Source of the DNA: Nitzschia sp. pyKryTriq1
Taxonomy: Eukaryota > Bacillariophyta > Bacillariophyceae > Bacillariales > Bacillariaceae
DNA: 64,000 bases
Direction of reading: 5' to 3'
Assembly: GCA_956465555.1 (NCBI GenBank)
Contig: OY101131.1
Span: forward strand, 633,469 to 697,468
Under the pieces are notes generated by a model. It saw only the letters and a program-made list of their open reading frames with translations. It ran no database searches and was not told where the DNA came from. Shown here in pieces: positions 1 to 64,000 of this stretch; the stretch's first letter is position 1; each line of letters opens with the position of its first letter. A program made the position numbers and the translations under genes.

Positions 1-727
1 TTGAAAGGCACTTGTCGTCGCCGAGAGAAAGGCAAGGAAAAGGAGGGAGGTCGTGTTCTTGTTGTTATAAAGCATGATGGTTGTTGTTGTTGTTGTTCTT
101 TTCTGATGAATCGTTGAGAGAATGATGTATGGTATCCAATTCTATGAGAATTCAATTTTATGAGAAAGATTGGAAACGCGGATGAGAGCAGATTGTGATC
201 CATCATATGCATGCGGATCGAGAATCGAAGAAGATGGCGAATGTTCGGTAATTGTTCGTCCTTTTTCTACAGACAGTACGAGTTCTTGCAGTTGCTACGC
301 CAGTTGTTATGTACGCATCTCCGATGATTGGTGATTGTCGTTGACACGCAGCGAAGACTGTGCAGGCGTCCGTGTTCCGATATATGTTCTTGTCAACAAT
401 ACAGTACTAATACTGATACTGTACCGGATGATTGATTATGAGGTAAGGGTAGAAAATGAGACGGCGAAATTGAAGCGAGAAGCTCGCGAACCTCGTCGCG
501 AAGATTCTTCTTCTTCCGAGAGGTCGGTACTGGACGGCGAATCCATAGCGGGACTGACTGAGTCGTGATTGGTGTCAAGGCTCCAGGCGCATTTCACCCC
601 TCCTTTTGCTCATCTCGCTCTTGTTGGTGCCTTGTTTCTATTCTCTCTACTAGCTATAGTAGAGAAGAGAAGGGCGCAACGAAAAGCACCACCATCTCCG
701 TTCGTTGGATAATATAAGGTCATCCTA
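1..727. other. Left-end non-coding stretch
   Basis: No gene can be supported here. Short open frames exist but show no recognisable domain and are low in complexity. A GTT microsatellite lies near 80-100. The right part is the 3' flank of the minus-strand ankyrin/J-domain gene. Confidence 0.5.
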
Positions 728-2500
728 CTACACCCGAGCAAAGACTCGAGGCTGTTGTTTGCCAGTGGGATCCACTTGCACATGAATGGTACTCGCGAGT
801 CGCCGTCGTAAAAGATCCGACCATTTTCGGCACTTGTAGTCCTTGGGATCAATCATCATCATCGTTCTTCGTTCGCCCTCATTGTCATCGTTGTCACCGT
901 CGTTATTGTGCCAATTCTTTTTGTATTCCTTGGGCAACTGGGCCAGCGACAATCCAGTCTCACGATAGGCATCTGTCAAGAGTAGACTGATCAAACGCCG
1001 TTCAAATTGGGCAAGCCTTTCTTCTAAATCAAGTATAAGTGGGGGTGCTGGGTGGCAGCCTTGTTGTAAACTCGCCATCTGTGGAATTGTCTTTGACGAC
1101 GACGATGATGAAGAATGCCACTCTGGGAGCCATAACAAAGTTGGGTAATCGTGAAGCGCGGCATTTCTTGTAGCCAATCGTACTTTGGCATCATAGAGAG
1201 CAGGATTCTCCCACCAATCCACCAAGAGTTGATAAGCTTCTTGTAGTGAGTTCCACGATGATGATGGTTCATTACCATTGTTGTTGTGGTTCTTCACGTG
1301 GACGATCTTCTCATGATCAGTGCAAGTGTTGATGACGTCTCGTTGATTTCGCTGCCGATCAGGATGCCACTGCTTGGCAAGTCGATGGTAGGTAGATCGA
1401 AGCTCATCGAGGGTTGGTGGTGCTGGATGGATTTCTTCACAGCCGCCGATTGCCGATGGTGTAGTATTCACAGCTGGAGATGAATCATTATTTACTATGC
1501 ACTGCCTATTATTAGTCCAGTCCCACCAGAACCCAAGTAGTCGCAAAGCTTGTGTTCGAATAGGAGACGCATGGCGGCGTATCCAAGTAGCCATGATATT
1601 ACCATGTTTTCCACTTCGCTCGGCACAGTCGGCGGCCGTATTTCCTTGATGATCCCGAATATTGTCTTGGACGTTTCGTTGGTAGACTAGATACTGGACC
1701 ACGGCCAAATTTCCCGCGAATGCTGCCTTGTGTAACGGTGTTTGACCGTGGTGATTGGGGTCGTTGTGGGCAACACCACACTCTTCCAACAACCAGTGAC
1801 AACAGCGCCACAATAAATGATGATGTTGATGATGATAAGAGCATGAAGAATCGTCGTCGTAGTCCTCCTTCTCATTATTGGAATTTGCATTGGATGATGA
1901 TGATGATGACGATAATGATGATAGGGGACACTTGGCCAGCCAGTGCGCCACGCCACATCCCCACGCATTGACAAAGTGAGGATCGGCTCCGAGCTCGCAC
2001 ACCAACACTTGGGCCGTTTCCAAATGTCCTTGCCACATGGCGAGTTGCAAGGGCGTCACTTGTCCTTTGGCCTGCACATCCACATTGCGTACAGCATTGC
2101 CATTATCATTATGAGGCGTCGTCAGTACCGGTACTAACAGTCGACAAATCTCTGTGTGTCCGTTGCGGGCCGCCCAGTGCAAGGCGACACGGCCCGTGTT
2201 GGTGCTGGCGATGGTCGTGAGGTCTACCGGTACTACGTTTGTTGTTGCTACGGTCCTGGTGAGCAGAAATCGACAGGTTTCCAAGGCGCCGGAACCTGCG
2301 GCATAGTGAAGAGCCGTGGATCCATGTTTATCTCTGGCTTGGACTAGGTCTTCCGCCGAAAAAAGCCGCTCCAGTTCCCGCCAGTCATCACTCGCCTGGG
2401 CCACGAAGTCCAGAATATCTTTTGCGGCATTGCCATCGTCGCCGTCATCGCCATCGCCAGTGGTAATAACCGCAGTCCTCGCCTCTCCACTATTTCTCAT
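728..2500 (-). CDS. Ankyrin-repeat protein with internal J-domain and C-terminal LOTUS-like region
   Basis: Single-exon gene of 590 residues starting at an ATG. Ankyrin-type repeats are visible near residues 59-90 (HGSTALHYAA), 103-124 (GRVALHWAARNGHTEICRLL), 147-172 and 251-305 (HGQTPLHKAAFAGNLAVVQY). The third and fourth are separated by a Ser/Asn/Asp/His-rich insert. Residues about 362-430 form a DnaJ domain with the HPD tripeptide at 379-381 (YHRLAKQWHPDR) and a later helix (SLQEAYQLL), split by an Asn-rich insert. The last 95 residues (GLSLAQLPKEYKK, then YKCRKWSDLL) resemble an OST-HTH/LOTUS-type fold; this is a weak pattern-based call. No signal peptide or membrane span, so probably cytosolic or nuclear. 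By family, the J-domain would recruit an Hsp70 and the ankyrin repeats would bind a client. Specific function unknown. Confidence 0.85.
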   Translation of the reverse strand: MRNSGEARTAVITTGDGDDGDDGNAAKDILDFVAQASDDWRELERLFSAEDLVQARDKHGSTALHYAAGSGALETCRFLLTRTVATTNVVPVDLTTIASTNTGRVALHWAARNGHTEICRLLVPVLTTPHNDNGNAVRNVDVQAKGQVTPLQLAMWQGHLETAQVLVCELGADPHFVNAWGCGVAHWLAKCPLSSLSSSSSSSNANSNNEKEDYDDDSSCSYHHQHHHLLWRCCHWLLEECGVAHNDPNHHGQTPLHKAAFAGNLAVVQYLVYQRNVQDNIRDHQGNTAADCAERSGKHGNIMATWIRRHASPIRTQALRLLGFWWDWTNNRQCIVNNDSSPAVNTTPSAIGGCEEIHPAPPTLDELRSTYHRLAKQWHPDRQRNQRDVINTCTDHEKIVHVKNHNNNGNEPSSSWNSLQEAYQLLVDWWENPALYDAKVRLATRNAALHDYPTLLWLPEWHSSSSSSSKTIPQMASLQQGCHPAPPLILDLEERLAQFERRLISLLLTDAYRETGLSLAQLPKEYKKNWHNNDGDNDDNEGERRTMMMIDPKDYKCRKWSDLLRRRLASTIHVQVDPTGKQQPRVFARV

Positions 2501-3233
2501 TGAACACTCTAGTAGAGAGTAGCTATGCCCTCGCTCTCGGCGAGACGACTAAAGGGATGTCATATGAATCCTTCCATATGCGAGTAAGATGACAACATAC
2601 ACTACTCTACCGTAGTCTAATTCCAGACGGGTGCACAAAAAGCATATACCGCAGTACAAGTAATACTCGTACGATATATTAGCAGGCTGCGATCTGAAGA
2701 ATAATCGCATCGAGGCAGTCGCTACTGTCCGCACGCGCCTCACCTGGTACGCGTACCACCGTTACAAATATCCCTGGCGCAAGAGCGCGGGGTTACAAAA
2801 ATACATTTTTCACCTTTTTCCGCTTCTTGCTTCTCCGGGCAGTTGCGATAAGCGTTTCACCAAAAAACGAAAATCGCGGTTTTGGTTTCACCGCGCAAAT
2901 GCGAACAAAGTTCAAACTTCGCGTACATATTAGCTAGCACAACGTAAGAATACAAAAAGCGGGTCAGAACCTGCTTGTTATTTTTGTTGTCGTGGTATTA
3001 GATGGTCCTGGTCTACTCGCCTTCTATTGCATCATCACTCGCAGAGCGCAGCAAAGGCTACTAGTCTTTTGTTTGTTTCTTTATGCTGTTCCGAGGATAA
3101 TATTGCGCTGATTTTGGACTACTTGTAGAGTAAATTCACGACCATGCCCCAAAAATCATCATACTGAGAAGCAAGAAGAACGACAGCAATAGGGCAAGCA
3201 CTACTAGAAGAGCAAGCACCGACGACGACCACC
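2501..3233. other. Divergent intergenic region
   Basis: Lies between two divergently transcribed genes and so should contain both promoters. No coding potential recognised. AT-rich with scattered GTAC-type palindromes; no repeat or RNA gene seen. The sequence CACCATGG around 3234 is a good start context for the right-hand gene. Confidence 0.5.
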
Positions 3234-4904
3234 ATGGGCATGTTACTGAAAGTTGCATTTCCTCGAAGACGGGCACTGGTCCTCGCCGCCGCGGTAGTAG
3301 TCGCAACACTCGGCATCACCTTCTCGTCCATCGAACTATTTGGGACCGTAAGGCCGCTGCTGACGATCGGCAAAGAGGAGTCCTCCTCTGCTGTGGTCGA
3401 TCATCACATCCCCACCCGAGAAAACACTACAAATAGTAGTAGTACCCCCGGTCAAACAACAACCACAACACACCATGATTCATCTGCACCACCACCAACT
3501 CAAAGCTCCAGGAACATCGACACATCGACAGCAGCAGCAGCAGCAGCAGCAACGAGTGCTGCCCCCGTACCGCCCGTGGCTCTGCCACTGATTTGGAGCA
3601 AGGAAGCCAAACGACAAATCGAAGCATACTACTTGAATGGGCTCAACACCACCACCACCACCACACGAAAACAACAACATACAGTCATGGTCGGTGATTT
3701 ACGAGGGATCCTTGACGAGAATGGAAGATTATCCGTTGAGGTGGATGAGTCATATGCATTATATAACCACGGGCAAAGTAAACTATGCCAACTGCTTCGA
3801 GATATGACACTCAAATCTTCCTTGGACGACCATCATACCCCCCCTGCTGCTGCATTGACAACAAATACTCGCACGACTGCTACTTTACGACTACCGCCGC
3901 CACTGTTGAACTTGACCATCAATTGTGAACAATTACGGATGGATTACGGTCAAGGCAACTGGATCACAGCATTGTACTGTGTACGACTGGCAGTAGCCCT
4001 TGCCAACGTTGACTATCAGTTTCAGTGTACCAGTGGCCGCGATTCTCAAATGACGTTTTTGCTTCCGTGGTTTGATGGATACTATCCAGCAGCGCCGTCA
4101 GATGGTGATGACCCGTGGCCTTACGACGCCGAGCTCCCCACGCAGCAAGAAGTATGTACCGACGACACTCGATTGATCCGAGTCGACAAAATGTCCCATG
4201 AGATCCAAAAGGATATCCGAAGAATGGCCGTGGCAGTTGTTGGGTCGCAACATACTAATCATCAGGACAAGACGACCATGCTTATTGGTGATGGCGATGA
4301 TAATCTCAACAACAACAGCAACAAGAAACAACCTTTGATCGCCAACGTTACACTGGATGACGTAGCGATTCATTTTCGTTGTGGGGATATCATGGGCGGG
4401 GCGAAACGAGGTGATTATGGAATGATCAAATTCACGGAATATCCAAAGTGGATTTGGAATGACACAAGGTCGATCGGAATTCTGACCCAGCCATTTGATA
4501 AATCTCTGAATCGTGGGAAGGACAGAGGAAAGACCGAGGCGTGTCGGGAGGCAGTGTACTTGTTAGTGGACTATTTGAAGAAATTCTACCCTACGGCTTC
4601 GATCAATATCCACAACAGTCGTGAAGAGACACTTCCATTGACATTTGCAAGGATAGCCATGGCAAAACAAAGTTTCACTACCCTGAGTTCCTTTGGGATT
4701 TTTCCAGTTGTGGGGACATTTGGTGAAGGGTATTTCCAAAAGGGAAATCGAGGTGTCAATCCGTTTGCCACATATATACCCAACTATCTTCCAAATTTGC
4801 ACGAGATGAATGCGCCTGTGAAGTCATCCGCTGAAATACGGAGAATTGGACTCAACGCCACTCTCGACTGGTTCGTAACGGAGGATGCGGACTTTGTTTT
4901 TTAG
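3234..4904 (+). CDS. Fucosyltransferase-like type II membrane protein
   Basis: Single exon, 556 residues, start ATG in a CCACCATGG context. Residues about 12-36 are a hydrophobic signal anchor after a basic stretch (FPRRR), followed by a Ser/Thr/Ala/His-rich stem to about residue 110. This is the usual layout of Golgi glycosyltransferases. Residues 379-385 (IHFRCGD) match the H-x-R-x-G-D motif shared by GT11/GT23/O-fucosyltransferase-like enzymes. A later segment (AKQSFTTLSSFGIFPV, from about 477) fits the acceptor-side motif of that fold. Several N-x-S/T sequons agree with a lumenal domain. By analogy it would move fucose or a related sugar from a nucleotide sugar to a glycan; donor and acceptor are not known. 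A gene at 39085-40275 shares the H-x-R-x-G-D motif but is not a close paralogue. Confidence 0.7.
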   Translation: MGMLLKVAFPRRRALVLAAAVVVATLGITFSSIELFGTVRPLLTIGKEESSSAVVDHHIPTRENTTNSSSTPGQTTTTTHHDSSAPPPTQSSRNIDTSTAAAAAAATSAAPVPPVALPLIWSKEAKRQIEAYYLNGLNTTTTTTRKQQHTVMVGDLRGILDENGRLSVEVDESYALYNHGQSKLCQLLRDMTLKSSLDDHHTPPAAALTTNTRTTATLRLPPPLLNLTINCEQLRMDYGQGNWITALYCVRLAVALANVDYQFQCTSGRDSQMTFLLPWFDGYYPAAPSDGDDPWPYDAELPTQQEVCTDDTRLIRVDKMSHEIQKDIRRMAVAVVGSQHTNHQDKTTMLIGDGDDNLNNNSNKKQPLIANVTLDDVAIHFRCGDIMGGAKRGDYGMIKFTEYPKWIWNDTRSIGILTQPFDKSLNRGKDRGKTEACREAVYLLVDYLKKFYPTASINIHNSREETLPLTFARIAMAKQSFTTLSSFGIFPVVGTFGEGYFQKGNRGVNPFATYIPNYLPNLHEMNAPVKSSAEIRRIGLNATLDWFVTEDADFVF

Positions 4905-5103
4905 AAGGAAGTCACAGGAACCACGTCACTCCATTTCATACAAGTTGCGGGTTTCATCCTCCTCCTCCCACAAAAGGATCTACTGAAGCCGTTGATGCAG
5001 AGCAGTCTCCTCTTTTTCGAGCAATGGTGCTGCTCGTCAGTATCATCATCGTGCACAGCAGACCCCAGCGCTCTCCTTTCATCACCACCCCTTCTCCTCC
5101 TCC

Positions 5104-6635
5104 TCATCCTCGTGGATCGGAGGGATACCCCAAACGTTGCAAAACTGGAGAATCTTTCAACACGTTACTGGCATAGACCATATCATCCAGTGTCATACCG
5201 CGAGAGCGATTGGTGTACACATGCGAAATCATCGCGGCGCGCAAATCCGTCTTGTTGCTGCCATGGACATTCTCCCCTCCCTTTTTACTTGTGTCCCCGA
5301 CCAGGACCATTGGATCCGAGAGTAGCTGCCCGCCTACGCAATCACAAATCTCTTTCAATACTTGCTGCGGGAAAAATACCAAATCTTCCAATCGTACCAT
5401 TAGTCTAGGGAACGACGACATCGACCGAGTAGAAGCAGCGGCACCAGTGTCATCAACATCATCCCTAGCCTCAAAATATTCTTGATTCCATTCCTTCCAA
5501 AAGTGCGCCATGGAATCATGATGGGCATTTTCATTTTTATACCTGACCCATACTGGAACGACAGAGGAGTTGTTTAAATTGAACTTTCCCTTGTCCATGA
5601 CATTATCAACAAGCCATGGATCGTTGTGAAAGTAGTTGCGGACAAACGATTTGGTCTTGTGGAACCATTCACGCTCGACATGATTCGGAATGAAATTGGG
5701 ACAATGGTCAGGAACTACTCCGTAGTAGTAGTATTCGCACATCAGTTAGTGTAGACATTTCAATGATAAGTATCATAACAAAAAGGATATAGAAAGACGT
5801 GAGGATATCAGACGTCCTGTAGAGTAGTATTCGCGTGCTATGTGGCCGACGCGCAAACAATTCATTAAAGCGTAATACTGTATCATACGTACGTACCATG
5901 AAACCAATGTGCCGAATATCGAACGCGGCACATGGACTGGAGCCACGACCATGGATCTCGTACCATGACAATTGGAAAGATGTCCGAGTTGTCCTCGACG
6001 ACGTTGGCATGGATATGATTGACGTGTCGGAATCGAGGACTTTGATGCTTTCCCCAGTTGACCTGCCATCCCACTCCAGTATTCTTATGAGGTCGATGTG
6101 CATTTTGCAAAGCACAATTTCGATGCAGCAACTCATGGAGCAAGTTGGTTCCGGTCGAAAACATCCCCGCCGGAGCCACATGGCGTCGTTCCAAGGGGAC
6201 ATTGGAGCGATAGGTCTCACACGTTTCGAGACCAATCATACGAGGTCGGTCCCCGAATCGCTGAACTACTTGTTCCCAGCTAGGAAGACGATCCCACTCG
6301 TCTTGGGTGAGGTCATCCGTGGACACGTTGGCGAGTTTGAGAATTTCCAAAATGGGACCTTTGTTGGCGGCTCCTCCATTTTTTCGCTGCTGGCGCTGGG
6401 AGGCCAGCAGGGTTTTGGGCGTTTGCATGAATTCTCCTTCTTCGTCTTCCATCATGTTCACCATGAAAAGATTCACTGTCAGTATCATGACAGCCACCAA
6501 GACGAGACTTGCCATCAGTAGAGACTCCAGATTGATGCAGTACGGGTACGAGTACGAGTACGAGTGCGTGTGCCTCGACCGTCGTCCAGATTTGCCATTA
6601 TTTTTACTTGGCGTCGTCGTCGTCGTTGCAGGCAT
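5104..6635 (-). CDS. Membrane-anchored sulfotransferase-like protein (2 exons)
   Basis: Exons 6635-5897 and 5717-5104 join to 450 residues. The intron runs 5896-5718 (donor GTACGT, acceptor GGAG, phase 1) and the total is in frame. I start at 6635 because the frame upstream opens with TTG. A signal anchor lies at about residues 37-59 (LLMASLVLVAVMILTVNLFM), giving a Golgi type II topology. The fold signatures are a P-loop-like segment at 157-172 (GMFSTGTNLLHELLHR) for the 5'-phosphosulfate of PAPS and VMVRDPWSW at 223-231 for the 3'-phosphate. The second exon supplies the C-terminal half (DHCPNF, LMVRLEDLVFFPQQVL). It probably sulfates a glycan in the secretory pathway; acceptor unknown. Its 3' end faces the convergent fucosyltransferase-like gene about 200 bp away. 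Confidence 0.75.
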
Positions 6636-7470
6636 GATGTCCCATTCAGCAAACAACGCTGCCGGTTTGTAGAAATATACGCACTGTGCGAATACTCGTA
6701 GCTCACAATACCGGTAGATGGATCATACGAGAGTTTATTCGAATTGGTACCTGGTATACTTGTAATAGCATCTATAGCTGTACGCGGCAGCAGCTGTGTC
6801 ATTGCTCATTATCTCATCATCCTTTTGGACGTTTTGCGCTTTCGATCAGTCTCTGCTCTGCAGAGCTCGGACGTTCTCGGACACCTCGGACAGTTGGGGA
6901 GGATGAGTGAGTCGAGTCAGTGCAGTTATAATAGAGTGTAACGTGGAACAACCTTCTGGATGGAAGCATCCAGCGCGCGTGGGGCCACGCTACCAGTACA
7001 CACATACGCACGACAGACCAACATCTATACTTCCGTAGTTGGATTGGGAGGTTTCGGATCGGAACAAAAAACGTCGTCATGAATGATGAATGACATCATT
7101 GGTATATTTATTATTTTTTTCATTTCTTCCTTCCAGCAAAAAGCAAAAAGCACCTTTTGCGAAAAACTCGCATCGCTCATCCGTCCGTCAGGAACGAGGA
7201 GTTGTCGTCTGGAAGTAATTCCTTGATCGTTCGAACAGTCGAACAGTATCATACCGGTAGAAGGATCATGATTGGTAAAAGTCAAATAAATTGAAATTCT
7301 TGCTTTATTACTGGCGTCAAGCAACACTCGCTATTGTTCGTCTTCCGCCATAAATTAATATTGTTAAAATCTTGAAACTGTCGGGCGGCCCTGCCAAAAT
7401 TCCCCGACATATAGATATAGATAAATAGATGCATCTCCTCAAATCGCAAGAAAAAATGCGGCTTACTGAA
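6636..7470. other. Intergenic region upstream of the sulfotransferase
   Basis: About 830 bp containing the sulfotransferase 5' flank (with a GTACGA microsatellite just inside the gene near 6540) and the 3' flank of the symporter gene. No credible coding sequence, RNA gene or repeat recognised. Confidence 0.5.
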
Positions 7471-9997
7471 TTACTCAGCAGGGGTCGCCGTCTGTTCCTC
7501 TTCTTCCTTATTGCTGTCACCACTTCCAGTACCGGCTTCTTCTTTAGCGTCGGAGGATTCGTCATCGTCATCAGCGTTGGGGTCTGGCTTTTCCATTGTT
7601 TTGAGTTCTTCCTCGGACTTGTGCCCAATACCTTCCTTGATGTAACCTTGCAATCCCGTAATATGAAAGAGGGGACCCCGATGATGCTCGATGGTTTGGA
7701 CACTGACAAAAACGATGAAACTGACCGCCAAGGCGGTCAAAGAGTCGACGCCCGTAAAATCTTTGTAGGTTTCTTGGACGCAAGGCTCGGCAGCGGGGCT
7801 CCATACTTCCGTCTCGTTTCCATCAACAAAGGTGGGCAATCCCGTACTGGCAGCAGGACCATAGTCCAAAAATTCTTCTTGTTCATAGGGCATCAACAAA
7901 TATCCGTCCTTGGGAAGGGTGAATTCCATAATGATGCGAGTCGACGCTCCGCAAATAATGGACAAAAATGCTGCATTGGGGCGTGGGGTCTTGGTGTAAA
8001 AGCATCCAAAGAGGGGTACAACCACCGTCGCCAACACCACATCAAAGGCAACAATCAACAAGTATCCTGTGGCGCCAGCTGGATTGTCCGATTGGTAGTA
8101 GGCAGCAATCAATGTGGACGACAAAGTCAGAGGAACAGACGCAAGACGTGTCACCATCAATAGATTTTTGGGAGTGACAAAGTTGGGGTAAATAGCGTCC
8201 ATCTGACGCATGACATTGTGGGCAAAGACGGTTCCCATGGCGAGGATGGCACCATCGGCTGTACTCATACTGGCCGCCACCACTCCAAAGAGACACCATC
8301 CACCCAGAAAAGGGGGAACATTGTGCGTCAAAAGCTTGATAAAGGCCATGGGATCCGGAGCCCAGGCACCGCAGGTGGGCAAACCCAATAATGCGTTACA
8401 TGTATCGACGACAAACTCGGCGTGGGTCGAGTCAGGTCCGTAGTAAACACTGAAAAGAAGTATCCAAAAAGAATTAAAGATATGAGAAACAAGAAAAATC
8501 AAATCAACTCGTGCAAGCGATCGGTGGGTCGAGGAGCAAATTAATCATCACATACCGAGTAATAGCACCCAAAGAGGCAAACGGAATTCCGACGATGAAA
8601 GTGACACATCCACCAATAATGCAACCCCAAGTAGCGATGGAAGGAGTCTTGGCGGCCATACAGCGGGCTTGAAAATCTAAGGCAGCCAAGTTACCAAACC
8701 CCAAAATTAAAATAGTGGCCCAGTTCCAGAAGATTGCGTTGGGGCTGTACGGGCAAGTAGTAGAAACAACAAACGGGTCAGAGTCGTCAGTCAAACGAAG
8801 CCAGATTACAGAGCAACGAGCGAACAGCAACTTACAATGGAGAGAGTGACAGGTAGTTAAACATTTGGTCTGCAAAAACAGGTTGGTCCCCGATAGGGTA
8901 GGCTCCGTTGTCAGCTCTGCAGTTGTCAGCACTGGGGCACCACAAGTCTTCGTTGTAGCAACATTGGGTGGGATCGTTGGTACAAGGGAGACCTTGATAC
9001 ATATCGCACACACCGCCATCACCTTGGCCGTCCGGGTAGATGTATCCCGGGAAGCCGATCGAGGGTGGAGGAGCTGGGATATCTTCGTTGGCAATCATCC
9101 AATACGCGCAGGCCGCACAACCGGTCCATCCGACCAATCCTTGTGCGACGTCCGTGTAGGCGACTGAAAAGAGACCCCCACTGATGGTGTAGCCCCAGAC
9201 AATAGTGGCAGCCGTCCAAATACCAACAGTGGTATCCACGCCCCACGCGTAGGCCAGGATGACTCCCATTCCCACAAGGTTACCTGCCAGGAGCATCATG
9301 AAAGAAATAATGGTCGCTATGCTGACCATGATTTCCGTGATTTTTCCGTAGCGCTTGGCCAGAACATCCGGCAAGGTCAGGACGTTTTCTTCACGGTTGA
9401 TATGGCGGGCCAAGAAACATCCATTCAGAATCAAGGAGAGACCCAATCCAATGGGCAAGACGGCGCCATCAAAAAATTGAAACTTGTAGGAAAGGTCGGC
9501 GTTTCCCAAAATAGCATTCGAGTCAATGGATTGAGCTCCCAAAGTAAAGACAATAATCCAAAGTGGAAGGGACTTTCCCGCAATGAAAAAGTTTTCAGCT
9601 TCACCTTGGACCATAAAGAGAGTGGCGAGACCAATCAAGAAACTGATCACAATGCAGACCGTAAGAGCGATTCCGTAGCCTGACGTGTCGAAAAAGAAGT
9701 ACGAGGAGAGCATTTGTTGTTTAGTGTCCTGCTTGGTCTGATCGCAACAAGAGATGAGACGAGATAACAAGTACTAGTATGGAGCTTACCCTTGGCTGGA
9801 TCAGGGACTGGTTCAGGGCATGGAATGCCGCAAACGTCGAATTGGCAGCAGGTCGGATCGGCAGTTTCAAAGAAATCGTTGATTTCCTGGTTTGCAATGC
9901 ACTGTTCTTGAGCCAAGGCGCTGGTCACCAACATGGACAGGCCAATGAAGGCAGATGCAGCAGCAGCAGCAGCAGAAGATGATGATGATACAAACAT
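7471..9997 (-). CDS. Sodium:solute symporter (SSS family), intact copy, 4 exons
   Basis: Exons 9997-9790, 9679-8836, 8744-8556 and 8449-7471 join to 739 residues (2220 nt, in frame). Introns of 110, 91 and 106 nt have GTAAGC, GTAAGT and GTATGT donors; the first contains an ACTAAAC branch-like site. Exon 1 encodes a signal peptide ending near SALAQ and a short Cys-rich segment (CCQFDVCGIPCPEPVPDP). The body has repeated hydrophobic spans typical of the SSS/LeuT-like fold (GEAENFFIAGKSLPLW, SGGLFSVAYTDVAQGL, ASMSTADGAILA). A Cys-rich extracellular loop follows the fifth or so span (GVCDMYQGLPC, CCYNEDLWC). The C-terminal tail is acidic, Glu/Asp-rich and cytosolic by prediction. It should couple Na+ (or H+) entry to uptake of a small solute at the plasma membrane or another membrane; the substrate cannot be told. 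A near-identical copy lies 1.5 kb upstream. Confidence 0.85.
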
Positions 9998-10217
9998 GGT
10001 GCTGGAAAGTACAGAGCAGGGCAACAAATTTGCAAATATAATTTGTCAAACGACAAAAAAGGCCCGCACGAGAATTATTGTGTGACGATTCGAAATAATA
10101 TTATGAACGACAATAATATTGTTTGCGTGGTGTTGCAGCTTGTGTCGCGGTACCCGCGTGGATCTATTTTATTTTTTTCGAAATTGTTCTACTGTACCCA
10201 CGCACCTCTTACAGCTA

Positions 10218-10240
10218 CTGCCTCCGCCGCGGCGGTCACA
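10218..10240 (-). promoter_or_regulatory. Promoter block conserved between symporter copies (intact copy)
   Basis: The plus strand reads CTGCCTCCGCCGCGGCGGTC then ACA. The equivalent block at 14188-14210 differs at one base. Both lie about 190-240 bp upstream of the start codon, in diverged flanking sequence, and both are followed by a GGAACGGA motif and a TGACACC motif in the same order. Conservation above background suggests a cis-regulatory site. Confidence 0.45.
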
Positions 10241-10578
10241 ACTCCATGTTCCGGAACGGAAGTTAGTACACCGGTACGTATTACACGTACCAAAGCAAGA
10301 ACACCAGAAATTCGAAATATCCAGTGAAAGATGACACCCTTATTTAAGGTTTGAAAACTAAGGGCATTGATGTTTCGATGTTTCGACAGTAGAACGACAC
10401 CACCAGCGAAGACTTTATTTAGGAAAGGATAGTGAACCTTGAAGAAGGATATTGACAAAACTCCGTCCAGCAAAGCGGAAGTTTGATCTGCGAATTGTAT
10501 GCAATCAATCCAGACGCCAAAAAAGAGCCAGGGTGAAAAGCGAACCGCATCGCAAGTACCAGTATACAGCAGACCGGT

Positions 10579-10686
10579 ACATGTAACAGGTACATACTGT
10601 ACAGTACAGTATCATACGGTACCGACTACGGTACAAGTAAAAGGTACAAACTGTACAGTACAGTGTCATACGGTACCGACTACGGT
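10579..10686 (+). repeat. 54-bp tandem duplication rich in GTAC
   Basis: Two copies of a 54-bp unit containing CTGTACAGTACAGT, CATACGGTACCGACTACGG and AGGTACA. They begin near 10579 and 10633 and differ at a few positions. The unit is dense in GTAC/TACCGGTA-type palindromes that recur through the window. Confidence 0.7.
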
Positions 10687-11506
10687 ATCGTTCGTATGCA
10701 CGAAAATTATGCTGTGCGTGCTTTTTTTAAAGGTGGAGTACTCTCCCCATTTTCTCCGGTCTAAATCCCCCATTCGCTCCCCTTTTCTCACGATCGTCGC
10801 GCCAAACCAAAGGACAACAACAACATGGCGACAATGGTGTTCAACCACCTTGTACACACTCTGGAGCCTTACAGCCCCTACCAAATAATCCACAAACACA
10901 GATTTAATTTATTTACACTATGATAAAGAATAATGTTAAAAGTCAGGGCTCTTTACTCTTTATACTCTCTGGCAATTAATCTGGAGTGATTTCTGTTTCA
11001 TAGGAGAGGTGACAACAAGAACCCAGCAACATTGGTGTAGCACACTCCACAAGTTGGCGGATAATGTCTCGACCTCAGAGTATTTATGCCCCTTAGAATA
11101 TAATAAAGAGACTACTCGAGGACGAGACATCATCCGACACAATGTGGAATCCAGCGTTTAGAAATGACATGAACATGTTCATCGTCGTGATAATACAACG
11201 ACAACAAGATGTGACAACGATACACCGCGAAGTAGTCAAAAACGACGCTAATCGTACTGTAGAGTCTAAAAATAGCCCGAGCCGGCAGACCGTTTCGGCC
11301 AGTAATAGAGAGTACACGTAGATTCTACGTAATCGATTCGCCGATTCGCCACTTCTTTGTACCAGAGAGCGTAGAAAAACAACGTATCCAGTGTTTCCTA
11401 ATTACAGTAATAACATCTTTTTCTCTCTCTTTTTAGTCATATCCGTCCAATACTATCAACGTCGTCCAACAGTACGGTACAAGTACGCGGCTCATACTGA
11501 ATACTA

Positions 11507-13999
11507 CTAGTCAGCTGGTGTCGCCGTCTGTTCCTCTTCTTCCTTATTGCTGTCACCACTTCCAGTACCTGCTTCTTCTTTAGCGTCGGAGGATTCGTCA
11601 TCATCAGCGTCGGGGTCTGGCTTTTCCATTGCTTTGAGTTCTTCCTCGGACTTGTGCCCAATACCTTCCTTGATGTAACCTTGCAATCCCGTAATATGAA
11701 AGAGGGGACCCCGATGATGCTCGATGGTTTGGACACTGACAAAAACGATGAAACTGACCGCCAAGGCGGTCAAAGAGTCGACGCCCGTAAAATCTTTGTA
11801 GGGTTCTTGGACGCAAGGCTCGGCAGCGGGGCTCCATACTTCCGTCTCGTTTCCATCAACAAAGGTGGGCAATCCCGTACTGGCAGCAGGACCATAGTCC
11901 AAAAATTCTTCTTGTTCATAGGGCATCAACAAATATCCGTCCTTGGGAAGGGTGAATTCCATAATGATGCGAGTCGACGCTCCGCAAATAATGGACAAAA
12001 ATGCTGCATTGGGGCGTGGGGTCTTGGTGTAAAAGCATCCAAGGAGGGGCACCACCACCGTCGCCAACACCACATCAAAGGCAACAATCAACAAGTATCC
12101 TGTGGCGCCAGCTGGATTGTCCGATTGGTAGTAGGCAGCAATCAATGCGGAGGATAAAGTCAGAGGAACAGACGCAAGGCGTGTCACCATCACAAGATTT
12201 TTGGGAGTGACAAAGTTGGGGTAAATAGCGTCCATCTGACGCATGACATTGTGAGCAAAGACGGTTCCCATGGCGAGGATGGCACCATCGGCTGTACTCA
12301 TACTGGCCGCCACCACTCCAAAGAGACACCATCCACCCAGAAAAGGGGGAACATTGTGCGTCAAAAGCTTGACAAAGGCCATGGGATCCGGAGCCCAGGC
12401 ACCACAGGTGGGCAAACCCAACAATGCGTTACATGTATCGACGACAAACTCGGCGTGGGTCGAGTCAGGTCCGTAGTAAATACTGGATAAAAGAATACAA
12501 ACAACACATAAGAAACAAGAAAAATCAATCCGCGGTCCTCCACCCAGTGAAGAGTTCTGTTGGTCGAAGTGAAATAATCATCACATACCGAGTAATAGCA
12601 CCCATAGAGGCAAACGGAATTCCGACGATGAAAGTGACACATCCACCAATAATGCAACCCCAAGTAGCGATGGAAGGAGTCTTGGCGGCCATACAGCGGG
12701 CTTGAAAATCCAAGGCAGCCAAGTTACCAAACCCCAAAATTAAAATAGTGGCCCAGTTCCAGAAGATTGCGTTGGGGCTGTACGGGCAAGTAGTAGAAAC
12801 AACAAACGGGTCAGAGTCGTCAGTCAAACGAAGCCAGATTACAGAGCAACGAGCGAACAGCAACTTACAATGGAGAGAGTGCCAGGTAGTTAAACATTTG
12901 GTCTGCAAAAATAGGTTGGTCCCCGATAGGGTAGGCTCCGTTGTCAGCTCTGCAGTTGTCATCGCTGGGGCACCACAAGTCTTCGTTGTAGCAACACTGG
13001 GTGGGATCGTTCGTGCAAGGGAGACCCTGATACATATCACAAACACCCCCATCACCTTGGCCGTCCGGGTAGATGTATCCCGGGAAGCCGATCGAGGGTG
13101 GAGGAGCTGGGATATCTTCGTTGGCAATCATATAATAAGCCAAAACCGCACACCCGGTCCATCCGACCAATCCTTGGGCGACGTCCGTGTAGGCGACTGA
13201 AAAGAGACCCCCACTGATGGTGTAGCCCCAGACAATAGTGGCAGCCGTCCAAATACCAACAGTGGTTTCTACGCCCCACGCGTAGGCCAGGATGACTCCC
13301 ATTCCCACAAGATTACCTGCCAGAAGCATCATGAAAGAGATAATGGTAGCGATACTGACCATGACTTCCGTGATTTTTCCGTAGCGCTTGGCCAGGACAT
13401 CCGGCAAGGTCAGGACGTTAGTTATCCATTCAGAATCAAGGAGAGACCCAATCCAATGGGCAAGACAGCGCCATCGAAAAACTGATATTTGTAGGAAAGG
13501 TCGGCGTTTCCCAAAATAGCATTCGAGTCAATGGATTGAGCTCCCAAAGTAAAGACAATAATCCAAAGTGGAAGGGACTTTCCCGCAATGAAAAAGTTTT
13601 CCGCTTCACCTTGGACCATAAAGAGAGTGGCGATACCAATCAAGAAACTGATCACAATGCAGACCGTAAGAGCGATACCATAGCCTGATGAGTCGAAAAA
13701 GAAGTACGAGGAGAGTGTTTGTTGTTTAGTGTCCTGCTTGGTCTGATCGCAACAAGAGATGAGACGAGATAACAAGTACTAGTATGGAACTTACCCTTGG
13801 CTGGGTCAGGGACTGGTTCAGGGCATGGAATGCCGCAAACGTCGAATTGGCAGCAGGTCGGATCGGCAGTTTCAAAGAAATCGTTGATTTCCTGGTTTGC
13901 GATGCACTGTTCTTGCGCCAAGGCGCTGGTCACCAACATGGACAGGCCAATGAAGGCAGAGGAGGCGGCAGCCGAAGTAGATGACGATGATACGAACAT
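11507..13999 (-). pseudogene. Second sodium:solute symporter copy, disrupted by a frameshift
   Basis: Same four-exon plan as the intact neighbour: 13999-13795, 13684-12869, 12777-12589, 12482-11507. Exon 2 is 816 nt against 844 nt in the intact copy. At about 13420 a 34-bp stretch coding for the region after LILNG is replaced by 6 bp (AGTTAT on the plus strand), a net loss of 28 bp that brings in a TAA at once. Otherwise the coding sequence is almost unchanged: signal peptide, Cys-rich loops and acidic tail are kept, and I see no other stop. It is therefore a very young pseudogene, an allele-specific lesion, or an assembly error. Introns 1 and 2 are nearly or fully identical to the intact copy, while intron 3 is not. 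Confidence 0.8.
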
Positions 14000-14187
14000 G
14001 CTGGTAAAAAGTATTCAGCAGGAAAACAACTTGTTTGCAACTGTTTGTCAAAAGACAAACGAGCCTTTAAGTGAATTTGAGCTGGAGGTAAAGGAACGAG
14101 AACTAAATACTTGTATCCGCGGGAGATAATACGGTAGATCCAGGATACAGAACAGTATATGAGTAGAACCTTTTCCTGCTAAAATAG

Positions 14188-14210
14188 CTGCCTCCGCCGC
14201 GTCGGTCACA
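14188..14210 (-). promoter_or_regulatory. Promoter block conserved between symporter copies (disrupted copy)
   Basis: Counterpart of 10218-10240, with one base changed (CCGCGTCGG for CCGCGGCGG). It lies 189-211 bp upstream of the start codon at 13999. GGAACGGA near 14231 and TGACACC near 14273 follow in the same order as in the other copy. Confidence 0.45.
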
Positions 14211-15041
14211 CACCCATTTTTCCGTTTTTGGGAACGGAGGCGGAATGTAATGAAGGTCGAAACCAGAATCGATGACACCGCGCTATTCAAGCAAGGTGAG
14301 AACTAGGAACACACAGAGGGCAATAATAAAGATTTGAGTTACTCCGGGGGCGGGCGGAGCAGCGCGGATGAGTGCAGCAGTGCCTCACGCCGCGCCACAA
14401 AGCAAAGATGGGATCGAGTAAGTCAAGTCACGGATTCCTACTGTTACCTCTTACTAAAATCAAGACAGCAAGAGCTCCAATACGAAGCTTCAGCATCCTC
14501 ATTTTCATTCGTCGTCGGTTCATCCAAGGTATATTCTTCGACATCTAGTAGGGTGTTGGCGACGGGAGGGGGGGCATGGTATCAACACGAAGGCATCAAG
14601 AAGAAATGATTGGCCCGCAAGACGACATGTCCAATTCAACGCGGGGTACCGGTATCGTTTCCGAGCTAGCTACGGAGAATGGAACCATGATTCTGGCAGA
14701 AGAAGTCACGGTGGATTCAATCGATCACGCGTGCTCATCGTGGTGCATCAGTGCCGTAGTAAAAACTCTTGCTTGCTGAAAGAAAATCTCAAAAGTGAGG
14801 TCTGGAACAAAACGTCTCACCGTCAAACAAACTACAGAATCTGAAAGCGCGTCTTATTTCGAGGTGTCGAGCTATTGGCATGAACTGCAAAGGACGTTAA
14901 TTTGGCAAGATATTTAATATTTAGGGATGACCAATCCTCTGGTACTCATTCTACATGGTTCTACTACGACAAATGCTTACTACCTATGCCCTACTACACT
15001 AGAATACTGCAACTGGCTTGTTTTGTGTCGCAGACAGCGTT

Positions 15042-15114
15042 TGGTGTGCAGGTAGGTGGATTGTTGGGACCGCAGATGGATAGAGAATCAAGTTATTGAC
15101 CTACCTGCACACCA
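15042..15114. repeat. Perfect 16-bp inverted repeat
   Basis: TGGTGTGCAGGTAGGT at 15042-15057 and its exact reverse complement at 15099-15114, with a 41-bp loop. It could form a stable stem in RNA, or be the ends of a tiny foldback element. No flanking gene explains it. Confidence 0.75.
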
Positions 15115-15782
15115 GATGAACCTTTCCAGTACTCGAGTTGACGATTGAATCTCATGGTCAAGAGCATCAAAACAACACGGACGTTGCGTGCCCAATATGT
15201 GCGTCCGATCCCACGATATTTACTGCTGTGTAGAAGCTGGTACAATTTTGTACGATGAAAAATGCCCCCAAAGTCAACGGACAGACGGTACGTAGAATCT
15301 ACGGAGCGGCAAGGAAAATTTGCGCCAGCTGTACGGTTGGCACCCAAGGTGGAGATTGCGATAAGTCCTGAACTCTGGCGTCGACTTCAGCCGGGTTTGT
15401 ACCAGGGTCTACGGAGAGCCCACGAGCTCGTGACTAAGTAGTAAACTTCTGGCTGCCCCCCCCCCCTTTAAGTACTCGTATGTACCTGTACCGGTACAGT
15501 ACAAGTACGAACTGGTACGTACAGTACTGTACTGAGTATTTGTACTGTGGCAGGGCTCACATCGGCGCCGGCTCGTCAAATTTTGGCGGGAAAAAGATCC
15601 ACAAGACGGATCATCTTCCGATGATTTTTCTAAAAATGACAACAATGCGGACCGCGGGACTGTTGCAACGTCGTCAATCTTCGCGATATTATATCGTACG
15701 GTACCGATATACATCGCATGCATGCAACAACCACCATCGCCCACCTCTCATTGCAGCACCAAGCATTAGTTAGAAAAGAAAC

Positions 15783-16679
15783 ATGCCGCCGGTACGAAGA
15801 AGAGAAGAGCAACACGAGCTTTCTGAGTATGAGTTGCAAAGACTCGAACGCATTAAGAAGAATGAGGCCTATCTGGCCACGTTGGGTCTCTCCAAGACAA
15901 AGGACCAGATCCGTGCCATGACCCAAAAGCAGAAACGTCGACGAGTGGTCGTCAAGCATGGAAAAGGTAGTGTTTCGCCTGGGGAAGAGCGGCGATCCAA
16001 ACGAATCAAGCGACGCAGCAACGGTAGCAGCAACAAGGAAAATAATGGAAACACCGACGAATACAACGATCTCGTGATGCTTTCGTACGCGGAATTAGAC
16101 GACCGTAACCTTCGAGCGGTAAAGCAAGCCCAGCCCAACGAGACTGCTAATCTTATTGCGAAAGGCAAAAACGAGGTTGACGATCGAGTCGAAAGTCCCC
16201 CTCGAAGGACTCGAACTTTGAATATTGCCTGGTCGGCGGATGCTGATGCCATTGAGCTCACGGAGGCGGAAAAGGAGATACTGGCGAAAAACGACATGGA
16301 CCAGAATTATCTTGACAAATTCCGCGAGTTTCTGGTCTACCATGATAAAATCAGCACACAAAATGAACGTAATGTCATGCGCCAAGTCACCAAGCTGGCC
16401 AACGGGGAAGGTGTGCGATATGAAAGTGCCAAGTATGGGTGGCCAGAAGATTGCTACTTTTTAAAGAGCACCAAAGTGACGCCTCTTTCGGATATTGTCG
16501 AATTGATGAAGCAAGCTGTTGAGGCAGAAAATAAATGGGGCATTGATCGTGGAAACGGATGGCTACTCCGACATCCTCTCAAAAAGCTCCTACTGTTTCA
16601 ACAATTCTGCTTGAACAATCCCGACTTTTTGACTGGCACGTGCAAGCTAAAGGATTACTACGACGATGCTCAAGAATGA
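15783..16679 (+). CDS. Basic, probably nuclear protein of unknown function
   Basis: Single exon, 298 residues. The N-terminus has a charged helix (LSEYELQRLERIKKNEAYLA, then TLGL) of a kind I associate with the start of some WD-repeat and chromatin proteins of algae. Basic nuclear-localisation-like clusters follow (KQKRRRVVVK, RRSKRIKRR). No WD repeats or other known domain follow. Residues about 130-298 form an ordered-looking acidic/helical region (LTEAEKEILAKNDMDQNYL, RQVTKLANGEGVRYESAKYG) ending in a hydrophobic helix pattern (LLRHPLKKLLLFQQFC). The composition suggests a DNA- or chromatin-associated protein, but that is inference. Confidence 0.65.
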   Translation: MPPVRRREEQHELSEYELQRLERIKKNEAYLATLGLSKTKDQIRAMTQKQKRRRVVVKHGKGSVSPGEERRSKRIKRRSNGSSNKENNGNTDEYNDLVMLSYAELDDRNLRAVKQAQPNETANLIAKGKNEVDDRVESPPRRTRTLNIAWSADADAIELTEAEKEILAKNDMDQNYLDKFREFLVYHDKISTQNERNVMRQVTKLANGEGVRYESAKYGWPEDCYFLKSTKVTPLSDIVELMKQAVEAENKWGIDRGNGWLLRHPLKKLLLFQQFCLNNPDFLTGTCKLKDYYDDAQE

Positions 16680-18255
16680 AAAAGCAATATATTACGGCGA
16701 TGAAAGGAACGCACCGTGGCTTAGCAGGGTCTGGTTTGACTCGGAGAGAATAAGGCGGTGCGTCGTGCTTGACCAGTTGTTGCAGACGGTGGACACCCGA
16801 ACACGAGAAGGACAACGAACCCAACAACCCTCAACTACAGTACGTACATCATATCTATTATAACTGACGACTTTTGGCTAGTCCTGTGTACTATCGTCTA
16901 GTAATTTTACGTTAATGGTTATTTTATTTGCTCTTTATGCTGCGAGGCATCATTCCATTCACTCGTACTTGCGTCTCATCGCCGCCGCCAATGACCAATC
17001 ATGATGATAGGCAGTAGGCACTACAGACAGCAGGAGAAACGAGTGGCGCTTGGCTACAATAAGAGAATAATCCAGACTAGCACGTTCTCTTCCTCCTTTC
17101 TACTCTAGAGATCCAGGTACCCTTCCAAAACTTGCACTCGTGACAAGAATGAACAGGGCGCGGCTGGATCCGATGAAGAAATTCCAACCAGGCATATTTC
17201 CAGTGAACTCACCCAAGCTTCAAGAGTAGTAGTTCGGGTACTACGAGGCAGGGAAGCCTCATCTTCGTCTTCTTCTTCTTCTAGTGGGATGCAAAGGCGT
17301 GTGACTCGCTCGATTTCGGCCTCGCCGAGCCTGAAGTACTACTGTTGTTGTTCTGCGACTGGTCAGCACGACCACTGGCAAGAACACCCGCCACGACGCC
17401 AGAAAGGCGAGCCTGTTCGAATAATAACCTACAACGGACAGACGCGAGTCCCATTACATGTAAGATCCGTGAATGAACAAGTGAAGTCTATCCCATCAAC
17501 GAACACTACAGACACTTATCCATCACCACCGCTGTCGAAACACTACCGGATCAGTACATTTGAAAGTGCAAACAAGCACTCAATAGAGCTAAGAACACCC
17601 TGACACCGATAGCTTATTATTTTACATTTCGAAACTTCGAATCGTGTTTAGTAGTCAAAGTATTCAAAAGAGCCCGAATCGTCGAGCAGCCCGCGTGGAA
17701 CTCTACGATTTCAACACGAGCCTTGTCGGGGATTGCGACCGGGCGCGAAAGGTTGGCGAGAATTGGGGGGGGGGGTTCGCGCCGTCTCAAGAGGGGCGCG
17801 AATGAATATTAAAAGTGCGAGAATGAAGTGAGAGAATGGGGGGCCAAAAAAGGGCGAGCATTGGGGTTTTTCGCGCACAATCATTATTTTGTCGTGAAAG
17901 CGACGAAGAGGAAGAACGCGTGTTATTGTACCGGTACATCGCCCGTCCGACGCCCGTCAATGTCTTGTCACTTGGACCAAGCTTGGACTCCTCACTCCCG
18001 CACAACACAGTCAACGACGCGACGTGACCGGACCGCGACCGCTTGCGCGTCGCCCGCCGCTCACTCTCATCCGCAATTAATAATGATGACGCACGCCAAA
18101 ATTGAAAATCGCCAAACATCTTCTTTCTTATATTTTGTTTTGTGGCGATGACTGCAACACTCATGACACCAGCACCACTGCAATAGTATCATAAAAACCT
18201 CACCTAAACCTAAACTAGCAACTAACAACCTTGTTCTGTAAAAATCTGCAGTACC
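16680..18255. other. Intergenic region, no gene recognised
   Basis: About 1.6 kb. Open frames up to about 125 codons exist on both strands but overlap one another, are low in complexity and show no known motif. A G11 run near 17766 is followed by GCGCG-rich sequence. The right end is the 5' flank of the bicupin gene. Confidence 0.5.
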
Positions 18256-19408
18256 ATGCGATCACTCATCATTGTGCTAGGATTGTGCCTTGCAGAGGCG
18301 TTTCATACATCGTTTCAAATAACTGCACAGGCGGCATCAGGTCGTCGGCGACAGACTGCGACACGGACTACAACTACTTCTACCTTGTTCTCGAGCTACT
18401 TGTCGTCACTGTCGAGTGCCGCACCGGCCCCATCTTACTCGCCTGCATTTTCACCTTCTCCCCCCGTGTGTAAGTGACTTTGCGGCGAAGTCGGTCTTTT
18501 TGGAGTCGTCGACAGTCAGTCACTGCAAACGAATTTGCTGCTGCCCTCCTGCCCTTTTCTCATTCTTTCGTGTTTTCTCACTGTTTTTGATTCTTACTCA
18601 TTTATTACGTACGTACATAGCTGACATTTCATCGTATCTGATTTCTCCCAACGGCAACAATGGTGGCTCCAATAGCAATAGTAAAAAATTTCAGCATGCA
18701 ACCCTTGATTATTTTGCCATTCCTAATTTGGTGCCCAAGGGCCCTCGTGCCAACGCCGATGTCGGCCAACCGCATGACGCTTCGTTAAAACTCGGACAAG
18801 ATGGTGACCTTCGATCAGGGAGTTGGTTTTGCGCCGCGGGTGGCTGGCCCTCCCTCAAACAACGAACGACGACGGAAATATTTTATGTCATTAAAGGTCA
18901 CGGATGTTTGACGGATCTCGATGGGATGCGCCACTATTTCGGTCCAGGCGATACTGTGATACTTCCGAAAGGATGGTCGGGACGATGGGATGTATTGGAA
19001 GATATTCACAAAGTTTGGTTTGTTCACGATCATCCCAATATTGAAGTAACGGCACAGCCCATCCGAGTGCAGATTGCCAACTACCATACCTTCGCCCCCC
19101 AATATATGGTGTCCTCGGGTATTCGCGCCGATGCGATTCACGGATCTCCTAGCACAGCCTCCAAAGTATTGTACGACGTGGGTCCGACGGAGGTTGGAAT
19201 CTGGACATGCACTCCTGGATCCTTTCCTGTGATCAACCGGCAAAACACCGAATGTTGTCATGTTCTCGAGGGAGTTTTCTTTCTCACGAATGCGGAAGAT
19301 AATACCTCTCGGCGTTGCGGGCCGGGGGACACTGTGATCTTGCCAAAGGGTTGGTCTGGTTATTGGGACGTTATTGAGCCAGTCAAGAAACTGTGGTGTG
19401 TTGTATAG
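18256..19408 (+). CDS. Plastid-targeted bicupin (Cupin_3-like), 2 exons
   Basis: Exons 18256-18469 and 18621-19408 join to 333 residues. The intron (151 nt, GTAAGT...CATAG, phase 1) keeps the frame. The N-terminus is a signal peptide (MRSLIIVLGLCLAEA) followed by Phe16 and a Ser/Thr/Arg-rich, acid-poor stretch, which is a diatom plastid-import bipartite signal. The mature part holds two cupin domains carrying nearly the same motif (GPGDTVILPKGWSGRWDV and GPGDTVILPKGWSGYWDV) at about residues 185 and 310, as in the Cupin_3/DUF861 family, which includes ureidoglycine aminohydrolase-type proteins. The usual His-rich metal motif 1 is not obvious, so catalysis and metal binding are uncertain. Converges on the aminopeptidase gene 170 bp away. 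An unspliced start at 18416 is possible but would lose the targeting signal. Confidence 0.75.
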
Positions 19409-19580
19409 TAATGAGTGACCATGTTTTATCCAGCGATTAGTAGTCAAATCGGAGTACACATCTTTTATGGACTGCGAGGCGATGGAAGGCCTACGACAAG
19501 TCGAGCAAGCCCAAATCACTAGTATAATAGTAGACCAACCTAACGCCTACTCGTAGCTCCCTCTCATACAGTGCTCTACT

Positions 19581-21216
19581 CTAGAAACCTGGTGCTTCTA
19601 GAAGACTCAGCACGAGACCAACACCGTAGCCGGTGCTACGTTCACCATTCATGGCCGGTCCCGCCATGTCAACATGTATCCATCCACCTTGGTAAGACTC
19701 CTGTAGATGCGATTCAATAAAATGCCCAGCACAAGACGCTTGAGCATTCGCCCGATCCTTGACGCTATTTTTCATATCGGCAACTTCACTTTTGAATTCG
19801 TCCATCAACAGTTCCGGGGCGTACAGCAGCGGATAGCACAAATCTCCCGAATGCATGCCTGCTTGGACGGCCCGCGTTTCCAATTCAGGTTTGTTGCATA
19901 ACACTCCCGCGTGTTTGTGCCCTGTAGTAACCATAACTGCACCCGTCAAGGTAGCCATGTCCACCACCAAATCCAAGTTTTCAATGTGTTTGGTCGCGTG
20001 CGCTACTCCATCCCCCAGTACCAAACGTCCTTCGGCATCGGCATTGTTGACTTCAACGGTCTTTCCACTGTACATTTCCAAGATATCTACGAAACGAGTA
20101 GTAGAGAGGATACGTCCGAATGAGAGGATTGAATGTGATGGTGGAGTCTCCATAATAAATGTGTGCCATTCCATCAATCTTTTCGTTTTGTTCTTACGTA
20201 CCATCATTTCGAAAGGCATCGGGACCAATAGCATTTTCGGCCAGACAGAGAATACACACCACTTTCTTTGCGACACCCAGTTCGACGGCGGCAAAGAAGC
20301 CACCCAGCAATCCTCCCGCACCACCCATGTCATGCTTCATTCCACACATTCCTACTTTGGGTTTCAACGACAAACCACCGGTATCGAAGACAATACCCTT
20401 GCCGACCAAAGCGACCGTCTCGACAGTTTTGCCGTTGCTTCCATCGTACTCCAGAATGATCAAACGCGGGGGGCAGTTGGCCGCTTTTCCTACCCCATGG
20501 AGGCCACCGTATCCTTTGGCCGCCAATTCGTCTCCCACGATCTCTGTTAGTTTGACTTTGGGCGAATGTTCTTGGACTAATGCTTCTACTTCCTTGGAAA
20601 ATTGGGTAGTCGTCAAGAGTTCGGGGTGCGAATCGACCAATCGCGCCGTCAATTGTGTTCCCTTGGCGGCCACTTGCGCAGCTTGAATCTGCGTGGCATC
20701 CTGGACCACGCTTCCGTCCTTCTTGACAAAGATAATATGCAAATTTTTCGGCTCTTTCTTGTCACCGGTTTTCATGCTGAACAGAGAAAAGGCTTTGGCG
20801 ATCGCCATGCCTAGTGGACCGACGGAAAAGTCGTCCGACAAGACAATCAAGCGTGAGTTCTTGGATCCTTTGTTGACGGCGCTCCGTGCGAGCTTAGTCA
20901 AGGTGTGGACCGCCATGGGATGGTTGTGTCGGGATAACTTGGAAGGCAGCCCGGCCAAGGTGAGTCGATGAACGGCATCATCGCCGACTGCTACGAGCGT
21001 GGACGACGGACTTCCTCCCGTCTTGTCGTCGAGCGATTCCACCAAAGATTCCAAGACAGGCGGAGAAATCAGATCCTTCAAGCCGAGAGGACCCAACAGC
21101 GAGGGCAACAATAAGGCTTCGACCGACGCCTTTTTACCAATGATCATGGTCGAATCATACTCTTTCAGTTCGCCTTGCCAGGACGACTGAAACAAGAGGT
21201 TGGTGGTATTAGCCAT
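19581..21216 (-). CDS. Leucyl aminopeptidase, peptidase family M17 (paralogue A)
   Basis: Exons 21216-20202 and 20086-19581 join to 506 residues; the 115-nt intron (GTACGT donor, phase 1) splits the codon in FRND|DILEMY. The M17 catalytic domain is complete: GKGIVFDTGG at 272-281 (Lys and Asp metal ligands), MKHDMGGA, and NNADAEGRL at 352-360 (Asp and Glu ligands plus the catalytic Arg). It is a two-metal enzyme that removes N-terminal residues, usually as a hexamer. I start at MANTTN; the same frame is open to an ATG at 21444 that would add 76 residues with a hydrophobic stretch (LMHFLILLSFYCC). From the shorter start it would be cytosolic. Paralogue B lies at 28449-30538 in the opposite orientation and shares the position of the last intron. 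Confidence 0.9.
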
Positions 21217-21685
21217 GATGATGATACAGTTCGTACGTGATGTACGCACTGTAAGCCTGAATGAAACTGAGATTGCTACTGCGTGTGACGGAAGTGACCG
21301 AAACCACACAAGCCGATGATTAATAGATGCAAATAAGCAGCAGTAGAAGGACAGCAGGATAAGAAAATGCATGAGTGCGACGACGATGTGATGAAAAAAT
21401 TCGGAGTCGACGATGGAGCGATGATTCGATGCGTGACACGACAAACATCACGCGCGTCAGTACTCGTATTGCGCCGCCGGGGGCGGTCGGGTCGGTCCGT
21501 CGAGTCGATTTTTCTCGCAGGTTGCGGGTATCATCGTACGAACTATAGAACCAGCAGAGAACATTCGTACTAATACCGTAACCTGATAGCAGGAGTAGCG
21601 ATGAGAGTGACGACAACTCAAGGAGCAGTGTTATATGTTTGAGCCAGCCGACGAAGGCCTTCTTGCTATAAGTTGTTCATCTATT
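21217..21685. other. 5' flank of aminopeptidase A and 3' flank of the S28 gene
   Basis: About 470 bp between two minus-strand genes. It holds the promoter and possible N-terminal extension of aminopeptidase A. Nothing else recognised. Confidence 0.5.
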
Positions 21686-23638
21686 TCACTCGATTTCCGT
21701 GCTCGTTCCTCTCAACAACGCCTGGGGATTTTGATTCTCGGGTCTCATAATAATATCAACAGCGGCGAAACTCTCGTTAGTCAATGTTTTCTCGGAATCT
21801 ACCCCGATCCAGTCCATGACTACCGAGTAAATGTACTCTCGGATTTGTTGGATTTCGCGTGCATCCGTCTCCAAGACTTGATGCGTCCAAAAGTGATGGC
21901 TAGCTCCAGCCACCATTTCGACTGGCAAAGAATATTTCGGAGACGTATGAAGTCCGAGCACGGACCATGGATCCACATCGCCATTGACGGACAAGACGCG
22001 AGATCCGGCGGAAATATCCAAACCTCCATAGTAGTCGCGAGTGGCTTGGATATTCTCGTACACGTTGGTGATATTGTAGGCCGCCTGACAAATGGCCAAA
22101 TCTTGATCGACCGTATGAAAGTGAGTGGCATACGGACACGTCTCATGGGTACAAGTCTGATAAAAGCCAACTTCGGTACATGTTTGCCACAGCCACGACC
22201 TCCATCCAAAACCTTGGACCACTGGCTTTTTCAATTCGTCTAGCATGGCCTCGAAATCGACCGAACGGCAATCGTCGGTATCGTTTCCACGTTGTTTGTT
22301 CGCAACGTCTACCAAGACATCCAGGGCAGTTCTGTTGTCGGTGCTCTCCATGGAATGAATCATGTAGTCGCAAAGTCGTTGGATATTACATAGATCGCTG
22401 TCATTACAAGACGGATCGTTTCCTTGAGCATAAATCTCAATCAAACCATCCCCCACCAGTAGGTTTTGATTTTCTTTCTTCAAGAGTGCCGTCTCGGGGT
22501 CGCACACATGCAATAGGTGCGCCAATTTTACCGGACCATTAGCATCGTCGTCCAGCATCATGGCTACCGCTTGTCGGTGCCCATTCTTGACAATATCGAA
22601 ACACTGTTGGGAGCCTCCAATCTTTTCGTATTTCAAATCCCAGCCCACCCGTTCATTGTAACCAGGAAAGTCCACCTGCAAATCGAGAGGTGCTGAATTG
22701 GAGACTGCAGCATGAATAAGATGTGGGTGCTTGAGGCGGGCATTTCCAGCCATGTATCCAGGATACGATCCTCCAAATGTCACCCATGGCATCATCGTGG
22801 GCGTATCATTATCGTATTTTTGTTCATCCGATGATGCTTGTATAGTTTGCACAAAATGAGCCAAGTCTTCCAGGGCCTGTCGAGAACTCAAATACCGAAG
22901 ATTCTTTGTGGTGACCGGGCTTTCGTCGTTTTCTTCAAAAGTCGGATAACTCTTGCCGTAATATCGATGTTCCAAGGCATATAGATGCACATTCATAGCA
23001 TACTGTTCGTACAATCTCTTGGCCAGTTCCAGCATGTCCCCCGTGCAGTGGACCGAATCGATGAGCACCGATTTGGTAAAGCCCGGACCTTCGCCTCCGA
23101 CACACAAAAAGGTGACGCTACTTTTCTTCGTCTTCTTCTTCGTCTTATTTTTGTTCGATTCTTGCTCATCATCATCAGTACCATCGTCATGGTCATGGTC
23201 ATGGTCATCATGGTCATGGTCAACATAGCGATCCGAGTAGAAATAACGCTGCTGGTAGGTCTTTAAATTCAAGGGATCAAAATGATCCAGCACCTGCACA
23301 AAATACAACTCTTGCACATCATCATCTTCGTAGTAGTCGTCGTGGTTCTTAAAAATGCTAGTTCGGCCGTGTTGTTGTTGTTGTTGTTGTTGTTGTGGAC
23401 GAGGATGGGTCATCGTCATCATCGCATCACCAGCACCAGCACCAGCACCAGCACCATCATCATTGTTATCCTCGCCCGCCGCCCCATCCTTTTTATTGTC
23501 ATTCAAAATATCCACATACCGGTAGGGACGAAGGGCATCGGCCGGTCTGATGAAAAGCGCAATCAGTAACATTTGGAATAAGGGAAGGAATAATACTAAC
23601 AACGATAGCCGCAGTTGGGGAGGGGTGCCAAAAGTCAT
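21686..23638 (-). CDS. Secreted serine carboxypeptidase, family S28 (prolyl carboxypeptidase/DPP2-like)
   Basis: Single exon, 650 residues from the ATG at 23638; the frame further upstream opens only with TTG. A signal peptide is present (LSLLVLFLPLFQMLLIALF, then ADA). The S28 signature is clear: LDHFDP near the mature N-terminus, CVGGEGPG, ALEHRYYGKSYP, the nucleophile elbow TFGGSYPGYMAGNARLKHP, and GASHHFWTH bearing the catalytic His; the Asp is expected in NGDVDPWSV. Such enzymes cut after Pro or release dipeptides in acidic compartments or outside the cell. Odd features are a Gln run, an Ala-Gly repeat and a His/Asp alternating insert (DHDHDDHDHDHDDG) followed by a Lys-rich stretch between early core strands. 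Several N-glycosylation sequons agree with secretion or a lysosome/vacuole location. Confidence 0.9.
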   Translation of the reverse strand: MTFGTPPQLRLSLLVLFLPLFQMLLIALFIRPADALRPYRYVDILNDNKKDGAAGEDNNDDGAGAGAGAGDAMMTMTHPRPQQQQQQQQHGRTSIFKNHDDYYEDDDVQELYFVQVLDHFDPLNLKTYQQRYFYSDRYVDHDHDDHDHDHDDGTDDDEQESNKNKTKKKTKKSSVTFLCVGGEGPGFTKSVLIDSVHCTGDMLELAKRLYEQYAMNVHLYALEHRYYGKSYPTFEENDESPVTTKNLRYLSSRQALEDLAHFVQTIQASSDEQKYDNDTPTMMPWVTFGGSYPGYMAGNARLKHPHLIHAAVSNSAPLDLQVDFPGYNERVGWDLKYEKIGGSQQCFDIVKNGHRQAVAMMLDDDANGPVKLAHLLHVCDPETALLKKENQNLLVGDGLIEIYAQGNDPSCNDSDLCNIQRLCDYMIHSMESTDNRTALDVLVDVANKQRGNDTDDCRSVDFEAMLDELKKPVVQGFGWRSWLWQTCTEVGFYQTCTHETCPYATHFHTVDQDLAICQAAYNITNVYENIQATRDYYGGLDISAGSRVLSVNGDVDPWSVLGLHTSPKYSLPVEMVAGASHHFWTHQVLETDAREIQQIREYIYSVVMDWIGVDSEKTLTNESFAAVDIIMRPENQNPQALLRGTSTEIE

Positions 23639-24774
23639 CGTGTCGGGAGGATGCGATTTGCGTTTTGGATATAACTTCTTATTGTAATCTATACACAATA
23701 AGTTCGATGGCCCTATTTTGTGCTGAAGCAAAACTTGCGAGATCGTCTCTCTCTATGCTGATGATCTCTACTCTACCTTATTTATGCGATGAGTACTGTA
23801 CACGTACTGTACTGGTACCATAGTACTGCGCTCTACATACCTACCGAGTACTTCCGATAGGTCATACTGGTACTGTAATGGCGACAGACTGCATCGCAAG
23901 CTTCCAAGTCGACTTAGTCGTACCTTACAAATATACACATAATAGTGTACGGTCAATAATATTGTTACGTATTAGGTTCCCTATTACTGTGAATGTTGTA
24001 GACTGTGGAGAATACTATTGTATCGATATGATATTACTTGCGTAATGCGTTGCCCCCCATCCTTCTTTTCGTTGTATCTGATTTCTGATGATTATTCATA
24101 GTCTGCTCATCATATACTCATAGTACCGCACGATTGTTGTATCAGGTACACAAGTAATAGTCTTCTACTCGCATCATTCAGTGGCCCAACTCGCGACCAT
24201 TATTCTCCATCCTCCAGTGATGTTTACTCGATCGATGATCTTGTGTGATCATCGGTCGTCTCTCTCGTCGCGGTCGGATATGGTTCTCTGGGATAGGTGG
24301 TCGCCAATTCTTGGCGCGCTCTGGTCGACTTCTGGTCTGTCCGTCTCTCGTTGGGGGGTGCGAAAGATTTCCTCGAAAAACGGATAATTCGGGGTGGAAA
24401 AGTGCTCCTGTAATCTTCCCCCCAGCATAATACCGGTATAATACCGGTAGTACTCGCGTACGTCGTATCGAATATTACGCAGCATAGCGACGCGAGTGAC
24501 GAGTGACGAGTGCATAACATAAAACGATAAGAAAGAATGCTGGTGATGAGAGGATTCATTCATTCTGCATCGGCCGGTGACCGGTGAGATATTATTATGG
24601 GAACCTTTTGTTGGAACACCACATTGTCTTGGTGGGTCCTCGACTAGTCTAGAGTAGAGTACTGTATTCTTTTAGAGGGAGTGACGCAGTAGTATATGGC
24701 TACGAAATCTTCCTCTTCGTCCGCTGAGCGCTGAGTGAGGACATCGCATCATCATCATCAGCAGCAGCAGCAGC
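23639..24774. other. Divergent intergenic region
   Basis: About 1.1 kb between the S28 gene (-) and the GT8 gene (+), so both promoters lie here. GTAC and TACCGGTA palindromes occur near 23810 and 24430. An ATC/CAG microsatellite directly precedes the GT8 start. No gene or RNA recognised. Confidence 0.5.
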
Positions 24775-26606
24775 ATGGCGTTAGAAATTGGGAAAAGAAA
24801 TAAGTCAAACACACACAGACGATTTAGATTACTCGTTCGATTGTTGATTGCCCTTGGTCTGATTGGGACGGTAATTCACCCGTATTATTTGAGTTTCCAC
24901 GGTGGTGGTGGAAGTTCCAAAGATCGTTTGTCATTATTTTCCAGCGGCGGTAATTTCATAAAGATTGACCGCCACGAGTGGACCGCCGCCGCTAAAGACT
25001 ACACGCAGCAGAAAGGAGGACGAGCAGCAGCAGCAGTGGCAGCAGTCAATCAAACGACGACTACGTCTTCTGGACGCGAAGGAAGGTCAGCCAATAGTAC
25101 CGCTGGGACTCCAGCTAATATCATCCTACCCCACCGAAAATGGGCTTACGCATTTCTGGTAGGAGGAATCCTCAATCCAGATACCGAATACAGAGGATTC
25201 TTGTACGCCGTAGTGGTAGCGGCGAAACGGCTTCGAGACTTGGGCAGCCGAGCAGATGTGGTGCTTTTCGCACAGCTATCCTACAAAACAACGGAAACAA
25301 AGCTGCCAGCGGAAGAAGAGAAATTGCTGAGATCGCTCGACATACAAATCAAATACATTCCGAAATTTGCTGGAAACAAGCACGAAGGGTTCTATTCGCT
25401 GATGATAGAGAAGTTTCGAATTCTGACCTTGACCGAGTATAGCCGCGTGTTATATCTGGATTCGGACGTTATGCCTCTTTGCAGTTTGGACTACATTTTC
25501 GAATTGAGCGACCCACCCAAAGGCATATCACCCCAACTAAAAGAAAATGTGGCGCTAGCACAGAAATCTGAACCGAGCAATGTATGTAGGTATTCGCACT
25601 AATGGCTGACTTTCGTGATGCAACAGTATTTCAGTGCCCGCGAGATTTGAATGTGGAAACCCTTTGATCGACAAAATATCCTCTCATTATTTTATTGTGT
25701 CTTCTTCTTGATCTGTATACTCGTATGTCGTATGTATGATGTGCGGCATCAGGCTGGATTTTTTATGCTTCAACCTGGAGATGAGAACTATGCAGCGTTG
25801 TTACAAGTGGTACGGCGGCGTGAAGAAGAAGCGCTTGCCATGCCCTATCCTTATTTTGACATGGATATTGGATGGGGTCACAGATTCAATGAATCAGCAG
25901 GAGATCATTGGAGGGCTCCCAAGGTAACAAAGGGTCTCAAGTGGAAATGGCACGCAAGCTTTGCCGATCAGGGATTGCTGTATTATTACACGAAATATGT
26001 CAAGCAACAGGTGTCCTTCATTATTCGGGCGGACGTCGAAAACTGGGGACTTCATGGTGGGAAGAATGGTACTCTGCAGCTGGAAGCGACCCAGGTTGAA
26101 CTCTTGAACCAGTACTCGTGCATTCCACCAGAAAAACACGGACGATATAGTGAGGTGGCTCCATACCGAGACTTTATCCATTTCACAGGTATGGGCAGCC
26201 AGTACACGCTCATCGCGGTTGATGCTGTTGTTCGCTTATTCTGTATACACGGCGTATCATCTCACTCCTTCTATTCAAAACCTTTTGCCGCCATGTTGAT
26301 TATACCCCAGGCAAGAGTAAACCGTGGCAGCAAGAATACGAACAGATGGAGGCATGGCTTGCAATCAAAACTGGGCAGGACTTGTCCAATGACGTGCGTC
26401 TCCTCTGGTACTCTGCTCTCAAGCTAGCCATTGCCGACTCGAACGCCACCATATCCATGGATTTTTTTGCCAAGAAACCCGTCACGATGGGCGTAGCCTC
26501 CACTTCGCAACAAATGTATGAGCACCTGGTGGAAAAGCGAAAGCGCGGCTGGTCCTCCTATCAGCAGCAGGAGGATGCATCAACAACAGCGCCGCCCGTC
26601 TCTTGA
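24775..26606 (+). CDS. Glycosyltransferase family 8 (glycogenin-like) membrane protein, 3 exons
   Basis: Exons 24775-25581, 25753-26188 and 26311-26606 join to 512 residues. Introns are GTATGT...CAG (phase 0) and GTATGG...CAG (phase 1), and the total is in frame. A short basic cytosolic tail is followed by a signal anchor (LLVRLLIALGLIGTVIHPYY), so type II Golgi topology. The GT-A fold of GT8 is evident: KWAYAFLVGG at the start, the DxD metal motif in YLDSDVMPL (229-231), the splice-joined N|AGFFMLQPGDENY, and HFTG|KSKPW at the exon 2/3 join, all classic glycogenin/galactinol synthase positions. It would transfer a sugar from a UDP-sugar with Mn2+, keeping the anomeric configuration. The acceptor is unknown; the anchor argues for glycan synthesis in the Golgi rather than storage glucan initiation. 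Confidence 0.85.
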
Positions 26607-26947
26607 ATCGACTTGCTGTAAAATCTGTCACAAGAAGTGGGGAAGGACGGTGACGATGAAAGCATTGAGAATACGTTAAAGTTTATCAAGTAGAGAGGTG
26701 AATATTTCGTGCTACTAGAGCAATAAACTCCTTCCTACTCTGGAGTACATTCATCGGGACCTGCGCACCATCAACTCTTCCGCTGCAAAACCAGTCCACT
26801 TTCAACAAGGCCGAGTTATCTCTCCAACTTTGCAGGCGAGTGCTTTAAATTGGGGAAGGCAATTTTGACAGCTACTACTTGATCTTCTGTACTTATTTAT
26901 TTTAAAAGAATTCGATGCTGCTGCAGCAGTCCTTCCTTCTTCGGAGC
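26607..26947. other. Convergent intergenic region
   Basis: About 340 bp between the GT8 gene (+) and a sulfotransferase-like gene (-), holding the two 3' flanks. No gene, RNA or repeat recognised. Confidence 0.5.
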
Positions 26948-27953
26948 TCATCCTGCTTCGCGGTGGTGCTGACTAGTGCTATCACTGGCCTGGTGTTGCA
27001 ATGCATACTTGAAAAATTCGCAGTCCATTCGTATCAATTGGAGCGAATACTCGAACAAGGCCAAATCGAGTCTGTTGAGAGATTTGTATGCTTCATCGCG
27101 ATATTGCTCTCTATAACTGGCGTCAAAGGTATTTTCTGAGTCTCTCTGTAGAGTCTGCATATCTTCCATGCCCATGAGCTGCAGCGTATTTTGCAGGCAT
27201 TCCGCTGTAATGTTTAGATGATGATGCTCTTCGGGATTTATTCTCATGAGTAGGATGTAGTCAAACTTCCGAAGGGTTTCCTTGGCCCATTCCAAATGCT
27301 CAGCCGTAGGCGCGATTTGGGCAGCAACCAAGGTCCGTTCCTTACTAGTACTAGGTGTGATATTTTTTATCGACAAGTCTTGATGTTGTTGCAAAGTCGA
27401 CCACACGCGTGGATCTCCAGCAATCAGTGCCCACGTCATGTAATTCGACTGAAGCAGATTCAATCGCCATCCTTTTGCCATCCCAGAACGTGGAAGATAC
27501 CTAGCAACAAGGTCTTGATAATTATTGACATGGCTAATTGCTCTTTCCACGGGATGACGCAAAACAATGGAATACGTCCGGTCTTGGTCGCACATCGGGT
27601 GGTCGAGCCAGTTCTCATTCATAATAAAGTCTGGTTCCATGACGGCTATGTCATCGCATGAAACTTGCTGTCGTGAGTCACAGCAGCACCAGATTGGGCA
27701 AAACGAGCCGAACCAGCAGTTTTCTATCGGCGTCGAAAATTCGTTGGCCCGGGCAAGTGTACACAAGGCAGTACCAGCTGCTTTGGGTATGTGCAAATTT
27801 AAATGTCTCCGATATCGTCCTCCCAGCAGGTGATTTTCAAGAAACCGTTCCACAAACTTATCACGGTGCTTTAGGAAACAAGAAGGATCCGTCGTTGAAA
27901 TACTCCTTCGAAGCTCGTTGAGAGCACTAAGGGGGAAGAAGGGCTCCGCCACT
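26948..27953 (-). CDS. Sulfotransferase-like protein (Sulfotransfer_2 type), 5' end unresolved
   Basis: An open frame of about 335 codons with a clear sulfotransferase core. HIPKAAGTALC is the PAPS 5'-phosphosulfate loop (H-x-P-K-x-A/T-G-T, as in heparan/chondroitin O-sulfotransferases), and YSIVLRHPVERAISHVNNY carries the 3'-phosphate Arg and Ser. A short insert (IWCCCDSRQQ) is Cys-rich. The frame begins after a TAA with GTG and no ATG precedes the core. The first exon is therefore probably upstream, with AG at 27955-27954 a candidate acceptor; I could not find a convincing partner donor. No membrane anchor is visible in the present part, and the missing exon would be expected to supply it. 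Likely acts on secretory-pathway glycans; acceptor unknown. Confidence 0.65.
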
Positions 27954-28448
27954 TAGCCTTTCTTCGACCAAAGAACAAGGCATGGAAGTAGGTGGTTCGT
28001 CTTCTTTTCCTCTATTAGGAGGGGGTCGCTGCTTCTTCTTCTCGTGTTGGGAGGACCACGTAACGGCTGGAGCGATGCTTGATATAGTGGAATAAGAACA
28101 CCAAGTTTCTTCTGACAGCCCCCAGCAACGTTTCTGGGGGGTTTTCGCGCAGGTTCATTTTGTCGTGCTTATTTGATGGATTTGGTGGCGTGATCTTGCG
28201 CGAGAAAATTCCTCGAGCTCTTGCGAAACGCGAGGTCTGGAGCGCACGTAGACATTCTATGTACTACTGCGTTGGCACCCATAGCACAGCACTGCGGCCA
28301 GCATGCATAATATACAGCCGCAAAAGATCTTTTTCCTTGTGTCGACAAAAAATCTCTTTCTTCAGCAATGCTTCTGCATACAATCAGTCATTGTTGTATC
28401 GTCACTACTACTACTTGTTTGTTTTCACCTCCAGCACCACGAGCCACC
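27954..28448. other. Divergent region with a 7-bp GC hairpin
   Basis: Between the sulfotransferase (-) and aminopeptidase B (+). It may hold the missing first exon of the sulfotransferase. A hairpin CCCCCAG (28119-28125) / CTGGGGG (28134-28140) followed by G and a T4 run is the only structure seen. Confidence 0.45.
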
Positions 28449-30538
28449 ATGAGAAAATTGTGGCATTGTACGAGTCCACTTTTTTGGTTGACGACGACGA
28501 CGACGACGACGAGCGTACCTACTGTGCGAGTATCGGCATTTTCGACCCTTCGACTACCAGCGGCGGTGCAGGTGTCATCGACACTGAAGAAGCAGCAGCG
28601 CTGGTCGTCGGGCAAAATATTATCCTCCGGTACTACGGAGGGACGTTTTATTTCTTCCAGCAGTGGCAGGAGTGGCAGCAGTACGAGTACCAGTACACTT
28701 ACCCAGCTTCATGCCACCACTAACCTAATATTCGAATCCTCCTGGCCGAGCGGAGACGTGAAGGATTTCAATGCCACGACGGTTGTCGGGAAGAAAGGCT
28801 CCATGGAAGAATGGTTGCCGCAGCTGTTGGATCCACTGGGATTAAAGGATTTGACACCTGCCGCAGTCACCAAAGCGATGATCCAATCCTTGGATGTGAA
28901 AACGGGAGGAGGATCCTCGTCCACCCTCTTGGCAGTAGAAGGCAATGGCGATGGCGACGACGACGGCGACGATGTCGTCCATCGGCTTGTGGTGGCGGGC
29001 CTCCCTTCCAAACTCTCTCGTCATAATCACCCCATGGCGGTTCATACTTTGACAAAATTAGTGGGCGGTGCTGCCAAAGGAGATCGATCTCGGCTAGTCG
29101 TTCTGACGGACGATTTTGCCATTGGACCGTTGGCACTGGCCATTGCCAAAGCCTTTCCACTGTTTTCCATGAAAAGTACTAACAACAACAACAACAACAA
29201 CAACAACGGCGGCAGCAAAAAACCCACTAAGGACAAAGACTTGCACATTATCTTTGTCAAATCAGATGGGGGTGTAGTGGACGATCCTCAACAACTCAGA
29301 GCAGCTCAGGTTGCTGCCAAGGGGGCACAACTCAGTGCTCGTTTGGTGGATTCGCATCCCGAATTATTGACGACGAGCCAATTTTCCAAGGAAGTCAAGA
29401 AATTGGTCGAAGAACAGCAGGGCAAAGTCCAAATGACGGAAATTATTGGAAAGGAACTAGCGATAAAAGGCTATGGTGGTCTGTACGGTGTTGGTAAGGC
29501 AGCCAATTGCCCTCCGCGAATGATCATCTTGGAATATGACGACGGGGATGCTGATTCCGAGACTGTCGCTCTGGTCGGAAAAGGGATTGTGTACGATACG
29601 GGAGGTCTTTCCTTGAAGGCAAGTGTAATAATCCAGCAGTCTCTTTGTTGGGTGTCCCTTTATCATCCATGGGGTATATTCTCACCTTTTTTTTATTTCA
29701 CATATCATGCTGTCTCTTTCGTTTCTTTGTTGTCGTCCGTCCATCAGACTCGCGCTGGAATGGCCGGGATGAAGCATGACATGGGAGGTGCCGCCGGCAT
29801 GGTGGGTGGTTTTTTTAGTGCCGTAGAGTTGGGTGTGTCCAAGAAGGTGACCTGTATTCTCTGTTTGGCGGAAAACGCAATCGGACCCGACGCCTTTCGA
29901 AACGATGGTACGTAGCGTACGGACAGACAGGAATGCTGTTGTGGATTGTTTGTTACTTCGGTGAGATAGTCAACAACATTCAGCTGATCGTCCGTTGTCT
30001 CATACACTATGCTATTTCAATTGTGCTGGTAGATATTTTGGAAATGTACAGTGGAAAGACAGTCGAAGTCAACAATTGCGATGCCGAAGGACGATTAGTA
30101 TTGGGAGATGGAGTGGCCCACGCCACCAAGCACATTGAAAACTTGAATCTAGTGGTGGATATGGCAACGCTGACTGGCGCCCAACTGGTGGCCACAGGAA
30201 AAAAGCATGCTGGAATCCTCTGTAACACTCCGGAAGTGGAAACGCGGGCCATGGCAGCGGGGTTGCATTCGGGAGATTTGTGCTATCCGTTGTTGTACGC
30301 CCCGGAACTACTGATGGACGAATTCAAAAGTGAAGTAGCGGATATGAAAAATAGCGTCAAGGATCGGTCCAACGCGCAGACGTCCTGCGCGGGGCATTTT
30401 ATCGAAGCCCATTTGGATGAATCCTACGAAGGAGGATGGCTGCATGTCGACATGGCAGGGCCTGGAACAAATGGACAACGCGGTACCGGCTATGGGGTGG
30501 GGCTCGTCTTGAGTCTTTTGGATGCACCGGGTTTCTAG
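28449..30538 (+). CDS. Leucyl aminopeptidase, peptidase family M17 (paralogue B, organelle-targeted)
   Basis: Exons 28449-29618, 29748-29907 and 30033-30538 join to 611 residues. The start is chosen for its GCCACCATG context. The M17 motifs are intact: GKGIVYDTGGLSLK, MKHDMGGA and NNCDAEGRL. Against paralogue A it has a longer N-terminus rich in Ser/Thr with VSA|FSTLRLP at 28-37, which resembles a plastid signal cleavage site, so plastid or mitochondrial import is likely. Intron 2 (125 nt) sits exactly where paralogue A has its intron. Intron 1 (29619-29747) is absent from A and has a GC donor (AAG|GCAAGT) and CAG acceptor. It is 129 nt long and free of in-frame stops, so its retention would insert 43 residues inside the catalytic motif. 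An Asn run (NNNNNNNNN) is inserted near residue 245. Confidence 0.9.
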
Positions 30539-31814
30539 AAGATCATGTTGGTTTTGTCAATATGAAAATACCTTCTGGTACTATGAGCTAAATGGAGAAA
30601 ATGGCTCAGTATGCTCGCACATGGCGGTCGGACGGAAGCAGACGTGACGTACTGTAACTACAAGTATAGTTTCTGCTCAAAAAGCACCCGATTGGACGTT
30701 CCAATAGTCAAGAGTAGTACTCTCTAGTGATTGAACGAACGAACCTAAAAGGAATAATTAGTTCTAGAAAGTGTAGTGTGTGGCAAACCTTCTTTGATTT
30801 TTTGGTGGCTTACTTGTTTTAGAATGGAGTTTCCAAGAAAGGAATGATAGAGAGTGATAATAGGTAGGGAACAGATTTCTTGTAGGGGGGGTCGATTTTC
30901 GCATGGTCCAGTCATGGGTACAGTACGTACAAGCTGTCCCGGTGGTCTTATCTACCAGCTATGTATAACAAGACTCGATTCAGGACTCAGAGAAGGAGGA
31001 CGCCACGAAGAACACGAAGAACAAGAATTGGATGGGGGCGGAATAATTCGATAGCGCTGCGCTATCATGTATAGCGCTCGCAACGTGCCAGGTACCAGTA
31101 CATACGGTACAATCTGGACCGGTACAGTACAAGTACAAGGTACATAGTATGGGTCCGAACGAACGGGGGGCGGCCGGCGCGCCGCCCGGCCCTGCTTCAC
31201 ACGGAGGAACTAACAGGTACAGTAGAAGGGCCTGAAAAGTCTCCTTCAACCTTCAACCTTGCTTCAATGTCTTCTCTCCAGCGAACCGCATGCCCGGAAG
31301 ACTAGACTGTAATGAATAATTGGTTTGAAGTTGTTCGCCGCGCACAAATTCGTCGGGGTTCCCTTGTGGCGACTACTTAGTAGCGAAAATTGAAAACAAG
31401 AAGGAGCCATTGAACCACAACTACAGTATGAAGCAACAACTACCGGTAGTACCGACCGCTAGCTGCAATGATGATGCGGAACATCTGCAAAAGAACATCA
31501 TCTGTCGTGTCTAGGGGGGATGTTCGCTCGTTCGGCGAAGTGGGAATTCCTTGCCTTGCCTTGCCTTGCCTTGCTTGCCTTCTGCCTTGCTTGTGCTTGA
31601 TGCTTCGGATTTCTTCTCTTTCCCGGCAATCGGATGACACCTCTCTATCTCTCTTCTCCACTTCTCTAAAAATTATTCCTATTTTTGAGACTGCCACTAC
31701 TCTACTACTCTACCGTCACTCTGTAGTAGAGTCTACAAAACTACTCGCCTCCTTCACAACCTGCCACAAAATCAAAGACAAGTTCGTTTCTTCTCACCGA
31801 AAACAAACAACACA
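30539..31814. other. Intergenic region, no gene recognised
   Basis: About 1.3 kb. It contains GTACCGGTAC-type palindromes near 31090-31140, a GC-rich patch near 31170-31190 (GGCCGGCGCGCCGCCCGGCC) and a CCTTG microsatellite near 31550-31580. Open frames here are low in complexity. Confidence 0.5.
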
Positions 31815-32399
31815 ATGATGCAATCCAATTCAAACGCAACACAGAAAAGACGTCGTGTGTCTTTCTGCAATGATGCTTTACAGATTCGGCTGCCCGTGGA
31901 TGCTACTGAAACTTGCGACATCCCTTCCGAGCAGCTCTGGTACACGAAAGCTGAGCTTTCGTTGATCAAGCGTGAGGTCGGCAGCGTCTTGATTCGCCGT
32001 GCCATCGCAAAGACGAAACAACATGCCGAGGACGAACACGATGACCCTGCACTCTGGGGGCTCGAGAGACACGGCCTGGAGCGACACCACACCAAGAAGA
32101 CCACCATCAAGCTGATCCTACTTGCGCAGAACATGAAAGAAAGCAAGAGTGATCCGGAGTTTCTTCGCAATGTTTCACTTCATTGCTCCAGGAAAGCTCA
32201 ATCTCTCGCTAGCGAGCAAGGTTTCCGCGACTCGTGTCACGTCTACTATGAAGACTCTCTCGCGAAGCTGGTGGATGATTGCATTTTTGATTGCAGCATT
32301 CCTTCAATTTGCGGCTGTAAGCGCTCTCCTCCGACAGCAACCTTCCCTCTCGCTGAGGATCACGGACGACGAGTGCGGAGCCGTGTTTCTGCTGCCTAA
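31815..32399 (+). CDS. Small protein of unknown function
   Basis: Single exon, 194 residues, ATG start. It begins with a basic phosphosite-like motif (KRRRVSFCNDALQIRLP), then SEQLWYTKAELSLIKREV, a segment GLERHGLERH, and helical segments rich in Ser/Gln (NMKESKSDPEFLRNVSLHC). I have an impression of an expanded diatom family with the order RRVSF, WYT-x-x-EL, RGLE, but cannot assign a function. No signal peptide or membrane span. The C-terminal 35 residues look unlike the rest and may be read-through into non-conserved sequence. Confidence 0.6.
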   Translation: MMQSNSNATQKRRRVSFCNDALQIRLPVDATETCDIPSEQLWYTKAELSLIKREVGSVLIRRAIAKTKQHAEDEHDDPALWGLERHGLERHHTKKTTIKLILLAQNMKESKSDPEFLRNVSLHCSRKAQSLASEQGFRDSCHVYYEDSLAKLVDDCIFDCSIPSICGCKRSPPTATFPLAEDHGRRVRSRVSAA

Positions 32400-33872
32400 A
32401 AGAATGAGCGAGACATCGATCAAAGGAAGAATGATCCTACTATTGCTTCTACCCGTAGACGTGAAATCTCCAATCTCCATCTCTGCCAGGGCCCAGCGAA
32501 AGCCGACCCTCGAAACCTGTACGATTGTACACCGAGTACTTCATCCTACAGTACCAGGTACTCGAGTATGGAGTATGCCGCAGCAACCCTTTACACGTTG
32601 GGTATACTCCTACTACTGAGAGGACGAGGGGGGCAACACCAGGAACGAACAAGACAAAACAAACTCCAATATCATGTTGATTGTTCTTCTGTGCCTTCCA
32701 ATCCAGAAAATCTACTACTACTAGCTAGGCGACTATTCAAGCATAATAACCCAAGTCGCCAGAAGATGATTCTCTTCTTCTAAGAATGGCAGATGAATAC
32801 TACGCCTAGCTAATACTACGTTAGTATCACCACCTACAGCTAGAATATTATAATAATCATTCACTAATGACTCCTCTACTCTACTAGTAGAGTAGTTGTT
32901 GTTCCACCTACTACTCTACTACTAGCTAGTAGTGGTAGTTGTTGTTGTACTGTAGTAGAAGTAGGAGGAGTACCGAACCGGTACCTGTTTCCACATAGTC
33001 TTGGTGCCGCTACCGGTACTGGGAACTGTATTCTGTGCGAACGCTACCGGTACTGGTAGACCTGTAGCAGCGGTACCAGGTACTGGTACCAGGAACATCC
33101 AAGGTCCAAGGTTGCGGGCTACCGCGCACTGACGCGGAACTCATTTTACGGCACGCTCGGCAATTGTCTTCGCTCTCGCCACGCTCCGTGGCCAATAACC
33201 TTGGCCATGGCCATCCCCTTTCTGTTCCCCCCAAAAGGGAAACAGACAATCAATCACGAAACCGGAAGTCCGTAGGACATGGTACAAAATTCTACGCGAG
33301 ACATGCGACACATTTTCGCGACACATTTTTTTTATAGAAAAAGTGATCGTGAAACTTTAGAGGGGAATTCCGGAGCTAGAAACTATCAGATTCTCTCCAG
33401 ACAAATTTATTTGTGAATCTATTGGTTGTGAAGAATTGTTCGGGTGTGTCGGTAAGAACATTCTGTTAAGATTGGAAATCAGATTTCAGCCCCGAAAAAA
33501 ATGTGTCGCCGAAGTGCCCGAAACCGGAATTGTGCCCGAAACCGGTTATTTGGTTGTACTGTACCGTATACACGTGTACAAGTAAAAGTACTCGTAGATA
33601 AGCCTGCGCGGTCGCTGGGCGTGGACAGGGATTTGTTGACACCACATCACAATTCTACTGGTAGACGAGTAATACGAATAGTTCAGTACTTATACCACCG
33701 GTACTGGTATTACAGTACCACATCTCAGCCATCACGCACCTTATCCCACTTCAACAATATCGGACGCCAGATGTTCAAGCGTCCTCCATGCATGACGTCT
33801 TTTACCGCTTCCACTTTATCAGCATAGTTGGAACAACCTTACAACCCAATCCAAGTCATCAGAAGGATACTA
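32400..33872. other. Intergenic region rich in TAGTAGAG and TACCGGTA palindromes
   Basis: About 1.5 kb without a supported gene. 32870-32960 is built of CTACTCTACTAGTAGAG-like palindromic pieces. 32980-33090 has at least five ACCGGTA cores. The last 150 bp are the promoter of the plastid protein gene. Confidence 0.55.
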
Positions 33873-34637
33873 ATGAAGGCAGTGACAAGTCTTTTCATTT
33901 TCTTGTGGACCAATGTGCTCCTTGAAACGGGCCAGTCATTCCAACCGATTGATAGCAGGTGGGCACGAGCTGATCTGAACCATCTCGATGAATGTGAGAA
34001 GCCAACAGGTTTGTCGACCAGGGATGAATTTCTCAAGAAATCAGCCGTGATTGCGACTTCGGTCGTTTTCGCTCCCGTGGCCCCTGCCTATGCGCGGGGA
34101 AGGGCCACCCTCGACCAAGCGTATGATCGCTACACTCCCAGGATTATTGCCGGTGGGCAATTCTTCAAGAAGGATCTCCAGGCGCTGGTCGCAAAGAATG
34201 ACTTTCAAGGTATCAAAAATGCATTGGCTGAGCCCCCAAGGAAAAGCAAGGAGGACCGTTCTAAGCCGGATGGTGGTACCCAGGAGCGTGCAGCCCAAGC
34301 CGGAGGATTTTCCGATGCTAGAGTCCTGGTAGCAGCGGACCTATTTGCAGCCACCTTTTCTGATAACTCTGTGAGTGCGAAGACGAAAAAGATGAAAGAG
34401 GAAGTTGGGAATCTAAGAAGTGTGATCGAAAAAATGCAGTCCATTTCCAAGCAGGCATTGGGCGAAGAAAGCGGAGGCGGTGGACTTTTTGGTTTTGGTG
34501 CCAAGAAGGCTAGCAAGGAAGAGCTGTCCAAACAACTCAAAGCACTTTACGTTGAGGGTGGAAACGCGTACAATCGGTACATCTTCGCCGCAAATGAAGG
34601 CCTTCCAGTGCAGCTGGCTAAGTTGCCGTATCTCTAG
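33873..34637 (+). CDS. Thylakoid-lumen protein, predicted helical (PsbQ/Psb31-like fold possible)
   Basis: Single exon, 254 residues. The upstream frame opens with TTG, so the ATG at 33873 is taken. It has a three-part targeting sequence: signal peptide (residues 1-22, ending GQS), Phe23 of the plastid motif (FQP) with a transit-like stretch, and a second hydrophobic thylakoid signal (FLKKSAVIATSVVFAPVA) ending PAYA|RG at residue 74. The mature part is helical and rich in Ala/Lys (LVAADLFAATFSDNSVSAKT, MKEEVGNLRSVIEKMQSI) with a Gly/Phe loop (GGGGLFGFGAKK), and ends ANEGLPVQLAKLPYL. The size and helix pattern would fit a four-helix extrinsic photosystem protein, but I do not recognise a diagnostic motif. 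Lumenal location is well supported; the role is not. Confidence 0.75.
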   Translation: MKAVTSLFIFLWTNVLLETGQSFQPIDSRWARADLNHLDECEKPTGLSTRDEFLKKSAVIATSVVFAPVAPAYARGRATLDQAYDRYTPRIIAGGQFFKKDLQALVAKNDFQGIKNALAEPPRKSKEDRSKPDGGTQERAAQAGGFSDARVLVAADLFAATFSDNSVSAKTKKMKEEVGNLRSVIEKMQSISKQALGEESGGGGLFGFGAKKASKEELSKQLKALYVEGGNAYNRYIFAANEGLPVQLAKLPYL

Positions 34638-35025
34638 AGCCCAACCTAACTTGTACATTCAAGTTGACCTGGCAGTCCGATTAGAACGTTAATTTTACAT
34701 ATTATGATTTCTTGATTGCTTGCTATCACCTATCATAAACAGAGAATCTGCTTCAGAAACATGAGAATCCAGCTAGAGGGTGGGTATTCACTTTCTCTCC
34801 AGTAGATGAGCTCTCTCTCTCTCTCTCGCCCCAGTAGAGAGGACGAGACTTCAAGCTACTAATATACTCCTCCTCCCACCTAGTAGCTGAGAGATACATA
34901 GCTTTTAGCTTTTCTACTAAGATCAATATTCCGCTCCCTACTCTACTACTAGTAGAGATTAGAGTAGCTAGTAGCTAGCTCTACTCTAGAGTAGGGAGAG
35001 TACCGGTATCTACAATACTCTATAG
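34638..35025. other. 3' flank with CT-rich and TAGTAGAG repeats
   Basis: About 390 bp. A CT dinucleotide run occurs near 34812, and palindromic CTACTCTAGAGTAG pieces occur near 34945-34998. No gene seen. Confidence 0.5.
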
Positions 35026-35162
35026 TATATCGTAAAGCAGCGAAAAAGTGCACTGTCTAATTTAGTTGCTACCTTGACGGTTGAGAGCAATTAATCTCTC
35101 TCCCCCCGGAACGACACCATCCACGCCAGACAGTCCAATTGATTGACTCAATGGACTCTTTT
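35026..35162 (-). repeat. Dispersed 137-bp repeat, copy 1
   Basis: Nearly identical to 62841-62975 in the same orientation (a few substitutions and a 2-bp indel). It begins TATATCGTAAAGCAGCGAAA and ends in a hairpin-like GTCCAATTGA...TCAATGGAC followed by T4. Copy 1 lies directly downstream of the minus-strand retroelement fragment at 35185-35616, so it may be that element's 3' non-coding end. Confidence 0.8.
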
Positions 35163-35184
35163 CACCGTAACGGGATCATCAGCG

Positions 35185-35616
35185 CTAATCTGCACATCTC
35201 AAGAGAGGATGGAACCTAGTCCTATGCTTGCAGCTTTCCTCGACCTCAATAATTGAGTTGAGTAGTAGCTCTGGCTGTTCCCAGTGGGCACGTAGAATTG
35301 CAAGCTTCTCTTCCATGCATAACTGGCAACGTAGGACTCCGAACGTCTTCATACAACTAATTGCTTTGCCTTGCCATAAAATTTCAACCTCGGTACGATC
35401 TCGAATGATTTGGGGACTGTACTGAACCTCCTCTTCCTTCAGGTGCCCCGCCATATGACGGACGAACGTATTACTTGGTACATTCCTTTCCAGGAAAGTG
35501 CAATACACACGGTCCACACGACTCGTCCGACCATAGGCTGCCCGTCGTCGGTAGATAATGTCCTGAAGGATCTTCCACGCTAGTGCACGCCGTGCATGCG
35601 CAAACCCCCTAGCCAC
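35185..35616 (-). mobile_element. Reverse-transcriptase-type retroelement C-terminal fragment
   Basis: About 143 codons with no ATG start. The diagnostic part is FGVLRCQLCMEEKLAILRAH followed by LLN and CKHRTRF. It has the C-x-L-C-x-x-E-K-x-x-I pattern with a downstream Cys/His that closes the polyprotein of some non-LTR or related retroelements, after a conserved aromatic/charged block (YSPQIIRDRTEVEILWQGKA). Nothing upstream completes a polymerase. It is a decayed 3' end, not a functional gene. Confidence 0.6.
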
Positions 35617-35917
35617 GACCAGTCGATGACATGGTTGGCCCGTAATGACTCGGGTGCGTGTGAGACGCGCGACACACGACTGGCCCCCGTCCGTTGCAAA
35701 GACTCAACAGAAACTACAAGTCTAAGAACTAGACTACAACTGCCAAACAGGCACCGAAAATAATGAAATAGATTCATCTGGTCAACCATGTGAACGTCAT
35801 GCAAGACTAATATTTTGCCAAGTCAGCGCAATATCTTTTTTCAACAATTGATTTTGAAACAAGTACTAGTAGTTCCAAAATAACAATTCATTTCTAGCTC
35901 ATAATTTTTACTTTCAA

Positions 35918-36148
35918 TCATTCTTCTTGACTACTCAAGCAACCCCACCTATGCAACTCGTGTTCGGACGAGACGCTATTATGAACATCCAATTCGAAGC
36001 AAATTGGAAACTGATCAAAGATCGCAAACAGAAACTTATCAAACAAAATAACGCGCGAGAGAACTCGAAGCGAATCCCCATAACAGGATATGTCAAGGTA
36101 GTGGAATTCCATCTTTGCAGTAAGAGAGAGCGGTGGGGCGGGGCGTGA
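35918..36148 (+). mobile_element. Ty3/gypsy integrase C-terminal fragment
   Basis: The frame encodes MQLVFGRDAIMNIQFEANWK followed by LIKDRKQKLIKQNNARENSK. This matches the end of the integrase core and the start of the C-terminal domain in stramenopile Ty3/gypsy polyproteins (TP-x-QLVFGRDA, then a basic region). Homology seems to stop near 36100. No upstream RT or integrase remains, so this is a solo fragment. Confidence 0.65.
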
Positions 36149-36487
36149 CTTTTTATTAGAGGTACTACTACAGGTAGTACTACTACAGGTATAATACCAG
36201 GCAGGCCAGTACTAGAGTACAGTAGCGAATTTTCTTGGCTATGTGACGGCTATTTAATCAAAATAAGTATTATTAGTAATTGTATATTATATTAAAGTTC
36301 TACATAGACGGGAAGCGACTTTCTATCCATTCTGAGGCTTATTCATAAATTGTACAGTTATACGAATTTGTATATGTATCACTGAAATACATAGATCATA
36401 ACACCATCTAAATAATTTCCCAGAGCGATAAACTCACGCATAATAAAGGGTCGCGCCTGTCACAGAAGATAGATTTGACACAACAAT
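36149..36487. other. AT-rich spacer
   Basis: About 340 bp with a GTAGTACTACTACAGGTA repeat near 36160-36190. AT-rich sequence leads to the next open frame. No gene recognised. Confidence 0.4.
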
Positions 36488-37183
36488 ATGCGGAGAGGCA
36501 AATTTCACGCTTTCATTGCTCCTTCTCACATCATTTCACAAACCATTTTCCGTCACGTTCAAAGAATCATTTACTTCGAGAACAATACCATGTCATATTC
36601 AAAGAAGATGCAATACAGGAGCCGATTAATTGAGACTGAACAAGCAATTGATTCGTTCCTGGACAGAATAGCTTGTTTCGATCCCTCGAAATATTTTGAT
36701 GAACATAATATTGCTTCGAAAAACCGAGAATCGGCTTCAAGAAGTTCCGCCGATGAAAGAAAATACTGGCCATCGCAGACGCATCGCGGTGCACGTCCTA
36801 AGAAGCTTCAGTCTTCTTTCGAAAGAAAAGACAATTTAAAATACCGCGATTTCAGTGTCGGTCCGGTTCCCACCGCAACAATGTCAGATGCCAGCCCCTA
36901 TTCAGTGTACAGCGGGAGACGAAGCCCCGACAGCTTGGTTGACTATGTGATTGACGTAGAGACACGACGCAAGAAGAAGAATATGGAACGCAAGCGTGAG
37001 CCTACATCAGCATATGCTCCCGTCGTCCCTCTGCCTCGACGAAGTTTCAAGAACTTTTTCCTTGGCGGTACGAGTAAACCTCGGCCGTTCGGAGCCCCGC
37101 TTGGGCAGCAATCTGGCAAGTCGACGTCGCTGTTTCAGCCAGCAGTATGGAAAAGAAGACTGTTAGTGCCGCCCAATGCGTAG
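36488..37183 (+). CDS. Hypothetical protein, 231 residues
   Basis: Single open frame with an ATG start and normal composition, lying between two Ty3/gypsy fragments. I do not recognise a domain. The first 30 residues include a possible hydrophobic stretch (FHAFIAPSHIISQTIFRHV). The remainder is basic and Ser/Pro-rich (RRKKKNMERKREP, PLPRRSFKNFF) and looks disordered. An internal ATG at 36590 (MSYSKKMQYRSR) is another possible start. It may be a host gene stranded among repeats or an unrecognised part of an element. Confidence 0.45.
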   Translation: MRRGKFHAFIAPSHIISQTIFRHVQRIIYFENNTMSYSKKMQYRSRLIETEQAIDSFLDRIACFDPSKYFDEHNIASKNRESASRSSADERKYWPSQTHRGARPKKLQSSFERKDNLKYRDFSVGPVPTATMSDASPYSVYSGRRSPDSLVDYVIDVETRRKKKNMERKREPTSAYAPVVPLPRRSFKNFFLGGTSKPRPFGAPLGQQSGKSTSLFQPAVWKRRLLVPPNA

Positions 37184-38166
37184 GCCCGTTTTAACTCTTG
37201 ATTGATTCATCCATGCGGCATTACGGCGGCGCTCGTAAACGGGTGTGGTGGGAGCAGCACGGGGAAATTGCTGGTGCTGGAAGAAGACTAATCCACCAAT
37301 GTATACATGTATTCATTCTCGGAGCAGAACTTCTGGAATTTCAATGCAGAAGGTTTGGCTGTATAACGATTATTATCACCAGAGGAGGCTCTGTTGTGTA
37401 CTTTTAGCATATGTATTACCAGTGATTGTACTTGGACAGACTTGTTGTAAAATAAAGAAGAAAGGAGCATACACCACCACCTACCTCCTCTAGTACTAGT
37501 ACAGATTGGATGGGGCAAATCAGCACCCCTTTTGCGGTGGTCTGAAGAGATTTCCGCTTCCACTGCTGTCCCGAAAGGCGCCAAGCTTTTTGATCTTTTA
37601 ACACTCTTCAGTACCCTGTTGAATTTCGGCGTCAACCTCGCTCGTCGCCCACCAGCCATTGACCAGTACGACTAGACTATGATGGGTATGTTGCGATATG
37701 TTGATATCAGACTCATAGGACTAACTGAAATGGACACGTCAGTCTATCAAGAGGTCTAATATAGGAGAGCTCACCGAGAACCCTACATATTATGGGAACC
37801 CGAGAACCCTATGATTATGAGACACCCGAGAACCCTACAAATATGAGAAGACATACACAATAAACGAGAAGACATATGGTACAGGAGAAAAAGACAAGAG
37901 TCTTGATAAGCTTACTCTTTTACAGAAGCAACACTTGATAAGCTAAAAATACCATTTACTGCGATATACAAATAACGTGGTTGATCTTTCGTAACGTGGG
38001 TACCTGAAGGGGTACCAGGTATGGGCGGGGTTACGACGACCCGTTCTGGGTTCGAACAATAGGATTCAATGCTTGGTTTGATCAATAGGACTTGAATGTT
38101 GGGTTCGAGGGAGGGGGTAATAGGGGATATGCCCAACTCTAGCCCCCCAAAGGCATTAACATCCAA
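37184..38166. other. Spacer with a 26-bp tandem repeat
   Basis: About 980 bp between retroelement fragments. From about 37770 to 37860 three imperfect units of about 26 bp carry CCGAGAACCCTA followed by a TATGAGA-like end. Sequence after 38030 has several short GGTTCGA/AATAGGA repeats. No gene recognised. Confidence 0.5.
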
Positions 38167-38349
38167 TTGCTCTGCGCCATACAGTACCACCCCATGTGGT
38201 TCGATCTATATGCAACGTTCCAACGGGAAATGAAATATCGAACTTGCCATAACTTGACCAAAACACCACATATGCTATCTCCTCTTCATGTTGACCACCC
38301 AGTTCATCCAACTGGTGATGTGAAAAGCCACGTCGAGCACCCGGTGAAC

Positions 38350-38601
38350 TTCGAAGCAATAAGGCAACGACTACAACTACTCATTGACGAGAACCTACGA
38401 AGACAGAACTTGAAACAGCGACACTATGATTATCAGATTGGACAAGACGTTCTAGTGAAGGACAAGGGAGGAAGAAAGCTAGATCCACCATTCCCTATCG
38501 TACAAGTCCACGCAAACAGAACACTCACTATTCGGAGAAGAGCTCCTAATGTAACGGAGCGAATGTCACTGCGTCAAGTTTTTCCCTTTCGTCAACAATG
38601 A
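38350..38601 (+). mobile_element. Second Ty3/gypsy integrase C-terminal fragment
   Basis: Encodes FEAIRQRLQLLIDENLRRQN followed by HYDYQIGQDVLVKD, PPFPIVQVHANRTLTIRR and VTERMSLRQVFPFR. This is the chromo-like/GPY end of a Ty3/gypsy integrase and ends with a stop directly after the family's usual terminus. The frame is open upstream to 38167 but that part is not recognisable. It overlaps functionally with, and is not contiguous with, the fragment at 35918, so two insertions or a rearranged one are implied. Confidence 0.65.
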
Positions 38602-39084
38602 AAGTTTTCTCGAACGCATCAAGCAATCTCTACCTGGAGAGGATTGGACCTCGAACGGCCGTCAAGTACATAAAATATATCCATATATTAATATAAAACA
38701 TTACCAAAATCCCCTTATTGCCAGATTCACTTTTTGGAGCACAAGATGATTGATGCGGTTGCATAACTTTTGCATTCGGGTATGATGAAGTATTGATAAA
38801 CACTGAATCAAAAAGTTATGCAATGGCATCGTCTTCCTTTGTCGTCAACATTTGAGTCGAATGAAGTCCCCGAACAAGTGAAATTTTGATCATGTACAAA
38901 GAGGAGGTTCTTGAATCTTGTCAGCGCTGCGGCTCTGATTGTCTGTACAACTCTCTAGCTAGACTACAGAAGTAGAACGACTTGGCACAATAATTCGTCT
39001 ACAAGCTCTAGTAGAGTACGCACCAAATCGAGTCCTGTATTACTCTAGCTCAGAGCAATCTCTTTCAAAAATAGTACTACTTAG
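38602..39084. other. 3' flank, no gene recognised
   Basis: About 480 bp between the integrase fragment and the 3' end of the fucosyltransferase-like gene. Could contain the rest of the element's 3' end. No repeat pair found within the window. Confidence 0.4.
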
Positions 39085-40275
39085 CTACCATTCGTCCTTG
39101 ATCGGTTGTAGGTCAATCATGGTTGTACTGTTGCCAAATCTTGGATCAAGAATAGCTTTTCGCAACTCATTCATCACACGACTCCAATTACTCCCTGTTG
39201 TCAACACAAAGTCATTGGCCTCCATTGCGACCAATAGGGATCCCAGCGAAATCAAACCAACTCGCCCATGTAGTGCCTGGGACATTTTCGTGTTGCCGCT
39301 ATATCCGTCAATTCTATGGGGTGATAGTTCGGAATAAGCAACTTCCATATATAGGTTCCATTCGGTCGGCATTGCCTCACGGAATTGTCGCACTGCCTCA
39401 GGATCTTCCGTTGCTAGATATATGTTAGTCGCTTCTGTATCTGTACCACCTGAAGCTCGTCGTCGTTCCAGAATTTGTTGAATGGCGCGGATGTAATCGT
39501 GAATTTCGACCAACTTCATCTCAGCCCCTTTATCACCCCAACGTATGTGAACAGTGATGAGGTCTTTCGGCACTTCATTGAAACCATGAAAGACCAAGTT
39601 CAGTTGCCGTTGAGCTTCTTGAATAACTTTAGGATCGACGTGTAGAAATAAAAACTCCATCGCGGACATTCGGACTTGTGACCGCTCCATACCTTGGTAA
39701 ATAGGGCCGCATTGATCTTTCAGCCATCCATTTTTTCTGCTCAGATGCATTTTTCGGTCAAATATAGGACGTTGCATCGCCACTTCGACATCTCCGGGGC
39801 AGTTGAGTTCGGAGGACCCAAAATAGCAAAGCATCGGTGATGGTTTGGGACTACACTTTTGTTCGTCCATAAATGTCCAGTTTCCGACCGTTCGCAGCCG
39901 CAGCCCATGATGCATTCCGTTGCAGAGTGCCTGACCCCATAAGTGTAGGTCGCTTCCAAAACCGTATTTATTTCTAAAGACAAAAGTTGCCATGGGCACA
40001 GAGCAGTTTCTTTGGTGTGCCATCATCCGTTTCGCCAATTCTGAGCGTGGTTCAAGATTGTTCCAGTCGAGTCGTAATCTTAGTGATTTGTTGGATGTGG
40101 ACGCAATAAGATCTGATGGTTTGTCGGGTCCAGGAGTATACTGCCGAAAGATGGAATAATCATTCCTTAGCATCCAACGACCAGAGGCAATCAAGAGGAA
40201 TGCCATTACCCCAACCAGACGGGGTAGCCTCATCGCCGGTTTACAAGGAGTGCTAGTTGCGAAGATGGTTCTCAT
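39085..40275 (-). CDS. Alpha-1,6-fucosyltransferase-like protein (GT23-like), Golgi type II
   Basis: Single exon, 396 residues, ATG start. A signal anchor lies at about residues 18-33 (LPRLVGVMAFLLIASG). The lumenal part contains FRNKYGFGSDLHLWGQALC near 100, Cys-rich middle sequence (CSPKPSPMLCYFGSSELNC), and the donor-binding motif VHIRWGDKG at 242-250, which fits H-x-R-x-G-D of the GT23 (FUT8/NodZ) group. Next comes a stretch comparable to its later motifs (IYLATEDPEAV at 285, then SLLVAMEANDFVLTTGSNWS). By family it would add fucose from GDP-fucose to N-glycan core or another oligosaccharide. No SH3 domain is present, unlike animal FUT8. It lies between retroelement fragments but looks intact. 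Confidence 0.75.
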   Translation of the reverse strand: MRTIFATSTPCKPAMRLPRLVGVMAFLLIASGRWMLRNDYSIFRQYTPGPDKPSDLIASTSNKSLRLRLDWNNLEPRSELAKRMMAHQRNCSVPMATFVFRNKYGFGSDLHLWGQALCNGMHHGLRLRTVGNWTFMDEQKCSPKPSPMLCYFGSSELNCPGDVEVAMQRPIFDRKMHLSRKNGWLKDQCGPIYQGMERSQVRMSAMEFLFLHVDPKVIQEAQRQLNLVFHGFNEVPKDLITVHIRWGDKGAEMKLVEIHDYIRAIQQILERRRASGGTDTEATNIYLATEDPEAVRQFREAMPTEWNLYMEVAYSELSPHRIDGYSGNTKMSQALHGRVGLISLGSLLVAMEANDFVLTTGSNWSRVMNELRKAILDPRFGNSTTMIDLQPIKDEW

Positions 40276-40628
40276 TCTGTCACTATGCCAAAAGCGTTTG
40301 TAGTACGTAAATCATTTCGTCCCAACATTCCCTCTCGTGCGTAGAATGCGTATTCCAAACCAGAAAGAATTAAATTGTATAACCTTGTTGAAATACCTCG
40401 TACTGTTCCTGCCCTTTGACTAACACGACTGTAGTCTGGCAGGTCTCCGTAGGTGTGACAGTAGTAGACGTAGCTAGCTAGCTGTGGACTCGTTCCACTC
40501 TAGAGAATGTTTGACAATCTCTCGTCTAATTTATTGTGAGCTTTTCAGCATCTATCTTCTGAATAGTTGACAAGATCAACTTACTTCCACGACCAAAGCG
40601 TGACTGGATCCAGGACTCCAGCTAGCTT
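40276..40628. other. 5' flank of the fucosyltransferase-like gene
   Basis: About 350 bp leading to the tandem array; holds the promoter of the gene at 40275. A GCTAGCTAGCTAGC run occurs near 40472. Nothing else recognised. Confidence 0.4.
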
Positions 40629-41635
40629 CCTGGAAGCTCAATCTGGGAGTCCTGCATGAGCAACATATGCCTCATCAATTCGGGGGAAACCATAGGAAGC
40701 TCCATCCACTCGTGCTTCCGTCTTCCAAGATTCAGTTACACCGATCCAAGACTCTAGCAGATCGATGTCGTTCCGAGTATCCAAACTGAGACGTGGAACT
40801 CGATCACGAGCTGTCGACACATTCGATTCATTACGTCTGGCCATCTGTCCAGCACGATTTCCGACATCCTCCCTGTCGACTGTCTCGTAAATCCTCTGCG
40901 CGATGTTTCCATTCTTTAGCGCAGGGATGAGATCACTGAATATCTTGTCGGTCACATTTTTCGTCATCGGATCTGCAAAATTGTATTCCGACCGAGTAAA
41001 AACTACAACCAACCTGGAAGCTCAATCTGGGAGTCCTGCATGAGCAACATATGCCTCATCAATTCGGGGGAAACCATAGGAAGCTCCATCCACTCGTGCT
41101 TCCGTCTTCCAAGATTCAGTTACACCGATCCAAGACTCTAGCAGATCGATGTCGTTCCGAGTATCCAAACTGAGACGTGGAACTCGATCACGAGCTGTCG
41201 ACACATTCGATTCATTACGTCTGGCCATCTGTCCAGCACGATTTCCGACATCCTCCCTGTCGACTGTCTCGTAAATCCTCTGCGCGATGTTTCCATTCTT
41301 TAGCGCAGGGATGAGATCACTGAATATCTTGTCGGTCACATTTTTCGTCATCGGATCTGCAAAATTGTATTCCGACCGAGTAAAAACTACAACCAACCTG
41401 GAAGCTCAATCTGGGAGTCCTGCATGAGCAACATATGCCTCATCAATTCGGGGGAAACCATAGGAAGCTCCATCCACTCGTGCTTCCGTCTTCCAAGATT
41501 CAGTTACACCGATCCAAGACTCTAGCAGATCGATGTCGTTCCGAGTATCCAAACTGAGACGTGGAACTCGATCACGAGCTGTCGACACATTCGATTCATT
41601 ACGTCTGGCCATCTGTCCAGCACGATTTCCGACAT
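40629..41635 (-). repeat. 384-bp tandem array (2.6 copies) carrying a copia RNase H tail
   Basis: Units start at 40629, 41013 and 41397 with an exact 384-bp period; the third stops after 239 bp at 41635. The copies look identical. On the minus strand each full unit encodes about 124 codons, beginning with VVFTRSEYNFADPMTKNVTD. This is the RNase H/C-terminal end of a Ty1/copia polyprotein (N-x-ADPxTKNV), followed by sequence I do not recognise and a stop. No full element is present, so this is a tandem amplification of a retroelement 3' end. Confidence 0.85.
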
Positions 41636-42833
41636 AACCTTGAATCACGAACAGGGACCTTCGGGAATTCGCTAAAAATGGCGAACTCGTTCGACCTCCG
41701 ACCGTGTCCTTTCTCCCCGAACCGATGACTCATTGGAGCTTTTCCTGACGTGTTTCGGGTCTTCACGGAGAAAGGGTCAGCCGCAGTCGAACGAGTTCAA
41801 CTTATTGATATAATGCGCGGTAAAAGCAGCGTTTTGGTATTGTATCAATTTTTCAACGTACCAGCGCATCGCTAAAAGTTCAACAAAGTTTAACCGCGGT
41901 TAACCGCGGTTGACCGCGGTTGGCCGCCCCGGAGGGTCGCCACCGCGCGTACCGGTAGCAGCGTCCAGCATAGATGATTCTCAACAGGTGCTTGGTGAAT
42001 GACTTGAGTCAAGATGATTGGTATGACTGCTACCATCCGACGCTGACTTCGCCATAAATGTTGAAATATTTAGGCCTTAGAATACTACTGGATATACGTA
42101 GATTCTACGGACGGAAAAGAAAAGGCCCAAGATCAGGGACAAGAAGTCATTATGCCCTCATCTCACTACAGTGTGTAGTAGCATAGTGCGTACAGTACAC
42201 GTACCGGTATGTCGAGCGAGCCTGCCAGAAGGAAGAAATCTCGGCCGGCGAGGAGCGAGATAGGGACCCTAGAAGTAGACTTGTACCGCACAGTACACGA
42301 CAGCGAGGGGGGGATCGTCGGAAGAAGGCATCCTCACACCATTCACCCAACTTCTCCGCCGACGATGACCGGCCGCACCGGTACCTGGTACTGTACCTGG
42401 TACGTACAGGTACAATACCGCATGCGGATTTTGCGCGCACTCTCGTCCCCATCACACCTGTCATCTCGCAAAATCGCGAGCGAGTTGAGATACCGGTACC
42501 TGGTACTGGTATCGGTAGAGCATGCGGTATGCGGAGAGACGGACGGCGAGACGGAAGAGAGAAAGCTTGTCTTCTATCGAAAGGGCCAGAAACCAGAAAC
42601 TCTCCCGAGAGACGACGCAGCAAGTTAAAGTTGAGAGACTTTGGAATACATTCATTCGGCGCTGTTCCTAGCAAAGCGCCTTATCCTCGTCCGTCGGCTA
42701 TATCGAGAGTAGTCGCTTCGCTGGTCATTATTCATTATTCCTGATCGCAAATTTCGAATTGCTGAAACCAGAAGAAGAAGAAGTCGACATCGGACCACAC
42801 CAACAGGCCAGCACACAAGCAGCACAACGAACG
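41636..42833. other. Intergenic region with inverted and short tandem repeats
   Basis: About 1.2 kb. A 13-bp inverted repeat (GAACTCGTTCGAC, 41683-41695 / 41786-41798) sits in a longer imperfect foldback. 41891-41920 is three 10-bp units of TAACCGCGGT type. CGTAGATTCTACG lies at 42097-42109. GTACCGGTAC/GGTACCTGGTAC palindromes cluster at 42195-42215, 42375-42420 and 42490-42515. The last 150 bp are the 5' flank of the gene at 42834. No gene supported. Confidence 0.55.
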
Positions 42834-45800
42834 ATGGCAGATGGTGATAACAAGCATACGCAGGTCTTGAATGACTTGGCAAGCTTCTATGCCAGCACCG
42901 GCGACTTTGATTTTACCCCGCCGGTATCTCCCGTCAAAGTGACTCCGCCCACGTCAGATTCCGAGCAAGATCCACCGGCGGTGCCTTCCGATGACGCGGG
43001 CCAGCAACAGCAGCAGCACAATACAGTCTTTAACAACATCAAAAGTCAAGATATTGGCATCACGACGCGTCGAAGGAAGGGAAATCCCCATAATGCTCGA
43101 AAACAATCGTCGTTGGCTGCGGCCGTCAAGCCAGCATCATCCGCCCCCAGCAGCACCAGTTCGAGTACGAGTGCCAGTCATCAACAAGAGCATCAGCAGC
43201 GACCGCGTCGGCGTCCCACAGCCTTGAACAAAATGGATTCGTCGTCGCACTCCACTGCTCGGCGAGGTCCTCGACGATCCAAAAGCAGCGACGGTATGCT
43301 GGGCGGTAGTAGTCATCACACCAGATCTTCTTCGACTAATGCTGCTGCCGCTGTTGTCGACATGGAAGTACCTCTAAAAGGGGGAGACGAGGACGACGAA
43401 GGAGGGATGAGCGCCTTGGAGAAACTAAAGCGTCGATCAACGTCCAAGAGTGTGGGACGAAACAAGACTAGGACGGCTCCGGAGAGGAGTCGATCAGATG
43501 AATTGGTGGAAATGGATCGAAGTCGACGAGGGTCGAGTCGAGACGCTCATCGACGTCGGCCTGCTGCACGGCGAACGACACAGGGCGAAGGAGGCTTGGA
43601 GGGCGATGCCGCCCAGATTGAAGATCCTGACCTCGTCATCGATGAAGATTTGAGAGAGAAGGTAGCCGAGGCCATGGCAAAGGGTGGGCAAGTTTTGGTG
43701 GTTGAGACCGAAGTGCCTTTGAAGGACGGGGAGGACGACGGGGATGCCAGGAAACGATCCGCCTCGAGGGAACGGCGAAGGCGAGCTCCTGGTAGAAGCA
43801 AATCGGACGACTTGGTGGAAATGGATCGTAGTAGAAGAGGGTCAGGTGGAAGTGGAGGTGCTGCTAATAGACGTCGTCGAAATACGCAGGGCGAAGACAA
43901 GTTGGCAGAAGATGCTGGCAAAATTGAAGATCCGGACCAAGTTGACGACGATGATTTGAAAGCTATGATAGACAGGGCTGTACTTGCCGAAAAAGTCGAT
44001 GGTTCACTTCCTGCAGTCGAATCAAGCCAGAGGTCAGAAAGAACCTCTACCAATGGCAGAAAGAGCAGCAGCACTCAGCAGAGTCGAAACAGTCTCAGGG
44101 GCAGTCGGGGGGTAGATGATATCGTTATTGACATTGAGACGAAACCTTCCTCCGGATCCACAATCAAATCGGAAGAACCGGAATTTGATCCCGAGGCCCA
44201 AAGAGACGACGATAAACGTTCTGGGCACCATTCCAACCGACGTTCGCATCGCTCGGGTGCATCGTCGACAACTTCGAAGGATGCACACAGCACCAACGAC
44301 TCCTCGACCAGTAGTCGAAGTCGCCCTTCCCGATCCCGAGGAGGCAATTCAAAATGGTCGGCAATGAAGGAGCGATCCATCAGTCGCAGCAAGTCGATTG
44401 AACACCCCACGAGAGCGGAGGGTGTGCAAACCAATTCACTTCCTCGCCAGAACTCGGAAGTGATGCGAAAATCAGAAGGCCTTCCTCGGGGATTGGAGAA
44501 CCCTGACTTCGCAACGAGCGACCGAGGTCTGGGTAAAGGGCAGGACGATTACCAAACTTCGGCCGTAGAACCAGCGTCGCACCTACCTAGTAGTTGCAAT
44601 GCTGATAAGAAAGCAGACGTCCCGATTGCAAATGAGCCAACAAAACCAAAGTCGACTATTTTCCAAAGCCTCCTTGGAAAGAGCATGCTCAAGAAGAAGC
44701 AGGCCTCCAACGAGGCGGTGTCCAAGGATGATACTACCAAATCCTTAGAGCCAAGCCCTAAAAGCGACGTGCAAGACCAAGCGCCACAACCAACAAGCAA
44801 CCGATCTCTGACGAGAGGTAACAGCGACTCTAGCGTCTCGGACAAAGGAGAAAATCCGAATATTGTGGCGTCTAACGAAGAAGAAGGAAAAGAATCAAAG
44901 AAGAGCGCCTCGACTATGTTCAAAGGTCTTCGCAACAAAGGCATGGGAAAGAAAAAGGCCTCCAACGAGGCGGCGTCCAAGGATGATACTACCAAATCCT
45001 TAGAGCCAAGCCCTAAAAGCGACGTGCAAGACCAAGCGCCACAACCAACAAGCAACCGATCTCTGACGAGAGGTAACAGCGACTCTAGCGTCTCGGACAA
45101 AGGAGAAAATCCGAATGTTGTGGCGTCTAACGAAGAAGAAGGAAAAGAATCAAAGAAGAGCGCCTCGACTATGTTCAAAGGTCTTCTCAACAAAGGCATG
45201 GGAAAGAAAAACACTCCTCGTGAGTCTTCAAAAGAGGATACCGCAACATCTTTGGAGTCGTTGTCTACAGCTACAGAGGGCAAAACGGAACTACAATCGG
45301 TCGAGAAACCTGATTCGAAACAAGGTTCACGATGGAAGGGGTTGAAGGGTGGTATGGACTTTACAAGCAAGCTGATGAAAGCAGCCGCTGAAAAGCCAAA
45401 GAAAAACTTAGCTGCCTTAGTGGGGAAACGTGGTGCAGACACCAACGGCTCGATCGCAAAGAAGACCGACGATGACCCATCTACCCAGGCGGAACCAAGT
45501 GATGTTTTTCTTCGTGCTCTCGGGGCGGTAATAAAAAAGGAGGAAGACCCAGCTCGAGAGGTGCCAATGGAACATGATCTTATGATGAGCGTTGGCAGCT
45601 TTTCAGCAGACGCAATTGAAGGGCTCGACGAGATTTATGCACAAAGTACCCAAGAAGAAGAGAATGAAACTGATCGTTCGGACGAAGAAGATGAAGCGGT
45701 CGACGACGCCATGAAGCCCAGTGCAAAAATGACTGAAGCTACATTGCAGCCAGATGGACCCGATTTGTTGTTTTCAATTTTGGAAGGGAGTGCACCGGCA

Positions 45801-46601
45801 CCCGTGGTGCTGGCAGCACCCGTTGCCGATCGTCGAAGTATGATGGCCGGTCTTGCAGCTCCCAGCATGCGGTTCGACTTTGATCGCAGCGCTGAAGTCG
45901 TTGTAAATCGAAGTCAGCCTGCCATTGTGGAGGAAGATGAAGAGGAAGATGAGAGTGAAGACGAAGGAAGAGACGAAATGATGGGCGACGAGAGTGCAGA
46001 AGACAACCAAGTGTATGGTACTCTCGAGGAAGAGCCGGAGTCGGATGTTGATGCCCCGGAAGGTGTGAATCACGTTGAACAATCTGAGTCCGACTCAGAT
46101 AGTGAATCCAGTGGATTCCTCTCCCCCATGAAATTCATGCAGTTAAAGTTCAAACCAAGCCTTTCCCCTTCAGCGGGTCTTGGCATTGCAATAAGGACGC
46201 TGGACGACGAGACGCATACTGAAGATGACATCATGAAAGTGCATCAGATGAGGGAAGAAGAGCTCGATTTCAAAGTTGAAGCACTGGAAGTTTCCTCCGG
46301 CCCAATCGCATCGGCGACTAGTCAAAGTGTACCAAACGCGGATATGGGATTGCGGCATCAGATTATCGCGCAGCGAAAGGAGAAAGGGCCGTCCGCTTTG
46401 GAGATTGAATTCGAAAACCTTCGTCGTGAGATTTTAGCATCCACTATTAGGACAAAGGCTGCCCGAGAAGCTGTCGCTCGCTTTCAAGAAGAAATCTCGA
46501 GGAAGAGAAAGCTTTACGACGAGGCTGAGCGCCGTCGTCACGATTCGCTCGAGGCACTAAAGGATCGCAATATCAGAATTGACACTCCACAGGGAAGTTA
46601 A
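42834..46601 (+). CDS. Large disordered Ser/Lys/Asp-rich protein with internal duplications
   Basis: Single exon, 1255 residues from the first ATG (MADGDNKHTQ); the frame extends upstream only to a TTG. Almost all of it is charged and low in complexity, so intrinsically disordered. Two degenerate copies of a module (VPLKGGDEDD ... SDELVEMDRSRRGS ... DPDLVIDEDLREKV) lie at about residues 178-400. An 85-residue tandem duplication (255 bp, 44703-44957 and 44958-45212) is almost identical at DNA level; each unit ends with SASTMFKGL and NKGMGKKK. The last 70 residues form a charged coiled coil (ALEIEFENLRREILAS, ARFQEEISRKRKLYDEAERR). Many R-x-x-S sites suggest kinase control. No known domain; a scaffold or cytoskeletal role is only a guess. 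Converges on the ATAD3-like gene. Confidence 0.8.
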   Translation: MADGDNKHTQVLNDLASFYASTGDFDFTPPVSPVKVTPPTSDSEQDPPAVPSDDAGQQQQQHNTVFNNIKSQDIGITTRRRKGNPHNARKQSSLAAAVKPASSAPSSTSSSTSASHQQEHQQRPRRRPTALNKMDSSSHSTARRGPRRSKSSDGMLGGSSHHTRSSSTNAAAAVVDMEVPLKGGDEDDEGGMSALEKLKRRSTSKSVGRNKTRTAPERSRSDELVEMDRSRRGSSRDAHRRRPAARRTTQGEGGLEGDAAQIEDPDLVIDEDLREKVAEAMAKGGQVLVVETEVPLKDGEDDGDARKRSASRERRRRAPGRSKSDDLVEMDRSRRGSGGSGGAANRRRRNTQGEDKLAEDAGKIEDPDQVDDDDLKAMIDRAVLAEKVDGSLPAVESSQRSERTSTNGRKSSSTQQSRNSLRGSRGVDDIVIDIETKPSSGSTIKSEEPEFDPEAQRDDDKRSGHHSNRRSHRSGASSTTSKDAHSTNDSSTSSRSRPSRSRGGNSKWSAMKERSISRSKSIEHPTRAEGVQTNSLPRQNSEVMRKSEGLPRGLENPDFATSDRGLGKGQDDYQTSAVEPASHLPSSCNADKKADVPIANEPTKPKSTIFQSLLGKSMLKKKQASNEAVSKDDTTKSLEPSPKSDVQDQAPQPTSNRSLTRGNSDSSVSDKGENPNIVASNEEEGKESKKSASTMFKGLRNKGMGKKKASNEAASKDDTTKSLEPSPKSDVQDQAPQPTSNRSLTRGNSDSSVSDKGENPNVVASNEEEGKESKKSASTMFKGLLNKGMGKKNTPRESSKEDTATSLESLSTATEGKTELQSVEKPDSKQGSRWKGLKGGMDFTSKLMKAAAEKPKKNLAALVGKRGADTNGSIAKKTDDDPSTQAEPSDVFLRALGAVIKKEEDPAREVPMEHDLMMSVGSFSADAIEGLDEIYAQSTQEEENETDRSDEEDEAVDDAMKPSAKMTEATLQPDGPDLLFSILEGSAPAPVVLAAPVADRRSMMAGLAAPSMRFDFDRSAEVVVNRSQPAIVEEDEEEDESEDEGRDEMMGDESAEDNQVYGTLEEEPESDVDAPEGVNHVEQSESDSDSESSGFLSPMKFMQLKFKPSLSPSAGLGIAIRTLDDETHTEDDIMKVHQMREEELDFKVEALEVSSGPIASATSQSVPNADMGLRHQIIAQRKEKGPSALEIEFENLRREILASTIRTKAAREAVARFQEEISRKRKLYDEAERRRHDSLEALKDRNIRIDTPQGS

Positions 46602-46745
46602 TAGTCTAGTATATGTACAAAAGATGTGGAAATATTCGAAGCTAAACTAAACTAAAGCAAAGCAAAGCAGCTTACGTTTGAGCTATTCCAAGACTTGTTA
46701 AAAAATACTGTTGGTAGACTGCCACATCTTGGAGCAGCCATGAGT

Positions 46746-48959
46746 TTACTGATCGGCAGTGAGCAGAGCAGCCCGCTTTTCAGCCTTGTGCAACCATTCC
46801 TCCTTGATCTGCATACTGGCCATATGATTCTCTACGGTCTTGAAAAAGCTTTCACGGGACAATACCGCACCCTCTGTACCATACGCTGCTGCTTGCCAGG
46901 CAATAGCCAACTTGGAGATTGCACGACCAGAAAACCCTTCTGTTATCAGGACAACTTGTTCAATCTCGGCATCGCCGATATCTTCGGTTGTCACCTTCTT
47001 GGCCCATGTGGGTGGCTTCAACAGATACTTGTCAATGTACATGGCGATCATAGTGCGACGCTCTTCCACACCCGGTAAATCAAATCCAACCATTTCATCA
47101 ATACGATCCATGACCGCCGGATCAAATTGCGACGGCTGGTTGCTCGCGTATACCATCATGAAGTTCTCCGATTCCGTACCGGTACGAAACAAAAAGGCAT
47201 TGAGAGCATTGCGTTGGTCTTCAGAAATTCGAGCCGTTTCACGAGATTGCAAAAACGCGTCTGCTTCGTCCACAAACAGCAACAATCCACGGCGACTGGT
47301 CTTGGCCCAGTCAAACAACTTGTGTAATTCCGTCACCGCATCGCGGCCCAAGGGAGCAATATCACCGCCGGTCAAAATGGCATAATCCAAACCAGAATGA
47401 TGTGCCAAACCACGGGCAAACATTGTTTTACCAGTACCAGGAGGACCTGAAAAAAGGAACAAAGAACGAGTCGAGAAATTATGTCAGATAAATATTGGAG
47501 ATTGTGTGGGGCTTGCAATCAATATCATGTCTCTCCGACAAAGTCGTACCATGCAAGAGCAAATGACGGAATGGCGCGCGATTTTTCTTGGTGTTGCCGG
47601 TAGACACGGCTATTTGACGCAATTGAGTATCCAAATCCTTCTGCAACACAATCCCTTTGAGCGCATCTGTTTCTTGTCGCCCAACACCGAAAAATCGTTT
47701 GGTCATGGTAATTGGTTCTCGCGTAAACTGACTGACAGTGAAGCGACTCGTCTCTCTCACCAGACTTGGTTTTCCCAACCGCGACTCCACAAATCTTCCT
47801 GCAACGCCAATCGAGGTTCGAGCGGTATAAATTCCCACGGCAATCCCTGTCACTGTCAAGGCAGTATTGCGCAGTTTTGTGGTATCATCAAGATAACTTT
47901 GCAGTCCCTCTCCGATCATTTTCCCGGCATCCGCAATACCTTTGAGGACCGTATCCCTACGTTCGGCAGCTTCGGATCGCAACTTGTCCAAAATCAAATC
48001 ATGATTCTCCCGTTCCTGCCGAATGCGACCATCAGCTTCTGCCTTGACCTTGGCAAGTTCGGTTTTGGTGCGGAGGTTGGCCTCGTGCTCCGCAGTTTTG
48101 CGTCTCATTTCTTCTTGTCGGGCCACCATTTCTTCTTGCTTTTTCAATTGCTCCCTACAAGAGTAACACGAAGAAAAGAAAAGAAAAATCATTGTTGAGA
48201 ACCACTCATCCGTCGTTGCGTTCATGCCAAACAAATTATGCATCATTCATGTATGAATTCATTCCTCCATTCCTCCATTCATTGTGTTTTATTAGTACGT
48301 ACTCTTGCATATATTTTTGAGCATTCAACATGTCGACTTGACGCTTTCGCTCCAATTCGTCCATGTACTCCGCACGGTGTCGTTCATGCTGTGTTTGCGC
48401 ATCCAAGGTTTTGCGTGCTTCTTCTGCCTCGCGTTCAATGTTTTGTGCTCGTTGCTGCTGCGCATAGGCTTCCATTTCGGCTCGTTTGGCGGCATGTTCG
48501 TGCTAATACATTTTAAAATAATACAATACAATACAAGCAAGCAAGCAAAATGCAAAAATCGAATGAGAAAGAAGGAAGGAAGGAAGGAAGGATTGTCCAC
48601 AAATAGACGGTTGTTGTCCCAACGTTGAAAATTCGCTTTCATGGATTGATTGATTGACTGACTGGCTGAATGAATGACTGACTGACTATCCGTACAGTAC
48701 AAAATAATAACAGCAATAGTACATACACAGTACATACCTGCTTGGTAACCTCTTGCGTTTTGATCAATTCAATGGCGGACGAAGCATTGCGACTGGCGTC
48801 AAGTTCTCGCGCAGCCTTGGCAGCTCGTTCCAGGCCTTCTGGATCAAAGCCCGTCACACTTCCTCCTCCTTTGGCCTTTGGAGGATTCTCCGGCGTCAAG
48901 ACCGTCGACAAGCTTTCATTGTTGTTGTTGTTGTTGTTATTTCGTCGACCACCAAACAT
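46746..48959 (-). CDS. ATAD3-type mitochondrial AAA+ ATPase, 4 exons
   Basis: Exons 48959-48738, 48502-48303, 48154-47550 and 47446-46746 join to 575 residues (1728 nt, in frame). Donors are GTATGT, GTACGT and GTACGA; all acceptors are AG. Order of parts: N-terminus with [20 protein letters not shown] (typical of ATAD3), a long coiled coil of Glu/Gln/Arg-rich helices ([20 protein letters not shown] to about residue 215), a short hydrophobic segment ([20 protein letters not shown]), then the AAA domain. Walker A is GPPGTGKT at 343-350 (split by the last intron), Walker [11 protein letters not shown] at about 398-407, sensor [22 protein letters not shown]3 proteins are anchored in the mitochondrial inner membrane and affect nucleoid organisation and membrane contacts. 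Length and order match the family closely. Confidence 0.92.
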
Positions 48960-49767
48960 CTTGATGCAATTCTAACTACTGTAGGAAGTCTAGCTGGAAG
49001 GCGAGCAATGTGTGTATAGCGTGGAAGTACTTGGAGACCACAGGTGGCAGAGGTCTTCAGTCAACAACTTTCAACTTCCTTGCCCAAACAAAAGATATCT
49101 GGCTGCGTCCGCCGATATAATAAAATAATGTTGGAGAAAACGAGAAAGAAAGTAGAAGAAGCTTCGTCGTCGTCATCGTCGTCGGCAGATGGATCTTGTG
49201 GTCAGAGTCATTCTGGTTGGTCCAATTACCGCCGCGGGTTTCGTCGCCGCGCGCGCATCTCCAAAGGCGAAGGGCGCGAAGGAGAAAATGAGCGGACGAC
49301 AGTCGCTCGGACGAGTTCGCCTTCCACCGTCCAGTTCCAGCGAACGACGGACGGAATTTGAAGTCGGAGAAGTCAACGAAGGCGGTTTTGCTATTAGCTG
49401 GACGGACCGCCAGACATCGGACGGACGGACGGACGCGAAGTCCAACATGACACTACCAGGTACTACAGTACGTACGGAACCTACCGGTAATAATAATATC
49501 ACTACTCGGTCTACTGCTATTACTACGAGCTATCTCTACTAGCTAGCAGAGAGTAGCTACTCTACTCTACTCTAGAGTAGAGAGCTACTCTACTCTACTC
49601 TAGAGAGTAGAGAGGTACTCTGTTGTTAGTAGCAGAGCAAGAAAGAGCAAAGTTTTATCGTATTACTCCCACTTCTTGTGAGTTACAAAGTAGTCGGTAG
49701 AGGCAGAGTACGGTACTCCACATCGCCCTACTACTCTCTCTAGTAGTAGTAGTAGAGCAGTGGTAGT
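48960..49767. other. Intergenic region with CTACTCTAGAGTAG palindromes
   Basis: About 800 bp. 49530-49620 is a chain of CTACTCTACTCTAGAGTAGAG-like pieces that could fold on themselves. Overlapping open frames at 49040-49540 on both strands have no recognisable domain and are not called. Holds the ATAD3-like promoter and the 3' flank of the RND gene. Confidence 0.55.
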
Positions 49768-52700
49768 CTAGTAGAGAGAGATATTGCCAGTAGTAGAGCC
49801 ATCTCCAGGTTTCTCGCTCATGGTCAAACCATCAGCAAAGCGGTCGTCATCTTCTTGGGATGATGGTGCCGGCGGGTTTGATGATGATGATGATGATTCC
49901 TCCAGTACCTCGTCGTTTGCCACTAAAGCTTTTTCTGCTACTAGTAGAGGGCCCGCAATGGATAGCCAGGCCGGCAAAAAGCACATACTGAAGACCAACG
50001 CAAAGATGGTGATGGAGCAAATCAAGAGACCCAGTTCGACAAAGACGTAGGTCCGGCAGCCAAACAAGAAGAGGCATCCCCCGATAGTTGACAAGGCAGA
50101 GGCGATGATGGGGGACCCCGTTGTGAATATGGCACTTCGTACCTTGTCTTCCCGCCGAAGCATTCGATCAGGAGAGTGCTGATAGGCATGAACGATGTGC
50201 AGGGAGTAATTGGCGCTCAGCCCAATGAAAATGGACACTCCCAACGCTTCAACCGGACCAAAGGGCAGCATGAAGACCCCAAATAAGACTCCGGCAAGAC
50301 AGAGGAATATCAAAATGATGACACTCATGACCATGAGGCTCAACCGGATACTCCTTGTAAACATCAGAATTATGAGCAAGCAGAGTGCGTTCGCGATGAT
50401 CCAAGACGTTGCAGTAGAAGAAATGGTCTCTTCGGATCTGTGTGCGTTCAGAAAGGTCCTACTTTGGGCAACTGCCGGTGTGACTTTCGGAGGTGCAATC
50501 GCGTTCACCGAATCGACAAATTCGGTCCATTTCCGTAGAGTGGCCGAACTTAGTGACTCTCCGTCACGGGCACTCTCTACCACATCGGCCAACAAAGTCA
50601 CGCTGGCAAACAAAAAGTCGCCTGCGAGGCCTGGTGACCGAGTTCCAAGCTCGCTTCGAATGAGACTGGCAAAGTCTGCATTTTGATCTTTCAAAAGTTG
50701 AAGATATCCGACAAAGAGATCCCTGGGAACTGGAAACCCTAATCCTGCATCAACAGCAGAGCGCTCGAGGATCTCAATCCAAGTCGGCTTGTCGGTTTGA
50801 ACGGAAAGATCCGTTGCATTTCGTGCAAGCTTAACGACTTTCAACATCCACTCTTGGAATTGTGGGTGCGCAACGTCGATATCGCTTTCGAGCGAAACAC
50901 CTGAGTCGGCATTGCTGTTCGACTCGCTATCACTTTTGTCTGGTGGAGAGTAGTCGCTCCGGAATGCCCAAAGTTCAGATCGTTGGTCAAGACGCTCGGC
51001 GCCCCACACCAACGAAACAACAACGGCTTGTCTTCTTTTCAGTGTCTTGTCCCCATTATCTCCTTCTTGGTTCCTGGTGCTGCAATCACGACCCGAGAAT
51101 CCGTCAAAGCATCGACAGATGGTACTTCCAGGAACACCGTTGGGGTGGGGAATACAGTCGCCATTTCCGGTACAGTATCGACCGTTGATGGGACAGATGG
51201 GCAAGGCACAAGTTTCTCCGGCCCAACCATTTCCACAGCTACACGATCCGTAGAAGTTACAAATGCCGCCATTCTGACACAAGTTGTAGCATGTCGGAAG
51301 ACCGTTTTCGTCGAGTGCCACCAGCCCGTCAGTACCTGGTGAACCTCCGGAACTACCGCCAGTGCTACCACCGGCACTTCCATCACCTACGATTCCGGTA
51401 GAGCCAGTCGAGCCTCCTGAGGATGGCGGGGAAACGTTGGAGGAGCCTGAGTCTGAGCCTGAGCCATTATTATCCGACGGAGGCACTCCACTTCCAGGGT
51501 CAGTAGACACAGTTCCTGGGGGGGATGTCGCCCCGGGTGAGTCTGGATTGATGGTGAGACCATCCTCGTTGGGTATGTCTTGGTTACTTGAGCTTCCAGG
51601 ATTGGTAGCATTATTTGTCTCTCCTGCTGCGCCTGACGGCCCGTCAAACACGTCTCCAAAAATGGAACCGGTGGCATCTGGTTCAATCGTCTGCGTCAGG
51701 TCCCCGTTGAAGTATTTGGCGTTCAACGGTGTCAAACGGCCTAGGTTGTATTTTTCGGAAAAGAGGACAATGTTCCCGTCCGATATAGCAAAGCTCGTAA
51801 TACCGAAAATTCCCAGGGACACGGCGACAATCCCATGTATAATGAGGATATGTTTGCGTCGTCTTTGGACAAATGGAGAATATCTTAGCATCAGCCATCG
51901 GTCCATACGGTTTAGATCGTTTACGCGGTATTCGTCGGGACCGTCTTCGATTGATGGAGCCATTGCTGGGAGATGATCTTGTTTTTCTTGAGATTGTTCG
52001 GCTTGCTCAAGACCTTGCGAATGTGTGCTCGTCGAAGAGTCGTCGTCGCTCGCACCAAGAGAGTCGCTATTAGTCGAGCCTTGTTCGATGATGTCGTCCG
52101 ACTGGCCATTTTCATTGCATTGACCATTCGTACGCTCCATTTCAACTGGAGCTTCCTGGAGTTCTTTGATGCCACCAAAGCGCTTCTCTTTCCAAGGCAC
52201 AATGTAAAATTCGTTGACCAGAATCGCGCTCGGCAGAATCGTCATGACATGAATGAAATTGACCAAGACGACCATGCCCATGTAAATACCAAACTCCTTG
52301 ATGACAACGACTACAGCAAAAGCGTTGCTAAAAAAGCAGATCGCTGTTGTCAGACTCGAGACAAGCATCATGCTGCCTGCGGTGGAGTAGGCAGACTTCA
52401 TTCGTTCGCGGAGAACTTCCACTGCATCAAGACCATGATGCTTGCCACCGGATTCTTGAGTACCTTCGCCTCTACTCGTATCCTCGCAATTATCATTTTC
52501 AGAAGACGTTTTGCCTTGAACTGTGATCTTGGTATGTTCGAAGGAGTCAACCATGAGGAAGATGTCGTCAGCTCCGATCCCCATCATCACAAACAAGCTC
52601 GAAACATGGAGAAGCGTGATTTCGGGAATGTCAAAGTGGATTAAACACCAGTAGTATGCAGTCAAAAATGACAAGCCAAGTCCCAACATGCTTGTCAAGA

Positions 52701-55392
52701 AGACAAAGCCGTTCCGAACTTTGAAAAAGATCATAAGGCCGATAAACATGAAACTCCCACTGGCCCAAAGAGCATCGTGATTGACAGCTTCGTTGGCTTC
52801 TACGCTGGTCAAATAGTCATTCTGCCACGTGAAGACCATGTCGGGGTAGAGATATGGCTTCTTTTGATCCACCTTCCAGAAGAGGTCCCGGTGAATGCGT
52901 TTCAAGAAGTCCTCCATATCCGCTGGGTCAAGGTAGGAGTCCCGTAGCCACACAAAGGTACGAGTGATGTTGCTACCCAAGTTAGCAGGGCCAAAATATT
53001 GATCCATCTTCCAAAGGCTTGTCTCATCATCAAGAAACGTTCGAAGAACTCCATCGATGCTGTTGACAAGGCCTCCGTTTGGAAAGAATTGGGGGACGAT
53101 CGAGTCAAATGGCACACAGCGCCCAAAAGGAGCGTAGCAGAAGTCTTCGAATCCAGGAAAATCGTAAATCGATTGTTCAAAGTCTCTAATCGAATAGAGG
53201 ACTTCGGGAGTGAAGACAGATCCACCATTCCGGTTCTGGTAGATAAGCGTGATCACAGGCCCCGAGGGTTCCAAGAGCGTGTACTGTAAATCTCGATGTG
53301 GTGAGGGAAATCCAGGAAATGATGACAATTCATCCATTTGAAAAGGTGGTGCTTCAAAGATCTTGCGTTGGTCGTTTCCTTCTAGTATATCACAATTCGC
53401 CTCTTCAATTAGCAACGACTCTTCTTGATAGCTTTGAGCGGCCGAATAGCTACGAGACACAATCTCCAAATCTGTTTCAATCTCCAAGTAAGAATCAAAG
53501 TCCAAGTTTATCAGGACTTGGTAGTCGGACTTGGCGAAACCCAGCAAGCTTAGAAGGACTGGAATGAAGAGAGAAACTAAAAGGAAGATGCCTGGATGAT
53601 GCGTGAGAGCCATCAGCCACAATTGATTGGGAGACTTGGGAAGTGGGAGAATGCCCTCCCGCTGATATCGCCGCGTTTGAAAAAAGAAGAAAGCCCAGCC
53701 TAACAGGTAAAGGCCAACAATGATTGTTAGGATGGATAGAAACGTGAGACGAAACCCGTCATTGTCGTCGGCGTATTCGACATTGGACGATGATACATCA
53801 TTGGATGTGCTGGACTTGTTGGAAGACCAGGACATACCACGAGCAATTTTTCGAAGAAATGTTTTGATTTCATCACTCGAAGAGGTGGATTTGTCAGGAA
53901 AGGCGAAGATTGGGCAACTTTCTTCATCCCAAGTAGCTCCGTCATTTTCTCCCATCATATCTTCCACGGATGGAATGTAAAGATGAAATGTGTTGGATCG
54001 CGCCCGAACCAAATCCGCCCACCACGTAGCGGAGGTGGCAAGTTCATCCTCCCCGGATGGAATACCCCCAAACCAGGCGAAAGATGCTTGTGTCTTCAGT
54101 ACAAAATTTTGGATCACGGCCAAGAGCCCATCCTGCGAAAAAGTTGCTTTTTCTGCTTCCAGGAGTTCCTTGGGATTCCACGCGTCTCGAAGCTTTTGTA
54201 GGCTTACGATATCCCCGTCTTGGGCAAAGAGATCAGAGCCCTCAACCAAAATAAGTTGATTATTTGCGCCTGGCCCCATTTTGACTCCGTTCGCAAATAT
54301 CATGGGCCCCACACTTCTCAGCATACTATTGCTAATAGTACTCGTAGTCGTATCCTCGTCTTCCGAAGCAAAACATCCACCAACTTTTCCAGAGGGAAGA
54401 GTGATCAAGGCCTCCAGGCCACCAGAGGCCCCAAACTGCTCATTTACCCATTCCAGGACGGCCTGAAGGTTACTTCCCCCACGGAAATAATGACTCCTCT
54501 CTTCATTGTTGCAGTCGTCTCCAGATGATTCAGTTGGCATGGGTTGGTGTCCCAAATTCCAATCTAATGTACAGTGTGGAAGCAATAGGTAGCTCCAATC
54601 TTGAATGTCCTCATCCAAAGCTTGCCACCATTCTTTTTGACCGGTGCGGGCCTGTCGGAGACTCAATGGAACATCCTCTTTGGAGCCGATGACATTCATC
54701 AACTCGGAGTGCCCAAGCCGCACAAACCCGGGGGTAACTCCGGTACAACTATCGAGCGGAGGAAAGAGGCCGCTGGCCACAATTTCTGCTTCGAAGTTTT
54801 GGACGTAATCGTTCCACGGAGTCTGGCGCAAGCCATCTTGACAAATGCAAGAAGGGGGCGAGGAGCCTGCGGAGGTGTTGTTTGTCTCGGCTGCTGCCGA
54901 CGCTGCTGCTGCTGATGATGATGATGATGATTCGCCCCCCCAAGTAAAACAAGCAGGTCCTCCCTGGAATTCGACAACTAGTTTCGAAAGATGCGGATCA
55001 GTCCCTCGCTTAAAAGCAAAGCTATATGGACTCCCGTCCCCACAGATTGGTCTCAAATCATCAGTGTCGGAGTCGGACTTCTGGTAGCGATTCCCGTCGA
55101 GCAAGGGAAACTCCAGAAAGTAAAAGTTGTTGGGCGCTGTCAATGCGGACAAGGGCGATCGATAGGCGTTCAACAGTGCGCGGGGTTCCGCGTCGGAGGA
55201 GCTCCAACAAAAGGTATTGAGAAGGAACAAAATAATGGTCCATACCGGTATGGAAAGGCTACCACGGAAACGTCGATGTTGCCGCTGAGAGTCGATCATG
55301 GTGAAGTACGCTAGCATAACTGGTTTGGATACAATAGGAGCAATGGACCATCGACCATTCGTAAAGCTTGGGTTTCTCAAATCGTTTCTCAT
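49768..55392 (-). CDS. Pectinacetylesterase/Notum-like domain fused to a Dispatched/Patched-type RND transporter with EGF modules
   Basis: One uninterrupted frame of 1874 residues. Residues about 44-68 form a signal sequence. Residues 71-500 resemble the pectinacetylesterase/Notum family: LVVEFQGGPACFTWGG (138-153, the GGGxW/C oxyanion region) and LLPHCTLDWNLGHQ (270-283, as PxCTGDxHxG). The nucleophile elbow GxSAGG is not clear (ITLPSGKVGG at 330-339), so activity is doubtful. Then come two spans (548-571, 601-620), a lumenal loop, and a sterol-sensing-like block of spans (875-1060) with GIGADDIFLMVDSF at 938-951, the RND G-x-x-x-D-D motif of Dispatched/Patched proteins. A Gly/Ser-rich linker leads to two EGF-like modules (1368-1397, 1400-1437). 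The second RND half ends with GLSANYSLHIVHAY (1724-1737), in which the expected Asp is Asn. A lipid or sterol transporter with an attached hydrolase-fold ectodomain is inferred. Confidence 0.85.
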   Translation of the reverse strand: MRNDLRNPSFTNGRWSIAPIVSKPVMLAYFTMIDSQRQHRRFRGSLSIPVWTIILFLLNTFCWSSSDAEPRALLNAYRSPLSALTAPNNFYFLEFPLLDGNRYQKSDSDTDDLRPICGDGSPYSFAFKRGTDPHLSKLVVEFQGGPACFTWGGESSSSSSAAAASAAAETNNTSAGSSPPSCICQDGLRQTPWNDYVQNFEAEIVASGLFPPLDSCTGVTPGFVRLGHSELMNVIGSKEDVPLSLRQARTGQKEWWQALDEDIQDWSYLLLPHCTLDWNLGHQPMPTESSGDDCNNEERSHYFRGGSNLQAVLEWVNEQFGASGGLEALITLPSGKVGGCFASEDEDTTTSTISNSMLRSVGPMIFANGVKMGPGANNQLILVEGSDLFAQDGDIVSLQKLRDAWNPKELLEAEKATFSQDGLLAVIQNFVLKTQASFAWFGGIPSGEDELATSATWWADLVRARSNTFHLYIPSVEDMMGENDGATWDEESCPIFAFPDKSTSSSDEIKTFLRKIARGMSWSSNKSSTSNDVSSSNVEYADDNDGFRLTFLSILTIIVGLYLLGWAFFFFQTRRYQREGILPLPKSPNQLWLMALTHHPGIFLLVSLFIPVLLSLLGFAKSDYQVLINLDFDSYLEIETDLEIVSRSYSAAQSYQEESLLIEEANCDILEGNDQRKIFEAPPFQMDELSSFPGFPSPHRDLQYTLLEPSGPVITLIYQNRNGGSVFTPEVLYSIRDFEQSIYDFPGFEDFCYAPFGRCVPFDSIVPQFFPNGGLVNSIDGVLRTFLDDETSLWKMDQYFGPANLGSNITRTFVWLRDSYLDPADMEDFLKRIHRDLFWKVDQKKPYLYPDMVFTWQNDYLTSVEANEAVNHDALWASGSFMFIGLMIFFKVRNGFVFLTSMLGLGLSFLTAYYWCLIHFDIPEITLLHVSSLFVMMGIGADDIFLMVDSFEHTKITVQGKTSSENDNCEDTSRGEGTQESGGKHHGLDAVEVLRERMKSAYSTAGSMMLVSSLTTAICFFSNAFAVVVVIKEFGIYMGMVVLVNFIHVMTILPSAILVNEFYIVPWKEKRFGGIKELQEAPVEMERTNGQCNENGQSDDIIEQGSTNSDSLGASDDDSSTSTHSQGLEQAEQSQEKQDHLPAMAPSIEDGPDEYRVNDLNRMDRWLMLRYSPFVQRRRKHILIIHGIVAVSLGIFGITSFAISDGNIVLFSEKYNLGRLTPLNAKYFNGDLTQTIEPDATGSIFGDVFDGPSGAAGETNNATNPGSSSNQDIPNEDGLTINPDSPGATSPPGTVSTDPGSGVPPSDNNGSGSDSGSSNVSPPSSGGSTGSTGIVGDGSAGGSTGGSSGGSPGTDGLVALDENGLPTCYNLCQNGGICNFYGSCSCGNGWAGETCALPICPINGRYCTGNGDCIPHPNGVPGSTICRCFDGFSGRDCSTRNQEGDNGDKTLKRRQAVVVSLVWGAERLDQRSELWAFRSDYSPPDKSDSESNSNADSGVSLESDIDVAHPQFQEWMLKVVKLARNATDLSVQTDKPTWIEILERSAVDAGLGFPVPRDLFVGYLQLLKDQNADFASLIRSELGTRSPGLAGDFLFASVTLLADVVESARDGESLSSATLRKWTEFVDSVNAIAPPKVTPAVAQSRTFLNAHRSEETISSTATSWIIANALCLLIILMFTRSIRLSLMVMSVIILIFLCLAGVLFGVFMLPFGPVEALGVSIFIGLSANYSLHIVHAYQHSPDRMLRREDKVRSAIFTTGSPIIASALSTIGGCLFLFGCRTYVFVELGLLICSITIFALVFSMCFLPAWLSIAGPLLVAEKALVANDEVLEESSSSSSNPPAPSSQEDDDRFADGLTMSEKPGDGSTTGNISLY

Positions 55393-55874
55393 CTCTTTTT
55401 ACGAGAATCATCGCATATATATATTATCGAGCGAGCGAACTGCTTCTTGATTCTTGACCCCGTCCGGAGTTATTATTTTATTGGAGATACCGAGTCAACA
55501 TAATAATACGAGTAGAAGAGAAGAGTACCAGGTACTAGAGAAGAGGCATTGTGCTGACGTGTTATAACCCTGCGAACCGCCCGCCGGCCGATGTTCTTTT
55601 TTTATGGTCATTTTTCGGCGAAGCTAAACGCTTTCCTCCATCTTGTTTTCTTTATTCGATGATGTTTGGTGTTGGGCACGACTGACTGTGACCGGACCCG
55701 ATCAGTTTTTGAGAGAATCATATTTTACAGCCCGCCCGAGGAGGAAAGCCAAACCAGTCTAGTAGTAAGGCTAATAGAAGTGACGGAAGTTTGAAATGCA
55801 GTCACCTACTGTATTAGATTATCATAGCTCTCCGCTACTTCGCACATTTATATAGCTAGCTAGCTAGCTAGCAC
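55393..55874. other. 5' flank of the RND fusion gene
   Basis: About 480 bp between two minus-strand genes, holding the RND gene promoter and the 3' flank of the INSIG-like gene. A GCTAGCTAGCTAGCTAGC run lies at about 55855-55872. No gene recognised. Confidence 0.5.
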
Positions 55875-57155
55875 CTAGTCTGGCATTCGAGACATTTTTT
55901 CTCGAATGGCATCAACGTCATGGGGGTCGTCATCGTACCGGTCAAAGCAAGCTCGGCAAATAACAAAGCCCCGTCCATTGCAGCTTGTACAAGTCACCGT
56001 CCGATCCCCCATGGCCACGTAATTACCGACGCCGTCACAATTTGGACAGGGGGTACATCGTGTATCATTGCACACAAGACAAGGATCTTGTTGGTTCCGA
56101 GTAGTACTAGTAGTGCTGGCAGAGTACGCGACGGAAGATTCTTTGGTAGCGGACAGCCAATTCCAAACCCCCCGCGCCAAGTTACCATTGGCAGGTCCAC
56201 CCAGGAAATACACTGGCAGGATCCAGAGCGGAAAGAATCCCGTCTCGCCGAGATCGGTATAATGATAGCCTCCCGCCAAAATGCCCTGGTTCGTACACCA
56301 AATCAACACCACTTCGATCATGGGTCCTCCCACTCCCGTGGCGGCACTTGTGATCAGCCCCGATAATGTCCCGTCCAATACCCAAAATCCAATGGAGGCA
56401 AATATCGACATGAGATTGAGAATGACCATCCGATCGACTCCCGCCTGCACCAAATAGCCACTGAGCCAGTATTGGAGCGTGAAAAAGGAAATCCCTAGAA
56501 GAATCTTGGCGGGGGATGGCGAAGTAGCCAAGGCCTTATTGTTGGAATCACCATTTTCTTTCCCCAAAAGGATAGTAGCGTCCAAGAGTATGTACAACCA
56601 CCCGATCAAGAAACCCGCTACACCGAAGAGAGCAGGAACCCACCAAGCTGTAGTCAACGCTGGATACTGGGAAGTTCCCCACAAAATATATTGAATGGGT
56701 TCATTGTACTGCAAGACTCCGAAAGCACTGTGATAGCTATCCAAAAAAGGACCCAGGATAGCGCCACAAGTAGACATAAGAATTGAAAAGAGGATTGATC
56801 GTTTGGGGTCGTTCGTCACTGGAGACCACCAATCAACTGACGGCTCGGACGAAGGGTCTCCATGTCCACTCTCGGAGGATTTTCCACGTAACATTGTGGG
56901 CGAGCGTGTTGAAGACTCTCGCCGTTGTCTTAGACAGCTTGCTTGTTCCACTGAGAGTATCCTGTGCTTACACCCCGTGCCAATATTGAAATTCCCAGGA
57001 CAAGAATTGCAGGCAGTGAACGATGAAGACGTACAAAACCCGCCAACGGGTAGAACCTGACGCCCTTCCAGTATTATTATTCCAAACAGCAGCAACCATC
57101 TCCCACGAAGCGCCCCCCTGGCTGTCCTTCGGCTTTTGGTTCCTTGAATCATCAT
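55875..57155 (-). CDS. INSIG-like multispan membrane protein with C-terminal DnaJ-type zinc finger, plastid-directed
   Basis: Single exon, 426 residues. The N-terminus is basic then hydrophobic (RWLLLFGIIILEG) and reaches VGGFCTSSSF, with Phe40 in the position used for plastid import. Residues about 120-330 hold around six spans with INSIG-like landmarks: WWVPALFGVAGFLIGWLY, SIFASIGFWVLDGTLSG, GGYHYTDLGETGF, and LWILPVYFLGGPANGNLARG, in the order seen in insulin-induced-gene proteins. The C-terminus carries four CxxC pairs (CLVCNDTRCTPCPNC, CTSCNGRGFVICRAC) of the DnaJ Cys-rich type with CxGxG spacing. In animals INSIG holds sterol sensors in the ER; a plastid version with a redox/zinc module would act in assembly or membrane-protein handling, which is inference. 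Transcribed in the same direction as the RND gene just downstream. Confidence 0.75.
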   Translation of the reverse strand: MMIQGTKSRRTARGALRGRWLLLFGIIILEGRQVLPVGGFCTSSSFTACNSCPGNFNIGTGCKHRILSVEQASCLRQRRESSTRSPTMLRGKSSESGHGDPSSEPSVDWWSPVTNDPKRSILFSILMSTCGAILGPFLDSYHSAFGVLQYNEPIQYILWGTSQYPALTTAWWVPALFGVAGFLIGWLYILLDATILLGKENGDSNNKALATSPSPAKILLGISFFTLQYWLSGYLVQAGVDRMVILNLMSIFASIGFWVLDGTLSGLITSAATGVGGPMIEVVLIWCTNQGILAGGYHYTDLGETGFFPLWILPVYFLGGPANGNLARGVWNWLSATKESSVAYSASTTSTTRNQQDPCLVCNDTRCTPCPNCDGVGNYVAMGDRTVTCTSCNGRGFVICRACFDRYDDDPHDVDAIREKMSRMPD

Positions 57156-58488
57156 CTTCCTCGTCGCGTTGAGGCGATGATGATAACAGATACCCCAGAG
57201 TAGATCAGAGATGTATGTTTGATATGGCGGGTGCTGGCTACCGGTACTACTATTACAGCGTGAGCCCTTACTGCCGACGGAAGGGCGGAGGGAGATCCAT
57301 CTGCTGGATCCGCGTACCGGTACCGGTACGCGTCATATCATTCATCATGCATCACTAACATCGCGTATCCACGTCTCGAGAATAATTATCGAGCCCATGC
57401 GCGGCGTTTCGTCTGCGTCGCCCGCCCATTTTCGTACATACATATCATATCTTCTACATGTACACACGCCAAATTAATCTTTCTGCAATTTGTCAATACC
57501 AGGAAGAATTGCAGAATTCTCCCCCTCTTTGCAGGCCTGATTGCAGAATTCTCGTGGAGGGTTTCCAACAAAAATCTGACTTTAACGAACTGCAGGCCAT
57601 ATTGCAGAATCAAACATCGCCCCTACACGTGGCACCCAATCCACCACCAATTGCAGGATTGAATGCAGATCTTCACATTTTCTGAAATCAATATTCCTTC
57701 AACGGATGACGTACCGACCCTCCCCCATTTTATAATCTCATCATCATCGTCGGTTTCAGATTATGTAAGAAAAGGACCGGTGCTTACAAATTGGACTGAT
57801 GGTTACTTATGTTATGGCCGTCAAATTTTTATGTATGCTCATACATGAAACAAAGGTATGTATAAATATACGCACAGAGGTGGGGGATGGACTATTATAA
57901 ACGAGCGATACCAGTTTTATTGTTGTTCTTCTTCCGTTGGGCGGAAGGATACGCCTGCAGACAAACAACAATTTCTCTCTCTCTCTCTCTCTCTCTCTCA
58001 TAGCTATTTTGATGATGTCCTCATCCTCATCGGACCCCGCCGAACCTGCCTACTATGTTGATGGCGATCGTAGCAGTAGTGTCGGCATACCGGTATCCAT
58101 CCCGATCAGCCAGAAATATTTCGCAAATTTCGTGGAATTCGGTCTCGATCCGCTTCCCCATGCGCGACTTCGTGATCTACTCGATCTCGATGCTCGTCTT
58201 GGCACGCTTCCAGCGTCCCTGGTACTTTATTGTGAGCCGCTGCTACTTGTGAATTGACTGAGTCCAAGGCGGAGGACGAGCGAGACTCGGTGCCAGGAGT
58301 CGTCTCTTTGGGAGCTGCTGGAAAGATCGATGAGGATGAGTGCGAGAGCGATCGATGAGAGAAAGAAAGAACAGATATGCTTCATAGATTGTGTCGTGAG
58401 CAGATTAGCGAGTAGATAGTGACCGCATCGATGTATTAGAAGGAATATCATTGTCGAAATGTTTTGTTTTTATTTTGATTATTGGTTT
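57156..58488. other. Intergenic region with a TGCA motif cluster
   Basis: About 1.3 kb. It holds the INSIG-like gene promoter, a palindrome GTACCGGTACCGGTACG near 57314, eight TTGCAGAA-like TGCA sites at 57484-57667, and a CT dinucleotide run near 57973-58000. A frame from 58014 to 58257 is open but has no known domain. The mobile element begins at 58489. Confidence 0.55.
57484..57667. promoter_or_regulatory. Cluster of eight TTGCAGAA/TTCTGCAA-type sites
   Basis: TGCA occurs at 57484, 57510, 57530, 57542, 57591, 57603, 57652 and 57664, mostly as ATTGCAGAAT, its complement, or TGCAGG. Less than one would be expected in 184 bp by chance. The cluster is about 330-510 bp upstream of the INSIG-like start; a similar cluster lies upstream of the gene at 60497. 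Confidence 0.5.
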
Positions 58489-58689
58489 TGCACTATGCAT
58501 GCAGTCAGGAGTCACGTCTGGCCTTCAGCCGGGATGTGCTCTGAAAAAGGGGGGTTGAGGTTCGGTCTCGAACCCACGGCCTCACACTCTGTGCGTTAGC
58601 CTTTAGCCATTGCGGCATTTGGAGCTCTCTTATTCAGAGGAGTGGGGAATGTCTTAAAGACTGTCTTGTGCCGTGTCCTGTGTATTGCA
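58489..58689 (-). repeat. 201-bp terminal direct repeat, left copy
   Basis: Starts TGCACTATGCATGC and ends TGTATTGCA. On the minus strand it contains TGGCTAAAGGC (A-box-like) and GGTTCGAGACC (B-box), spaced as in a tRNA-derived promoter. The tRNA stems do not pair well, so this is not a functional tRNA. Confidence 0.85.
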
Positions 58690-59267
58690 CTCTCCCCCAA
58701 GACATTTCTCACTTAGATGCCTTGTTTCAGTTGTTAATTGTTTTTATTGCCAGGCGGGCGTGGTCTTTTGCAGGCGTGCGTGGTCAGAGGGCCGACGCTT
58801 CACGTCATAGTAACCATTACACACTGCAGTACGAGCCGCGCGCGCTCTGGAATTGTCGGGCTTCGCCTCGAAGTGTATTTTTTTTCCCGGCCATTCTTGG
58901 CGCTTCGGGTCGTGTTGAAGTTGTGTTTTTATTACTTATGGTGCGGTCGTACGCTCCTTTATGTTTTGATATGCCCGTAGTTGGTGTGGGCTGGTGGGCG
59001 CTGCTCGCTCTTCCACTTATTGGTTGTTCTTTTGTGTATGTGCCCTTCACTGGGGGCGGTCGGTAGTGGTGGGGAAACTGCGCTCCCCCGAGTTATTATG
59101 TGCTGGTTTTTGCGCCTCAATCTCTGGGCGGGAAGGGTGGGATTTTCTTCTTTTCTCCCCCGAGTTTGTAGTGCCCTTCTGCTACTGTGGGCGTGTGTTG
59201 CAATTATGCCGTGCGGGTGATCAGGCCGTCGGTATATTGCGATGATTTTTGTTTATGGTTGTTATTT

Positions 59268-59423
59268 ATAGTAGGTTGGTTGGCCGAGAAGCACTGCTAC
59301 CTCTTGAGGCTTCCGTACGGAACTCCTCCCAATGCTTTGCTTGTTATAGTAGGTTAGTTGGTCGAGAAGCACTGCTACCTCTTGAGGCTTCCATACGGAA
59401 CTCCTCCCAATGTTTCGCTAGCG
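59268..59423 (+). repeat. 78-bp tandem duplication inside the compact element
   Basis: Two units start at 59268 and 59346 (ATAGTAGGTTGGTTGGCCGA and ATAGTAGGTTAGTTGGTCGA). Each contains GAAGCACTGCTACCTCTTGA and GGAACTCCTCCCAATG, and they differ at about six positions. Confidence 0.8.
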
Positions 59424-59705
59424 TGTTATTTTTATGATTATTGTTTTTAGTGGTTGTTATTTTTACGGCGCTACGGCACACTTCAATGGGGGCTTATCTT
59501 TTTGGACCCGAATTGGGTTGTTTAATGGTGGATTGTTGAGTGGCTCTACGGCGCACAGATAGGGCTTATCTAAGCTCTTGTTGTTCTTTTGTCTTCTTGT
59601 TATTATTGCCCTTGTCAGGGGCTTTTTGCTGTTCGGATTAGTCAATTGCGCTAACCTTCGCGTTGGGTTTGTTCGTACGTTGATTTTTGTGTTATGAATT
59701 CATAA

Positions 59706-59906
59706 TGCACTATGCATGCAGTCAGGAGTCACGTCTGGCCTTCAGCCGGGATGTGCTCTGAAAAAGGGGGGTTGAGGTTCGGTCTCGAACCCACGGCCTC
59801 ACACTCTGTGCGTTAGCCTTTAGCCATTGCGGCATTTGGAGCTCTCTTATTCAGAGGAGTGGGGAATGTCTTAAAGACTGTCTTGTGCCGTGTCCTGTGT
59901 ATTGCA
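59706..59906 (-). repeat. 201-bp terminal direct repeat, right copy
   Basis: Appears identical over its whole length to 58489-58689, offset 1217 bp, same orientation. It carries the same A-box-like and B-box-like sequences on the minus strand. Confidence 0.85.
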
Positions 59907-60496
59907 GTTTTGCATGTGTGCAGGCTCGCTCGAATGTTTACACGCCGGGCGTGTTCGTTCGACTGGGTGGACTAGTAAAACACGGTTTCCGACTGAAACG
60001 ACTCTTCGCTTGTAACTTTGGGGGGAAACGAGTAACTGTGATTTATTGTGGGGGGGTATGTATATTGCGGAGAAAGAGGGGATGAGGGTGTGCGCGGACG
60101 GATTGCAGAAATCTTCTGCAATAAAGTCGGCATTAGAATCATCGTGGGGAGCGAGCCGGACGAGTATTCTGCAATTGAAGTTGCATTTTCTGCAACCCGG
60201 GAGCTCAACTGCAGAATGTGCGCGCTGATTGCAGGAAGTGACGTGGTTTAGCGCGTTTGCGCAGATCGAAGTGGAGAACGCATTGCAGAAAGCGATGGCT
60301 GCATTTGATGATTCTGCAATACATGAATTTCCTGCAATTGGGGGTTGAAGTGCAGAAAGAATATTTTGGCGTGCATAGTAGACTTTCTTTATTTCTCGAT
60401 ATGCGACGCCGACGACCGCCGCTCCCCGCGACCGCCCCCGACCGCATATGGCATTATCTCCATTCGTAATACCACGTCGGTGCCGGTATCATTATT
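59907..60496. other. Promoter region of the DUF2358-like gene
   Basis: About 590 bp between the compact element and the gene at 60497. Dominated by the second TGCA motif cluster (60104-60354). GCGACGCCGACGACCGCC-type GC-rich sequence near 60405-60445 precedes the start. No other gene supported. Confidence 0.5.
60104..60354. promoter_or_regulatory. Cluster of twelve TTGCAGAA/TTCTGCAA-type sites
   Basis: TGCA occurs at 60104, 60117, 60170, 60182, 60191, 60210, 60230, 60284, 60300, 60315, 60333 and 60351 in both orientations, mostly ATTGCAGAA or TTCTGCAAT. About one is expected by chance in 251 bp. It lies 140-390 bp upstream of the start at 60497. Confidence 0.5.
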
Positions 60497-61294
60497 ATGA
60501 AAAGCATGAGGAGTCAAAGGCACCATTCCTTGATTCCGTTCCTGGCACTAGTGGTTGGTCTCTGTGCGATGCACGGGGCTGGGTTTTCTCCTCCTCGGAG
60601 CTCACAACGCCGGGCATTCTTTCGCGCAGAAAATGACGAGGTAACCCAAACCGGAACGCCTGCTGCATCTTCATACGAGGATACGGACGCCGCGTCGCAG
60701 GGTCTTGTTTCGTCGTTGACAAATCTAGTGAACTCATTGAGTGGACCAAGAAGAACCAACAATGGACCCGAATCAACAACAACAACAACGCCCTCCGCTC
60801 CTCGAAATCCTCCCACCTCCATCGAAGAGTTGACTGCGAGAATCCGCGATGACTACGTCGAGAACAATTATCTCTGGACGGGTAAACTGGATTTAGAATG
60901 TTTTGATCCATCTTGCAAATTCACGGATCCAACGTTGTCTTTTGAAGGCACGGATACCTTTCAAAGAAACACCCAGAATTTAGTGCCCCTGGTAGATCGT
61001 TTCGTTCAGAACTATCAATCCATCTTGTTGGACATTCGGACGACGCCCGAATACGTTGAGACGCGATGGAACATGGTGGGGGAGCTCAACACTTTGTTTT
61101 GGAAGCCCAAGATTGATGTCATTGGGCAAACGAAGTTCTGGTTTCGAAAACAAATGGTGGACGGGGAACAAAAGTCCTCTCTTCAAGTCTACGAATACGA
61201 CGAAAAGTGGGAGATTCCCGCGTACCAGGCACTACTACAGCTAGTCACTGCGGCTGGAACATTTCCAAACTCGACGACGGACAAAAGTAGATAA
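60497..61294 (+). CDS. Plastid-targeted DUF2358/SnoaL-like protein
   Basis: Single exon, 265 residues, ATG start. Signal peptide (SLIPFLALVVGLCAMHGAG) with Phe30 in GAG|FSPPR, a strong diatom plastid motif, and then a Ser/Thr/Arg-rich transit-like region to about residue 110. The conserved part (about 115-250) has IRDDYVENNYLWTGKLDLEC, FTDPTLSFEGTDTFQRN, and TRWNMVGELN followed by FWKPKIDVIGQTKFWF. It ends in a Tyr/Asp/Trp segment (YEYDEKWEIPAY). This order matches DUF2358, an NTF2/SnoaL-fold family of plastids and cyanobacteria with no firmly known reaction. Likely a stromal protein. Its 3' end converges on the membrane protein gene at 61458. Confidence 0.8.
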   Translation: MKSMRSQRHHSLIPFLALVVGLCAMHGAGFSPPRSSQRRAFFRAENDEVTQTGTPAASSYEDTDAASQGLVSSLTNLVNSLSGPRRTNNGPESTTTTTPSAPRNPPTSIEELTARIRDDYVENNYLWTGKLDLECFDPSCKFTDPTLSFEGTDTFQRNTQNLVPLVDRFVQNYQSILLDIRTTPEYVETRWNMVGELNTLFWKPKIDVIGQTKFWFRKQMVDGEQKSSLQVYEYDEKWEIPAYQALLQLVTAAGTFPNSTTDKSR

Positions 61295-61457
61295 AGATCG
61301 CTCCCATGACTTTTTATAGTCGATACTTCGTATGCACTGGCAAGTCAAAATGAACTATTGTATGTATGTACGACGAGGTTAACAGTTTTCTGCGTCACTT
61401 CGGTTGACTTTCCCTTTTAACATCCATATCGTGACATCGTCTCTCTAATTGTACGTA

Positions 61458-62502
61458 CTAGGGCACCAAGGAACCTGCAATCATGAGACTCAAACCGCAA
61501 CCCAACCATGCCGAAAAATATCCGTTTCCAGTTTCGACGAATGGCCCCTTGAAAGTTACAAAGCATGCCAATACAATCCACAAGATTGCAAATAGAGCAT
61601 ACGTGGGGAACTTCAGTTTGTCCGCATTTGTATAGGCGCCAAAGGCCAGAATAACAATTATGGTCAAGATGCACACGACCAATGAGTATGTCGACTGGCC
61701 GTTGTTATCTCCTCCCATTTCGGGAGCAACGGCGCATATTTGAATGATACTGGCTACCAAAAGCCCATTCGTGTAGCCCAAACCACCTGTTTTAGTACGA
61801 ATAGTTTCCGTCGTGACTCCCATCGCCATAAGAGCAAACATGACCCCGGCCCAGCAAGCGAAATACCCGTTGGATGTTACCTAAAGTGGTGGTGATTGGA
61901 TTCAAAGTATGTAAGAAAGAACAAGTTAGCATTCTTGCACTACTCGTCATGTCATACCGGTATTCGGCAGTGCTGATTGCCCTCACCTTGAAGGGGCCCG
62001 CAAAAGTCAAAACTCCAGCGGCAATAAAGTTCCACAAGAACAAGAACTGTGCCAAAGCTGATCCAAAAGTGAGATCCCCCAGATACGGAAAGCTTCCGAT
62101 TGGCTTTTCGTACAGAGCACTGTTCTTTGCGGCCATGTAGACGCCAAGCAAACCGAACACCATGGAGACAACCGCCACTGCGATACCATATCCTTCGTTT
62201 TTGTTCAAGCTAACAGGTACGACCACTGCAATCAGCAATACAACGGCCGATAACACGATTCCTATGTATGGCAGCGCGTTGTTATCAATAGCAACCTCAT
62301 ACCCGCCCACTCCCAGCTTGGTGGCGCCGTGATGTTCTTCTCCTTCTTCTTCTTCCCCAGAAGGGGATGGATCGAGTCCGATTTCCTCCACCTCTTCTGC
62401 GTCGTCTTCGACTGGTCTTGGCGTCATCTTATCTGATCTTTGCACTTTAAAAGTTCTGTTCTGGTCGTTTTTGTGGATGGTGTTACTATTCCATTCTGCC
62501 AT
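61458..62502 (-). CDS. Multispan membrane protein with repeated GPF-x-x-T-x-NGYF motif, 2 exons
   Basis: Exons 62502-61987 and 61880-61458 join to 312 residues; intron 61986-61881 (GTGAGG donor, TTTAG acceptor, phase 0). The first 75 residues are acidic and hydrophilic (DDAEEVEEIGLDPSPSGEEE). Then come eight hydrophobic spans arranged as a degenerate internal repeat: NKNEGYGIAVAVVS, GPFKVTSNGYFACWAGVMFA and GPFVETGNGYFSAWLGCGLS each open a pair of spans. No transport motif or known family is recognised; the layout is somewhat like MARVEL/tetraspan proteins. No signal peptide, so the location is unknown. No introns other than the one between repeats. Confidence 0.75.
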
Positions 62503-63102
62503 TCTTGTCTTTTACTCGTGGCGGAAAGGAAAACGAGAGAACATCAAATATTTTTTTAATAGAAGAGGTGCGCGGTGCGGTTGATTGATTGTTCGGGTCC
62601 GGCGCGCGTGCTTCCATCACATTGTCTACGTACGGTATGCGTTGAATCTTGGTCCTATGCGCGGTGCGTTCGCGCATCACATGAGAATGCGAAGGGTCCG
62701 CGAAAAGATTCTCCGAAAGAATGAGAAGACGTTGGCTACCGGTACCGGTACAGTACATGCAGCACCGGTACAGCACTACTCGTACTTGTACTGCAGCTAC
62801 TACTACTACTAGAGAGATATCTCTACTACTAGTAGAGCACTATATCGTAAAGCAGCGAAAAAGTGCAGTCTAATTTAGTTGCTACCTTGACGGTTGAGAG
62901 CAATTAATCTCTCTCCCGCCGGAACGATACCATCCGCGCCAGACAGTCCAATTGATTGACTCAATGGACTCTTTTACTAGTACAATCTATGTAGACTTCG
63001 TTCTCATGCTACTACTCGTAGCTAGGCTCGGCTACTAGTAATACAACATGCCGGTACAGACGGTATGGTTGGTCGCAGCATTCGATAATAAGAGTTCCCC
63101 CT
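62503..63102. other. Intergenic region with dispersed repeat
   Basis: About 600 bp. Contains GTACCGGTAC palindromes at 62738-62775, CTACTACTAGTAGAG pieces at 62805-62838 and the second copy of the dispersed repeat. No gene seen. Confidence 0.55.
62841..62975 (-). repeat. Dispersed 135-bp repeat, copy 2
   Basis: Matches 35026-35162 in the same orientation with about five substitutions and a 2-bp deletion. Here no retroelement coding fragment is adjacent. Confidence 0.8.
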
Positions 63103-64000
63103 CTATGTTAGCCCACATAACTTCCCTTGACACGGCTGAGATGACCCCTGTGAATCAGACCGAGCATCATGATGAGAAATTTGATTCTTTTGTCTTTGCT
63201 GTGCTTCCATCAAAAGGGATTGGGCTTCCTGTCTCGTATAGGACGACGGGTTTCGGCTCTGAAATTGATGTTCTTGCCTCGTCGTCGAACGTCGAGGAAT
63301 GATTCTCCCCTTGGAAGTTCGAAGTGGCTCCAAGGATCGCGCCTCCAAACCAGTAGTGGTGAAAGTAAGATTATTCGCCTTTTCTGTGCCGGCTCGAGAT
63401 GACTGTGTTCTCGCCGACTTGAGTGTTTGAGACGGTATCGACGAGATCGTGGAGCTGGCTCTAATGCAATTCTTGTTTCTTTTCGAATTCTTTCCAGAAT
63501 CCTTCTTTCTTCTTGCTCGCTCCTTTTGCATGTCAACTGCCTTTTGGAGTTTGGATATTTCTTCGAGAAGTTTTGGTATCATTTCTCCTCGTTTTCGTGG
63601 AGAGTGAGGTGTACTGGGTGGGTGTACGGCTTTTGATCTCTCTCGAGAATGTTGTGGCTGCGGTCTTATCATCTCTGCTATAACGTCACTACCAGATCTG
63701 TGGGGAGCAAGTAGCTGCAGGGGGTCGAGGTCAGGCCCCTTTCTCTGTGAGCTAGTAGTACGAGAGGAGTGCGCCGAAACAAGGTCATCTCTTGTTTCGT
63801 CCCCGGGTAATCCATTTTCGGCGTGACGGTGATTTAATGCTGTACGTTCCTTCGACAAACTTCGTTGTTGCTTTTTCGTGGAAGAAGAACCAATAGACGA
63901 ACGACGAGTAGCACTCCGACTGCGGTCCCCTGCTGGTCCCTCGTTGGATGCTAGTGTCTGTCGAAAAAGGCGGATGGAATCCACCGTACTGCTATCATCG
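63103..64000 (-). CDS. Basic Ser/Arg-rich protein, 5'-truncated by the window
   Basis: The frame is open from the right edge of the window to a stop at 63103, about 299 codons. No ATG lies near the edge (the first Met-like codon is GTG), so the start is outside. The visible part is disordered and rich in Ser, Arg and Gln (RSATRRSSIGSSSTKKQQRS), with one likely coiled-coil segment (IPKLLEEISKLQKAVDMQKE, then RARRKK) in the middle. It ends with QGSSQPCQGKLCGLT. No domain recognised. Confidence 0.55.
   Translation of the reverse strand, partial: DDSSTVDSIRLFRQTLASNEGPAGDRSRSATRRSSIGSSSTKKQQRSLSKERTALNHRHAENGLPGDETRDDLVSAHSSRTTSSQRKGPDLDPLQLLAPHRSGSDVIAEMIRPQPQHSRERSKAVHPPSTPHSPRKRGEMIPKLLEEISKLQKAVDMQKERARRKKDSGKNSKRNKNCIRASSTISSIPSQTLKSARTQSSRAGTEKANNLTFTTTGLEARSLEPLRTSKGRIIPRRSTTRQEHQFQSRNPSSYTRQEAQSLLMEAQQRQKNQISHHDARSDSQGSSQPCQGKLCGLT

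Follow-up and report, generated by a model that had tools for sequence, protein, structure and literature searches.

Gene organisation and predicted topology

The window, a stretch of 64,000 nucleotides from Nitzschia sp. pyKryTriq1 (contig OY101131.1, positions 633,469 to 697,468), carries on its minus strand a frame of 1874 codons, a length that chance alone would hardly produce in DNA of about 48% GC. Reading 49768-55392 (-) confirmed that the frame has no internal stop, as had been claimed in the original prediction, whose order of domains was also correct except that it missed a transmembrane (TM) helix at residues 551-569 (Table 1). Translation probably begins at Met32 (55299), which lies just ahead of the signal-like stretch.

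Codon scoring, for which eight further long ORFs from the window served as the training set, ranked the frame of the gene first of the six in 15 of 25 bins; among the ten remaining bins were TM-rich ones, the first bin and the bin of the pectinacetylesterase (PAE)/RND junction (residues 526-600), whose score of 0.001 was neutral. Such a neutral junction, together with the intron-like splitting of the other RND genes of this genome into several open frames, could point to a gene-model artefact in which the PAE-like and RND parts would belong to separate transcripts or the junction would be spliced out as an intron. This is highly improbable against a frame that is free of stops throughout, an extra TM helix that would place both parts on the same side of the membrane, and a junction with no donor-consensus site nearby, the sole GTRAGY-type donor within the frame being at codon 396, away from the junction.

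Positions of the TM segments were obtained from hydropathy alone, which gave 17 windows above threshold. Three of them (15-33, 1587-1605 and 1802-1820) were left out by eye to match the RND pattern, and the remaining windows were read, from hydropathy and flanking charges, as a signal-like stretch preceding 13 TM segments. The topology of the fusion protein, as distinct from the homologies demonstrated below, is a prediction, in which the signal sequence would leave the N-terminal domain (N-domain) facing the outside or the lumen, and the extra TM helix followed by RRYQR would allow RND TM1 to begin on the cytosolic side, as required. The EGF-like modules scored 26.7 bits with Pfam EGF_2 (cut-off 22.1), and the EGF pattern was found at residues 1384 and 1426.

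Short repeats (CTACT and GAGTAGA runs) occupy 49540-49767, immediately 3' of the stop codon. Two other open frames of the window, 20194-21372 (-) and 28368-29915 (+), which are separated by about 7 kb and run in opposite directions, both matched M17 aminopeptidase. Rfam and tRNA scans across the window gave no match.

Table 1. Positions in the window of the fusion gene and of the features proposed for its product
Feature	Position	Strand	Basis
Whole open frame, 1874 codons	49768..55392	-	Open-frame reading and codon scores
Signal-like sequence, residues 44-66 (hydrophobic stretch 44-62)	55195..55263	-	Hydropathy only
PAE/Notum-like N-terminal ectodomain, residues ~83-520	53833..55146	-	Sequence support in first half
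PAE block 1, CGDGSPYSF...KLVVEFQGGPACF	54922..55059	-	Pfam, bacterial profile, alignment A1
PAE block 2, DWSYLLLPHCTLD...FRGGSNLQAVLEWV	54433..54606	-	Bacterial profile, hhalign, score of residues 181-540
Degenerate nucleophile elbow, residues 330-340	54373..54405	-	Alignment A1
Extra TM helix, 551-569, then RRYQR; between ectodomain and RND core	53686..53742	-	Hydropathy
RND TM1, 602-620	53533..53589	-	Hydropathy
First RND ectodomain, 625-875	52768..53520	-	Placed between TM1 and TM2
TM2-6, Patched/sterol-sensing domain	52216..52767	-	Pfam PF02460 and PF12349 over cut-off
GIGADD motif in TM4, residues 938-943 (D942, D943)	52564..52581	-	Sequence and alignments
TM7, 1182-1200	51793..51849	-	Hydropathy
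Gly/Ser-rich linker within second ectodomain	51313..51645	-	Translation
Two EGF-like modules, 1366-1441	51070..51297	-	Pfam and pattern
TM8-12, MMPL-type second half	49948..50415	-	Pfam PF03176 and hydropathy
Asn1728 in TM10, Asp in Dispatched	50209..50211	-	Alignments and other RND genes of the genome

Relationship of the N-terminal domain to PAE and Notum

When scored alone, the N-domain matched Pfam PAE (PF03283) in block 1 only, with E=0.0011 and 18.5 bits, and the whole protein scored 14.7 bits, both values being under the curated cut-off of 26.6 bits; phmmer gave no match for the N-domain among PDB sequences up to E=10. Because the Pfam match was marginal, a profile was built from bacterial proteins carrying a PAE motif. 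At least 120 bacterial stretches matched the motif and 80 of these were used, yielding 61 complete ORFs of at least 280 aa, from which the 55 of 280-480 aa with the motif made up the profile. Forty-three of the 55 proteins were kept in alignment A1, the 12 omitted by eye being mostly near relatives of retained rows.

The N-domain scored 49.4 bits against this bacterial profile, the best of 1000 shuffles reaching 4.6. Since the bacterial set had been fished by the block 1 motif, residues 181-540 were scored separately and gave 18.6 bits, with 5.5 as the highest score among 2000 shuffles. The hhalign comparison of the N-domain had a probability of 97.6% and a score of 89.7, with 25.1 as the highest score among 100 shuffles; 55 columns within the second block were aligned confidently. 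Significant similarity was limited to two collinear blocks, residues 112-157 and 263-320, both within the domain's first half, and the second half had no significant match of its own. Block 1, which we take to be the oxyanion-loop region, largely retained its motif (FQGGPAC vs bacterial FQGGGAC). All 43 bacterial rows of A1 matched Pfam PAE at E<=0.001, whereas the window row did not. The two blocks relate the ectodomain to the PAE/Notum family, as had been proposed, but its score is below the Pfam cut-off and the closest profile among those found was bacterial PAE-like, of the CSDGSPYxFxVRxG...FQGGGACW type.

The unguided, single-sequence AlphaFold model of the N-domain had a pLDDT of 33 and no Foldseek match at E<=0.001. 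The guided model had been fed PAE rows, so its support for the fold is not independent of the sequence homology; it matched Notum at low TM-scores (0.32-0.36 by query and 0.40-0.46 by target, rmsd 9-13 A), with 177 of 473 residues under pLDDT 50. A Notum-type fold of the N-domain is predicted by this guided model.

The N-domain occurs once in the genome searched (40.65 Mb, 20 contigs), where the PAE family profile gave no match at E<=1e-3. A bacterial PAE protein found nothing up to E=10, which tells little because even the window's own N-domain was silent in that search. No plasmid with the N-domain was found, nor any viral contig with the whole protein in a search that sees close relatives only.

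In contrast to the fusion, the 43 bacterial rows matched PAE alone in Pfam, and none of eight long bacterial PAE ORFs contained RND at E<=0.01. Four of these eight (L020, L054, L065 and L072) had the PAE domain joined to a C-terminal metallo-beta-lactamase-fold domain. The PAEs of Arabidopsis, according to PMC5465549, have no predicted TM domain; most have a signal peptide and two a predicted GPI anchor.

Active site of the N-terminal domain

Notum and plant PAEs are described with a Ser, Asp and His triad in PMC5465549. In the bacterial rows of A1 the Ser of SAG and a conserved Asp were each present in 43/43, and a conserved His in 42/43; by analogy with those enzymes, we take these columns as the presumed catalytic triad. 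In the window protein the elbow reads TLPSGKVGG, with Pro333 aligned to the bacterial Ser; a one-residue shift gives Ser334. GxSxG was missing from the elbow in every register considered. Residues 471-540 contained no His, against the His column of the bacterial rows, which implies that the catalytic His has been lost unless it is substituted by H470, the sole His downstream of the elbow, located earlier than the conserved column. The placement of the conserved Asp of the window protein in A1 was unreliable. The alteration of the nucleophile elbow noticed in the original prediction was borne out by the absence of GxSxG, and the conserved His is gone too. Judged from its sequence, the N-domain is probably an inactive relative of Notum.

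The good conservation of block 1 and the Ser334 preserved in one elbow register would be consistent with an active deacylase-exporter, whose ectodomain would still cleave an acyl or acetyl ester via Ser334 and whose RND core would export or remove the product. We consider such an enzyme quite improbable, given a stretch from 471 to 540 devoid of the His found in 42 of the 43 bacterial rows and an elbow that yields GxSxG in no register considered.

The RND core and its acidic residues

MMPL (2.1e-13), Patched (2.3e-7) and sterol-sensing domain (SSD; 1.2e-6) were all matched over their Pfam cut-offs, in agreement with the RND/SSD assignment made earlier. Among PDB sequences the top eight matches were Dispatched (best 6tbu, 1.9e-16, 61.6 bits), with NPC1L1 (7.2e-7) and bacterial HpnN (0.019) behind. 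The best NCBIfam profile on the RND part was that of prokaryotic HAE3 (TIGR00921; E=1.2e-16, 60 bits, own cut-off 351.9), which outscored the NPC1 and Patched profiles and, being about equal to the score of Dispatched, argues against a firm Dispatched label. A Dispatched-like RND core, placed by pairwise and profile scores alone, is supported by these matches.

TM10 reads IGLSANYSLH and has Asn1728 at the position of the Asp of Dispatched in the PDB alignments; the second-half RND Asp is thus altered, as had been noticed. From the acidic set of Dispatched, a TM4 pair and one residue in TM10, the window protein retains D942/D943 only. At least four further Patched/RND genes were found in the genome (two on C14, one on C12 and one on C11), and their TM10 column was acidic in 4/4 (D, D, D and E), with GAGD, GADN, GVDD and GVDD in TM4. 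They consist of several open frames each, at C14:149000-158900 (L010; two adjacent genes), C12:1426500-1436400 (L011) and C11:549000-558900 (L012). The first C14 gene and the C12 gene have altered TM4 pairs (GAGD, GADN) and keep the TM10 Asp, the opposite of the window protein. PAE-profile scores in the 9.9-kb stretches around the four genes did not exceed 1.6 bits and the EGF pattern was absent there, indicating that the head and the EGF modules are particular to the window gene among those found. A family of RND paralogues sharing the PAE-like head was considered and, on these results for the four genes found, set aside.

The adjacent gene (55875-57155 (-), 426 aa), on the same strand and about 480 bases upstream, showed a weak similarity to INSIG (E=1.1e-4, 22.4 bits, cut-off 28) that covered nearly the whole family, and matched an INSIG-2 chain with E=0.045. 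Its INSIG-like part is followed by a Cys-rich region, assigned to GRXCR1-2_C by Pfam below cut-off and DnaJ-like by eye. In animals, sterol-sensing domains are bound by INSIG. The INSIG family had no match in the genome, in a search whose controls were also silent.

Replacement of the three TM4/TM10 Asp of Dispatched by Asn blocked Shh transport and strengthened binding, according to PMC8630017; the window protein differs from that mutant in being changed at TM10 only. A transport-dead Dispatched that still binds its ligand, an Asn1728 where all four other RND genes carry D or E, and an adjoining INSIG-like gene on the same strand would be in line with a non-transporting receptor or sensor, SCAP-like, having an RND core without ion coupling, a head and EGF modules that sense a ligand, and an SSD that signals via partners, perhaps the adjacent protein. 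This reading is doubtful, because D942/D943 of TM4 are intact, one change in TM10 may not have the effect of three, and the INSIG similarity is under the cut-off, with nothing connecting the two proteins.

Comparison with known systems and proposed function

The RND group that includes NPC1, Patched and Dispatched transports sterols as well as lipid-bearing proteins; by which route the substrate reaches the membrane core is debated. NPC1 carries a signal peptide. The fusion is predicted to share with NPC1/NPC1L1 an N-terminal lumenal domain, one TM segment, an RND core with SSD and a total of 13 TM (in the fusion by hydropathy only), but its N-terminal domain is PAE/Notum-like and its RND core is closer in score to Dispatched; the N-terminal sterol-binding family of NPC1 was absent from the Pfam matches of the N-domain, where PAE was the only one up to E=10. 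With Dispatched, the best solved-structure relative of its RND core, it has in common the SSD and GxGADD in TM4, whereas the signal stretch, the PAE-like head, the additional TM helix and the EGF modules are additions and the TM10 Asp is Asn. Transporters of the HAE3 type (TIGR00921), the best NCBIfam match although far under the family cut-off, are not known to have such a head, extra TM or EGF modules. The fusion shares with PAE/Notum (PF03283) the two collinear blocks and the predicted fold, in a model guided by PAE rows, and differs from them in lacking the conserved His and GxSxG and in being joined to a membrane protein. In its order of signal stretch, lumenal domain, extra TM and RND core, the predicted layout is nearer to NPC1 than to a deacylase joined to an exporter. 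In PMC6062155, NPC1 is described as having 13 TM and an N-terminal domain proposed to hand cholesterol to the SSD, functional even as a separate piece.

We tentatively regard the fusion as a secretory-pathway protein with the NPC1 layout, in which a degenerate PAE/Notum head on a Dispatched-like RND core would capture a ligand and hand it off. The ectodomain would capture a lipid or an acylated ligand without hydrolysing it, and the ligand would be passed to the RND ectodomains and the SSD, like cholesterol from the N-terminal domain of NPC1. The EGF-bearing second ectodomain might touch a carrier or the cell coat, and ion coupling may be altered, absent or borne by D942/D943 alone. Of the explanations considered this is the most likely: the pseudo-hydrolase head would capture the ligand and pass it to an RND core whose ion coupling is altered or absent. 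The score of HAE3 and the low TM-scores from Foldseek lower our confidence in it.

The earlier suggestion of a fusion between PAE/Notum-type and Dispatched/Patched-type parts is supported for the N-domain, the RND core and their joining, but the hint of a Notum-plus-Dispatched pathway that accompanied it is not, since the closest profile found is bacterial PAE-like, the His and GxSxG are missing and TM10 has Asn. Neither the Wnt nor the Hedgehog family had a match in the genome, in searches whose positive controls were likewise silent, so that such a system is unsupported rather than shown to be absent, and it was set aside.

No report of a PAE/Notum-RND fusion was present in the open-access literature among the matches listed, no open-access paper combined pectinacetylesterase with Niemann-Pick, and the literature searched gave no description of a diatom lipid-ligand handling system of such kind. 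Among the papers listed, none treated Dispatched together with pectinacetylesterase, and judged by title or opening of the abstract none dealt with a fusion of Notum to a sterol-sensing domain or with the diatom protein itself. The fusion was seen in one genome only and may already be present, unremarked, in databases. The architecture is real and unusual, and the union of a Notum-like head with a Dispatched-like transporter hints at a new means of loading lipid transporters. We think it unlikely that diatoms independently made an NPC1-like lipid loader by placing a dead Notum-type deacylase domain, acyl-binding pocket included, on an RND core of Dispatched type; such a protein would bind lipid-modified proteins or cell-coat glycolipids and load or release them. 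If true, this would be a protist counterpart, in a single chain, of the lipid-handling steps of animal Notum and Dispatched. A natural head-swap, in which a relative of Notum stands where NPC1 has its N-terminal domain, would directly test the hand-off model, and would also indicate lipid-ligand handling in diatoms.

As fits a diatom, the silicon-transporter family had eight matches in the same genome, the best with E=6.9e-266.
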